Of a stretch of DNA of 64,000 nucleotides, positions 1 through 64,000 are shown in pieces. The stretch is from assembly GCA_007644065.1 (NCBI GenBank), contig VJWN01000009.1, forward strand, positions 682,001 through 746,000, in the 5' to 3' direction. The DNA comes from Margaritispora aquatica (Eukaryota > Ascomycota > Leotiomycetes > Helotiales > Discinellaceae). Both the position numbers and the translations under genes were made by a program. The notes under the pieces are model-generated. The model was not told the DNA's origin and searched no databases. It worked only from the letters and a program-made list of their open reading frames with translations. Numbering within the stretch: position 1 is the first letter of the stretch; every line of letters begins with the position of its first letter.

Positions 1-666
1 TGAGGCTCAAAGCTCAAAGACAGGGGCATGGACATGGTCATGAAAGAAAACTTCAAAGCTTGATCTATAACTAGGCTATGGAATTCATAACAGTCATGTT
101 GTGTTCAATAGTAATGTTCAGATCCATGAACTGCTGAGGAAATGGAAGAAGCAAAAGAGAAAGAGAGCAGTGAGGTACGACCGATGAAAGTATTTATCAT
201 CCTATAGTATAAGTAGACAAAGAACTAAATAAGACTTCCCTTGAATAAAATAAAGATTATTTCATAAGAAGACTGTTTATTTCTGTTCACAGCAACATTT
301 TTTATATCACAATTGATCAAGTTTGAGCCGCCTCCCGCCATCAATTTCCCCGAAAATAAAATATCTGGCTGGAACTGGATGCAACTGGCTGCAGCAAGCT
401 GGAACGGTTGGAGCTCCCTAGAGTCCCTGGATCCACTTCCATCTGAGCTAATCTCTTTTGGCCTCAGGCATCAGCGGAATCTTTCGGGTAATGGATCCAT
501 CGTTAGCGTCTGCAACTTTTCCTGGCCCAAGCTGCTCCTTTCCACTCTTTTTAAAAACCTCGCAATCCCGTTGAACTTCAAGTCTCGACATAACCATTTC
601 ATCCTCTTTCTCTTTCTCCATCACATCTCCCCTCAGTCCTTGATCAATAGATCACCAGTCGCAATC
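1..666. other. Upstream region and 5' leader of the ADP/ATP carrier gene
   Basis: No gene is supported here. An open frame runs from 313 into the first coding exon of the carrier, but its residues before the carrier's start codon match no family and it simply reads through the leader. The stretch at about 580-660 is pyrimidine-rich, as is usual just upstream of highly expressed fungal genes. Confidence 0.6.
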
Positions 667-2221
667 ATGACCACCGAGGCACCAAAGAAGCAGTCCGTTA
701 TGGGCGTGTAAGTTATCCCTTTTCCGCTCCTCCAACATCAATTGGACACCTTTTTACTTGTGATCGCGCATCATCAGCATCAACAAATCCAGATGGGCTC
801 AGTTGAATCTCAATCAATTCCAATTGGATTTATCCAATGGCATGGAGGTGATTGCCTGCAGCTTTAATTCATCTGCCAGCTTTGTTGACGCCCAATGGTT
901 CTGCGATCAAAAATATCCCTCAAGCTTCAATCAATCAAGATAACGAAAGCAAAGCTAATAACTACTTAACAGACCTCCTTTCGTTATCGACTTCTTGAGT
1001 ACGTCTTCCTACGATCAAACAGCTTCAAGCCTATCGCCATCAATTCCCATTGTTGGCGATCTGCTGAAATTGCTGAGATGAGCTCTTCACAACGGCTACT
1101 GACTCGCGATAACAGTGGGTGGTGTTTCCGCCGCCGTCTCCAAGACCGCAGCTGCTCCTATCGAGCGTGTCAAGCTCTTGATCCAGAACCAGGTATGTGG
1201 AAGATTTTTTTTGATCTATAAATTGTTCCGGATGTCCGCATTGGGCAGAGATGCTATTCTGCAGCCCTGTCAACACGCGTATTTTGATATGCGTGTAGAC
1301 ATTGGCCATGATATTCGACAACTCGATAAATATATTTCTATAATCCAAACATGTAATAACACTTGCGATTTCAGGATGAGATGTTGAAGACTGGCCGTCT
1401 TGACCGAAAGTACGATGGTATCGTTGAGTGCTTCAAGAGAACCACTGCCGACGAGGGTGTCGCTTCCCTGTGGAGAGGAAACACCGCCAACGTTATCCGT
1501 TATTTCCCAACACAAGCCTTGAACTTCGCTTTCCGTGATACATACAAGTCTATGTTCGCATTCAAGAAGGAGCGTGATGGATATGCTAAGTGGATGATGG
1601 GTAACTTGGCTTCCGGTGGAGTAAGTTTCTTCCTCCTCAATCTGCCATGCTCGATCTAACCTTCCACAGGCTGCTGGTGCCACCTCCCTCCTCTTTGTCT
1701 ACTCCCTGGATTACGCACGTACCCGTCTTGCCAACGATAACAAGAACGCAAAGTCTGGTGGTGACCGTCAATTCAACGGCCTGGTAGATGTCTACAAGAA
1801 GACCCTTGCTTCCGATGGTATCGCTGGTCTCTACCGTGGTTTCGGTCCTTCCGTTCTTGGCATAGTCGTTTACCGTGGTCTGTACTTCGGTATGTACGAC
1901 TCGATCAAGCCTGTCCTCCTCGTCGGTCCTCTTGAGGGTAACTTCCTTGCTTCCTTCCTTCTCGGATGGACTGTCACTACTGGTGCTGGTATCGCTTCTT
2001 ACCCATTGGACACTATCCGTCGTCGTATGATGATGACTTCCGGTGAGGCCGTCAAGTACAAGTCTTCCATGGATGCCGGTCGCCAGATTATCGCCAAGGA
2101 GGGTGTTAAGTCTCTCTTCAAGGGTGCTGGAGCCAACATTCTCCGTGGTGTTGCCGGTGCCGGTGTCTTGTCCATCTACGATCAGATGCAGGTCCTGATG
2201 TTCGGCAAGGCTTTCAAGTAA
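667..2221 (+). CDS. Mitochondrial ADP/ATP carrier
   Basis: Exchanges matrix ATP for cytosolic ADP across the inner mitochondrial membrane. Five exons join in frame: 667-707, 973-998, 1116-1192, 1375-1620 and 1670-2221, giving 313 aa, the usual size. Three mitochondrial-carrier repeats are visible, with signatures PIERVK in repeat 1, SLDYAR in repeat 2 and PLDTIR in repeat 3. The last runs into RRRMMM at about residues 247-252, the diagnostic ADP/ATP carrier hexapeptide, so family assignment is firm. The start is the ATG opening [14 protein letters not shown], which has the correct length and a good donor (GTAAGT) right after it. Exon 2 is only 26 nt. The gene is dense in fungal optimal codons. 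A 229-aa frame on the opposite strand over the last exon is a shadow of this codon bias. Confidence 0.97.
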
Positions 2222-3374
2222 ACAGTTCGCCATGTAGTATAGACGTGTGTAGGGGGGCTGGTGGAAGATGGTAATGATGCGAGGGTGGTTGAGAGGAATG
2301 GCGCAGGTGGATGTTGTTACAGCCATCCATGATTGCTATGGTGCTGAGAGCAACTCGCAGTGGCCAATGGGGGCTTACCATAGCCACTGCTGTACTTTAT
2401 ACCTAGGCAATTTCCCTGATGTGTTCTTGACTGGCTGCTTTCACTGGATCCTTCGTTCATTGGTCTTTTTTCGCATGCATGGTCAATTAGAATGCTTGAG
2501 CGGGGGCGGTGGGTATGGTACTCAAAATGGAATGAAACGTTCAGTCTAAAATATTTTGCTTCTTCCATCGATGAAAATTTTTCTTGTGTGATTAAATTCT
2601 TTAAAAAGTCTCTCCCTATCTTGCGCTTTTGTCTGTGGATCGTGATATTAGGAATCCCAGGACTTTGTATACGTGCTCCTGAGATTTCACATATGCTTCC
2701 CTTACATAGTCAAGATTATTGCATTTACTCCGAGTCCTACTCATTCATATGAGCATTCTATACAAACTTTCAATGTCCTCAAACTGTCCGAAGCATTATA
2801 CCTAAATATCTAGGTTCTTGCATACATCTCAACTCACTTAATATTGCAATATTAAAATCCAGCTTAGCACGCTGTCCCTTCCTCTCCCTTGCTGGCATGG
2901 CCAATCTGGCCTCCTGCAGCCAAGAATTTCTATAACGTGACTACCTCCCTACTACTTGTCTTAGGTATTCAAGGGCGATATCTACTGTATGTATCTATCT
3001 AACTCTTTGAATGTCGTTCTATAACGCATGAATGTGATTGGGCATGTATCTCTATTTCTGTGCAGTCAAGGGAGAACGTTGATCCACAGTCACGGGTCCA
3101 AACCGGAGGGTCTCAATTCGGATGTCTGGTTTGGAGAGTCGAAATCTAGAACGTCGAATTTCTCCTTTCACGGTTCTCCGCTGCTCATAAACACACAGAA
3201 AGAAGGAAAATTGTGGAATTGCAAGAGAGATTAACATATTCACCCATTAACAGTGCCAGTGCCACACGACAACAACCTTAAATCTCAACTCCTACTTCTC
3301 AATCTCACCCCCATTAAAATGAGTATTCTTAAGTTCACATGAAACCTCGTTTTCTCCCTTGAAACATAAACCGC
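2222..3374. other. Intergenic region between carrier and Kre9-like gene
   Basis: Convergent 3' flanks of the carrier and the minus-strand Kre9/Knh1-like gene. Short frames occur on both strands but none has splice-joined family resemblance. Nothing else recognised. Confidence 0.5.
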
Positions 3375-4601
3375 TTATGCTCTCCTCGCAAATCTACCAC
3401 CTGGAAATGGAAGGCCGCTTGGTGGAGGTCCGTAAGATGCATATGTTTGTGTTAATGTAGTTGAGGTCGAAGGAGGAGGTTGTGTTTGGGTAGATTGTGT
3501 TTGGTCTGGCGATACTGCGATAGATGGAGCTGAATACGTGCTCGGTGGTGCTGGTAGAGGCGTGGTTGAGCTTGTAGATGGAGTCCAACTCGAGGTTGAA
3601 AGTCCTGGATTGGACCACGCATATGTGGGATTAGGCGGAAACGAACTCGAATCCAAGCTCATCGAAGTCGAAATGCCATCCCCAGTCGTTGATGTATAGC
3701 CATCACTAGTAGTAGATATGATTGTCGTCGACTTGAAAGTAACGAGTGAAACACTGGCAGTTATAATTTCAATGACTGTGACTGTTCTGGTGCTGGATGA
3801 CTCTATAGCTTTCTCGGTGCAGATCTCCCCGCAATGGATATTACAATAGCTGGTGGTTGGTGGGAGCGAAGGTAGGGTAGAGAGCGGAAAGGTTGATGTT
3901 GAAGAGAATGCAAAAGAAGAGGGTAATGTGGTGCTAGTTGTGGTGATGGCTTGTTGAGAATTGTATCCAGGTGCCAGTATCGACGTTGTCAAGGTAATAA
4001 CTGCGCTCGGTACAATGCAGCTACTTCCATACAATATGTTACAGATTCTGGTTGAATCAGATATAGATGAACTGGCAAATAGTGTAGGTTTTTGGATGCT
4101 GATAGGTGAGGTAGCAGAAATAAGCTTCTCTCTAGCAGGAAGAATATTAAACAAAACAGAACCGAGATCACGACTCGGCACAAATCCCCCGCTATGATCT
4201 GAGATAGCGAGTCTGTACGTATCGCCTGTAGCATTGAGGTCTAGAGTCGCTACTCTCCATATAAACGATGTCTGGGTGTTAGGGATATTGTCTGGAAAGA
4301 AAATATGTAATTAGAATATATTCCAATTTCAGGTCAACTTCAATGAGCAACAGGTGCAACTTGTCTTTAATAATAGAGTAGGCATAACCGATATGCTGGG
4401 CAAAGGTACCCAATAACTTCAATTGCAGCGGACCCTTGATCTCAGTTGTCCATTGAATCTCTAGTGTTTCGTAGACTTATCTATTAAAACCGTCGCGGGG
4501 TTGAACACCGGGCTTAGGAAGCTGTTCTCACTGATGATGGGACCGGCGGAAACATAGCTTCTTGCGAGAGCAAGAGGGAGTAAACTTGATATGAGGCGCA
4601 T
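3375..4601 (-). CDS. Secreted Kre9/Knh1-like N-terminal domain protein with Ser/Thr-rich tail (apparent frameshift)
   Basis: The ATG at 4601 opens a signal peptide (MRLISSLLPLALARSYVSAG) followed by FLSPVFNPATVLIDKST. The frame then hits TAG at 4463-4461. One frame over, the sequence continues as LEIQWTTEIKGPLQLKLLG. An intron from about 4388 to 4292 (GTTATG donor, CTAAT branch site, TTTCCAG acceptor) joins this to NIPNTQTSFIWRV, then TGDTYRLAISD. Together these match the ~100-aa Kre9/Knh1 N-terminal beta domain found in fungal wall-associated proteins. The rest, 3375 to about 4200, is a Ser/Thr/Pro-rich stalk with a small Cys cluster (SYCNIHCGEIC). There is no hydrophobic C-terminal tail, so no GPI anchor is evident. 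The one-base break in exon 1 may be a real lesion, a sequence error or an unusual intron (only a 32-nt one would fit). A role in wall glucan assembly is inference from the domain. Confidence 0.6.
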
Positions 4602-5916
4602 TATGGGTGTACGATTCTGGGAAGCGGATGATGGTAACTTGAAGATGGTGGAGAATATGTCAATGATAAGTGGGCGTGCAGCTGAGTGGTATTGTTTGGG
4701 AACTAGGGATGAAAGGGTAAGATATAAGAAACGAAACCAACTTCCAAAGAACTCCGTTGGTGATATGAAGCAAGCAGATGCCAACGATATTGCATGAGTT
4801 AATCGAGCAAACAATGATACACAACTGCAATTGTCGTCTCACTAAGCTTGTGTAACACTACACCATGATATATTGCAAGGGTCAATGTGCATTCGTTCAT
4901 TCGGAGATTTACAGGGAAACAACGACAACAGAAGTCCAGTTTGCCTTTAAGTTCTAGATTGTGGTGTTGAACTAACTTTGTGGTTAACGTTGACTCGCTC
5001 TCGGAGTGTTGTTGTTCCGAGTCTGGTGTGTTGTGTATTTGAATGGTGAGCTCTTGCTTTAGATGGCTCTGGAGAAAGATTGCGCTTTTCTTGCCTCTTA
5101 TCCCTCACCTGTCTTGTGGGGTACAGATAGTATGTATAGTCTGCTGTCCCCCACGCTTGTATATCTTGTCATAGGAAGAGCAAACCATGATTCGGTCATT
5201 CTTCGAAGCGAGACCATTGAACATTCGGTCGTGTTCCTGGAAGGCCAAAGTAAAGCTGTAGATAAAACTAAGCAAGTGAAATTGGAAGACACGCATGTAA
5301 GATGTCCGCCCTACGACGATGATGAGATTGAAAGTGAAGCGAAATATGGTGTTTGCGGAACATAAAACAGAATATCGTACTACAGTAGAGAGGGAGGGGA
5401 AAGATAGAGTTGAAATGATGAATATGTTTTCATGTGTCTGATGAGAACAAATATTGAACATAAACAGCTTGACTTAAGATGGAGCCATGCAATCGTTCGC
5501 AACGAATGCGATTCTAGAGTAGGACAGATTTAAACGACGATATTTGCTTGAAAGAAGATTTGGACACCACCCCAAGGATATCAAACGTGTTTCTGAGCAG
5601 GATGTATGTGCACATAAGAGAGTCCAAACTGACACAGTTGAGGTCACCTGAGGGGTTCTCTCGTGGTCTCCACTTGATGGACATACGCTTGCAAGGCCTA
5701 CCAAAGGAAACACAAGAGCACAGTATATATAGATTCATATTGCCACTAATTTCATGCAAAACAAGCCATCATCACCCCAAATCAAGATCCAAGAACTCCT
5801 TTACCACTCGTCTAGTCCTATACTCCCCAACCACACCTTAAGGTATACCAAATCCCAGAAACTCATATTGGCATTTTTCATCACCTCCTCTTGCATGGCA
5901 ACCAAGCCTCATGTGC
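4602..5916. other. Intergenic region between two surface-protein genes
   Basis: It contains the upstream region of the Kre9-like gene and the 3' flank of the membrane protein gene. Several open frames of 60-118 codons exist on both strands (for example 5063-5365 plus and 5105-5461 minus), but none shows a domain, signal peptide or splice-linked extension. No gene called. Confidence 0.5.
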
Positions 5917-7088
5917 CTACGAAGCAGTCCCTAACATCTGTGGTATGGTAAGCGCTTCGCGCCCTTTCGATGGGAGAGATCTAATGGTGGTGCTGTTCGT
6001 AAGTCTTGTGTCTTCGCTTTGTGGGATTGGCTTGATATTGATATTCCTATGCTTCTTGCTTGCCTGTATATCTACTAGGCCAGGCACAATAGAATCTCTA
6101 TTACCAGACTTATCGCGCTCTCCTTGTGGGCCAGAATCAGCACAGTACTCAACCCTAAGCTCCTCAATTTCTGATTTCAGGTGAGGCCTAAAAGCATTTA
6201 TGTCGCGACGCCGCTCGTTTAATTTTGGCGGCTTAGACGTAAAGGGAATTTTGTTGCTAAAATCCTCGTCTACTTTGTGCCTGTTAAGTCCAGTATTATA
6301 TCTGTCTCTATGCTCCTCTCGTGTCCTCGTTCTTTGCAGGTCAGGTCTCACAGGACTACCTTTAAGCACGGCGCGTCTTACCGGTGGATTTGGAGGGCTA
6401 AAAGGATCCCTGTTGCTAAGCTCAAAATCTTCGACCGAAGCTCCCAAAGACGGATTTCGTTGAACATCATATGGTGCTGAGATGGGCCCTCTTCTTGGTT
6501 TTGGCCTTCTCTTGTTCTTCACGAACCAGAAAACAAAAACACTGGAGAGTACTAGTGAGACGCATAAGCCAACGGCGAGTCCGATCTTGGCCTCTTTACC
6601 GAGTCCTTTGTTTTCAATAACGTATGGTGCGGCGGTGGTTGTTGGAGTTTGTGATATTGATACTGGTGTTTCAGTTACAGTCACTAGACAGTTAGTGCTC
6701 GTTGCTAAGGAGATCCTTAAGACTTGGAAGGAGAGAAATGAGATTTTGGTTGGAAGTGCACACTTCTGGAAACTATCCAGGGAGCACTTGATTCTCTCAG
6801 TATCGTGAGTTAAATGATATGCTTACCATATCCTTCAGTGGTGCTATGTACTGTGATAGTCACAGTTTTTGTTGTAGTAACGGTTTTTGTAATTGTACTT
6901 GGTGACTCTTGAAGTACAAACATTGTCGAAGAAATGACAAACGCGCCCCCATCTTTGCGACGACTTGTTACAGGCTCCTGGCTAGCAGTTGCATCAGTTG
7001 GAGAGGGTGGTGACTGAATAGATTTATCATCAACTGCGCTGACTTGTAGCAATTTAAAGAAGACGACCATAGCGACAAAGGGCTTCAT
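5917..7088 (-). CDS. Single-pass membrane protein with Ser/Thr-rich ectodomain (sensor-like)
   Basis: Two exons: 6827-7088 and 5917-6683. The intron 6684-6826 has a GTAAGC donor and a CTAAC branch site beside the CTAG acceptor, and the join is in frame (GY|VTVTETPV). The start at 7088 begins a clear signal peptide (MKPFVAMVVFFKLLQVSAV). An earlier in-frame ATG at 7241 would bury it. A short Ser/Thr-rich ectodomain follows, then a hydrophobic segment (IGLAVGLCVSLVLSSVFVFW), a basic stop-transfer (KNKRRPKPRR) and a ~190-aa charged cytoplasmic tail. The plan resembles fungal Mid2/Wsc-type wall-stress sensors, but there is no WSC cysteine domain, so function is inferred from topology only. It lies tail-to-head with the Kre9-like gene. 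Confidence 0.75.
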
Positions 7089-8596
7089 TAAGCGGAGGGT
7101 TGGCAGTAAGATGGCTAGGCGATTGAGAAGTGGTAATCGAGGGAAGAATATTGGACAGGAAATCGGAGGAGGATAGTAAATTATCTCCTTCTCCCGTTCT
7201 TTGGCCCAAGGTGTGATTGAGAAATTGAAAAAGATACCCACAAGCCCAGGTCAAACCAACAAACAATGTAACATCACCGTACCCAACTTTGTAATCTAAT
7301 ATGTCCGGCTTCTTGCCAATATCTTTTTGTGTAGAGATCGAATTTTGCTTTCCTATTGGGAAAGAAGACACCAAAGAAGATGTTTGTGTACACGCAAGTA
7401 AAGGAAAAGAAACGATAACACTATGAATGAACTAGAACCTGTGAGACGGAATCTGTTGTGAAAGTAGAGCAGACCTCTTGGTGCCGCATCAATATGCTAT
7501 CATGGCACGTTGCACTTGAGTACCATACTTCTGATACTGGTCCATGAAGCCGATGATATGTTTGCATCCATCAAATCATCAATCCGCCAGATACGTGCCA
7601 CAGCTAGACAAACATGCAAACAGTGCCACGAACCACATACAGAGATTCAAAGTATCCGATATGCTGAATCTGTTGTTGAATTAAGCAGTGCTGTGTCGAT
7701 GTATAGAGCATTGCTAATATGTCTCCTTGGAACCGTAAAGTGCCTCACCTTCACCCATACATTCCATTATTTTTAGAGCTGGGTAGATTTAACATGCGAA
7801 TCGACATATAGAATGGTGCAGAATGCCTTGCCATTGATATCAATTTTGATTATAAGCTCTCCAACGAAGGCATGGCTGGGTAGAGTATCGACCAGTGGTG
7901 CCATGGATTTGGAGTGCCAACAACCCAATCATGTCGCCAACAAGCTCCCGTACATATCCGCAGATCCCCGTAAGCACAATGATTTCGTCCTCGCCTCATG
8001 AACAACGCATCTTTGGTGGTAGTGGATGGTGGGGTTGAGCTTGTTTGCTTGAAATGAGCATGGTATGTCGTTGATGGTGGGGCAAGCTTTCGCGAAGTGC
8101 AACCATCCACCATCCACGATTCTTGCTTTGTAGAAGGGACCATTAATATCAACTCAACAATGAATTGCAAACCACTGCTACTAAATCGAGACGCGAAAAC
8201 CGACCCAATTTTTCCAGTCTAATACCCAACGAGCGCGAACTCTCCTGCCTTTGATCTCAGAGGCATTGGCATAGGCCAAGTGGCAGCTTGCTGGTGGTTG
8301 AGAGACATCATCAATTGATGTATGTTGTGGATTTATTTTTCGTTCAGTTTGTGTTCTGAACTTGCTGCTACTGTACCGTTGTCCCATTTGCGGTTGATCT
8401 GGCCGGAAGGTCGCAGTATATGGAGTTCATGACTCTACTCCTTCTCGAGTGAGAACTTGAGAGAATCATAGGGGGATGAAGAGAAGACAAAACTAGTCGG
8501 AATTTTATTCCAGATGCTCAAGAAATACTACGAGTAAAAAGATCCAACGCTCAGCTAGCTAGTTTCCACCCTCGAGACGGTCAACGATCTTTCATA
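7089..8596. other. Intergenic region between membrane protein and HET gene
   Basis: No gene supported. Frames of 60-106 codons at 7510-7776 (plus) and 7850-8170 (minus) overlap each other as mirror frames and show no recognisable domain. Confidence 0.45.
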
Positions 8597-10714
8597 TCAA
8601 ACAAGTACAAAATTCATAGCTTCCTCCTCAGTCCAATCCACAGCTTCACCATACATAATCCCATCAACAAAACATTGTCCAACGACCGCATACTGGTCTT
8701 TCTCGGCTCTAGGTCTCAAGATCCAAGGCACTCTCGAGCCATGGAGTACGGCAAGACAGTCGCCTGGCTGTGCTTGGCTCGGACCGAGCATAAACCAGTA
8801 TTTCTTCAGAACCGCGACCCTTCTCCCCTTACACGTTTCGGTACTTACCCATAATTTTTGATGTATCTCCTTCTTTGTTCCATCTTTAGTACCTGAATTT
8901 GTTATTAGTTCTCCCAGTCGATCCAGTTCCTCGAACAGCTCTACTGCTTGCTCATTTGAAACTGGCTTTTTGAACAGTGGCCAAGGGTTGCCATATCCAT
9001 CTGCAGTAAGAGTGCGCACTATCGCAGCTTGTAATTGCGTCGCTGTCGCTGGCTCAACGAATCCTCGTTGAATTGCATGTTCGACAAAACTAAGCCAGAT
9101 CCGAACGAGAAAATTTACGGCAAAATACTGCTCAATATTAACGGGAGTGCCGATCTGAAAATCATGCGTAATTTCAGCGATGACAACGTCGAGAATTCTT
9201 CCTCGGACGGTCAAATTAGAATCCGAAGTAGAGGTGTTGTGTGGAGACTGTCGATATTGAAGGCTAGCTGAGGCATTGAAATCCGACTGACCATCAGGAC
9301 CGCTACTCAATCCTCCTAGTGGAGTGGTTTTGCCTTCGATGCTCCAGTCAGGAACCCAAGATGGTAGATCTGGGATACCCTTCGTTGAGCTCTCTTTATT
9401 AAACGCCAGGACGCATAGATTGCCATCGGCCTCAATACAGCAACGTGTGAAATCAATGTACACTTTCTGGACACTCCTCGTGTAGTCGATTTTCAAATCA
9501 ATACAAGCATCTGTATCCTGGATTCCAAGCAGGCCATATATTCGATCTCGGGGGTCTCGAGAAGCGAGAAGTCCCCCGATTTGCCAGACAGTGAAGGCGA
9601 TTGGAGGAAGCGAATTGAGGTCTCGATACTTATAGTACATCATGATGTACTTCACCATCCCAAAGCTAGGAGATACACTTTTGACATCCCAGTCGACGAA
9701 TAGCAAGCTACTAGCCAGATACAAATGCATAAATTTGCAATTCATTCGTCCACAGACAATATCCACCATACTTTTTCTTGAAGATAGGAGCGCTTCCTGG
9801 AAAACCCATAAACGAGAGAACCATGGACGATTCAATAGTTCAAAAAGAGCTTTCCAACTCGGATCTCCATGAGCTGGTATCATTCCAATAGCTTCAGGAA
9901 AAGCATCAAAGAATTTCTCGCGAAGATGATCCACACCAATTCCCGATGTTTCAGTAATCCAAGAATCAGAGGAATTTGCATCCAGCGTCTCAAAACACTT
10001 GATCAAGTCAAATGCCAGCTTCGCATCCTTGTTTTCTTCCCCAAGCCATACCATTGTGTTTGCAGCCTGGCTGTAGATCCGTCCCATCAACGCTACCTGC
10101 TTTGCTCGCTCATCAGCATCATACTGGTTGATGCAAAGTTGATCCGTCCAAAGCAAAGTCGTCGTATTACCCTTATCTGTTGGTGTGTTTGCACCAGAGA
10201 ATCGAAACAGAACCTCCTGCAAATTTCGCGTCACCATGAGGAAGCCGTTTTCTCCGACGATCACAGGTGATATCTTGTCAAGCGGACCCCAGACGTACGA
10301 GAGAGCTGTGTAGACTGGTAGGTCATCTAAGTTTGCATGCACGATGTCACAGGAATAGTTGTGTCGATCACGAACAGTAATGAATCCCCTGAACCTGAAC
10401 AGCCTAATGTCTGATTTCCTTGCTAGAGGAGTAAACCGATATCTCGTTTTCAATGTCTTCTTTTTTTCAAGGTGATCCAGATATATCCCAGGTGGTTGTA
10501 TCACGGCACATATCTTCTCCGCATATCTTGATTGGATTGCATGCTGCAAGTCTTGATTTGTCATGTTGCCATTCTCGGCAAGAATCTCCTCGACAGCGAC
10601 CTTGAGGGCTTTTGGATCAAAACCTCCTTCTGTATCTTCGAACCAAGTCACGAGGTTTGAAACTGCTTGGGGGAAGCGAGGGCCAAGGGCGTCTTTCATG
10701 CAAGTGCCAGGCAT
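8597..10714 (-). CDS. HET-domain (heterokaryon incompatibility) protein
   Basis: Uninterrupted 705-aa frame. The HET domain occupies roughly residues 130-310, with the three hallmark blocks: YTALSYVWGPLD; LLWTDQLCINQ-DADERAKQVALMGRIYSQA followed by VWLGEE; and PWFSRLWVFQEALLS. The C-terminal part carries the usual HET-family ending (GDCLAVLHGSRVPWILRP, then VVGQCFVDGIMYGEAVD). HET proteins act in non-self recognition and regulated cell death in filamentous ascomycetes, but most family members, this one included, have no known partner. About 130 residues precede the domain without a recognised fold (no NACHT, ankyrin or WD repeats), and no other domain is fused. A P450 gene on the other strand follows about 1.2 kb upstream of its start. 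The start is the first in-frame ATG. Confidence 0.92.
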   Translation of the reverse strand: MPGTCMKDALGPRFPQAVSNLVTWFEDTEGGFDPKALKVAVEEILAENGNMTNQDLQHAIQSRYAEKICAVIQPPGIYLDHLEKKKTLKTRYRFTPLARKSDIRLFRFRGFITVRDRHNYSCDIVHANLDDLPVYTALSYVWGPLDKISPVIVGENGFLMVTRNLQEVLFRFSGANTPTDKGNTTTLLWTDQLCINQYDADERAKQVALMGRIYSQAANTMVWLGEENKDAKLAFDLIKCFETLDANSSDSWITETSGIGVDHLREKFFDAFPEAIGMIPAHGDPSWKALFELLNRPWFSRLWVFQEALLSSRKSMVDIVCGRMNCKFMHLYLASSLLFVDWDVKSVSPSFGMVKYIMMYYKYRDLNSLPPIAFTVWQIGGLLASRDPRDRIYGLLGIQDTDACIDLKIDYTRSVQKVYIDFTRCCIEADGNLCVLAFNKESSTKGIPDLPSWVPDWSIEGKTTPLGGLSSGPDGQSDFNASASLQYRQSPHNTSTSDSNLTVRGRILDVVIAEITHDFQIGTPVNIEQYFAVNFLVRIWLSFVEHAIQRGFVEPATATQLQAAIVRTLTADGYGNPWPLFKKPVSNEQAVELFEELDRLGELITNSGTKDGTKKEIHQKLWVSTETCKGRRVAVLKKYWFMLGPSQAQPGDCLAVLHGSRVPWILRPRAEKDQYAVVGQCFVDGIMYGEAVDWTEEEAMNFVLV

Positions 10715-11951
10715 GGTGGACAGACTTGGGTGCTGCGATCGAGATGGTGATCACAGCAGGTGAATATGCATCGATGTGGTGTCCGGGACTTTCAGGTCTG
10801 ATTCCAAAGACCAGGATATCAGGATATCACAGCCTCTCATATTCCGTGTTACACTGCTCGCTGAGAGTGTCTATCATGACTGGCGCCATGCCTCATTGAT
10901 AGCATGAGGCAGTGCAACCATATCACGTGAGATCACGAGCTACAACTACCTAGGCGATTGCTTAGGTAAGGTAGGTAGGTACCTAGTGCTCTCTTCAAGA
11001 GGAGAAATACCTAGTTGACGCCTACTTCAAGCGAGAAACGGCTGTAGCTATCTAGATCATACTTATCCACCTAATCCTCGTTTTCATACTAGATAATAGA
11101 CTTACTTATTGCAGACACTGAGCAACGTCGTATTACATACTCATGCACTGGTGAGGCTTGCAGGGTCTGATCAGATAATCGCCTATCCATCCAGTAATAC
11201 ATTTCGACGCAAGTATCCTCACACTCTCCATACGGCTTAGTCTCTATCAGAAGTCAGAACCTGAAATGCAGCTTCTTTTCTTAAGCACATTAGCCCCATA
11301 TATTTACACCGCCAGTATGAGTCCGGTAATCTTATTGAGAACCACTTCGGTGCGGGCCGTTCCTCACGGGGGTGTTGTTTACTTCCACGTCCTGGAGGGA
11401 AAGTAATGCTGAGTTTGAGTCTATACACCGGCACTATGGTTCTTGGGATTTGCAAAATGAATTCTTACTGTAGTATCGAGGTTGTGTTACCGTTACACAA
11501 GTGCCACAAATTCTCTGATTGGATATTTGATGACACTACCGAATATTCTCCAGCGACCTGCTTGTGCGGTAATTCCATTAATGCTTCTCGGAATATAGGA
11601 CTAAGGCACGGGCCAAACCTTGGGTTGCTCCTCATCAAAGACCTGTGACCAGTCGTCGGTCGGCGGTGTTATCTCATGCAATGCACGCACAGCTGGAACA
11701 ACCTCCGTATGGTATCCCCAATGATCATCGACATATTTGATGCACACGCAGGCTTTCGTGTCAGTAATTCACCCTGCCTCAACATCTGACCGAAAGCGTA
11801 CCCGAATACAGAAAGCGTGGTTGAGGAAGTTGTGATGAGATTTCTAGTTATATTATAAAGCTAGTCCTCCAAGTTTTGTCTTACCACTTGGCATTCCCGC
11901 AATTCGGCTTCGAGGAACACAGAAACAGCATCGACAACTAAAGATACCAAC
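10715..11951. other. Shared upstream region of HET and P450 genes
   Basis: Divergent intergenic region, so it should hold both promoters. Around 10950-11010 there are several overlapping TAGGTA/ACCTA repeats (AGGTAAGGTAGGTAGGTACCTAG), which form short imperfect palindromes. No gene called. Confidence 0.45.
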
Positions 11952-14438
11952 ATGAGTATCTTTCTGCAGCCTTACTGGAGTCTGAGTGGCCATTGGGTCA
12001 TTACTGTCTTGGGAGCCGTTATAGTGTTGCTTGCTGTAAAGCTTTACGCTGACTGCTCGAAGTCTAAGTTTCCGCTTCCTCCAGGACCAAAGGGCGATCC
12101 AATCATCGGCAATCTGCGACAGGTATTTCTTGATATATCTTTAATATTTCTTTCTCTTTGAAGATAGATGTTTGCGAGCAAGTGCTGCCCAAACCTTTAT
12201 GTTGCGTGAACTCGTGCGCGTTGACACAACTGCAATTTTGAATTCTGCAAAACTGATCCAAGTCCTGCACTAATTCAGCAAACTAGGTCCCGGCTGAGAG
12301 ATCAGATGTGACGTTCGCAAACTGGGCCAAAGAGTTCAGTGAGTTGAACTTCAGCAACGAAGTGGTTTGAAGCTAATGCAAACGCAAGATTCGGACATCA
12401 TCTACCTCAGTCTCGTTGGACAGCCAGTCATTGTACTGAACAGTGTTCAATCAGCCGTTGACTTGCTCGACAAGAAAGGATCAATCTACAGTGATAGACC
12501 ACCATTTGTTGTGTTGGAAGTGTACGTCAATATCTTCTGCCAGCTATTTTACGCAGCCAGCTGCTAATCAACCTTTATAGGCTCGGGTTTCTACACAACA
12601 TTGCTCTCTACAGTGATGGACCTAAGTTTCGCAAGCTCAGGAAACCGTTTGGCAAGTTCCTATCTCAGGGGAATAGCCTGCCATATAGAGACATGCAATT
12701 GAAGCATGCTGGTAGACTAGCAAGTGATATTGAAGGAGCTCCTGATAAATGGCTGTGCTATCTTTCAAGGTATGTCAAGAACGAATTAGTATTTGTGATG
12801 AATATGTTACACGAAAATATACTCCAGTCTTATTTTTTTCTTTCGCAAAGCGATTCTGTGATTATCTCTAGAGATTTTGTAACGGTACAGCACAACATAT
12901 TTCCCAGTTCAGTTTTTATTCCTAGAAGGCCTGCTTTCGACTTAGAAATATTGCTTTTTAGAACCGCAGCAACTGATGGTCTTTTAGGTTCGCAACTCGC
13001 GTTCTATTTAGTATGGCATTTGGAATCGATGTCGTAGAGGAGGACGATCAATACTTCAAACTAGCAGAACAGATGAGTTGGATTGTCAGTCATATGGGCA
13101 CCAGTGGGATCACTCCCTTGGACATTGCTCCTTGGCGTAAGCTAATGCAACTTACTCCCATTGCTATGATTAAATTACTAACAATATTTACTCTCATAGT
13201 CCAGCATGTCCCTCGTTGGTTGGGCAAATACATTCCCTCCGTTAAGTTTGTCCACGACCACAGCCCACTGATCCACGATTTCCACCAGATTCCTTTCGAC
13301 GAACTGATGAGAAACCATGTAAGTCACTATCAATAATCTATTTCTAATTCATTAGACAGAATCCAATCGCTCACATGAATACAGAAATTAGGAACCTTGG
13401 AGCCATCATTTGTAGGTCGCTTAGTCGAAGCAAGAGAGACGGCAGAGCCAAACGAGCAGGATGATTTGAAGACTTACACAGATGACGAACTCAAAGGCAC
13501 CGGAGGAGCTCTGTATGCAGCTGGTCAAGATACTACTTTCTCCACTGAGACTGTTTTTGTCATGGCTATGGTGCTTTTTCCCGATGTCCAGGCCCGTGCA
13601 AAGAAGGAGATTGATCTAGTGACGGGAGGACATAGACTTCCTACTTATGAAGACTGGAAGCTATTGCCGATCGTAGAGAGGATTGTGAATGAAGTTTTCA
13701 GGTGAGTCGATGGTAAGTTTGTGACAGAGACTCGCTGATAGAGTTACAGATTCCATCCTCCTTTGGTGAATGGTATGTACTTTGAACCCCTAGCGAGCTC
13801 CACACTGATGTAGTAGGTGTCCCTCACAAGACTTGCAAAGACGACGTCTATCGCGACATGTTCATTCCAAAAGGTAAGCAAATATCCACTACCTATATGA
13901 CTATGAAAACACCGACTAACTCTTATAGGGTATACATCTTGCCACTCTCTCCCACACTGATATTACTAACACCTACAAGAACAATGGTAATTGCCAACGC
14001 GTGGGCCATGGGCCATGATCCAGACGTTTATTCGGACCCTTCTACTTTCAATCCAGACCGCTACCTCCCCGTCTCAGAAGGTGGTCTTAACGAGCCATTC
14101 CCACAGGGTCATTTTGGATTTGGTCGCAGGTGAGAGTTTACCCACCTCTTCACAATTCAGCAGTAGGTACTTACTGACAATTTAACAGAATCTGTCCAGG
14201 ACAATACATCGGCTTCGCAAGCGTTTGGATCGTAGTCGCGACACTGCTGGCGAAATTTAATATCACACCACCAAAGGATGCGAAGGGAAATGATATATTG
14301 CCTGTGTTAGAGTTCTCGACTGGTATTACGAGGTATGAGATTGGAGTTTGTGAGCTTGGATGAATGGTGCAGCTAATCGTGTGCGATCTCTCTAGTCATC
14401 CGGCGCCTTTTGATGCTGTTTTCACAGCCAGGATGTGA
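11952..14438 (+). CDS. Cytochrome P450 monooxygenase (CYP64/O-methylsterigmatocystin oxidoreductase-like), 13 exons
   Basis: Exons: 11952-12122, 12287-12338, 12389-12521, 12581-12769, 12988-13136, 13200-13318, 13385-13701, 13750-13772, 13817-13873, 13929 (one base), 13980-14129, 14189-14332, 14396-14438. They sum to 1548 nt and 515 aa, a normal P450 length. Seen: N-terminal membrane anchor and PLPPGPKGDPIIGNL hinge; I-helix AAGQDTT (about 316-322); K-helix EVFR; YRDMFIPKG; PDRYLP; haem loop FGFGRRICPGQ (Cys about 456); C-terminal SHPAPF. ER-bound oxidase of unknown substrate. The block resembles the O-methylsterigmatocystin oxidoreductase type, but no other cluster gene is next to it. The predicted one-base exon at 13929 lies between introns 13874-13928 and 13930-13979, both with canonical donor, CTAAC branch site and AG. 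Both must be removed to keep PKG-TMVIANAW in frame. Confidence 0.92.
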
Positions 14439-15145
14439 GGAAATTACAGGAGAGAGAAGTCTGGGATACGGCCAACAGTGTGTGATCAGTGCATAACCTA
14501 GTGAATCATGCCGAGTTTGGAAGTTTGCTGAAGGTGAGACGGGAAGGTTTCAATAGGAAGGATTAAACGAGCTCTCTCTTCCACTGTTGTTTGCCTAGTC
14601 TTTCGAATCTAGCTTATATCATCGTGTTTCAAGAAAGCGTCTCCATGCCACCTCGTTCTTGCCTTGTTCCCGATTGCTGAAGCTATCTCGCGATCAAACT
14701 TCCGATTTGACATTTCATCCTCTCTTTAGACTGCTGGGAAGCTGGAAGTAGTCTGGTATTCTGCCCTTGATCTCTCTTATACTCTCTACTTGTACGAGGT
14801 CAAGTTGAGAAGAGAAGGCTTACTTTCTTCTTGAGCACAAGCTCTGAAGTTCCAAGAATGAAAGCCAACTTCATACGTACGTACACTTCACGCAGTCGAG
14901 TTTGGATTCCAGAGTAAGAGAAACAGACCTCATATCGCACGACTCATCAATTCATTTGCATTAGCACATGAAAAATAATGAAGAGGATGTGAGGACGGTG
15001 ATTGTGTAATCTTACGACAAGCGAGAAACTACCTACTCGAACACGACTCGCTTATCACGCTCAACCCCTCTTCCTTCCCCCACTTTCCCTTTCCCCTCGC
15101 AACCACCCCTCGCGCAAGCACAATTTTCGACGTCAGGGACATACC

Positions 15146-17273
15146 TACCCCTCTCGACGACGTGCAACAAAGGCGCGAACCCGAATTTTGCTTCGTGATT
15201 GTTTGAATCCTAGTAAGAACACTAGACTGGTTGCATGCCTGTGGTGAATTTGCAAAGGTGATGTAGAAGTTGCATCGTAAGAATGCTTCCAAACTGTACC
15301 AGCTGTGGAGGGTTGGCATCTAAGCAATGCTTGAAATTAATATATTTATGCTTTGACATGTAAAAGAAGATGCAAGTAGAGTCTTTTCAACTCATTAAGT
15401 CCAGCCAGCTAGATAGAATGCGACTTAAAAAAAAAACCTTCAGTAAAAAAAGATATTATACACGCAATTCTGTCCAACTTTAGATAGCTTACTCGTACCC
15501 CTCTTGTTGACTTGCACCAAAGCTCTAACTCATCCTCAAAAGTCCAACCAGAAATGTCCTCTATATGAATAGTTTGGCTCTTCATTCGCATCTAGTGCAG
15601 TGACTACCCCTCTCCCGACTTGCAACAGAACCCATAATCGAGATTCTCATAGCTAGCTTCTTCTACAAATCACTCAACTATTGCTGCTAATATATTGACT
15701 ACCAGATACCCTTCGTTCCTCGACGTGCATCAAAATTACATACGACGATCTGATAACTATTTTCTACAGACAATTCGCCTTGAGCATCTTAGGCAATGAC
15801 TGATACCCTCTCGACTTGTAACAACGCTCAAACTCATGCTCGGCACTCTGCAACCAAAATCATCTCTCAAAAAAGCTTAGCTCTAAAAAAATGAAGAGCA
15901 ATAACTACCACTCTCTGGACATGTAACAAAAGATCCAAATCACTCCAACTAGGACATCTTGCTCGGTTCTTGATCTGTAGCGTGGTAAACACCCCGACGT
16001 GTGACAAACTCCAAACAAAGTGTCTTCCAAAGATAACCGAGTTCCGAATACCTAATACAATGATTAGCATGCTGCGGACGACTTGCAAGAAGACTTAGGT
16101 TTGAATTCTAACAATATATCTTCTCCACACATTTCTGATCCAGAAAACCTATACCTATGGAGTACCTGCCCCTCCTCTCGACGACATACAACAAAGACAG
16201 AATAACCATTTCCCGGATCTCCTATCCGAAAGACTAGTTCTCTACATACACCTCATAGATAGTTAGACAAGGAAGCAAGTCATCACTAGATGTTACTTCG
16301 CCACTGTAGTGCTTCCTCGCCTAACTATCCGAAGACTCCACAGTAAGCCTCATAGAAAAGAAGCATGAAGCAAGAAATATGAAATCTCCACGAATGAATG
16401 CGAGAAACCTAATAGTGTAGATATGAGACCCCTACTTATCTTAAGCTCCTAGTGCTGGCTGAACCAAACTCAGATCTGTCCTTTCTAGCTCCATGCCCCA
16501 CATGTCGTTACCATCTGATCGAACCTTCCCTCTCTTGTCTCTCGCTTCTACCTCCTCCGCGCTCTACTACTACCCCTCTTGATCTCGATGTGCAACAGAG
16601 ATAGGGTAAACATTTGAGATATTCTAGGCTAGGGGATCAATTCTCCGAAAAGGACTTTAGAATACTCTTATACCAATAAGTCGCTACTTGATACTCAAGG
16701 CACTTGCCTACCACCTTAGTCAGACAAAGTACTTAATCGTCAACAAATGATGTTGCTCTTCAAAGAAGTAGCACACCTCGCTCTTATTCTTATTCCACAG
16801 AAACTCAAACCCACTAAGATCATCAACCTCCATAAGAAATCTGCAAACACAGACAAAAAGACCAAGGAGCTATACGATAGATCCCTACCTACTTACTTCA
16901 AGAAGTCATGAAATAAATCCGTGCGTCAAACCCCTCCCATCCCCACCCCACACCCCGCACCTCAATGCCATCCGATCAAACCTTACTCTCCCCAATCTTC
17001 CCCCTCTCGACTCTCAACTCTCGTCTCTTATCTCCACCTCTTCTACGCCCTACCACTACTTACCTACCCCTACCCCTCCCGCGACATGCAACAAAACGGA
17101 GAAATCCCAGGCCCAGGCCCAGCACAGCACAGCACGGAGAACTTTCTCTTTCTTTGCCCACTCACTCACTTAATCTACTCGGTTCCTGGTACACCGCTTC
17201 GGGGCTTCTTCAAACACTAGAAACTTCGGCGTCTTACTACCATTACCCCTCTTAACGACGACATGCAACAAAG
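15146..17273. repeat. Degenerate dispersed/tandem ~27-nt motif family
   Basis: A motif close to TACCCCTCTCGACGACATGCAACAAAG recurs, always on the plus strand, at about 15146, 15496, 15605, 15707, 15804, 15906, 15988, 16163, 16571, 17071 and 17243, with a weaker copy near 16071. Between 15496 and 16163 the spacing is 82-109 nt, so this part behaves as a diverged ~100-nt tandem repeat. The DNA between cores is barely conserved except for a GACTACC-like lead-in at several copies. Read on the other strand, many copies begin with TTTGTTGCA and end AGAGGGGTAG. No annotated function fits. It could be an eroded minisatellite, a structured non-coding transcript or a decayed repeat family. Confidence 0.7.
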
Positions 17274-17631
17274 AAACAGACAACTGGAAAGACGCCCAAC
17301 ATATGAAAACGGAACCAGCCCAGCCAGTCACACTCAACTCAAGTGTCCAAAAGAAATGGCACTACCAAGGGTCTGATCCCCTCTCTATCTACCGAGGGCA
17401 AGGAAGAAGTACATATATATCAAAAATGCTACAAATACCTGACTCTATACATTCAACCAAAAGCCGCCGCAACATAAAAATATACATACAATTATCAAAA
17501 CATAGATAAACCGAGAGAGAAGTGAATCGGCGGCCGATATTACTCACTCATCCACTTATCAGACTTAGACTCAGGTAGGTAAGATTAGGTTCGAGCAGAA
17601 AATATTTTAACTAACCTAGTTCCGATTCATG

Positions 17632-17662
17632 GTATCGTATCGTGTCGTATCGTATCGTGTCA
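17632..17662. repeat. Pentanucleotide microsatellite (CGTAT/CGTGT)
   Basis: About six pentamer units alternating CGTAT and CGTGT lie in gene-free DNA. Simple slippage repeat. Confidence 0.7.
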
Positions 17663-18363
17663 TGAACTTTTGACAGTCCCAAGTCCCGTGTGCCAGGAAA
17701 ACTTCCCCGCTCCAGCCCAGACCCGACCCGACTCAACCTCCTCTTTGAAGATAATACTAGCATATGCCTTCAATTATTATTGTAGGTAGGCAATAAACCC
17801 CTCCTTCTCCTTCAGCTCCACCAAGGACGAGGTACGTAGCTCTCAGATCAGATGCGCAAATGGCGAAATGGTGAAGTGGACAATTCTCGGCGAAAAAGAG
17901 GGGTTGGCTGAGGGGTAAGGTAAGGTAGGTACAAGTACACTCGCCCATGACTTTCAGCACCAGCACCATCACTTCTCGCAGCACAAACATGTGAAACACA
18001 ATGGAAGGACCGGGATAAGCATTAACGCGATACGCGATCCAAGAGAAGTCAATTGACTGGGAGGAAAGCACTTGCTAGGTGATCAAAGATAAAAAAGGCT
18101 GGAAAGTGGTGTTCAAAAGGGGACCATGTCGCTTATTTGCTCACTCGCGCGCTCGCTGACTCACCTCAATGCAAAGCAAGCAACTACAATAATAACAATT
18201 TATTAACAGTTATCCTACCGTGACTAGATACATATTGCTTATCAGCAGTATGGGTATATACAATAGACAAGCACTCCATATCCACTAGATGTACCGTGAT
18301 CCAAATGCTCCATATTCTCCATATTCACCAAAGCACCAAGTTTCAAACATATGATCCAAAAGA

Positions 18364-20276
18364 TCACTGCGCGACGCCAATTGCTGCTGTACTATTACCC
18401 TCGACGTCCCTCCTCGTCTGACTCTCACGATCAGCTTCCACTCTACGCATTCTCACATGCGGATGTCTTCCACAACAGCCCAGCGCTAGCGGCATGGGCA
18501 CTACAACGAGTGCTAGAACCGTCTGGAAAATTAGCGCTTTATACATATTTCCTGGCGGTAACTTTGAACCATCATCAGCCGTGCCATCATTGGCACCTGG
18601 CGCGCGCAGCGCATCAGAGATGATGATGAAGAGACCACCAAGAAGCTGACCGCCCGCCCAGCAGATCGTGGACGTGACTTCTGGCGACACTGGGTGCGTG
18701 ATTTCGATCAAATACTCGAGAACGACAGGCACGAGACTGAATGATGCAGCGCCGAGAATAGCGAGGATCGCGTAGGGCGCGACGACGGTACGGACTTGTG
18801 GTGCCCATGTGAAAGCTAGGTAAGAGAGAGCGAGGACGGGGACTTGGATTTTGATGGCGAGGAGGAAGGATTTGGTTTTGTCGACGATGGGGGATGTGAT
18901 GGCCGATACGACGAGGCCCACGACGATTAAAAGAGCGCCTGCGATACCAGCGTCTGTTTCGGTGTAGGAGTACGGTTGGAGGATTTGGTTGATGAGTGAG
19001 GATATGCTGTTGAAGAGGCCGACGTAGAAGGTGAAAGGAATCATGATCATGTAGAATTCCGGCATGGTGTAGAGGGCACGGAGGGACTCCATGAGGGGCT
19101 GCTTGGCCGTGTGGCCTGATGGAGAGCTAGGTGTAGGTGGGTGTGCTGGGATGAAGAATGAGGGAATGGATGCAACAGAGGCCTGCGAGAATTAGCTAGT
19201 GTTTCGAAATTATCAAGGTTTCAACGTACGATGATCGCAATATAAAGCACCATGTTTGGGATATCCTCAGCTTTTGATGCCAGCTCGGGGTCGATCAATT
19301 GTGCCAAAGCTCCTCCAAATGGATTTGCCAAACTCATCAACGCAGTAGCACCAACTCTTCCTCTGTTAGTGAACCATAGATCCGAGTATCTCGTTGGTGC
19401 TGCAAGCACAAACGGCTGAGCAATACCAGTCAAGATCTGACCAAACATCACACCACCAAAGTTGCCATGTTTCCCGGATCTCGTAGCTCCGTATCTGATC
19501 CAATTGCCCAGCAAAATCAGCACCGAAGCGATTATGATAGCAGGCTTAGGTCCTCCATGATGTAGCGTGTAAAGTGCAAATGGCGCCGCAACGACAAATG
19601 CAAACATGAAGGCTGTCGCAAGCCAGTTGAGCGTTGTCGGCGTGACATCATAGTATGTTGTTGCTGTCGTCGAGTTCGCAGACCACGAAAGCCACTATTG
19701 AGTCTGTTAGTAGCTGTTATGGAGCTGGTGGAGTATCGCGAGTTCACTTACATCCCAGCTGACAATGATATTCAGCAACACCAATTGCACCAACCCAAAC
19801 CACCTCCGCTTATAGACCTTATAAACTCGCTCACCACCCACCTCTCCGACGCCCTCAACATCGCCTCGCGGAAGCTCATCCTCACCCAAAAGCTCATCAT
19901 CACTGCGCAAATCACTCAACCCCTCGACATCGCCCGCCGGCAGACTCCCATTCGTATCCGTACCCTTCAGATCCCCATGGCCCTTCCCATCATTGAAGCC
20001 ATCTATGGGTGCTGCATTCGCGCTATTGTTCAACGACGAGCTGCCGCTGCCGTTCTTCTTGTTCTTCAGCCCACGCATTCTCAGCGGCCGCATGATCGTC
20101 CAGCCAGGCAGTGTCTCGCCTCCTCCTCCTGTCGAGCTTGTCTTCTCGATGGCTGGAACGGCGTAGCTTTGCTTCTTCTGTGTCGTAGATGCGGATGTCG
20201 AGGTATTGGTGATTGTGGGAGAGCCACTGTCCCTTTTTTCGAGCTCGATGGCATTGTTGGTCTCCATTGGATCCAC
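18364..20276 (-). CDS. MFS transporter, FLVCR/DIRC2-like
   Basis: Three exons: 19752-20276, 19230-19694 and 18364-19182, giving 602 aa. The first junction rebuilds a contiguous family block, RRWFGLVQLVLLNIIVSWD followed by WLSWSANSTTATTYYDV. About 160 hydrophilic, low-complexity residues precede the first membrane segment, longer than in the animal FLVCR family but common in moulds. About eleven or twelve hydrophobic segments follow, including GKHGNFGGVMFGQILTGIAQ and PFVLAAPTRYSDLWF in the N-half and GLFNSISSLINQIL in the C-half. Animal relatives move choline/haem-type substrates. The fungal substrate is unknown, so only 'FLVCR-like' is claimed. The C-terminus is a short basic cytosolic tail. 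Confidence 0.88.
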
Positions 20277-21072
20277 TGTCTCACCCCCACGTCCGGGGTG
20301 TTTGAGACCTGCGTTTGCTGACTACTTAGTGCTTAGTAGAGCTGTGGCTCGTGCTGCAGCCGCCCTAATCATGGAAAGTGTACCTGAAAGCACTGACTGA
20401 CAGCAAAAGCTTAAGAAATGTTAAGGTTGGAAAATTGTTAAGAAGAGGAGTCGTTGGCATGGCTACAAATATATGCAATACGAAAATACACGCGACATTA
20501 TGATTTCCAGGGGAAGATCACCCAGGAAGATAAGGTCTCATGAACAAAACGCATGGCCCGGCTGTTGAATACTACTTTGGGTTAAAGGTTATAATACCCT
20601 TCCCAATTCATACCAAAGTCCGACAACTGTGAAGGAACTTTCGCTTTCGCTTCGCGAGAACAGTTTGTTGCTTTGCACATCAGTTGTGCTGTCTTGTGAA
20701 AGACCGAGGTTCTTGTAGATAGAAATGTATGTGTGTGGCGCCTCTTTATCTTGGCCCTAGTGACTTGACTGTATAAACGTTTTGATTGATGCACACAACA
20801 ACTTGAGCTGCACTCATGCATGCCTTTCGGACATGCATCCGGGTAGAACTGTCACACCAACAAGGCATCTCACGGTAGACAGGAGACAAAGGACCATCTA
20901 AGAGCTTTTGCTTATACTACATGCTGAATTGCTAAAAGAGACGTTGCGGTAGTACAAAACAGGGTTGGTGTGTGGGACTTTGTACATGCGAACATCTTCC
21001 CTTCTAACCAACCTCCATCATCTATTGTCATCCTGGCATATGGATGCTTCTTGTCGTTTGGAAGGTAGAGCT
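20277..21072. other. Intergenic region between MFS transporter and qcr6
   Basis: 3' flank of the qcr6 gene and promoter region of the transporter. The minus frame at 20582-20821 has no recognisable features. No gene called. Confidence 0.5.
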
Positions 21073-22138
21073 CTACTTGAGTACCTTCCAGAGCTTTGGT
21101 GCCGCACAAGCGGTTGCACAATGTGCCAAATGGAAGACTGAAGTACGTTAGCAATTGATGCAGAGACAAATGTTGAGATCTACATACACTCTTCAACGCA
21201 GTCCTCATTTGGGTGCTTCTTGTCGTGAGAATCCTCGTGAGCAGCTGTAACACGCTCAACACACTCATCGAAGTGATGCTTAGCTGGGTGGCATTCCTTG
21301 GACTCCTTGCATTCTAATCGATGTTAGCATTCTGATCGGAGAGACTGTGCTAAGAAGAGGCAGGTTGAGCGTCGAGAACTAGTCATCGTTCGTTGAGGTT
21401 CAACAGGCATAGTGTACAGATATTGTGTAGCTTCTGTAACCAGGTAGACTGCGTATAAATACTCCAAGTGGCTTTGGGCGTCTCATCAGTCGCATAAGTC
21501 GTCGAATGACCTCGATTGTTGTCCAGTACCTTTGGATTACTTTTGCTCGCCACCTTTCTCGTAGTGTGGGATCCACGTCAATCCCTCGTATTATCACTGT
21601 CGGTCGCATCGTCGAATGTAGAATCGAATACATCCAGGAGTCTGATCCGGTTCAATGGATTTTAAAAAGAAGATATCACTCACCCTCCTCAAGAGTCTCC
21701 TTAGGATCAACAATCTCCTCCTCTTCTTCCTCTTCTTCCTCCTCCTCCTCAGACTCGTCCTTGCTCTCTTCCTCCTCTTCCTGTTCGCAGATAGTCGTTA
21801 GCTCTATTCATCCAAAATCCGCATGCTACAGCTATAATCATATCATATATACGCCAGACATCCCTTGGAAGCCCACCCAAACATCTCCCGAATCCACCGC
21901 ATCACACACCGTCACTCTGTTTACAACCCTCAATCTCCAAGTACACCTCCGCAAAACATCTCCAATTCCCTTTTTCTCTCAAGATTCTTCCTCACTCAAT
22001 CTGCCCTCCCTTTCCTCATGATTCCGTAATCGTATGAAAAGTGTAGACACATACCTTCTCCTCATCCTCCTTTGGCGCCTCCGCCTGCACCTCAGCCCAT
22101 GGCGTGACGGCCTCAATCAAATCACTGAAGAAACCCAT
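21073..22138 (-). CDS. qcr6: Ubiquinol-cytochrome c reductase hinge protein (complex III subunit 6)
   Basis: Four exons: 22055-22138, 21684-21780, 21188-21313 and 21073-21137, giving 123 aa. It starts MGFFSDLIEAVTPWAEVQAE. Next comes a very acidic stretch dominated by an 11-Glu run (coded about 21720-21750), then IVDPKETLEE. The conserved core follows: ECKESKECHPAKHHFDEC, then ERVTAAHED and FFHLAHCATACAAPKLWKVLK. The spaced cysteines form the helical hairpin disulfides of the family. The protein sits on the intermembrane-space side of complex III beside cytochrome c1 and helps cytochrome c docking. All three introns sit between well-conserved coding blocks, and every join is in frame. The acidic run explains the spurious Ser-rich plus-strand frame at 21506-22021. 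Confidence 0.95.
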
Positions 22139-22645
22139 TGTGTTCCTCTCACTGGCAATGGACAATTGATCGAAGTGTTGGTATTAGGATGCGGTTGAAT
22201 TCGCAGCTCAGGTTGTCGGAACGATTGCAAAATGATCCTCGTTTTGCCGATAGATTCGAAAGCTTGAATTGGGCGGCGCTGATTGGTTAGATGATACCTG
22301 AGCTAAGCATATATATCACATGACTACGGAATATAGTTGGCCTGGGCTAGCAAGAATTTCTAAGCATAGATATCGAGGTATTGCATCTTATGAGAGATAG
22401 GATATTGAACTAGTATATAAAGTGTTCGTTAGGAAGATACTGATCACTTGTTTGTAATTCTAAATTCCAAATCTTTATGTTTGACGCCTATGGCATCCTG
22501 GACGTCTTATACGCAGGAGTTTTCTGCCGGAACACCTTGCTAGCAAGTCATAATTCGTGAGAACAAATACAACGCCATTCCCATCCCTATGTTTATTTTG
22601 AAATGTTCACCAAGCCTCCGTATCCCCTAAGGTTTTCAATCAGTT
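22139..22645. other. Intergenic region between qcr6 and WBP2-like gene
   Basis: Upstream region of qcr6 and 3' flank of the WBP2-like gene. Nothing further recognised. Confidence 0.5.
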
Positions 22646-23593
22646 TTACGAGGACTCATTCTGACGGCTATCTGCCACAACTCGCAGCCTCTCATCGAGG
22701 TCGCCTCCAATAGTCTGAGCCTGGGCTTCTTCATATCCTGGCGGAGGTTCGTCTGGCGCAGCAAATACCTGGGGCGGTGGGGTTGGTGACCTTCGTCGCT
22801 CCAAACCTGGACGTGTAGGTACAGGACTCAGTATCGCCAGCTCGTCGGCTTCTGTAGCAGCTTCGTAGGCTGGCAACTGCTCCAAGTGTACTTCTGTTCC
22901 TTGCAATCCACCACTAGCTTCGCGTGCTTCCCTAGCTTGTTGCAACCTTTCTTTGAGTTGCTCGAAGAGTCCAGCAAAGTCAAAAGCTCCCCCATCCTGA
23001 AATGTCAATCGCAATTCAACTGCCATCTGTGAAGGAGGAATTCCCCCACCAGCAACAGGTTTGCATGATGCAATCCAGTAGTTGGCACCGAAATATGGCG
23101 AGGTGACGTGTGAATTTTGAAGATTTGATAGTGGCGTAGAGAATGATTGCAGTTCAGCAGTTGGCTTTGCTGGAAGATACACAATCTGAAGACATGTTAA
23201 CAGCTTATCAGGAACAATTGGCAGAGCTATGTACCCGTTGGCTGGTAATGTATACCACTCCACTATCGCTTTTAATGGAGAATGGCTCGGCACCTGGGAT
23301 TTTGACCGCGGGGGTCACTTGTAGATGAACCCTCGGGGGAGAAGTGTAGAATATGCGTTCATTCGGTAGTTTGACAAAGGGCGGCTCGCTGGGCGAGGTC
23401 ATAACCCAGCTGTTACGCGCATCTTTTAGCACTTGTTGCTGGGCTAGCTTCAAAGCATAGAAGTGTTGCTCTTGGTGGAATTGATACATGATGTGAGGCA
23501 GGGCAATCGAACAGAGGATGGGAGGGCAAGATGTGGAGGTGTGAGAAGGAGAAAAGCTCAAGTGCCAGAGATAGAAACTCACTTGATAGACAT
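22646..23593 (-). CDS. WBP2-like GRAM-domain protein with PY motifs
   Basis: Three exons: 23583-23593 (11 nt), 23235-23409 and 22646-23185, giving 241 aa. The tiny first exon codes MSIN minus one base and joins to W, giving MSINWVM, the typical start of the family. This overrules the longer open frame beginning at 23582, which starts inside the intron. The N-terminal half is a GRAM/PH-like domain (FVKLPNERIFYTSPP, then EPFSIKSDSGVVYITSQR joined to IVYLPAKPTAELQSFSTP). The C-terminal part is Pro-rich with LPAYE and PPPGYE, ligands for WW domains such as those of the ubiquitin ligase Rsp5. Homologues are the animal WBP2 and the fission-yeast 'stress-induced' UPF0664 type. A link to Rsp5/Nedd4-type ubiquitylation is inference from these motifs. 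Confidence 0.9.
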
Positions 23594-25102
23594 CTTGGAT
23601 AGCTCGACGAGTCTGCCTTCTGCGGGAGCGCAGGAGAAGGAGGAGGATAGGATGGGATGTACTGTATGGAGTATGCAGTGGGGTGGGGTCGTTTTTTGGC
23701 CTCGCTCATCCAAGGTGCATCAGCCTGTTCTGGGGAACCGGAAGCTGTCTCGAAAGGATGCAAGTAGCAGGGACTTGCGACGGATCTGCGAATGATAGTC
23801 AAGAAGTTGAGAAAGCCACAAATATTCAAAGACTATCAAGTTCTTGCACCCGTTGTCGAACTCGGGAAGAGAAGGGACCAGTGAACCAGAATGCAGAGCC
23901 GGACAGTGCAGAGGGAATAGAAAGGTGTGAGTGACAGCGGGATGAGAGTCTTACGGTAACGGTAATCCGGCGGAGATGTACCTCGAAGTGCAGTGTGCAG
24001 TGCGTATTGTACTGTACGAGTAGACTGGGTACGGTATTGGGTGTGAGCGTGGGATGAATAAGGTAAGGGACCTGAGGTAAATAGGATGAAGTATATGGTA
24101 CCTAAGCTAAGGAGGGGTAAACGTAAAAGTGCCTTAAGATATCAAATAACGATACTATAAGGGAATCATCAACAGGAGACTTCTCCGATCTACTTTAAGG
24201 TACGAATACGAACAACGAATATGGCCCAGGGATCAACTTATATTACGGCTCTTCCCGTCGTTCCCATCATCAAGCATCATAGCTAAAGTACTTGTACATC
24301 GTCGTACAGCAGCTTCCATTGCTTCCGTCATCTAAGCGGCCGCTTTAACTATATAGTATCTAAGATATGTAAGGTGGTTTCTAATCACCTCATGCTCTAC
24401 AGTACCTACAGTCAGGAATCAAAGTAGGGCATGGCTCAAACTTTTCATCTAGGTTTAGATATAATCCATGAATTAGAAATTTTTTCCTTTTGCATATTAG
24501 CTGTCCCCACAGTATGGCACAAAACAACCTGCAGTAACACTTCCCAACACCAACACATGGGTACGCTTTTCAGACCCTAGCTCTGACATCGTTATCATCC
24601 TTCATGCAAGGCAAGTTCATGAACCCCGAACCACTTGTGGTTTAGCTGCATGTACTTCGGCATGAGAGATGTGATGCGATGAGATGATGCAGCAAAGGAC
24701 TGGGAGAGGCCGAAAATGCCCATCTCTCAAGGGTCAATTCGGTTTATCTATTGGAGAGGCCATTGCGACTGCAGCCAGCGCCTCCGATCGAGGACCTTGA
24801 TAAGTGTGTTGGGGAAAGTCTTCTCCGTCAAGCTGGGACAAAAGAAAGCAATATCCTCGTTTATAGACGGGAAGCTAAATTTGACGGCAGAACTGTAAGC
24901 TCACAATGAATCTTATGAGCAGTGCTATCTATGGGCATGTAAAGAAATGCATGCATCATAGCTTCGTCAAGACAGCATTCTTACCTTGCATCGCATACCT
25001 TCTGAATCAACTGAGTCGGAAACAAGCAGCCGCTTATTGCCGAGGTCACTTCGTAGGCAAACTCTCCAATCATGAGCTTCAAGCATCACGACATCAGCAT
25101 CG
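23594..25102. other. Intergenic region between WBP2-like and RraA-like genes
   Basis: Divergent intergenic region of about 1.5 kb. Frames at 23683-23934 and 24716-24898 (plus) show no domain. The 24050-24230 stretch is rich in AGGTA/TACCT oligomers. No gene called. Confidence 0.45.
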
Positions 25103-26106
25103 ATGTATTCAACTCGGACATTCCCTCGTACCAGACTGAGATCCGTTCGTTTGAATACACCGATCTTGTTATCGTTCCCAAGCATTAGATCCTTCGGATC
25201 TCAGCAAACTATCCACGCGATGTCCGCCGTTACCACTACGTCAGAGACACAGATCAACCATCTACTTCGCTATACAGCTTGCGACATAGCAGACACCCTT
25301 CTTGTCCTCAAGGTCCCAAATGCAGGGTATCTTCCAGATCTTCAAATCAGAGCACATGGGCCAGCACGAAGTTCTGGCAATGTTACCATAGCTCCAGCGT
25401 CCACTGTTCTTATGGTAGCGAAGGCTGGCGATGTCTATCAATTGCCAACTTCAAATATTGCTTCCGACAAGCATTGGGTTGATCTCACTCAGCCTGATAC
25501 CATCGTTGTGATGAAGCAAGCCGAGGGTCAAATTTGTGCGGTTCTAGGTGGGATTATGGCCTTGAGAATGTCAGTGCTCAAAGCTAGAGGCGTGGTTGTG
25601 AATGGCAGAGTAAGAGATATTGAACAATTGAAGGAGTCCGGTTTACTAGTAAGTTGGAGATCAAGTTAGACATTACCCTCAAATCGCACCTCTTCTAGCT
25701 TGAGAAGCAAACGATGAGTTTTTGATATCTTTTTGCTGCTACTTGACTTATCAGCTATAGATCTGGTCGAAAGGCACTTCGATAGTTGGAACGGGGCTCG
25801 AGGCAAAACCTCACGCCGTTCAAATACCACTAGATATCGATGGAACTATCGTCAATCCAGGAGATCTAATATTTTGCGACGATATCAATGGCGTGGTCGT
25901 GATTCCGCAAGAGAAAGTCACAGATGTTTTATCATTACTTCCACGGATGACGGCAGCGGACCAGAAGGTAGAAGCAGATGTCGCAAATGGTACGACGGTG
26001 AAAGAAGCCTTTAAGAAGCATAGACCGGTACGTCTAAGATTATAGATTCAAACGCAAGCTTACAAAGCTATACATAGCACTGACATATAAACAGGCAAAG
26101 TGGTAA
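25103..26106 (+). CDS. RraA-family protein (HMG/CHA aldolase-like, 'demethylmenaquinone methyltransferase-like')
   Basis: Exons: 25103-25648, 25761-26027 and 26095-26106 (12 nt, ending PAKW). The core starts at the ATG at 25220 (MSAVTTT) and gives 235 aa. It has the RraA signatures: YTACDIADTLLVLKVP; then AVLGGIMALRMSVLKARGVVVNGRVRD, containing the G-x-R-D active-site segment; and after the first intron IWSKGTSIVGTG, VQIPLDIDGTIVNPGD and VVVIPQEKV. Fungal members are usually listed as oxaloacetate decarboxylase/4-hydroxy-4-methyl-2-oxoglutarate aldolase-like; the substrate is unknown. In-frame upstream, from the ATG at 25103, are 39 residues without any acidic residue and rich in Arg/Ser/Thr, a plausible mitochondrial presequence. 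Both starts are possible. 25103 is given here because the longer frame is open and targeting-like. Confidence 0.8.
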
Positions 26107-26512
26107 TTTTCAATAAACCTATATAGCTTCAAAGATTCATTTCACTCTAAAGCTTTTAGAATTCGTGTATATAATATAATCAAGAGTACGTGGTTTGTCT
26201 TTAAATGTATTTTATATGGTTAGAGCTTAAATAATAAGTTCTTTTAATCGAGGCATTATCATTTGCTGTCTGCCAAATCGCTACCACTATTGAATTTTGT
26301 TAGAGGATTCATCCAAATTAGGTTTAGTGCTGCGCGTTGTCGTCGCGCGAGCAGGCTGACGTGTCGAGGCATTCAAAGTTCACCTCTATGGTATCGTTTG
26401 ACATCAATTCACCATAAACTTCCTACTTCCTCTTTAGCTTTCTAAAGGCGATTAAGAAGCTTACCACTACGATCAACGTCAAATAACCCCAACTATAACA
26501 ACGCTTTTCAAG
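26107..26512. other. Intergenic region between RraA-like and DUF3716-type genes
   Basis: Short AT-rich interval. It contains the 3' flank of the RraA-like gene and the leader of the next gene. No gene seen. Confidence 0.5.
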
Positions 26513-28542
26513 ATGAGTTACAATTCACCCAGCGAAGGGTCATCTCCAAATCCAGTCATTAAGTTTGAGCCGACTACGGCGTATGAATCCTCTACAGCAT
26601 GGCTTGAGCACCCGGAACATCCAAAGCTCTACAAACCAGACCCTAACATTCTTGCATCGTACGTTCTAGTGTCTTCAATTGGTCTCACCACTATGATTTA
26701 CATTGATGTCATTGCAGGACACGCTCAATCGCAGACCTTCCACTCATTCGACCTCTCAACCTGCGTCCTGGGAAGAACGTGTTTTATCTACACAACCTGA
26801 GCCATGGCATTTCGAACTACAAAGCTATATTGGCCTACCAAAGAGGAAAGGTCCAGTCCGTTACTTGTAGCTGTTGTACAGGTTCACAGCCTATGGGCCC
26901 TTTCCAGCAATGTGTAGTCTTAGGGAATGTTCATCTTGGAGCCTGCACTAATTGTGCATATGACGGAAATGGGACAAGATGCACACTGCGTCGTTAGTAG
27001 CAATCCTTCTCGACCAATTCTGATACTTACCAACAATAGTTTTCAATGCTGATGGTTCCCCCATCAATCCAAACACGTGCAAGAGGAAAATCGGTCTCAG
27101 TAGAGCACAAACGGTGGACCACGCTTCGGAGGAAGTCCTTAACTTAGAGACTGGAGCTATCGAGAGATCCCGTTCAACACCAAGAGATGAAACGGCTCAA
27201 CCACAGAGCCCTTCGGCAAATATAGGCTACTTGCGCAGACAAGCTGCTAAAGATGCTGAGTCGCGCCTCTCAAACTATACCTATCACGTCGTAGATGCTG
27301 GAGGTTCAATTGTTGACTCGTCGGATGCTGATACTCCCGGCCAACAAACCCCAATCAATGGATGGCCCGACAATGGAATAGTCATGTCGGACTTGCCTCA
27401 ACCAGAAGCGCCGAGACCTCGAGGTAGCTTCATGGCCAAGCGTGGTGGAAAGCATTCGCATATGCGAAAGAAGTCGTCACCATCCGGCGAGGATGCTAAG
27501 CGTGCGAGAACTGCCACGCTTGAAGGGAACGATAAGAGTGAGGAGGATGAACCAGCTCCTCAACGTAGAAGATTATACACGAGTCCCTCGCCAGACGAAG
27601 AGGACGAGATCCATGTGACCATGCCTAACTCAGCACCAGTTCCTGACGTAAGTGCTACCAACCTTGTACATCCATCTTCCAAAGTTGACATTTTTACAGA
27701 ATCTTAGGCTACATGATATTCCCTTGCCAGCTAGGCTTATAACTCCCACAAGTGTTATGAAGCATCTTCTAACACTGCCTGCACTTCGGACTGTCAGCTG
27801 GAGAGAGAATGCCAGTCGCAGTCTCAATATCAATTCCCAGATTGAAGCTGCAATGGGCTATTGCGTCGGCGAAATAGTATCACCGTGCGATCGCTGCTCG
27901 AGAGATAAAACCTCTTTTCAGAAGTGTGTCACAGTACGTGGTCACTTTCAGCAAAGTTGTGTTGGTTGTACCTATACCAGCAGAGCAAGTCAGTGTACAT
28001 TCCATATCCCAAATTCTACCAGACATGGGGTTGTTATCGTGGATGCGCCGCCCAAAACTCTCACCACGAAAAAGTCGAATCCTAAAATGAGAGCCTCGCC
28101 TGCACATGTGCCTGAAAAAAGGGACAAGCCATCCCCTACGCCATTAACACTTAGGAAGACAAGCCAACCTTCCGCAAAACCGGAAGCATCCTTTGCCGCT
28201 CAGCCATCTGTTAACCGTCCAGCTATCTTGCCACCGGCTGCTGCAAAAATGGAGTCTTCGACGCCAATAATTCGCTCTCAGCGATATTTACGAGCCATGG
28301 CTGATACTCAACAAATGAGCGAGGAGGAGCAGCAACTTGAGCTCGCAGACTTGAAGTTTCAGGTCTGGGTTATCAGTAATGTCATTGGGAAAACAGCACC
28401 AGCCACAGCAACCTCACGGTACAAGCAGGCTCAAGTCGAATATGAGTTGATGAGCCGGGAGGAACAAGAATTAGAGCTGGCTGGGTTCAAATTCCGTCTT
28501 GCCGTGCTTCAAGATGTTCTAAAGATCCAAGCAAGCACCTGA
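26513..28542 (+). CDS. Fungal-specific protein with two DUF3716-type cysteine modules
   Basis: Exons: 26513-26658, 26718-26992, 27040-27647 and 27700-28542, giving 623 aa. All joins are in phase. The third intron is GTAAGT-TTTTTACAG; the second uses a GTTAGT donor that also removes a TAG. The first cysteine module (about residues 98-140) has CSCC, PFQQCVVL, GACTNCAYDGNGTRC. The second (about 404-450) has SPCDRCSRD, SFQKCVTV, QSCVGCTYTSRASQC. Both share the pattern C-x2-C, F-x2-C-V, C-x2-C, C. This resembles the DUF3716 family of filamentous fungi, usually seen as one module per protein. Between them lie ~260 charged, low-complexity residues with nuclear-type basic clusters (GGKHSHMRKKSS). The C-terminus is helical and contains a near-duplicate segment (EEEQQLELADLKFQV and REEQELELAGFKFRL). 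Function unknown; a chromatin or DNA-associated role is speculative. Confidence 0.8.
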
Positions 28543-28821
28543 ATCCATAAGTAAGTGTAAAGTTGAGAGGTCTGCGTCTATTTTTCTAACATCATGACAG
28601 TCCAAATCACATCTGGTTCGTAAAGAGGTTGAAAAGTGAGAATTTTGCAGGGAGTAATTATTCATTCATTAAGCCTTCATCAAGGCGGGGCCATGGATAT
28701 CCTATACTTTGAGGTTGAGAGGCATGACCAAACCTGTGCCTATCCCTCATTTCATATGCTCACGTCATGAAGCAGTTCATCGAGGCACTGCCGATGCTTC
28801 TCATGATCAGGGTTTCCATTC

Positions 28822-29210
28822 TTAAAAACAACAATCCAAGCAATCAAAACAACATTCGCAAGCCTCTCCGCATATCCAACAACAACATAGCGTGGCGAGA
28901 CTATACAGTTTGGATTAGTGACCTTTCTCTAACATACCATCTCTTGATACGTACCAAGTTGCTAGACATCCACGGCTCTTCTCTTCTTTATGTTGCTGGG
29001 GTGGTGGTCCCTGCTGGTACATCATCTTTGTAGTCACATGAGCTCCAACCAATCTTAGTCCCGAGGAATTTGGCTCACAGGTTGTGGAGGATAGCCGCCT
29101 TGCTGTGGAGGATAGCCTTGTTGTGGGTGACCACCATACTGAGGTTGAGGTGGTCCATATTGCTGCTGCCCACCGCCATAATGTTGATCTTGGGGTGGAT
29201 AATGAGACAT
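28822..29210 (-). CDS. Small CYSTM-type Cys-rich protein with PQGY-rich N-terminus
   Basis: Three short exons: 29079-29210, 28955-29025 and 28822-28900, giving 93 aa, too short and spliced for simple frame finding. The first 44 residues are Pro/Gln/Gly/Tyr repeats (YGPPQPQYGG, QQGYPPQQGGYPPQ). Exon 2 adds MMYQQGPPPQQHKEEKSRGCLAT. Exon 3 completes a cysteine-packed hydrophobic tail (CLATLCCCWICGEACECC, then FDCLDCCF). The layout is the CYSTM module: a low-complexity cytosolic head and a C-terminal Cys-rich membrane segment. Introns have GTGAGC and GTACGT donors and AAAG and ATAG acceptors, and both joins are in frame. CYSTM proteins are linked in other eukaryotes to stress and metal tolerance at the plasma membrane; here that is inference. 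It is convergent with the DUF3716-type gene, 279 bp away. Confidence 0.88.
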
Positions 29211-31145
29211 GGCTTATGACGTGGGAGGGAGGATATGGATTGGGACTCCTTCAAAGGATCAAGTAATTAGACGTAGATATTGCGACACGAAAAACAATCA
29301 AACGAGAGAACAAGTGCAAATCCAGACCCAAGCCCTCTTTCGACGCAAGTGATCTGGCTGAACCTAACCCTTCTTATACAAATCACAATCAAGAACATGT
29401 GGATCGCTCTGGTGCCCCTCACTGGCTGAACCCGGCACCCCGTGGCCGAAAGTCGCTCAAGTGAGAGACAAGTCAGAGAGATTGGGGCTGACCATTCCAG
29501 CTCCCCAGCCAACCCACCAGCCCAACTCGGCGCGAGCCGCCAAGAATTGTTATTTCGGGAATTCGGCGGGCGCTGCGTTGGCGAGCCTGCGAGCATCAAC
29601 CATCCAGTTCGCTTCTGAGACATCGTTTGTGGCTTGTGCGACCATGGGCGGGAATGTTACTGGTTGCAAACGCGTTGCCAAGTCGCTTGGCCGGTGTGTG
29701 TCTCTCTGTGTCGCCGTGTCGCCGTGTCGGCGTGCTTGGGGAATTTCGTCGGTTGCGTAGGCAGCATGTGTGTGTGTGGCTGGAGTGGGTATGTATGTGG
29801 GCATGTGGTATGGGTATCTGGGTAAGGTGTGCCGTGCCGTATGCGCACGAGCGAGAGTTATGATGAATTGGGGTATTTTGGGTATTTTGGGTAGGGACTT
29901 TTAATCATTTATCTCAGCCTGGTAGGGAAGGTGTGGAGAGTTTATGGGAAAAGTTGTGGAGATGCCAAGTGTGGTTTGACGAGGATGACGATCCGCTTTT
30001 GTGGCTTTTGGTATGAAGTTTTGGTGATGGGTGGCTCAGGTGCTTGATGGTTTGTGGATGAGTTGAGTGGCTTACTGCTTTGCCAAGTCGCCAAGAGGTG
30101 AGAGTGCGTGGCTTTTTCGAAGTGGTAATCGTCGGTTGAGTTTTCGAGAGTGTATTGTATCGCAAGTAAGTGAGACGGATCGTGTGTGTGGCTTTGCTTT
30201 AGGGCGATGTTTACATTCAAATGGATTTGAGTTGAGGATAGATGGGTATTTAGAGGAAGTTGACATGAACTTCGTGCTTGTACAAGCAGGTTGCAAACAA
30301 GGTTTGGCGTCTGTCATTTCATTTTGATCAATAGAAAGAAGGGTTTTTTACTGACGAATCTATTATGCATAATCTACTATCTACCACCGTATGTAGACTT
30401 AACTTGCGTCGCTTAGCTCATACTTCCACCCTATGCATATCATAAATTACTGGCTACATGCACGTTTCACTCCTCCTCTTAAATGATAGCAGTATCACAG
30501 TAGAAGAGAATCAAGGAGGAGAAGCGAATGAAGCTATGACTTTTGGTGTTCGGTGTTTGGACATCTACATACACAGTTTTCCCATTGAACCCCCAATTAA
30601 GCGAGCTCAATTGGATTTCATTGACATCCACTGCAGGCTGATTTGATAAGACTCAAACTCTCAGATGATCAATCATACTGCATATCCTTGTTAAAATAGC
30701 TATACAAGAATGTTCGGAACCCAACGTAAGAATATGCTGTCTGTCATCTAGATGCGTACCTTGAACTCGCCATGTTTTAATTTTCGCATAACCTCCATAC
30801 CAATGCAATGCGTACTACGAACGACTCAGCGACTACAATACCAATCCACAGTCTACTTATTCTCAAGTCAACCCTTTCTTCTATTCTCGAAATCATATAT
30901 GCTTCATATACTCGACTTTGTTCTCTTGTTGATTTACATTACATGTATGCTCAAAATCCAGACTATTGTCGACCTGACTTTCCTCAATTTTTTGCTTTGG
31001 AGGGGATCTCAAACCCAAAGCCCTTTGAATGAACACAAAGTACAACCTTTTCCTCCTCCTCAATGGTACACGCTAGAACTCAAATGTAGTAGTTCCCATT
31101 CCACTACCTACTAAGTCCTTAACCCTTTCTTTTGATTCTACGCCA
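29211..31145. other. Intergenic region upstream of CYSTM gene
   Basis: About 1.9 kb with no supportable gene. Around 29696-29735 there is a GTGTCGCCGTGTCGCCGTGTC-type short repeat, and near 29871-29895 a tandem GGGTATTTT unit. Both inflate open frames on both strands. Confidence 0.5.
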
Positions 31146-32439
31146 TCAGAGCCTCCTTGATGGCAGTAAGCAATCGCCATTCATATGACTTCTTGTATTG
31201 CAGTACCTGCACATCATCAACTTGGGTGGCTCGCGGATGTTGGTGCGTTCCCTGTGTATTTGACTCCGAAGGTGAGGATGTCGCTCATGTAGCCATTTCA
31301 ATGCTCCAGAGATCTGTTGTTCTGCATAACTAAGTTCTTGTTGAAGTGGCCACACATCGCAGGAGTTTCCATGGTGTTCGATTGGGGATGGTAGAATCTG
31401 TATGTGTAAATTCTCGTCTATGGCAAACCCCGTTTCCAATAGCTTGGTCCTTACGATCATGTCAAAGTTGTGATGCGCTGGTGGGGGTGAAAGGAACGTC
31501 ATGGATAAAGAAGTGCTTGCTCGAACTTTTTCGAATTGGCGAGTCCAGGCCGAGACTACTGATGCTCCCTCGCGGTCCCTTATATCAAGGTTAAGAAAGC
31601 TGTCTGTGCCTGTAGCACGTGTACCAGCCAGACGCTTCAACTGCTCAACATCTGCCATTATCTTCTCGACAAATTGGCTCCTAGCTCCGTCAAGAGGAAT
31701 TATCGTCGCAGGGGTGATCCTCTCGTAATTGAAAGTGAAAAGCTTGCTTAGGATGGACTCTGAAGAAAGCTCTCCCACGTACTGGTAGATTGATAGTTGA
31801 ATCATTCCACTAATTCTACAAACATAACCGTCCTCAATAAGAGACGCATTGTGAATCCTGGTGTAGGAATATTTGACTATGGCACTGAGCATTCTGGCTT
31901 TGTTCTGTAGTTCTTTGTGAGTAGGAGGTTGTTGTCTCACAACGGGTAAAGTGTCTGCTGGTGGAGAGCGTTGAGTATCATTCCCTAAGCCAAGCGAGGT
32001 GATGGTTTCGACAACATCCAGATTTCTGCTATTCTGATCATGTGCGTTGTTTTCTCTTTGCTCTTGAAGTGCATCATCTTCAGATCCTACATTATCCCCA
32101 CCTTCCTCTACGGGTGCGGGACCGTCAAGTCTTCCAACATCCTCACCTTCCTCTTCATAGATATCACTTTCCTCCTCATATTCTCGTAATCTCTCTCTGG
32201 TTGGACCTTAGATGATTCTTTCCATAGGAGTCCTGCAAATTGGACATTGTCGGCTTGCTCTGCTCAACTGTGTATATTCTTCTTCGCCCTCTTCTTCGCC
32301 CTCTTCGATCCCCCCATTAGAGGCAGTTGTAATCCAAAAAATGGCCACAGGGAGCTATTCTTGCGGGAGATGTAAGAGTCTAGAGGCATATGCTGCAAAC
32401 ATAAGGGCTGTCTACGGTAGAACTTTGGTGAAATTCCAT
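31146..32439 (-). pseudogene. RING-finger protein gene with three in-frame stops and a one-base shift
   Basis: From ATG at 32439 the sequence reads MEFHQSSTVDSPYVCSICL, then TAG (32382-32380), then TLTSPARIAPCGHFLDYNCL, then TAA (32319-32317), then W. After a six-C run on the plus strand (32310-32315) the frame shifts by one. It continues GIEEGEEEGEEEYTQLSR, QCPICRTPMERII, then TAA (32210-32208). From there it is open for over 350 codons to the end. The RING ligands are C-x2-C, C-G-H, D/C and C-x2-C. The tail ends in a CCHC zinc knuckle (CRYCNTRSHMNGDC). I could not find introns that skip the stops without deleting zinc ligands. Each stop is one C-to-T step from a CAR codon. It may be a recent pseudogene or contain sequence errors. 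Intact relatives would be E3-ligase-like. Confidence 0.7.
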
Positions 32440-32772
32440 AGATTGTTAATTTAAGTCCTAGTGTTTAGAAATTGTAGTTTCTAGGAAAGTTAAAGGCTGC
32501 TTTATAGCTTTGATGTCAGTAGTAGAATGTGGTGGTTTGAATTCGAAAGGACAGCAACCTCAATTCTTTTGCGATTTATAGTCCACGATGCATAAGGAGG
32601 AGAATCACGACTCGCAATGACGGCAGGTCAGTATGATGGGAATTCCGAAATATTGGGTGAATCACGCAAAGAGGCATCTGTCATACTGATCAGGATCATT
32701 AATCTTTTAGAAACTTCTATATATTGCTGCAGCTGAAGCTCTTCCAAAGTTGTGCACCAAAATCCTAGCACA
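32440..32772. promoter_or_regulatory. Shared divergent upstream region of RING pair
   Basis: Only 333 bp separate the two divergent start codons, so both promoters must lie here if the genes are expressed. No specific element recognised. The sequence contains several A/T-rich tracts. Confidence 0.4.
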
Positions 32773-33486
32773 ATGGTTTCTCAAAACGCCACCCAATCCT
32801 CTAGGAATGGAGCGTAAAACAGACTTCCTTTAGAATCAACGACGAAATCCACAGCAACTCAATATTTATCTCGAGATACAACGGATCCTTCGCTTAATCT
32901 TGTTGCACTCACTTCCACCGCTGACCAAATCCAAGCAAAGTGCAGCATCTGCTACGAACCAATATCGAACTCTACAACGATCCTGCCTTGTGGACACGAA
33001 TTTGATGACGAGTGTATCCGAAACTGGTTGAAAATAGGAAAAGATGATACGGACTACCTCTCAAATGCAGTGCAGCAATGTCCCGCGTGTCGGATACCGG
33101 TGGAACGGCTGCGGAGGCGACGTTATCAAGACAGCTTGGAGAGCTTAGACGATCATGGATTCGATGCCGGCACAGAAGACGTTGACTGGAGCGTGTTTGA
33201 ACCAGGGGACGACGTGCTCCGAGCTTCGTCTCCGCAGGAAGTGTGGTGGTCTATCATGTCTGTTGATCAGAACGAGGCTCGATCAAGAGAAGCGCATCAA
33301 GACATTTCGAGTCCACGAAGACTCTCCGCACATCTGGAGTATCCTCAGACATGCTTTCTTATAGCATCTGTGCCTCAGAGTAACGCACTCTGCCAGATAC
33401 TTGGTTTTATGAAACTCGAAATTACACAAGAAGAACTCCTCACGTCTTCGATTCTCATCAGAAGATTCGAATTCAGATGTAGCTAA
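32773..33486 (+). pseudogene. RING-finger protein gene with one early in-frame stop
   Basis: The ATG at 32773 opens MVSQNATQSSRNGA, followed by TAA (32815-32817). The same frame then continues without a stop for over 220 codons. It includes a RING domain: CSICYEPISNSTTILPCGHEFDDECIRNWL, an insert, and QCPACRIPVERLRRR. The fifth zinc ligand position holds Asp rather than His or Cys, as in its left-hand neighbour and many fungal RING proteins. The rest (DVDWSVFEPGDDVLR onward) has no recognised domain. No intron of plausible size removes the stop in frame, and the next in-frame ATG (33028) would lose the RING. A single base change, an upstream unseen exon or a sequence error are the alternatives. 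If read through, it would be an E3 ubiquitin-ligase-like protein of about 237 codons. Confidence 0.6.
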
Positions 33487-33652
33487 GTAGTCTTTGGCAT
33501 CAAAACCAAATATTTCAGAGTTCTTCAACAGCTTTCAGTCTAACTTTCAAGCCCACTATGAAAGCAGGCTCGGCTGATCCGGAGTCAGAATGTTGAATTC
33601 CTTGGCTAGAGTTCTACTTTACATAAATCACAGTCTATAATTAACCGATGGA

Positions 33653-35341
33653 TCAACCAAAACTCTCTTGCCTCCACTTCTCCATCACAAACCTGTCTCC
33701 CCCACCGATACCCACAAACCCATCCACCACCTCTCCAAGCACCCACCTGGCGCGCCTAACCCCCCTCTCAGCAGCACTCCCCTCCGTCGGCAAATCAAAC
33801 ATCCTGCTCCTCCCACTGCCACCGAACCTCATTTGCTCCAACACCAGCGTCTCTACGGTCTTGACATCCCCTCTTTTGCCTTCACTGCCATCAAACACCG
33901 TATCCTCCCTCCCTTCCCCCAGAGACAGCACCGTCCCGTCCTGGCCACGAACGACGAGAGGTATCTTCTCAAAACCCCATGAATGAGGCTCGTGGGATAA
34001 GAGGTCGCTTAAATCCTGCACGTCCTCGGGCTCGTATGCGAAGGCATTACGGAGGAAGTTTTCGCGCTCGTGGAGGATTCGGTTGGTTTCGTTTTGAGCG
34101 AAGTGGCTTAGCACATTGCTGCTTTGAGAGGGGAGACGTCGATTCCAGTTTGTTGCCGACTCGAAACCTTCACTTGCCGGGGCTGTGTGATGGTGTTGAG
34201 CATGGTGATCGAATTGGTCGTCGAGTTCGAATTCAGAACTATATTGTCCTGACTCGGCGCGGGATCGTTCATGGCTATAGCCATGATCACGACTCGGAAT
34301 CACAGGCGTCGGAATCGCGCTTATGGTCGTCGTACGCTTCATCTGCATTGTAGTCCTCTCGTACCCTCCACCGCTCATTCCAATTTCCTTGTGACTGTCA
34401 CCGTGTACCCAGGTCCCCCACTGGCCAACATGCACACCCATATCCTGCGCGCCACCAGATGTGCCCCCCTGCGTACCGGCAAACTGCCTCACATCCAGCA
34501 CTAGCTCAATCACCTTCCGCACGCGGACCTTCTTTCCTTGGGCATCGAAACCACAGACGTCGAGCTCTAGATGCATTAAAGGGGTGTGATAGGCATCATG
34601 CTTTGATCTCGCGTAGTCGAAAGCGAGAGATGCGTGCTCGTCCCACACCGGTGAGGCTCTTGATTCTGGCGTCTCGAGACTCGATTTCCTATTCCCACTT
34701 TGTATAGATTCACTACCGCCATCACGGTGGCAAAGCTGAGCATCCCGTCCAGTTCGTCCCCAAACAATATTGTTCACCTGCCCAGTCGGCACCGGCCTAC
34801 CCATCCCAACAGGATACCAGCAATCCTTCACATCCGACTCCCACTCCACCCCATCTCCTCCTTCGCTATCACTGCGAGCATGAAGCCAAGCAACATGCTC
34901 TCGTTCCGCCCACCTCCGGTCCTCACGCTCACGACTCCACAGGTCGCTTGCTGTGGTCGCCGGTCCGTGGCGGAAATGATGACGAACGCGCGTTTGGGAC
35001 TTGGGGGAGATGGCTGTGTCGGGAGTGGACATTGAGAGCTCTGCGGGAGCAAGATTGATTAGGTGGGTTGGATGGGTTTTGTGGTTTGCCATTCTTGGAA
35101 TTTCGTTTGCATTGCTCGCTTGGGTTGAGAGGGGAATTGGTTTCACATGATTGCAGTAAGGTCTCACTTGAGAGAGATAAGACCGAGATTCGATTTCGGA
35201 ATCCGTCGTTCGAGGCGTAGAGTGAGTCGATTTAGGTAGGTAAGTGTAGTTTGAATTGGAAGCTTCTTTATGCACTGAGACCTTTGTCTGCGGAGTTTGC
35301 ACCCAGAGATGTCGATGGCATAGATTTCTTTGTCCTCCCAA
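33653..35341 (-). CDS. Uncharacterised protein (hypothetical, low complexity)
   Basis: Single open frame of up to 562 codons with no recognised family. Composition is hydrophilic with His-rich (FDHHAQHHHT) and Ser/Gly-rich stretches. The middle (YHTPLMHLELDVCGFDAQGK, then VRVRKVIELVLDVRQF) and the C-terminal ~150 residues (RILHERENFLRNAFAYEPED, LLSHEPHSWGFEKIPLVVRG, VKTVETLVLEQMRFGG) look like folded segments. There is no signal peptide or membrane span. The first ~85 residues are unlike the rest, so translation may begin at a later ATG such as MANHKTHPTHLINLAP. The opposite strand has only shorter overlapping frames. Confidence that it is coding rests on length and composition. Confidence 0.6.
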   Translation of the reverse strand: MGGQRNLCHRHLWVQTPQTKVSVHKEASNSNYTYLPKSTHSTPRTTDSEIESRSYLSQVRPYCNHVKPIPLSTQASNANEIPRMANHKTHPTHLINLAPAELSMSTPDTAISPKSQTRVRHHFRHGPATTASDLWSREREDRRWAEREHVAWLHARSDSEGGDGVEWESDVKDCWYPVGMGRPVPTGQVNNIVWGRTGRDAQLCHRDGGSESIQSGNRKSSLETPESRASPVWDEHASLAFDYARSKHDAYHTPLMHLELDVCGFDAQGKKVRVRKVIELVLDVRQFAGTQGGTSGGAQDMGVHVGQWGTWVHGDSHKEIGMSGGGYERTTMQMKRTTTISAIPTPVIPSRDHGYSHERSRAESGQYSSEFELDDQFDHHAQHHHTAPASEGFESATNWNRRLPSQSSNVLSHFAQNETNRILHERENFLRNAFAYEPEDVQDLSDLLSHEPHSWGFEKIPLVVRGQDGTVLSLGEGREDTVFDGSEGKRGDVKTVETLVLEQMRFGGSGRSRMFDLPTEGSAAERGVRRARWVLGEVVDGFVGIGGGDRFVMEKWRQESFG

Positions 35342-35792
35342 AAGACGAGCTCCGAGGATCGTAGAACTTGACCTTCTTCGCTCTGCAGGATGGTGCTACA
35401 GAGAATTCGAAAGTTTAATCAAGACGGCGATCTTATCAGTTGAAAACGTTAGACATTAGTGGAATGATCTTCATTCTTCCTTCCCTGAACGTCTTTTCGC
35501 TAAATTAGCCGAAACCTCAGGAGTGGCCACCGTCTCAAGGAAGAACAACGGAAAGAACATGCCAATAATGCGTCGTACTCCATGCGCCATCGCTTAATAC
35601 ACCTAAGATCCGTGACCGGCTACGTTTGTGCCCAAAGCAGACTCATCTGCTCCGGATGCCTTGTCATGCCAAGGCCAATACCCTTCTCCTAAAGAAACCA
35701 ACACCATATCCAGAGTAGACATAATCCAAACACCTCACCCATGCCACCTCGAACCAGCTTCCCCAGTATCACATTTTTAAACCCCCTTCACC
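35342..35792. other. Intergenic interval between two uncharacterised genes
   Basis: About 450 bp between two minus-strand genes. No feature recognised. Confidence 0.5.
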
Positions 35793-36719
35793 TCAAGTCT
35801 CCCTGATCCAAACTCTAATCTCAAACTCTTTCTTATGACCTCTGCAAACCATACTCTCCACACCCTCCAACTCCCTCCACTCCTCCCCATCACCAATATT
35901 GATGCCACAGCCCGGCAATCTCAGACTCTCCAAAGCAGCCGTCTCCGAGATCTCCTTCCAGGCCTTGCCGCCCTTCAGTCGCTGAGTTTCGTGGAGGATG
36001 GTGTTCTCGCGGCTATTTTCCACTGGAGCGAAATAGTGCACCTCCTTGCCCGTGGCATCTTGTACTTTCTGGGGAGACGAAACGAGCAGAGCGGTGAATT
36101 TGGAAACAGATTGGTAGGAGGATGGGCCGGAATCCAACGCGATGTCAGAGAAGCCTTCTTCGGCAGTTCCCCACTTCGAAGAACCAGCTCCACCTGCAAC
36201 AGTAGCGGAGGAACGACGAGGGGTATCATGCATGGTGCGTGGAAGTCTGTTTAATGCCAACTTAGACGGAGAATTAGCCGAGCTATGACTGTGACCAAGA
36301 CCAAGCTTGTTCTTTTCCTTATCTGCCGCCTTCTGTACAGCCGAGTCGATGATAATGAGCTGAACGATAGCAAAGTACATGTTTGAAGCAGCAGGACGGG
36401 CGAGATCCTTGGCACATGGCTCTCCAGGTCGGTGGTAGCAGTTCGTGATGTACGCGAGGAACGCGGCGATGAGAGGAGTGCTGGTCAGTGGTCTGGCGAG
36501 GACGTTGTGTGTTGTTGAAGCAGGGAGAAGCTCGACGACGTAGCGGAGAGAGGAGGGGATTGCGGAAACGCAGCAGAACGGGGTGAGAGGCAAGATCTCC
36601 TTATCTTCCATGGTAGAGTTGTTGTTATTGGCGTGTGAGGTAGAGGAGTCTGCGAGGTAGTTTTCTGCGAGTTCGGCGGGGATGATGGCTTTCAGAAACG
36701 AGGTGCCGTAGGAGAGCAT
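35793..36719 (-). CDS. Uncharacterised protein (hypothetical)
   Basis: Single-exon frame of 308 codons. Seen: an N-terminal third with hydrophobic helices (CCVSAIPSSLRYVVELLPAS, TPLIAAFLAYITNCY, SNMYFAIVQLIIIDSAVQKA), a Ser-rich low-complexity linker (GHSHSSANSPSKLAL, TPRRSSATVAGGAGSSKWG), and a C-terminal ~90-residue segment that looks folded (KFTALLVSSPQKVQDATGKEVHYFAP, WKEISETAALESLRLPGCG, ending EFEIRVWIRET). No domain is recognised with confidence. The start is the first ATG and begins MLSYGTSFLKAI; no signal peptide. Upstream lies the 36.8-37.7 kb repeat array. Confidence 0.65.
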   Translation of the reverse strand: MLSYGTSFLKAIIPAELAENYLADSSTSHANNNNSTMEDKEILPLTPFCCVSAIPSSLRYVVELLPASTTHNVLARPLTSTPLIAAFLAYITNCYHRPGEPCAKDLARPAASNMYFAIVQLIIIDSAVQKAADKEKNKLGLGHSHSSANSPSKLALNRLPRTMHDTPRRSSATVAGGAGSSKWGTAEEGFSDIALDSGPSSYQSVSKFTALLVSSPQKVQDATGKEVHYFAPVENSRENTILHETQRLKGGKAWKEISETAALESLRLPGCGINIGDGEEWRELEGVESMVCRGHKKEFEIRVWIRET

Positions 36720-38085
36720 TTGAGAGCTAAAGGTATGTAATGCTTCCGCGAAGGTGTTTCATATGATGTGAGGCTTGCTAAGTCAGTGTATTGGTTTCGG
36801 AGAGAGGGAATCTTGCCGAAAGTGCTGATTGTTGCTGGTGGTTTGGTGTTGATTCAAAATCAGCGATTCGCTTCGCTGGTCAAGAAACAACTTGCAGCCA
36901 CTGTGTATACAAGCGAAGGTAGCACGCCGCGTACCACAGGATGTTATTACCGAAAGAAACTTTATCGGGAAGCTGGAAGCAGATCTCTGAATTGTTGTAG
37001 TTAGGTTGGTGTTGATTCAAACCCGATTCGCGTAGCAGGTAAAGAACAACTTGCCACCAGTTAATCCACGATTGAAAGCAATAAACCACGGCTATTCATT
37101 CTAGCGAGAAATACTGGATAGAAAACTCAAAAAGCAAACTTGCGGATCATCGTTCGTGAAAGGATTGCCGCGAGCAGTTTGGTGTCGATTCAAAACTACC
37201 GATTCGCCTAATAGACCAAGAAACAACTTGGAATTTGTAACCAGTGCACATACAAGCGAACAAAATACGCCGTAGATTATTCTCGCTAGAGGAAATATCA
37301 GACGACAGGAAGCTGGAAGCAAGCTTGCAGATTGTCACTAGTAGTTTGGTGTTGATGCAAATTCACCGCCTCGCTTAGCAGCAGGTCAACAGGCAACCTG
37401 ACTTGCAACTAGTGAGCCCAAACCTGAAGGCAACACGTCGTGCCTCAGGGTATTGGTGCTGTACAAAGGCTAGATACTGAAGGCAAAATTATATTTACTG
37501 ACTGCTTCTTTTGAGTGGACGTGATGGAAACTTCTTCCGACAAAATCTGTCACATATGAGATCTTCGCGGGTCACTTGGTGAAAATGCACTGTTCGCTTA
37601 GCAAGCTGAGAAATAAACCTGCCATTAGTGTACTGGCAACCGACGATGTTGTATCCAAGGCTGCTGTTAATTGATGGAGAGGATTTGCACGAGGAAGATG
37701 AGGGAAATTTGCCGGTGTCTACTCGCGGACCTGATGGGAGCGCTTTTTCGACAGGATCTTAGACTATTGAGACGTTGAGTGAATGTGTATTTTCGCGACT
37801 TGATGTAAATTCTCACATAGTTGGTGCTTGAAGCGATGCTGGTTTGCACACGTCAACTTCAATACAGGGGAAGCAAGTAATATCAGAACGAAGGGAGAAT
37901 TTAGGTGGTTTGGCTTAGTATTTGAAACTTGCCAGTCGTGACACTAACAGATTGATGTGGTATTGAACATGGACAAGAAATTTGACCTAGTGTACTTATC
38001 CTAACTCGCCAATATCAGTCTTGTCTAATTGACCAAGTACATGGTTCAAATTAAAGAACTTTGACAGCTTCTCGCTTCTACTTCT
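36720..38085. other. Intergenic region between hypothetical gene and Med2-like gene
   Basis: Contains the degenerate tandem array (listed separately) and the 3' flank of the Med2-like gene. No open frame here looks coding. Confidence 0.6.
36841..37680. repeat. Degenerate tandem repeat, units of about 163-230 nt
   Basis: A block starting GTTTGGTGTTGATTCAAA, followed by a GATTCGCTTAGCAGGTCAAG-like stretch and then AACAACTTGCAACCAGTG, is repeated at 36841, 37004, 37177 and 37344, with a more diverged unit near 37573. Spacings are about 163, 173, 167 and 229 nt. Two units also share a GGAAGCTGGAAGCA segment before the next start (about 36970 and 37308). Units are clearly related but have many substitutions and indels. 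Could be an old minisatellite or satellite-like element. Confidence 0.75.
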
Positions 38086-39175
38086 TCATGCATCGTCAAA
38101 GAAAGAAGAGTCAAGTGCATGATCTAGCTCAGCCCCTGCATCAAACATGTCATTAAACTCTGTGCTGCCACCAAGATCAAAGTCCAAGTCCATGTTATCC
38201 ACAGACTGCGTGGTATCCATGGAGAATATGTCGTCTGGTTTATTGGCGGTGCCATTGTTTGCAGTGCTAGTTTGAGTTGAAGTGTTAAGATCAGCCATAT
38301 TGAAGTCCTGAGAAGTACTACCAAAATTGGCCATATCGAAATCATCATGCTGAGGCTCGTCGTTACTTTGTGTCATGAAATCCATACTATCGAAGTTCAA
38401 GTCGGTATCCTCAGCACCAAAGAGAGCATCCATAGTCGAATCCTGTGTTGCTGATGCAGGGTCAGCCGTGCTGTTTTCTGTGCTGATACCAAGTCCCACA
38501 GGCTTGTTGACAGAACTTGGAGGGGTCAGTCCTTGAGCAGGATCTGGATGACTGCTGGATACTCCTGATAAAGTTCCCTTGGAGGGATCGGCAGTTTGTG
38601 ATTGATTGTTAGGAGTGGGCGTCTGTTTCTCTGGACTCCTCGATCGCGTTTTCTCCAACTTGATTGTTGCTGGTGGTGAGGATATGGTGGCCGGTCCAGA
38701 GGCCTGTGTTGACTGTTCAATCTTGATGGGATCTGCAGATGACTGTGTTAAGTCCTCAATCTCGAAATCTGGCTGTACTTCTTCGATGATTGGTATTGGA
38801 TCCTCAAGAGCCTTCCGCTTTGCTCGCATTTCTTCCAGATCTCGCAACAAGACTGACTTTGCCCTCACCTAGCAACCGCATCAGTAAGTGGTTCCCCAGC
38901 TTGAAATGTCTTCCTTACAATATCGCATTCGATGTCGTCTAGGGCTTGATGGAAGTTCTCAATAGTGCTTGGAATGGTGGATCGCAGTCTGGTATTGACA
39001 TGTGTCAGGCTCTTTCCGTTCTCCTTGTTTGATGCCCGCAGAGCTTTACCCGTTTCTATGAGCTTCAAAAAAGTTAGATCCTGATTCTTATTTTGGTAGC
39101 AAGGCTACTGACTATAGCATTGATCATGCTCTGCAGCACATCAAGGGGGGACTTAGCCCTCGGGATGTCTGCCAT
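38086..39175 (-). CDS. Probable Mediator tail subunit, Med2-like
   Basis: Three exons: 39113-39175, 38919-39062 and 38086-38868, giving 329 aa. The second intron (GTAAGG donor, CTGATG branch site, GCTAG acceptor) joins LDDIECDI to VRAKSVLLRDLEEMRAKRK, rebuilding one continuous helix. The first ~100 residues are helical (MADIPRAKSPLDVLQSMINA, then RSTIPSTIENFHQALDDIE) and resemble the N-terminal helices of yeast Med2. The remaining ~220 are acidic, Ser/Thr/Gln/Asn-rich and disordered, with phenylalanine-aspartate repeats (DLNFDSMDFM, DDFDMANFG, SSFFDDA) like an activation domain. The first intron uses a weak GTCAGT donor, so exon 1 is less certain. Alternative: an unrelated nuclear coactivator. 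Confidence 0.5.
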
Positions 39176-41834
39176 TGTTGGGATGTTTTGTTCTGAATTG
39201 GTGCGGAGGTCAGGAATTTGGTGTCTGCAGAGACCAAGGGGATATTGGATTTGAGGCGTGAAGTGTTGTGTGAGAGATCTCCTTCTGCTATACGTGTGAT
39301 GGTGGGATGGATCCAAGCATTGATGTCGTCAAAATGACAGTGCAAGCCGTTAGGCTACCTCGGCTACCTACCCTGAAAGTATAATAGCTGGAGTCAAGCT
39401 CTTTTAAGCTAGAGCAGACTACTCTGAAACATCCATTTTCTGGAGAGAAGCAGAAATTCTTGTCATCGCCCATATATTAAAGTCAACATCAGTATCATTA
39501 TGTGATCTACTGGTCAGGTATCATTTTCCTGATGTAAATGGTGATAAGTTGATCCGAACACTTAGTCTTTACACAGTAAAGATATGGACGGTGAACATTA
39601 TACCATCCATTATTACACTAATAAAATACCCCAGAGCATGTTGGATCGCACGTTGCTTTTTAAAGGCAGTTCCCGAACAGAAACAAAAAAAAGTTCCCGA
39701 CTCTTCACACATTTTTAGGGTTTGCTGATCACTCCACGATATAGAGTATATCCTCAAGCTCGACGTAAGACACACAAGACGGTGACATCCATGTGGTCTT
39801 GATCCTTACCATATACTGTCTTTGGGAGTCCATGCGAGTTTGCAAGAGTCCCTTGACAGATCCGAGATTCAAATGGGTTCATCTCATAAAAAGAACGTGC
39901 ATGTATCCCCAGACACCAGACACGCAACGCACACGCATAACCATGCAATTAGCTTTTGATGACAAAAATCTTAGCAGGGTGGACATCTCAGCGACGCTGC
40001 TTTTCGCAGAGCATTTATGATCTCAATCCCATCGAGAAGAGAAATAGGTCTTGCTAATCTTTTGGAGCTTCAGTAGATATGTACTTTCTCGAGAAGCAGT
40101 AAACAGTACTTCCAGAGCTACCTAGAGCATAGTCGACATGCGGCCACACAGGGAGGACAAGGTGCTGCAGATTGATATGCAGCCCATACCGGTGAGGAAC
40201 CCAATGAGGATCAGCGTTAACGACGTTAGTCGATCTGGTTGGCTTGGATAATAGAGAGCGGGCTTGATTTGATAGTGATAGTGAGATGAATGTAAAAGCG
40301 GCTCCATAGGCAAGCTGCATTTGCTTCGGAAGCTGGTGAAAGCTAGTGAAGCTGTCCTGGTGGTGAAGCTTTGTTTTGCTAGTGATTGTAATAGTAGCTG
40401 GTAGCTGGTAGCTATCACGCTGTACTGCTTGGTAGCTATGGTTGGTAGATGTTCACATCCCAAGACAGTAAGGGACTGAGTCTTGTCTTGCAATTGCTCT
40501 CATGTCCTTCGAGACACTACCTAGCTGTTGAGCCACGTGCAGGTTCCCAAGATAGTAGAGGTGAGGCTGTAACAAGATCAATCATTGACGTCCATGTAGC
40601 CACGTAGAAAGGAAGAAATAGAATAAAGAACAATAAGTTTGAAAGCAGACATCCTGATTGATAACTTAGCTGTGCTGTCCTGTCCTGAACTTGAGTATGT
40701 AGAATGTCTTTGATACAGTACAAGTAATGTTCTCTTCCATTCAACCTGCAGCGGGACCAGTTCCATCTCCAGTTCCAGTTCCACATTAAACCCGAACTGA
40801 AAAGAAAGTGATGAAAAAGCCGTTTCCGTTGAAAAATCCGAAAAGCGGCACCCCCGAAATCATTTTGTCTTCCAACGAACTTCCTTTCCCACTTGCTCTC
40901 TTACCCCCCCCAGTCTTCCAGTCTTCCAGTCTCCCAGTCTCCCAGTCGCCTAGGCTCCTCTTTCAACCTCACCAGGGCCCTTGTTCACTTTCCTTCCCAC
41001 TCCCTCCATCCCCATCCATCCAGCATCCAGCATCCAGCATCCAGCATCCCCATCCCATCACACTCTTTCGCTCCTGTCGCGATCGATACGTATCTTCTGC
41101 GCCTTTCCTCTGCTTCCTCTCCTCTCTCTCTCTTTCCTCTCTGCGCCCCCTCTCCTCTTTTCTTCGTCGAGAAAGTATTCCGCAGCTTTTTTTCCATCAT
41201 CATCATCGACCCGGCGTCTGGAATCTCATCTTGAGTGGTTATTTTCCTCTCTCTTCAGGTTCCTCTCGTCTCTTTCGTGATTCTCCTTTCTTCAGTTCAT
41301 AGGGTCAATCTTCTCTCTATTCCGATCAAAGGTTTAAAGGTCAAAGTCAAGTCAGTCCCCTACAGTCTCCCTCTCAATACCACCCTTTTCTCTATCTCCA
41401 ATCCAAAACTCAGCTTCTTACTATTTCTCAAGTCTTCTCGATTATCTGTCGCAGAGTCTCGTATCTCTCTCTTCTCGACAAATTCATTGTCGCATCTCTC
41501 TCAATCAGCGCATCAGCTTCTCGTACACGCGACATTTCTCCCGTCGATTGATCCCTTTTCCTCGAGCTCTTTCGCAAGTCATCGTTGGAATTTCCAGTTT
41601 CGCTGCATTTCCTGCGTTATACTGCGAGTCGCAAAACTTCAACTGAACCATTCAAGCTACATAACGAACGTTCGATTTCTTGTTCTGGGGCGTAATTTGG
41701 GCTTCAGACTTAGTGTCAGCAACGTCCGCCAAAAGTGATCGAATTTTGTGGCAGCCTTATTTTTGAAATCAACATTTACATTTTCGACTTGATCATAACA
41801 TTCTGTTCAATACACTATATACAATATCTCGAAA
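39176..41834. other. Intergenic region and long pyrimidine-rich leader of the Pub1-like gene
   Basis: 39176-40800 holds no supportable gene; small minus frames (40054-40493, 40517-40786) show no domain. From about 40880 to 41620 the plus strand is strongly C/T-rich, typical of long 5' leaders of fungal RNA-binding protein genes. It contains slippage repeats: an 8-nt CCAGTCTT/CCAGTCTC run (about 40910-40950) and a 7-nt CAGCATC run (about 41020-41049). The pyrimidine bias, not coding, explains the long plus-strand frames there. Confidence 0.55.
40910..41049. repeat. Two short minisatellites in the Pub1-like leader
   Basis: About five copies of an 8-nt CCAGTCTY unit at 40910-40950 and four copies of a 7-nt CAGCATC unit at about 41020-41049, both within C/T-rich DNA upstream of the RNA-binding protein gene. 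Confidence 0.75.
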
Positions 41835-43683
41835 ATGTCGGAACCAACTATCCCTTCGCTTGCGGGTGCACAGCTTGCATTGGGACCTCAACCTACCGCT
41901 GGTGCGCCTGGTTATGATAATGGCCATGGAGGACAAGTAAACACCCATATGCCACCTCCCCCTCTGGCTCCTGTTATCATTCCGCAAAACACAAACCCAA
42001 TCCCAACTGCCGTAACATCGCCAATGGGAGAAAACGGAGGTGTGATGTCTCCTGATAGCGCTGGAGGCTTTGTTCGCCGTGCAGCACCTGAGCCAAACAA
42101 GCGCGCACTGTACGTTGGTGGACTTGACCCTAGAGTTACTGAGGACGTCTTGCGACAAATTTTCGAGACCACTGGTCATGTTCAGAACGTCAAGATTATC
42201 CCAGACAAGAATGTCGGCGCTGTTAGTAACACCCTCCCTCCCCTCTTGTCCTGATCATACTTCCTTTTCCAAATTTCGCGACGAGTTCGTCCTGCATATT
42301 ATGCGGCAAAAGTTTCCTTTCACTTCCCAACTTTCGTTATCGGCAATCGCATAACCTACAGCCGAATATTTCCCCCCTCTACACAGCCAAATCTCATTTG
42401 ACTCCATACATAATTGAAGTGCTAACCGCGGTTCAAGTCAAAGGGATTTAACTACGGTTTCGTTGAATACGACGATCCAGGAGCGGCAGAACGAGCCATG
42501 CAGACCTTGAATGGTAGACGCGTCCACCAGGCGGTACGTACAACCTTCTTGGATATATATTTATATCCTATCCTTGAGATCTGCTTGCAGATTCTAACTC
42601 AAAAGCAGGAAATCCGAGTTAACTGGGCCTACCAATCCAACACTTCAAACAAGGAAGATACCTCGAACCATTTCCACATTTTCGTTGGTGATCTGTCAAA
42701 CGAAGTCAACGATGAAGTCCTCCTCCAAGCTTTCTCCGCATTTGGCTCCGTCTCTGAAGCTCGAGTTATGTGGGATATGAAGACTGGTCGCTCCAGAGGT
42801 TATGGCTTTGTGGCTTTCCGAGAGCGTCAAGACGCTGAGAAGGCCTTGAGTTCCATGGATGGCGAATGGCTTGGTTCGCGCGCAATTCGCTGCAACTGGG
42901 CTAACCAGAAGGGACAACCATCAATTTCGCAACAACAAGCTATGTCTGCCATGGGCATGACTCCGACCACTCCATTTGGCCACCACCACTTTCCAACTCA
43001 TGGCGTTCAAAGTTACGATATGATTGTCCAGCAGACCCCAGCTTGGCAAACCACTTGCTACGTTGGCAACCTCACTCCTTACACTACTACCAACGATCTG
43101 GTTCCTCTGTTCCAGAACTTTGGCTATGTGGTTGAGACTCGCTTCCAAGCTGACCGCGGCTTTGCTTTCGTAAAGATGGATACCCACGAGAATGCTGCAA
43201 TGGCGATTTGTCAACTGAGTGGCTACAATGTCAATGGTCGTCCTCTCAAGTGCAGTGTAAGTACTTGCTAAGAAGTTTAATATTTCAATGGCTAATTGTT
43301 TTTAGTGGGGTAAGGACAAGGCTCCAGCCCAGGCTGGTTTCGAGGGATCTCCACAAGGCTACAGCCCACAAGCTGGACAGACTCCAGGTGGATACCCAGG
43401 AACTCCTTCGGCTTACTTCCCTCAATACGGTCAGATGCCTCCTCAGGGACCTCAATCAGCTGGCCCAATGACCCAGCAAGCTCCGGCTCAGTTCCCTGGC
43501 CAGCAAGGTGGTTATGGTGGTCCTCCAGCCCAGTCTCCAGCTCAATACGGCAATCAGCAAATGGCCTACGGTGGTTCTGCAAGTGCCGGAGGTTATGGCC
43601 GTGGCCAACAGGCTCCCAACCCTCAATGGAGTGCTCCCCCTGCACAAGGTTTCGGTAACGGTTTCGGTGGCTACCAAGGCTAA
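41835..43683 (+). CDS. RNA-binding protein, Pub1/TIA-1 type (three RRMs)
   Basis: Exons: 41835-42221, 42438-42533, 42609-43256 and 43306-43683, giving 502 aa. Three RRM domains in order. RRM1 has RNP2 LYVGGL at about 92 and RNP1 KGFNYGFVEY rebuilt across the first intron. RRM2 has HIFVGDL and RSRGYGFVAF. RRM3 has CYVGNL and RGFAFVKM. RRM3 is followed by CSWGKDKAP and a Gln/Gly/Pro/Tyr-rich tail (QYGQMPPQGPQSAG, QQGGYGGPPAQ). This order and tail are those of yeast Pub1/Nam8 and animal TIA-1, which bind U-rich RNA and join stress granules. The first intron is 216 nt, the others about 50-75. The first exon carries a Pro-rich N-terminal extension. Confidence 0.93.
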
Positions 43684-44391
43684 GTTTCTTTCACTCATGA
43701 ATGATCTCACGGCCGGATTCACTCGATAGTCTTTTGCTTTCTCATTATGCGATCTCCTGGAGGTACTAGGGATGTTGATGGGGGTGTACCGCTTTCATAG
43801 TCTTTCTGCATCAGTTCTTCTTGTGCTGATATTGCTGAACTTCCTTCTCGGTTAGGCCGTTCAGCATGATGCTTGCATAGGACCTTTCATTTGAGAATGC
43901 TTTTCTGCGATTACAAGTTACTGTGTTCACATCGTTTGGTGGTGATCTCGTGCGGCTCAAAAGTTGTTTCCCTAGGTTATCTTGTTGACTTATGTTGGAT
44001 GTATCTGGGTCTTTGATTCCTTTTGCCTTCCCAATTGCCTTTTGTCTTCATGAGACCACGAATCTACTTGTTAAAGCGACTACCCAGTTAGTGCATCACA
44101 ACTTTGTGATTATTATTGTCTTGCTAAGAAGAGGCGGTTGTAGTTACATAGGAATCTGTAGTCTGAACGAGCATAATGAATAAAGGGTCTGATAATTTTT
44201 GTGTGTACGATGGGAAAGGTACTGTGGTTGTATAAGGACTACGTAGCTTGGGGATGTGAGTCCCTACCTTGGGAGCTCCTATTATATAACAATGAATAAA
44301 GCACCTATTTGCTACGTTGTGAGAATTCAAATATCTACTCTGCTATTATTATTATGACTGTTTATTCATTGAAATCGCCCCACATGAGCAC
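43684..44391. other. Intergenic region between Pub1-like and Pif1-like genes
   Basis: 3' flank of the RNA-binding protein gene and upstream region of the helicase gene. No other feature recognised. Confidence 0.5.
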
Positions 44392-44583
44392 ATGAGAGAG
44401 GTGGGGTTCATCCCTTGTACTCAAAGTGCCTTACCACGTGATGTTTTTAGCGTGATTTCCCCAACGCGACAAATCGCGAGGCAAAACAACTGCCAAAGGC
44501 ATATTGAGTGCCGAGCTGGACAAAGTTTGTATATACCTCGCCCTGCTTGCTTGATTCCAAGCAGACACCGTTCTTTGGATTGT

Positions 44584-47478
44584 ATGCAGGCTGGTGTGTT
44601 TCGATCACTGGTGTCTTCTTCCTTCAATCGAGGACTGGTCGTCAATTTACGGATTTCGAATCTGCGAAACAGGGGAGGCCAATCCGCGAATCTCGATGCA
44701 CCGATTACGAGACGATTCTATTCTTCGATTGCGGACGCGATGCTAGGTCGGGCAGTGGGAAAGGCTTCGGAAGCTAAGGCACAGAAGAAGGATCTTGCAA
44801 AAGAATTGTTTTCCTCAAATAGCCCAGCCCAGGATGGGAACATCCAGGAACAATTCAAGAAGCGTGCTTCTCAATCAATTGGCGCATTCACTGGCTACAC
44901 GAATACCTCCAACAATCCCACTACCACAAGCACACTTCGCTCGAGGTCTGTGAATATCAGACAAGGACTTAACAGCAACTCAAGCAGCTTGACGTCTGTA
45001 TCTTCACGGGGGTCGTCATTGCCAAAAGTCTTGAACAGACAGGACTCGTTCCAGGACACATCCGATACCATAGATCTTACGGACAGTGATTCGTTTCCCT
45101 CAGGATCAAAACAGATATTCCACCCACCACCCCCTCCGGAGTTCCAAATTGATGAGAATGATTTCGAAGATGACGATGATATTGACTTCGACCAAGACTT
45201 TGACTTACCAACACAGCCCAGGCAGACGACACAGAAGAGCATGGGACCACCGGCGTCTCCTTATGAGCTTCCCTCGTTACCGCGAACTACGCATGCCCCC
45301 TCTTCAGCACAGAAGGTCGCAAGCAGTGCCGTGACATGGCCCACATCTTCCCCATCACATATGCGAACGCCAGCTGGGGCAGGAAAACGAAGTTTTGAGG
45401 CACCAGCAGCTTCAGCAGAAACAACAGAAGATGAGGATCCTCGACCAGCGAAACGTCGGACATTACCATGGCAACAGAAGAAGGCAGAAGAGGAGGAGGT
45501 CGCTGCATATGAAGAAGAGGAAGATCAAATCCGGTGTTTCCGATGCAAGGAGACTGGCCATCTTACCTCGAAATGTCCAACGAAGCCCAAAGGAAAAGGT
45601 ACTGTCCATGATTTTACACCACAACCAAAGAATAAGGCAGAGAAGCACATGCCTTGGAACACAACTGGAAGTGCAGTGGCCGAGGGGAAGAAGAAATTCA
45701 AGGATAAGCAGAAGGCCAAGCTGCAGGAGGAAGCCGAAGGTCACCAGAGAGGGAAATCCAGCCTTGTCACAGTTTCTCCTATAGCACTGAGTGGCGAGCA
45801 GCAGCGAGTCCTCGAACTGGTGGTGAATCAGTCCAAGAGTGTGTTTTTCACCGGATCAGCTGGAACCGGAAAATCTGTATTAATGCGGTCGATCATTGCT
45901 GAGCTTCGCAAGAAGTATTCCCGTGAACCAGACCGTATCGCAGTCACTGCATCGACAGGACTGGCTGCTTGTAATATTGGAGGCGTGACACTTCACAGCT
46001 TTGGTGGAATTGGGCTAGGAAAAGAGGATGTCCCTACACTTGTGAAGAAAATCAAGAGAAACCAGAAAGCTAAGAATCGTTGGCTCCGTACCAAGATCTT
46101 AGTGATTGATGAGATTTCTATGGTTGACGGAGATTTGTTTGACAAGCTTGAGGGTATTGCAAGATCAATGCGAAATAACGGCCGTCCCTTTGGTGGAATA
46201 CAACTGGTCATCACTGGTGATTTCTTTCAACTACCTCCTGTTCCTGATTATGATAACAAGGCGCGCGGTGTGAAATTTGCTTTCGATGCTGGAACGTGGT
46301 CAACAGCGATTCATCATACTATTGGTTTGACTGAAGTGTTCCGACAAAAGGACCCAGGTACGTCTTATTCCTGGCTGAATAACTTTACCTCACTAATTAA
46401 ATGCAGTTTTTGCCAATATGCTAAATGAAATGCGGCTGGGGAAAATCACCGATGACACCATTGCAGCCTTTAGAAAGCTGAGTCGCAAGATTGGTTATGA
46501 GGATTCGCTGGAGGCGACTGAACTGTATAGCTCCAATGTGCATCAATGGGGAGTCTTGGCTAACGAGGACATAGATTTCCCACGCGCCAAGAAGTCGAGA
46601 GCTCGAATGCATTCAGAATGAGATCTCTAGTGGGCAAGCAATACACCTTCGAGGCCCAAGATACTGGAACCATCACAGATATGAACGTAAGAGATAAACT
46701 TTTAGCGAATATGATGGCTCCGAAAACGCTCCCGCTGAAGAAAGGAGCCCAAGTAATGCTAATCAAGAATATGGATGATGGTCTTGTCAATGGGTCTTTA
46801 GGCTCAGTCGTTGGCTTTATGGATGAAAAGACGTTCGAGTTTTATGACAAGAATCCAGAGTTTTACGATACAGCTGTCGAAGGAGTTGAGGAGACCGAGG
46901 AGCTGCGCAATGCTCGACTTAATATCAAGACAACTTTTGCTGCGAGGAAGGATGGTGTTCTTCCAAACACCAGTTCTGAATATCCCCTTGTTCGTTTCGC
47001 GTTGCCTGACGGCACTTCGCGGGATCTGCTCGTCACTCGCGAGGAATGGAAGATTGAGCTTCCTAATGGTGAAGTACAGGCACAACGCAGTCAACTCCCG
47101 CTTATTCTTGCGTGGGCTCTTTCGATTCACAAAGCTCAGGGTCAGACGCTTGAGCGTGTCAAGATCGACCTAAAGAAGATATTCGAAAAAGGACAAGCTT
47201 ATGTAGCTCTCAGTCGTGCTACAAGTCAGTCGGGACTTGAGGTTCAAAATTTCGACAAGAACAAGGTGATGGCACATCCTCGCGTTGCACAGTTCTATGA
47301 CAGCTTATATAGTGTCAACAAGGCGCTTGAGCATCCTCGGGTCGCACAGCCTCCGCCAGTGAAGTCTGAATCGCATGGAGAGAACTTTCTCAAGACGTCG
47401 TCCAAAAGCAAGTCATCACAATCACGAGCCTTTAACTTCGATGACGACGAGGAGGACGCCATGGCTGCTTGGGGATGA
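44584..47478 (+). CDS. pif1: Pif1-family DNA helicase with CCHC zinc knuckle
   Basis: Exons: 44584-46357, 46407-46524 and 46575-47478, giving 931 aa. The 50-nt second intron joins ATEL to [18 protein letters not shown], a conserved Pif1 block otherwise read out of frame. Seen: a Ser-rich N-terminal region; CCHC knuckle [14 protein letters not shown] (about 316-329); Walker A GSAGTGKS (about 423-430); DEISM Walker [10 protein letters not shown]; and C-terminal [11 protein letters not shown] and AYVALSRAT motifs. Pif1 is a 5'-to-3' helicase acting at telomeres, replication forks and in mitochondrial DNA. Three in-frame ATGs exist: 44392, 44584 (start of an Arg/Ser-rich, acid-poor mitochondrial-type presequence, [20 protein letters not shown]) and 44740 (MLGRAV, after it). 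The last could give a nuclear form. The tail ends MAAWG after an acidic run. Confidence 0.92.
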
Positions 47479-48243
47479 GCAACGGGAATGGTAATGTATT
47501 TTTATCTGCTAGAACATATACAGCATTGGTTGGCGTTGGCGGTGGGAGCTTGGTTGCTCTCTAGATATCCACATCATGGGTTGGCGATGATTCCTATGAG
47601 AGGCGTGTAAGACATGGCGGTAGCCGGTAGGTCGAGTCTGAGGTATTAATCCTATGTGATGAAATGTTGCTTCTAGATTATTAGAAACAACCCTGGCATG
47701 AATCATGAATGAATATCAAATTCAAAACAAAGACTTGACAGACATAAAGCTGGTTTCGAAGAGGTTTGCAGCTCAAATGCTATGTAAACTTTCAAAGACA
47801 AGAGCGTATCTACGCATACTACCTGTTGAACTTATCAACGATTACAAGAAAATTATCAAAAAATCCCCTCTCTCTCTCTCTGCTCATTACTCTTGTCATT
47901 TGGCTGAGGTTTCCATTTGCATTGTAGTCTCTCTTTATGCTTCATGCCCGCACCCGTTGCTATCGATAAGCCAGACCTGCGGCGCCAGCGCAGACGGTTG
48001 AAAAATATACTTCTTAGTCTCACCCATGCCGCTTCCTCATTCATAAAGCAACAACGTTTGCGGAAGCTTGAATTCCTGGGACAATTCACTATATCAACCT
48101 CCAAACTCGATTCAATACGGTCGATACGCTCCGCCACAACTTTCTAGCAAGTAACAAGCTGTTCGGAACCACAAAAAATCCAAAGGCATTGAAGGATCGG
48201 ATCTGCGACATCGCAAGAAAGTAATTACGACGAGTCACCCACG
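47479..48243. other. Intergenic region between Pif1-like and Edc3 genes
   Basis: 3' flank of the helicase gene and leader of the Edc3 gene. A CTCTCTCTCTC run lies at about 47870. The minus frame 47856-48137 is not supported. Confidence 0.5.
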
Positions 48244-50538
48244 ATGTCGAACACCTTTATCGGGCTCACCATGCTGGTGACGCTCTCTTCTCCTCTTGGC
48301 GCTCAACTTCGCGGGGTCGTCAGTGGAATTGAGCCAGGAAAAAGCTTGACGCTGAAGAACGGTATGTACCCCCGCCTTCAGCGCATCGATGTGCAGAATC
48401 GACAACCATTATCCCTGCGAGAAAGACCGAGAGAGAGAATATAGATACAGCGAGAACTATGCTAACATCTACCGTGCCTCACAGTGACATGTCCTCAAAA
48501 TGGCAAGTTTGTGCCCGAGTTCGAGATCGATGCCGCCGAGATCGTGGAGCTGGTCGAGGCGAACGAGGACAACGCCCCGCCTGTCCAGCGCCCCGGGCAG
48601 CAAGGCACGCCCATCTCAAGACAGTCGAGCGCATTCGAGGATCCGGCTATCTTGTCCATGGGCAAGCGACCTACGCCCATCTCTCGATCGATTCTGCCGC
48701 CCCAGTGGAGTGCGAGTGACAGCGATTTGAGGAGGGGGGACTCTGCTCTTACGGGCACGTCGAGGGAGGAGCGCCCAGTGTACCAAGACCCAGTTGCGTT
48801 GGCTGCGGCAAAGATGGTGGAGTCGATGCAGAAGATTGGGATGGAGGAGGAGGAAGAGTATCTGGACCATGCTGGTGAGGCGCATATGGTTGATGAGCCT
48901 GAGCAGGTGAGGTACGCTCCGGAGGTGGTAGCCGTGAAGGAGGAGGGTACTTCTAGGAACAGAGCTCGTAGAATGAATCGGAAAGAGAACCGAAGGAATC
49001 CTGCAGAGAGGGCTCCCCAAGAACCTGCAGCTTCGTCTCCTGTTGTGAAGACGACACCGAAAAGAGGAAAGGGTTGGAGAGAGACACCATTGTTGACGGA
49101 GTCTTTCCAACCGTTCAATGCGCTGAACAAGAAGAATGGTCGTAGAAGCAAGAAGGACGACAGTGGATGGGGTACAGAAGATGCGACGGATGTCCAGGAC
49201 ATGGGAGATTTTGACTTCGAAGGTGGTCTAGCCAAGTTTGACAAGAACACTGTTTTCAACCAAATCCAAGCCGAGGACAGTATTCTGGACGAGGATCGAC
49301 TGGTATACCACAATCGCCTTCCTAAGGCTAAGCCTGGAACTGCTGGCGGCAAGAACCTTCACTATACCGAGAATGTTCTTGATGGACCTGCCAATGGTAC
49401 TGCAGCGAAGGAGAATGCATGGAAGAGTGAGGCAGGCGACAGTGATATGGAGGAGAGGAGAAGTCAGATGGGATCAGGAAGCGGACATTTGTCGAGACGT
49501 GCTAACAGCAAGCTTTCTACGAATCGACGACCAACTTCAAGAAAAGGAAGCTCGACTTTGAACAATGGTGCCCAACGGACCATGTCGGTATGTTTTGCTC
49601 GGACATATTTTTCTTTTGGAATTAATGTGGCTAACACATCACAGATACCAATCACCGCCCCAAAGCCTTCATTCTTCCTTGTGCCTTCTGATCGTCGCTG
49701 CGAACCAATTTCAGCCCTACAAATGCTGAACCTTGAGACTATCGCCGATCATGAACTGGGCTTGTCAGAAGACATGATGACCGAAAATGCCGGTCGTGGT
49801 ATTGCCGAAGTTGCATTCTCATCGCTCAGTTCTGGTGGAGGTCTTACGCAAGGCAAGAAATCGAGTCTTCAAAATGTTGTCGTACTCGCGGGTAACAACA
49901 AGAGTGGTATACGGGCCATTGCCGCTGCACGTCACATCCGAAATCACGGTATGCATGTTACCGTTTGTGTCTTAGGATTAGAACGAGAATCAGAACTCCT
50001 TGCTGCACTGAAGCGTCAGATCAAGGTTTTCAGAAGTTTTGGCGGCAAGATCGTGAGCAAGAACGAGCTTTTCGAATACGTTAAAGGTCTCAATGCCCAA
50101 GTCGAGCTTGTCATTGACGGTCTCCTCGGCCTCACGATGTCCTTCGAAGAACTGCGAAGAGGCGACCAAGCCGCAGCCTATGAGCTGATCGAATGGACCA
50201 ACCGGGGCCAAGCTGCCGTTCTCGCCATCGACGTCCCAACTGGTATCGATCCCTCGACCGGCAAGGTTAGCATCATCGATGGTCGCAAGCTGTACATCCA
50301 CGCCAAATACGTCGTTGCGATGGGAGCGCCCCAGAAGGGTCTCCTTGATGCCATGGCCTTGGGCGAGGGCGTGACAGATGAAGATGGTGCGTCGACGGGT
50401 GGTGAGTGGCAGCTTTTTGTGGCTGATATTGGATTGGGTGCTGCGGCTTGGAAGAAAGCGGGCACGAAGATTCGTAAGGGAGTCGAGTTTGAGGGCAGCT
50501 GGGTTGTGGGGATGCGGTTTCAGAGTGGTGCTGAGTAG
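48244..50538 (+). CDS. edc3: Enhancer of mRNA decapping Edc3
   Basis: Exons: 48244-48361, 48485-49587 and 49645-50538, giving 704 aa. The N-terminus is the Lsm16-like domain (MSNTFIGLTMLVTLSSPLG, then GVVSGIEPGKSLTLKN joined across intron 1 to VTCPQNGKFVPEF). A long disordered, charged linker follows. At about 281-305 is the FDF motif region (DFDFEGGLAKFDKNTVFNQI), the Dhh1-binding part. The C-terminal ~290 residues are the YjeF-N Rossmann domain (VVVLAGNNKSGIRAIAAARH, VELVIDGLLGL, VLAIDVPTGIDPSTG, YVVAMGAPQKG), which dimerises Edc3. It scaffolds the Dcp2 decapping complex in P-bodies. The second intron (57 nt, GTATGT-ATCACAG) contains no stop and is a multiple of three. Confidence 0.95.
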
Positions 50539-51780
50539 GTTGGTTGCTGGTGAGTTGCGTTGAGGTGAAAGAAGGTGAGGGAAGGTGATACGAGGAGTGA
50601 TGAGTGAGAGGGAGAGGGGACGACTGGAATTTTATGACTGCATGATTTTTGATTCTGAAATATTCTCGTTGCTTTAGCATGGCGTTGTTGGCTGGTTGGC
50701 GGGCAGGCGGGTGGGTGGGTTATGAGAGAGGGAGTGGTGAATATCTTCTTTGCTTCGTGCATGAGCTTCTATCTTCATTGGAGTAGTAGAGTTGATGGGA
50801 GAGAAGTGGATAGGTGGTAGTGGAGGGGAGGGGAGGGGCACATTGCCCAGCTTTATTGAGTAGCTAGCTATGTTACTTAGCTATTTACATATCTACTTAC
50901 TTTTAGCTTATTTGTGGTAAGAAGAGAATCGAATACGTTAGCTACATGTCCGTTGATTCCTTTTGAAGCATCTCCTTGGTAACTAGTTGATATAGGTAAC
51001 ATGGTTGGATGGATCATAGCCATCTCAAATGTGTAGTTTTTCCCACGGGAGGTTGAATTCAAGTTCATCATTCTTGTGACTTCAATGTGCGCATTTCATC
51101 CGAGACACTCCTCATACGTGTGTCTTGATCAAATCTAGGTAAATTTACCTTTTGAGATGATTCCGAATTTTGCGCTGAAATCGGCGTGACTCATCCTCTT
51201 GGATTTGCATGCGCTAGACGAATGAATGCGTGCATACATACATGCATGGCGAGTAAGTAAGGTAGGTAAGTCAACAATCCCAATACAAACGAGATAGCGC
51301 TTTCTCCTTCTTCTTCTTCTGTCCTGCGCGCCCGCCTCTGAATTTCGAGTGATATATATAACAGTCCCCTCCTGGGTGTTGCGGGACTGGTTTCTGACCT
51401 CGAAAATTCTGCAGGGCTTTCTACTAGGTTTGTTTTGTTCGAAGCGTGAGGATTAAGCTTGTTGTTTGACGAGTTTGTTGGTCCATGATTGCATTGATTG
51501 ATCTGTCTAGATACCTCTTTTTGATTTGTTGGACGTTCGTGTCGGTTGAAAGAGTTGAAGTGAGGTCGCATTGCTTGTGTCGAGATTTTCGGCTTATATA
51601 TTTACAGATATTGGAACTTCTCTTCGGACTGCGTGCCTCAGTACCTCAGTGCTACTGTGCATTACACACCTCTCGCACCCCGACGAATTTTCACGGTCTC
51701 GTTCTCTCCCTCCACAGGCAATCACTCGAACTCAATCGAATCAAATCGAACCGAATCAGCTCAAGACATTGAAGTCGAAA
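50539..51780. other. Intergenic region between Edc3 and APH-family kinase genes
   Basis: No gene seen. A GGGAGGGGAGGGGAGGGGC-type G-run lies near 50820-50838, and CATA/CATG short repeats near 51235-51250. The rest is ordinary AT/GC-mixed flank. Confidence 0.5.
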
Positions 51781-53286
51781 ATGGACACCACTACCACGCC
51801 TCTCACACCAGCGCAAGAAACTCAAGCCCAAGTCCTCGCCAGTCTGGTCGAAACACCGTACGCATGCTCCTCACTCACGCTCCTCTCGGGCGGGGTGGCC
51901 AATTTCGTGTACGAAGGGAAGTTGTTCACGCCTCTATCATTTACTGGCGCAAATGGAGAAGAAGCGAGAATGCTGGAGACGGTGGTGGTGAAGCACACGG
52001 AGGGCTTCTCGGCTGGGAACAGGGGCTTTGAGCTTGCTGTTGAACGATCCGTGGGTTTCCCTCTCCTTTTCAAGTTTTCCTAATAGTTTGTAACCCACAG
52101 ACGGAATGAGAGAATTGAGTATCAGAACAGAGAAGAGCGAGTCAAGACCAGGCCTAACTTCACCCAGGAATACGAACAAACCATGCTCCACGCCCTCTCC
52201 ACCCTCCCGCCCTTGGAGCCCGCAAACACCAAGCTCCAAATCAGCACCCCGCACCTCCTCCACTTCAACCCCCAAACCCACACGCAAATCTTGACCCACC
52301 TGCCCGCCTCGCTGAACCTGAAATCCTACCTCCTTGCGCACCCTCACTTCTCGCACGACGCGAGCCAGGACCTCGGCCGCGCGCTCGGCACCTGGCTGCG
52401 GCGCTTCCATGCCTGGAGCGCGCAAGACTCGGACGCAGGGAGAGCGCTGAGGGAGAAGATGAGGGGGAATGCAGAGATGCAGAGCCTGAAGTTCAATATT
52501 AATCATGGCTTGCTTGTCGAGAGGGTAAAGGCGTATCCGGGCGCGTTGGAGGGCATGGAGGAGGTTTTTGAGAAGGTGGTGGAGAGAGAACGGGGAGAGG
52601 TTGAGGAGAGAGAGAGGGAGGGGGGGGGCATGCTGATCCATGGTGATTTTTGGAGCGGGAAGTGAGTTTCCTTTTCACTTTCCTCCCATTTTCTTTTCGC
52701 TCCCATTTCTCCTGCTCTCCAATACCCACTCCTACCCATGACACAAGTTCCTCCTTCCTACAAGCGTGGCGACATCGACTTGTTCTTCCTGCTTTGTTAT
52801 TCAGATTTCACCTTGATTGAAAATTGAAAAGCTAACACAAAAAGCATCATCTTGCCCGAGACAATCCTTACCGACACCACCACACCCACAACCACCACAT
52901 CCGAGACCACAATCCAAGTCCAAGTCCTAGACTGGGAGCTCTCGCACCTCGGCTCGCCAGCCTACGATCTAGGGCAGATCATTGCCGAGCTCTACTGCCT
53001 GCTGCATTTCAAGGGCATACCAGCCGGGGAGTGGATCTTGGACGGGTTCGTAAGGGGATATCGCAGGGAAGATAACGACGTGGTGCTAGACGAGGAGATG
53101 CGGGCAAGAGTCGCGATTCAGGCGGGTATCCATCTCATTGTTTGGGGCAGCAGGGTTCCCGGCTGGGGGAGCGAGGAGCAGGTTGAGGCCGTGGTGCGCG
53201 TTGGGAGGGAGTGGATTCTGTGTGGGTGGGAGGGGAAGGAGGGGATGATGGGGTTTATGGGTGAGGTTTTGGGAGCGTTGGTTTGA
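51781..53286 (+). CDS. APH/ChoK-like phosphotransferase family protein
   Basis: Three exons: 51781-52050, about 52111-52661 and 52845-53286, giving 420 aa. The kinase signature is split across intron 2: HGDFWSGN with the last Asn rebuilt by the junction (AA|C), followed by IILPE. This is Brenner's HGD-x4-N loop. Then LDWELSHLGSPAYDLGQ supplies the Mg-binding aspartate. The N-lobe has a glycine-containing strand (LLSGGVANFVYEGKL) and VVVKHTEG with the ATP lysine. The family covers small-molecule kinases (5-methylthioribose kinase, choline kinase, aminoglycoside kinases); the substrate here is unknown. The first intron's 3' end is uncertain: only an acceptor of GAG type at about 52110 keeps frame with the GTGGGT donor. 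Confidence 0.8.
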
Positions 53287-53731
53287 AGTGTGGTAAGTAG
53301 TCAACATGAATGATTAGAAAATGATTATAAGTAGTTCCTGAGATTAATACGTAAATGGTAACTGCGGAAATCAAGAAGTGTATAAAGATATTTGATATTG
53401 AAAACTCGCTTGGTGGAAGACGAATACTTGACAATGTCAATGCAGTGAAATAAAAGCGAGCGTGGCACTTGCCCAGCCAGTTACACATTCTGCAATTGTT
53501 TTAAAGCCTAGTCCATTTGATATCATACTCAGTGAAAACCCCTCAATGCCATACCTAGATATCACGCCCCTTATTCGCTTGCGAGACCCACTTTGTGATC
53601 GACACCTTACTTCCACTCGAAAGTTTCTCATTCTGTCCTGGCAGTCAACATCCTTCGCTATAGTCCTCGGTAAATCCCGAAGTTTCATTCCCTTCTTGCA
53701 ATGCTTCCTCGTTTGTTAATTGCAGAGAATA
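53287..53731. other. Short intergenic interval
   Basis: Convergent 3' flanks of the kinase and SDR genes. AT-rich, no feature recognised. Confidence 0.5.
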
Positions 53732-54960
53732 TTAAATGACACCCCAGGCCCTATGATGTAGCAAATTAGTAACGATCTGAACCCCAAGCTCGCTTACAAC
53801 TATAAATGAACAATGTGAAGCACATGCAAATGTCTGAATGGGGAATTAAATATAAGAATGAATGGATTACTCACTTATCGATTGGCAGCGCAACGCCATT
53901 GATTGCCTTCGCTCCCTCGCCGCAGAGGAAGAGAATCACATTTGCGACTTCAATAGCGGAGATTGAAGGTTTTTGCGATGGGGCGGCGGGATTGTGGAGT
54001 TCGAACTTTTGTTTTGTGTCAGTGAGAGTTTCGCCAACTCATGCGAGGAGTAGATGGGGTGAAATAGGACATACCACTGGTCTTATGGCCGCGAAACCAT
54101 TGGCGTCGAAGCTTTCGCTGTCGAAATTGGAGGAGACGAGGGGTGTGTCAATTGCTGGATTACGGGTTAGGTGTGTGTCCATAGGAGCTGGATTTAAGGT
54201 AGTATGGAAGAGAGGTTTGTGGGACTTACAGCCTGGGAGGATGGAATTGCATCGTATGCCTTCCTCGCGGAATCGCCAAGCAGTGTGCTTTGTGACCCCA
54301 AGCTAGTTTTGAAATAATGAGTATTGTTCTTCTTATCATTCAACGGATTCAAGAAACTCACTAAACCATGTTTGCTCGTCGTGTAAGCTAACCCAGCAGC
54401 TGCACCCGAAACAGCTGCCTTACTCGCCACATTAACAATACTGCCCATCTTCTTCGCTTTCATGAAAGGCAGCACAGCACGAATCATGCGTGTAGGAACA
54501 GTGAGATTGATCATCATGACTCTGTCCCATTCGCGATCTGTGATCACATCGGCGGCTTCAAAGGAATCCATCACGCCTGCTATGTTTGCTAGGACATCAA
54601 TTTTATCTCTGAAAATCATTAGTTATATTCTACAGGCTTTTGAGTCGTGTTATTGGTAAAGACGTACCCATATTTCGCAACACATATTCTTATAACCTCA
54701 TCGCATTCCCCGTCCTTCGCTAAGTCACCACGGTGGAAATGAAACCTCTCTTGATCGGCTTTGTCGATGAGATCGTAGTTCATCTCGCTTATGTCGACGC
54801 CGAGGACTTCATATTGGTGGTTTAGGAAGACTTGTGTGGTCGCTAGACCAACGCCTGATGCACATCCCGTGATAATGGCTACCTTACCAAATCCGACACC
54901 GTCGACTTTGCGTTGACTGATGAGATTGTTGCGATTTTGTTGTATGGCTGAGTATGACAT
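53732..54960 (-). CDS. Short-chain dehydrogenase/reductase
   Basis: Six exons: 54668-54960, 54362-54608, 54230-54302, 54075-54187, 53875-54005 and 53732-53750 (19 nt), giving 291 aa, all joins in frame. The N-terminal Rossmann motif TGCASGVG lies at 31-38, with VDISE supplying the acid for NAD-type preference. NIAG is at about 106-109 (the usual NNAG). The catalytic triad is Ser at about 160 (VNVAS), and Tyr and Lys in YTTSK (about 173-177). The last exon completes ALPID to KAWGVI, the common SDR ending. Without it the protein would end one codon after ALPID. Substrate unknown. Start: first ATG after the leader (MSYSAIQQ). The neighbourhood (P450, secreted hydrolase-like gene) suggests accessory metabolism. 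Confidence 0.9.
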
Positions 54961-57927
54961 ATCGACGCTTGACAAGAGTCTGATATTGAAGCTTGAGAGT
55001 ACCAGTGTTGAAATGTTAAATGTAGTGACTAAAGAGCTAGACGAGGATTGTGAAGTTACACTGGCACTTTAATGATGGTACCGAAAGAGTCTGGGGTAAT
55101 GTGGAGATATTATATTTATATACGAGGATCAAGCTTTTATAATGGAAAGCAGAAACGCGGGAGAAATGGAATTTTCCATAGCGATACACATTGAAGCCTG
55201 CCTTGATTGATCCTGCAGTGCAGGATGCAAAGAGATATCGGGGCGAACCGAATCGTATGATCTTTATGATTGTCTTGTGATGAGGACCCCCATTCCAGAT
55301 GTGGGTGGTTTTGTTCTGCAACACTGCAACACTGTGGCAAGAACCGAAGAAGATGAGCACATTCCATCAATCGAAGAGTTGTTTTGGATGGTGGTAAAAT
55401 ATAACAATGTCTGTTGTTGTTGTTGTCTTGGGTATGCAAGTTATGTGGTTAGGTTGACGTTGTATAGTTTAAGCTAGATTGTGTTTGGCTTCCAGGTTAG
55501 TCAGCAGCGTAAATACCTCGAGTATTCCGAAGAAACAAGAGATCGCACTTCTGACCCTCACATTCTTGTCGATATCTGGATTTGCGTTACTTTCGAACAG
55601 AGTATGAAATCAACTATTCATCGCAGCCTTCTCCTAGGCTCCTAGGTGCATCATAGTTCTGCTGTCGAGCGCTGCTGCGCCCTCACAATACGTCGCTGCT
55701 ATGACGCGTTCGACATCTTCACGTTGCAACCCAAAGCTATTCACACTAAGTTTAGAAAGAACCTTAGTAAGTACTGATTGTCTATTTTGGTTGAGATATA
55801 CGAAAAGCTCTTGTGCTATGCTTGACCCCAACGTTACAGGGCCTTCTCAATCTGCAGGTATAGTAAAGCAAGATTACTAAGATGCAAGAGATTCGAAGAT
55901 ATGCCCTCCGGACTTTTCTCAGGCTACAAGCAATTTTCTCTCGGTAAGTTTAGGAGGTCTCTTCTTCTTTAATCATCATATGCATATCTGACTTTTATAG
56001 GATACGTCCCATGTTTGCATTTCGCGATCTCCTTGGTTGGACCTACCAACCTAATCAAAATTAAGGAATACGTAGTCGAGTGATAGATCATGGCAGATTA
56101 CTCTGTTGATATTGGCATGGCTGTGATATCCAAATATGGATCTTCCATCTGCGAGCTCATTCAGATCCAATGGCATGAACAATGCAGCAAAAACTCAGGC
56201 AACGCGAATTTGGACAAGCACCGCACATACAAGGAGGAGCTAGCATTTCTGTCCAGATAAAATGAGACATATGGGATGAGGACTCCTTTTGCTCAGTATG
56301 CATCGCATCGTGGTGCTGTCCCACAATTTTCATTGGGCTGGGCTTCAGGACAGATTCGTGGCATCCAGCCAGCTGCCTCACCAATTGTTCTCGATCAGCG
56401 AGACCAACATATATGTCAGTAACCCCGGAGATGATCGGTCCTGTGACAATTCCAGCTGTCATGTACATAAATATTCCCTAGCCCCAGGCGTCATCTAGAC
56501 TGCTAGCCAGCACAAACGTTTGCTCTTATGGGAAACGTTTGTTATTGTGAGGGAGGAAATTCTTGCTTGCATCCTGGCTAGAATGATTGGGATGATCTTG
56601 CATGCTCAAATAAACGCTTCTTAAAGATATGTTTTTCGTATTAGGAATATTGGGTATTGATCAGCGATACCAATGTTGAGTATAGGATGATAAGCTAGCT
56701 GTGACAAACGCCGTCAACGAGGACTTGATAAGAGGTCAAGAACACCAATCAGTAGCCAAAAGACTTTCTAATAAAATAGAAATACCACATGTGCTTGACA
56801 GTTTTAGGACAGAGAGGGCCAGCGATTGCTGATTCGATTTTTCTGCAGCTTGTCTCAATTTCCACAAATCATCTACCGCACCAGATAATATCTGAGAATG
56901 TGGTCCGATCAAGCTTGTTGAGCTATACATCAAGCTCAGCAACTCCTAAAACATTTTTTTAACACTTGCACGTTTTACCAGCTGCATTTAAGTATGTTTA
57001 ACGACTAGCATCTAAGTGGCAGTGCAGCTATTGACGATTTTAAACAGCGACTGCTAAGATACGCAGCATAGTCACAACATGTAATGCGATGCAAAGCTGT
57101 CAGGTGGGTCGTGCTTTAAGACAGTATGTCTTATTTTGAGTCATGAGCCATCCTTCAGCGAGAACTGTGGAAAGGGCAATGGCGAGGTGAGTGATATATT
57201 CAGCGGAGTGTTATGTGACAAGAATATATGGAGGCGTTTCGTGTCTTGTATCCCACCAGGTTCACCATAATGCATAGAAACGCTTCGAGTTTCGAGTGAG
57301 TAAAGATTTGGTTTGGTCTCCCACATTCTCGAAATACATAATCGAGGTACTGTGCAGATGCCATATATCAAGCTCACAGTTCTTGTGAATGAGAGGCGTT
57401 CTCTGAACACATCTTTGCCGACACATATCACCAACGATAGTTCATGGCGGAGGCTGTGTTGCTATAAGGCTGACACGGTGAACAAAGGACTTGGTCCAGC
57501 AGTGCTGTCGTTGAGTCCTTGTGGCTTCTCTAGTCGCAGGGCTGAGCCCAACTCACTGTTAACTCCGAACATTTAAATCCTTTGATATGGTATCCTCAGC
57601 CCGCTCTCAAAGAAAATGCTTCGATGGAAAGAGGTAGTGACTCTTTGCCGAAGATATTAGAGGACCTACTTTGCCATGATTATTTTATTGCTATCTTGTC
57701 TTCACGGAGTTTCCCATCAAGCAATCAAGTAGGCTTGAATGCAACCATAGGCGAGTTCTCCTCAGCCTTAAAGTCTTCGGTTAGAGTTCTGTTGCCTCTA
57801 TGATTAAAAGGCAAGAAGTCCTGTTTGGTTTTGCCCAAATTCAAGCATACATGTTCTAACCTGTGAGGCTTCTTCTTGAAATTATATAGAAGCTTCTCCT
57901 AATCTGCTTGTTCGCTAAACTATCGAA
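54961..57927. other. Gene-poor region with short minus-strand ORF remnants
   Basis: Nearly 3 kb without a full gene. Protein-like minus-strand fragments occur near 55634-55831 (IAQELFVYLNQNRQSVLTKV), 56157-56468 (MYMTAGIVTGPIISGVTDIY) and 56736-56942 (SQILSGAVDDLWKLRQAAEK). They are separated by stops, cannot be spliced together by visible signals, and match no family I recognise. They may be relics of one or more decayed genes. Confidence 0.4.
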
Positions 57928-59814
57928 ATGTTGTTCCTTCCATCCTATCTTGGAGCACTTATTATCTCCATCCTGATAGCCCATGTATCTGCTGCAACCC
58001 CTCCACGTAGAGTCAATTGCAAACAGTTTTCCCCTGATCCATCTACACAGGCCGACATGCGATGTGTGGAAGTCGAAAGTATGTTCCGAATTCGCGAGAA
58101 GCACCTCCTATCTTACGTACCTTTGGCTGACAAACTTAGATTATCCTATGACTATAGCTGGCTCAAGCTTTGATCTCTATCACTGGTCACACGGCTGGAC
58201 TCCCACAGAATCTAATAAATATGCCCTATCTCTCATACCTTCAGTGGCGCAACAAGTTCTCGGAGAGTTCTCGCAATGGTGTCGAGTTGCCAATCTAACC
58301 GTCATATTAGTGAAAGCGATACCAGGCAAGCCAAATATTATTGGCCTTCAGGAGAACTCAGCAGATGGCCTTTGGTGTTACGTTCGATTGCAGAAGACCA
58401 TGGGCGGTACTCTGCAGTTTGAGCAGACCATCGCACATGAGCTCTATCATTGCACGCAGGGATGTGAGAGACCTTCAAATATGCCAGAAGTGCCGTATAC
58501 AACATGGTGGATTGAAGGAACAGCGGACTATTTCGCAAATTACTTCTTCCCATCCGCGCAAGCTGGGGAGCCAACTTATGCTGGGCACTTCCTGCAATAT
58601 GATATTCGTCTACCGCTATGGGGACAGCCAGATCCAGGAACTCATAATGGACAAATGTCGGCGTTGTTTTTCATGAGCTTGAATAATTCGGGATGGTCCA
58701 ACTTCGACATTCACCGGTGGGCTAGTAAGTTGTATGCTGATTTGTTTTTGAGGCTTAATGCTAACCATTAATAGTGCACCATCCTTTTACATACGACGCA
58801 AGTGATGAGCGGCACACCCTCTCATCCGATTCCAAAATCTCAAGCGAATTCACCCTGTTCGCGCAACGTTTCGTCGACAAAAAGATACTCTTCTCCAATG
58901 GTGTTGCTATCACGCCAGCTGTCCCACTTGTCCCCATTCCCGAAACCATCACCAAGGATATAGCACCCTCAATCCTCTGGAGCTTACCAACGTTCACTGC
59001 CAAGCTCTGGCAAGTCAGTTTTCCTGAACTAGGCGACGAGATCATCGTAACGGTCGATACAGATGACAGCGCCGCAGTCCTAAACTACAGAATTCAAGGT
59101 ACAAGCGACTGGCACATACTATCCAAGACCTCGACGTTGACAATCACCAATCCATGCGAAGGTCAAGAAGCTGTGTACGACTTTCTACTCACCAGTACTA
59201 TTGATGACGAGACATCTGTAGGTAGCATCAACTTCAAAGTTGACAAGAAGAAGGAATGCAAAACAACCTGCAATGATCTCGGCAAGCCACTCGATAGCTG
59301 TCTCATCGGTGCCTGGGTCCTCAACGATGCCTCAATGCAAGCGACACTCCTCGCTGCTGAGCAAAAAGTCGACCCCTTAATCACGGTCGCCGTCTCGGGA
59401 GGCTCCACGTTCACCATCTCCAAACCACATGAGAGCATCATGACTTTTGAGAATATGGAAATTAATATTGGGACTCACGTTGGCGGCGCTCCGTACCAGA
59501 TTGACACGAAAGTCAGTGGGAGCATCAGCGCCGGTGTTGCGAACCAGGGCGATGGGAAGTTCTGTTGGATGGACCCCGTAGCGCAAGGCACGACGACGTT
59601 TGTGATGAATGGAGGCACTCCGTGGGTTTTGGGTCTGGGCAATGGTTACACGGACAAGGGGCTTGTGGTGAATTATGTCTGTACGAATGCGACATTGACG
59701 ATTAATGGAGTGTTAAAGGATAAGTCTACTTGGACTTATGTTTATGATCGGAGTGGTGCGCCGGAGGTTGCGTCACCTGGTTTAGGAACGGTGATTGCAT
59801 CGTTTATTGCCTGA
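57928..59814 (+). CDS. Secreted HExxH (metallopeptidase-like) protein
   Basis: Three exons: 57928-58078, 58140-58724 and 58775-59814, giving 591 aa. A signal peptide (MLLFLPSYLGALIISILIAH) is followed by a short Cys-containing segment (NCKQFSPDPSTQADMRCVEV). Exon 2 holds a zinc-type motif, IAHELYHCTQGCE (about residue 150), and 25-30 residues later WWIEGTADYFANYFF, whose Glu fits the third ligand of a gluzincin. Downstream are about 330 residues of beta-rich sequence with no family I recognise (EIIVTVDTDDSAAVLNYRI, then Cys-bearing CKTTCNDLGKPLDSC and a C-terminal VSGSISAGVANQGDG region). Catalysis is predicted from the motif only. Confidence 0.8.
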
Positions 59815-61435
59815 GTATCTATAGAAAGTCTTTAATCTTACTTTATCATAATCACACATTCGTGACTGTTACTTTGTCTACCTTTAAGCGAGATCAACTA
59901 GTGGATGATGGTTCTACAAATCATCACTGCCAGTAGTAAACCACCATAGGATTAATATAGTGACAGCACTCTGACATACAAAGTATCTTCTAAATTAAAC
60001 AATCTTTAAAGAATACCTATTCTATTTAGTCTAAGAGTTTGCAAAAGATTACAGATACACTCTATTTCTTGGAGGGAACGTAGCTTTCTCTCTAAGCACT
60101 GACTTCTCGATATAGGCTTATTCAGGTTCATCTTATCTTGACAGCAAAACGATATATGCTACAATATGGCGCCATACAGCTTAGGACTCTACATGTACTA
60201 TCAAGTTCGTTCTCTAAAGTTGTTCGGGAGGCAGTGCCTCTTGATTACCAAGCAATATCATTGGCATCCTCTGTCCCATGATTTGCACCTCAACATCTCC
60301 GTACCCCCACACATGAACAATCAAATTAGATCTCGAAAGGAGAGATAGCTCCAACCGTAAGCCTAACATCTCATTTCCCCATCTATTATCTTTCGACAGA
60401 ATGCGCTAATTCACAGCCTCGGACTCTGTTGGAGCAATGGCCTTTTTGGGAAGACCAACCAACATTCGCTTATATTCCGTGTCACACGAGTTGGATTCGC
60501 AACCCAGGAACGATGCACAATTGAACACCTTGAATCTATAAAATATGACAAGTTATGCAGTATTGATACTGTACATGGAGGCATATCGACACAAATTTCG
60601 AAATAAATTATCGTCCCAATTAGAAAACCCCAATTCGTGGTATCTCGCCCGCAGCTGAACCACGAAGAGCAGTATCCATGATCTTGCTATTGAGAGTAGA
60701 CATGAGCATACGGACTGAGACCAGTGACTTGTTTGTGTCCTTGATCGAAAAATCGCCGGAGACTACTGTTCTGAAGACCAGCTCCATATCAGTTAGATCC
60801 CGAAAAAGATTCAGTGAGCACGTTCCTAACAATCATTCGGACGAGTTCGGAAGTCCAAAACTGTCATTTATCAGTTCTGACGGTTACTAGAATGAGGCAC
60901 GGCGTTGGAGTGATACACTTGTCAATTTTGCAACAGGTTACCGACCAGTGTATCCTTGACGCTGAGATGCGGGATAATAGTAATGGTTGCCATTGTTCGA
61001 TAATTCGGGATATTTTGAGGCACGTAATTGGTGGCTACGCGAGTTCGAAGGAACTTTGGAGATCGACTCGCATGATGCACCTTTTCCCCCTTGCTTCTAA
61101 GCCTCAATATTATTATCGGGGACACATATCATGTCTGCTCAAGCAAGCCATTGTGTCGCGCTGGTGTTGGAACAGATTTCGTACGCAGCAGGGCGCTTAA
61201 CCGGCAGCCCAAAGCTGGAAAAAAAAGTTGCCCCAACAAAAGCGAAGCATGTTAGTAGATTGCGAAGGAGTAACAGGCGAAAGTACACATCATATGTTAT
61301 AGATGGCATCCTCCGAGTCTGCATTCACCTTTTTTAGATTCGATCAGTTCGCAATCATATATTCAGCATCAGTCGTGTCTTAGGAATTACAATATCACGC
61401 CAGCAATTGGAATCATTTTCTCGTCTGCAGGCATC
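59815..61435. other. Gene-poor region upstream of second P450
   Basis: No gene called. The frame at 60620-60832 (minus) reads MELVFRTVVSGDFSIKDTNK but is short and lacks a domain. AT-rich with scattered stops. Confidence 0.45.
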
Positions 61436-63295
61436 ATGGCGTTAATGCTGTACATGCCATTGTTTTTTGTTTTCATCGTGCTTCCAGGAATTGCACTTTA
61501 TCGGGCATTCTTCTCACCACTCTCCAAAATTCCTGGTCCACGCCTCTGGGCCATGACTAGGATTCCATGGGCATATCGTAAGAAGTCTCATTCTATTTCG
61601 AAAGATTTGCATTGGACCACTGAGTAATTGCTCAGTTCTACATTCAAATACAAAATTGCAAGCAGGATATCCTGCAGTTGATGTACTGTATTGAAACGTT
61701 CTTAGGAGTCATCTAAGTTCTGAAATTTACTTTGCAGCATTTCTTCGCAGCATGTTGACACAGGTATTTCTTGGGCACACTTGAGCACAATCACGAATAT
61801 CTTGCTACATTCGGTCACTAATATCATCACAGATTTGTTCATAGGCGACTTAGCTTTCAAGATCGCCAAGCTACATAATGAGTACGGTTCAGTAATCCGA
61901 ATTGCACCACAAGAAGTTTCGTGGACCACAGCCGAAGCATTCAGTGACATCCTCCTTAAGCCTTGGGGCAAGCCCGAGCTCGCGAAGGATGCTCGACATG
62001 TCATCCAACCACCCCATGGCGTCAAATCACTATTTTACTCATCATCAGATTCTGAGCACACCAGAATCAGAAAGAACTTCTCACATGCTTTCTCAGATAA
62101 GGGCATGAGAGAACAGGAGCCTATTGTCTTGAAGTACATCGACCACTTAATCTTACGTTTACGTGATCGTGCTGGAAAGCCTGTGGATATGACCAAATGG
62201 TACAATTTCACGACATTCGATACGATTGGCGACCTTACTCTTGGCGAATCTTTTCATTGCTTGGATACAGCCACTTTGCACGTAAGTCTACCCGGACATC
62301 AAGATATCTCTGCCATCCTGCTAATACTCTGCAGGCATGGATAGCTATGATTTTTGATTGGGTTGCGGGTGCTGCTGCTATGGGCTGCCTAAAAAGATTC
62401 CAACCTCTGGGACACATTCTGACCTGGATCATACCTCAGAAATTAAAAGACGCAGAGAGCGAGCACCGCAACCAAAGCCGCATGTGGCTCCAGAAACGAC
62501 TGACAAGCAAAGCACCTCGTCAAGACTTGTAAGCCTACATTCACTCTTACGCCAAAGACTACTTATTCTCTAACAAAACCAAGCCTCTCGCATGTAATCC
62601 CAAACATGGGAACACCTACCGGTCTCACAGAACCAGAGCTGCTTGAATGCGTTCGTGTTCTCATTGGTGCAGGATCAGAAACAACAGCTACCACTCTCTC
62701 AGCAGCAACCTACTTCCTCCTCGCCAATCCCTCCACCTTCGCGATTCTCAAGTCTGAAATCCTCTCCTCCTTCACCTCTTCGACAGATATCAACATGGCT
62801 AATCTCAACAACCTCAAACTCCCCTACCTCTTGGCTGTTATCAACGAAACCCTGCGTTGCTTTCCTCCAGTACCAGGTAGCGTTCCACGCCTCACCCCTC
62901 CCGAAGGACACATGATCTCGGGACTCTTCATCCCCGGTAACACGGTCGTCGCTCCACATCCTTATTCATCTTTTCACTCACCGCGTAATTTCACCCGTCC
63001 CGAGGATTTCTGCCCTGAAAGATGGTTGTCCCCTACGCCAGAGGAATTCAGGAATGATAATAGAGCTGTAGTGCAGCCGTTTGGGATAGGGCCGAGGAAT
63101 TGCCTGGGCAAGAATTTGGCATATATGGAGATACGCCTTATTCTTGCGAGGTTGGTGTGGGAGTTCGATTTTCAGCTTGAGGAGGAGTCTATGGGGTGGG
63201 TGAAAGGCATGAAGATTCATGGGTTATGGAAGAAGCCTGCTCTGATGGTTAGGATAACACCCAGGGGTGGGTTGAGTGATGATAGTGTTCCTTGA
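61436..63295 (+). CDS. Cytochrome P450 monooxygenase (isotrichodermin C-15 hydroxylase-like)
   Basis: Four exons: 61436-61577, 61833-62281, 62335-62528 and 62584-63295, giving 498 aa. The N-terminus has a hydrophobic anchor (MPLFFVFIVLPGIALYRAFF) and the Pro hinge KIPGPRLWAMTRIPWAY. I-helix GAGSETTAT (about 291), K-helix ETLR, PERW, and haem loop FGIGPRNCLGK (Cys about 437) are all present. The exon-1/exon-2 join (WAY|HLFIGDLAFKIAKLHNEYG) crosses a 255-nt gap; a small extra exon there cannot be ruled out. The C-terminus ends in a short Gly/Ser tail (GGLSDDSVP). This is an ER-bound secondary-metabolism-type P450; the isotrichodermin-hydroxylase resemblance is by general motif pattern, not by a search. 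Confidence 0.92.
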
Positions 63296-63464
63296 TTTTT
63301 GTCGCTGAGGCTTTCCTCTGTGTCATTCTGTTTAGTTTATTTTATCCCATGGTTGTGATAGTGCATCATGTTGCTGTAAGTATTGAAATATATCGGAGTC
63401 TCTATTTAGAGTTGTGATGATCGAGTGATCTCGCAATTGCTTGCGATGTTTACGTAGGCTCGCC

Positions 63465-63941
63465 TTAACGCGAATGCCGTCTAGATGGTATCATCTCATG
63501 GATAAATAGGTTGGCATAGCAGAACAAAACCCTGCAAAGCAGCAAGCTCTGAACAAGGCTGCCATAGTGTTCACATAGAGATAGATATCGAAGATATGCA
63601 TGTTCGTCATTCTCCGAGACGACAGTTTCCAAGTACACGAATTGTTCATAGTACGCGATGATCTCCGATGATCTTGGTTTGTCGTGTTGCTTTGTAGCGC
63701 GCTGCTTGATTGTAATGGCACTCCTAATGGTGAGGAAATTCCAGCGCATATTTCTTTCTAAGTGAAATCGTTGCACAGAAGGTAGCCACTCCGTTTGATC
63801 TCTTGAGCCTAATTCTTCGAACTCAATTACAGCAGCTGGAAGCTCTGATACTGAGATTTGCGTTTTCTTGTCGTCGTCAGACTCGTTATGCTGCTCTAGC
63901 GCAGCACTTCTAGTCTCAGATGGGGTGTAGGAGATTGTAGT
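63465..63941 (-). CDS. Partial uncharacterised protein, 3' exon(s) running off window
   Basis: A continuous minus-strand frame of about 158 codons ends at TAG/TGA near 63465. It begins after a likely intron acceptor (GCATAG) at 63942, so upstream exons lie further right, beyond the window. Seen: TISYTPSETRSAALEQ, then an acidic stretch (SDDDKKTQISVSELPAAV), RNMRWNFLTIRSAITIKQRA, EIIAYYEQFVYLETVVSEN, and DEHAYLRYLSLCEHYGSLVQ with a Cys/Leu-rich end. No domain is recognised. The open frame is longer than chance and its composition is protein-like, but no function can be given. Confidence 0.5.
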   Translation of the reverse strand, partial: TTISYTPSETRSAALEQHNESDDDKKTQISVSELPAAVIEFEELGSRDQTEWLPSVQRFHLERNMRWNFLTIRSAITIKQRATKQHDKPRSSEIIAYYEQFVYLETVVSENDEHAYLRYLSLCEHYGSLVQSLLLCRVLFCYANLFIHEMIPSRRHSR

Positions 63942-64000
63942 CTATGCATCGGAGCCTGCAAAGAGGTTGGAAGTATCTTTCTGGAAAGGGTAGCAGGTAG

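What the first reader, a model, noticed from the sequence alone, without database searches (positions are those of the whole stretch)
13874..13979. Predicted one-nucleotide exon between two canonical introns in a P450
Between codon AAA-G (13873) and A-ACA-ATG (13980) lie two complete introns, 13874-13928 (GTAAGC, CTAAC, TTATAG) and 13930-13979 (GTATAC, TACTAAC, TACAAG). They are separated by a single G at 13929. Only removing both and keeping that G restores PKG-TMVIANAW, which is the P450 consensus, and makes all 13 exons sum to 516 codons. Removing only the first intron gives a stop, removing only the second breaks the frame, and removing neither stays open (+35 codons). The splice must therefore be all-or-none, possibly sequential, akin to spliceosomal twin introns. 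One-base exons are very rare.
Basis: partly seen in the sequence, partly recalled or inferred. Interest (0 to 1): 0.8.

Follow-up and report, generated by a model that had tools for sequence, protein, structure and literature searches.

The report
One-base exon in a fungal P450
A fungal cytochrome P450 gene appears to contain an exon just one DNA letter long, caught between two ordinary introns in the codon of a conserved glycine; the same oddity was recently reported at the same base of another P450 group in Fusarium, so it may have arisen more than once.

Summary
In an otherwise intact 515-residue P450 gene (11952-14438, +), introns 13874-13928 and 13930-13979 are separated by one G (13929); removing both and keeping G gives IPKGTMV. 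It is the only two-intron GT/GC-AG solution tested, and no single GT-AG intron restores the motif. AG-G-GT with a branch site arises in 190 of 100,000 shuffles. The nearest named relatives are Leotiomycetes: 5 of 9 annotated models have an indel exactly at this codon, against 0-2 of 9 at each other intron, while 3 of 3 transcript-like sequences read PKG normally. In a Fusarium-rich group, probably CYP621A, where a one-base exon at this same base is published with RNA reads (PMC12940212), only 2 of 50 models have normal spacing (27 off, 21 not measurable). One clade of both groups is rejected (AU p 2.7e-5), so independent origin is likelier. Most likely a genuine one-nucleotide exon: a new instance of a known rarity, not a stwintron. 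No RNA of this species and no DNA of close relatives was available; splicing is inferred. A lost base with one 106-nt intron scores equally well.

The parts
11952..14438 (+). cytochrome P450 gene, 13 exons, 515 aa
   Evidence: model; Pfam PF00067 E 3.6e-69; best 11 homologs 55-70% identical
13817..13873 (+). exon 9, ends ...ATT CCA AAA G (phase 1)
13874..13928 (+). intron 9, 55 nt, GTAAGC / GACTAAC / TTATAG
13929..13929 (+). one-nucleotide exon G, middle base of the Gly codon of the PKG motif (residue 404)
   Evidence: relatives' models
13930..13979 (+). intron 10, 50 nt, GTATAC / TACTAAC / TACAAG
13980..14129 (+). exon 11, starts A ACA ATG GTA (its first base completes the Gly codon)
13702..13749 (+). 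intron 7 (phase 2), upstream neighbour
13773..13816 (+). intron 8 (phase 1 at N|GVPH)

Best explanation
G13929 is a one-nucleotide exon of the mature mRNA. The spliceosome recognises two ordinary short fungal introns, 13874-13928 and 13930-13979, each by intron definition with its own donor, branch site and acceptor, and removes them one after the other, since two machineries could hardly sit on both sides of one base at once. Intron 9 probably goes first because its donor and acceptor are nearer the consensus; the donor GTATAC has AGG before it both before and after that step. The order is not forced. The G becomes the middle base of the Gly codon (G-G-A) of PKG and joins a phase-1 exon end to a phase-2 exon start. 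The arrangement is probably shared by much of a Leotiomycete P450 clade and probably arose independently of the one-nucleotide exon at the same base of Fusarium CYP621A. Shown: sequence, frames, uniqueness of the solution among those tested, indels in relatives' models at this codon, separate clades. Inferred: the splicing, its order, conservation at DNA level, and the identity of the Fusarium-rich group as CYP621A.
For: Only two-intron GT/GC-AG solution in the tested range, and it restores IPKGTMV exactly. A home-made spliced profile alignment, whose profile includes this protein among its rows, scores 121.7 with a one-nt exon and 68.2 without. Shuffles: 190 of 100,000. Solved CYP2R1 aligns without a gap across IPKGT. 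P0001, P0004 and P0007, full ORFs on contigs of 1.6-2.0 kb and so probably spliced transcripts, read PKGS without an indel there. Of 9 annotated clade models, 5 have an indel at this codon (P0003, P0006, P0008, P0010, P0075) against 10 of 90 at the ten other intron positions; Fisher p 0.0036. The three one-residue insertions read G-N, G-N and S-N, as expected if a predictor slips 4 nt to the second GT of a GTAAGT donor (inference). Positive control: in the P0109 group 2 of 50 models have normal spacing, 27 are off, 21 not measurable (11 of these skip from the K-helix exon straight to the exon after PKG); 141 of 148 other homologs and 8 of 9 Colletotrichum models of that group are normal. Published: one-nt G exon, AG-G-GT, middle base of the PKG Gly codon in Fusarium CYP621A, with RNA-seq reads (PMC12940212, whole text read).
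Against: No RNA of this species and no DNA of a close relative. A one-base loss with a single 106-nt intron scores as well (126.9 against 121.7). Intron 10 has a donor away from consensus (GTATAC) and an AAG acceptor. A GC-AG intron 13878-13979 would give PKGKTMV, one extra residue. Four of 9 annotated clade models have normal spacing: P0009 and P0011 with PKG, P0002 with PKS, P0005 with PKR. The clade's models also err elsewhere (10 of 90 positions), and errors in related species are not independent. The indels show trouble at this codon, not directly a one-nt exon.
Confidence: 0.85

Rival explanations
1. A single 106-nt intron (13874-13979) with one exon base missing: an assembly error, or a real one-base loss that makes the gene a recent pseudogene.
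For: It scores as well as the one-nt exon in the spliced alignment (126.9 against 121.7). The gene has other long introns of 164 and 218 nt.
Against: It needs the interior AG-G-GT with a branch site by chance (190 of 100,000). The rest of the modelled reading frame is open. Five of 9 annotated relatives from other genomes have an indel at the same codon.
Confidence: 0.08
2. A single GC-AG intron 13878-13979 that adds one residue (PKGKTMV) is used instead of the one-nt exon.
For: It is the single intron that keeps PKG and the following TMV with the least change. Three relatives' models carry a one-residue insertion there.
Against: GC donors are rare and this one lacks the usual strong context (recalled). 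141 of 148 other homologs have fixed spacing. Transcript-like P0004, sister of P0003 whose model has the insertion, has none.
Confidence: 0.04
3. The one-nt exon is real but shares one ancient origin with that of CYP621A, instead of parallel origins. (Concerns origin only; not exclusive with the one-nt-exon reading itself.)
For: Same base, same AGGGT context, same motif.
Against: Several supported branches lie between the groups and one clade of both with the Colletotrichum rows is rejected (AU p 2.7e-5, quick tree). Intervening groups have normal spacing. Paralog C10 of this genome, on that side of the tree but with a long branch and a place that differs between trees, has no intron at PKG.
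Confidence: 0.15
4. Retention of both introns yields a functional in-frame isoform with 35 extra residues.
For: The unspliced reading is open.
Against: 17.7% of shuffles are open too. The insert would break a stretch of nearly fixed length (141 of 148); none of the 12 clade relatives' models has 35 extra residues there.
Confidence: 0.03

Closest known systems
One-nucleotide exon of Fusarium CYP621A (Nelson and Syed 2026, PMC12940212; whole text read)
   Same: Single G, AG-G-GT flanks, middle base of the Gly codon in PKG of a P450, between two short introns
   Different: Other P450 clade in my tree (one clade rejected; group identity inferred), nearest named relatives Leotiomycetes, 106 nt in all against 139 nt in F. 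graminearum; RNA reads exist there, none here
One-nucleotide exon of Arabidopsis APC11 (Guo and Liu 2015, PMC4674806; part 1 of 3 read)
   Same: Constitutive one-base exon needed for the frame, tested there with GFP constructs
   Different: Plant, base A, unrelated gene, 422-nt intronic stretch
Plant microexons of 1-15 nt (PMC8831610, PMC12409088; starts of abstracts only)
   Same: Very short exons often missed by annotation
   Different: Plants; how many are one base long I did not read
Spliceosomal twin introns (stwintrons)
   Same: Two U2-type introns removed consecutively at one place in fungal genes
   Different: There one intron interrupts a splice element of the other (abstracts); here both are complete and separated by an exonic base
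Recursive splicing at ratchet points
   Same: Acceptor and donor nearly juxtaposed, stepwise removal
   Different: Juxtaposed sites in long Drosophila introns (abstract start); no base kept (recalled). Here one coding base is kept

Membership tests
Cytochrome P450 | P450 domain with ExxR, PERF-like and heme-binding motifs | tested here: met
   Pfam PF00067 residues 43-493, E 3.6e-69; EVFR, FNPDR and FGFGRRICPG read by eye in the translation
One-nucleotide exon | Two introns with canonical ends separated by one base | tested here: met
One-nucleotide exon | The base is needed for frame and protein consensus | tested here: met
   homolog spacing
One-nucleotide exon | The base is present in mature mRNA | not testable with these tools
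   no RNA data for this species
CYP621A one-nt-exon lineage | Gene belongs to the CYP621A clade | tested here: not met
   Window clade separate; union rejected, AU p 2.7e-5. The group was taken as CYP621A from species and model errors at PKG, not from a name
CYP621A one-nt-exon lineage | Neighbouring ribokinase / purine permease / riboflavin genes | tested here: inconclusive
   None recognised by eye among stop-to-stop ORFs of 120 aa or more in 1-34000; no profile search was run on them
Stwintron | Internal intron interrupts donor, branch site or acceptor of the external intron | tested here: not met
   both introns have their own donor, CTAAC element and acceptor

The most novel reading that the evidence does not exclude
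The glycine codon of the P450 PKG motif is a recurrent birthplace of one-nucleotide exons: the same base became a one-base exon independently in a Leotiomycete P450 clade and in Hypocrealean CYP621A, and was kept in each. Such exons are then a repeatable outcome of frame rescue or of paired intron gain at an AAR-GGN site, missed by gene predictors and visible as garbled models at that codon.
Probability: 0.55. Interest if true: 0.7.

Novelty: new member of a known kind. Interest (0 to 1): 0.55.

Why it matters
PMC12940212 calls its CYP621A exon only the second one-nucleotide exon reported for a gene, after Arabidopsis APC11. A further case at the identical base of a separate P450 clade makes recurrence testable: why this codon, whether the pair arises by rescue of a lost base or by a second intron beside a first, and in which order a spliceosome handles two introns one base apart. 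It also gives a practical signature (clustered model errors at one conserved codon) for finding more.

Tried and rejected
Intron duplication: intron 9 against intron 10 scores 5.0; 5 of 28 pairs among eight other short introns of the gene score as high, so no sign of duplication. Mobile intron copies: the 118-bp stretch has one match in the genome, itself (that search skips very common words). Other one-nt exons among P450s of this genome: 0 of 56 other segments; 8 have a single phase-0 intron right after the Gly column and 1 (L065) a single phase-1 intron in it. The 56 come from 72 non-self loci (L002, L009, L012-L081) after dropping scores under 20 and repeats; the family search listed 105 matches, not all fetched. 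The label 'CYP621A2' on P0095 was not relied on. Literature: no listing or 25 shows a Leotiomycete gene with a one-nt exon; the listings also show a one-base exon in a mitochondrial gene of Placozoa, and fungal mitochondrial papers that use the term (not read). PMC5639578 was searched for terms only. Tree rows: one search left out 1 of 159 proteins (over 600 aa); one search used 10 of 12 clade relatives, 12 of 50 P0109-group models, 3 of 9 Colletotrichum, 29 of 148 others and C10. In one search the 12 P0109-group rows alone have weak support (46); with Colletotrichum 100. The Fusarium group was chosen after the first tree, before the second.

Full report
Observation. The window lies in an unnamed 42.4-Mb genome (G000:C49). 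The gene at 11952-14438 (+) encodes a 515-residue P450 (PF00067). Its nearest named homologs are Acephala, Stipitochalara, Xylogone, Hyaloscypha, Tricladium, Chlorociboria and Bisporella (55-67% identity; the best hit, unnamed P0001, 70%); the four looked up (Acephala, Xylogone, Stipitochalara, Chlorociboria) are Leotiomycetes. Exon 9 ends CCA AAA G; then come a 55-nt intron, one G, a 50-nt intron, and A ACA ATG. Enumerating GT/GC-AG introns of 30 nt or more around the site, the only two-intron solution is the one-base exon. No single GT-AG intron restores PKG; a GC-AG intron 13878-13979 would add one Lys.

Chance. Holding the first 6 and last 26 nt of the 106-nt stretch and shuffling the rest, AG-G-GT with a branch site and both halves at least 42 nt occurred in 190 of 100,000 draws; 57 also had a donor as good as GTATAC. 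A spliced alignment of a P450 profile picks the one-nt exon (121.7; 68.2 if forbidden). It cannot separate this from a lost base with a 106-nt intron (126.9), so that rival is weighed by the shuffles and by relatives.

Relatives. No fungal DNA collection was at hand, so I used protein models. Twelve homologs form one clade with the window protein (support 100, FastTree). Three are full ORFs on 1.6-2.0 kb contigs, probably spliced transcripts (inference); all three read PKGS with normal length there. Of the nine annotated ones, five have an indel at the Gly codon: P0003 +1, P0006 +1, P0008 +8, P0010 +1, P0075 -5. At each of the ten other intron positions 0 to 2 of 9 do (10 of 90 in all; Fisher p 0.0036; the models are not independent). 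P0002 (PKS) and P0005 (PKR) have normal length and residues that A-G-N codons could give; P0009 and P0011 are normal. The one-residue insertions read G-N, G-N and S-N, which is [G/A]GT-AAY, as expected if a predictor extends exon 9 by GTAA to the second GT of GTAAGT to mend a frame one base short (inference).

Positive control. Query P0109 (Ilyonectria) brought a Nectriaceae/Fusarium-rich group; names in its list include 12 of the 20 species listed in PMC12940212 (oxysporum, graminearum, pseudograminearum, equiseti, solani, poae, venenatum, vanettenii, redolens, mangiferae, proliferatum, fujikuroi). That paper reports the one-nt G exon, AG-G-GT, in the middle of the PKG Gly codon of CYP621A, shows 18 SRA reads, and says all database transcripts but one are wrong there (whole text read). 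In my set 2 of 50 models of that group have normal spacing, 27 are off and 21 are not measurable; 11 of these 21 jump from the K-helix exon straight to the exon after PKG. Of 148 other homologs 141 are normal, 4 not measurable and 3 off (P0013 is an artefact of my motif, P0078 is longer elsewhere, P0034 has +1 at PKG); 8 of 9 Colletotrichum models of the P0109 group are normal, 1 not measurable. A real one-nt exon thus plausibly leaves this signature. The name CYP621A for this group is my inference.

One origin or two. In a 56-row tree the window clade and the P0109 group are apart, with supported branches between them; holding them together with the Colletotrichum rows costs 47 log units, AU p 2.7e-5 (quick tree). 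Intervening groups have normal spacing, and the paralog on contig C10, which falls on the far side from the window clade though its exact place differs between trees, runs through PKG without an intron. I therefore favour parallel origins. Nine of 56 other P450 segments of this genome have a single intron in or right after this Gly column, so the codon is often interrupted.

Mechanism. Both introns have a donor, a CTAAC branch site and an acceptor, and sizes normal for the gene (the ten others: eight of 44-66 nt, plus 164 and 218). I infer sequential removal by intron definition, intron 9 probably first. It is not a stwintron, whose definition needs an interrupted splice element (abstracts), although PMC7138796 also uses a broader sense for nested introns (Discussion read). 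For origin, either a base was lost next to an older intron and a cryptic AG-G-GT was adopted, as PMC12940212 proposes, or a second intron arose one base away; compare the new splice sites inside an existing intron described for Lipomyces. The data do not decide. Intron duplication is not supported.

Verdict. A real one-nucleotide exon, probability 0.85: a new member of a very rare kind, whose interest lies mainly in probable recurrence at the same base.

Noticed in passing
P0160-P0217: Odd or missing PKG also appears in models from outside Fusarium (Thelonectria, Dactylonectria, Neonectria, Mariannaea, Stachybotrys, Paramyrothecium, Trichothecium, Hapsidospora, Lomentospora), so the CYP621A one-nt exon may be wider than published; Colletotrichum relatives look normal in 8 of 9.
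   Followed up: partly
P0034, Plicaturopsis crispa: A basidiomycete P450 model has one extra residue exactly at PKG (PKGAS), a possible further case.
   Followed up: no
window 12770-12987 and 12123-12286: Two introns of 218 and 164 nt in the same gene, longer than the other ten (44-66 nt); they could be nested introns. No clade relative's model has an indel at either position.
   Followed up: no
window 61859-63196: Another P450 match (C49:743859-745196) with six in-frame stops in the matched stretch, by introns or decay.
   Followed up: no
window 8597-10750 (-): Long ORF beside the P450 that looks like a heterokaryon-incompatibility (HET) protein; recognised by eye, no profile search.
   Followed up: no
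window 16001-18000: Strong local GC skew (-0.28) in a stretch with one listed ORF of 120 aa or more.
   Followed up: no
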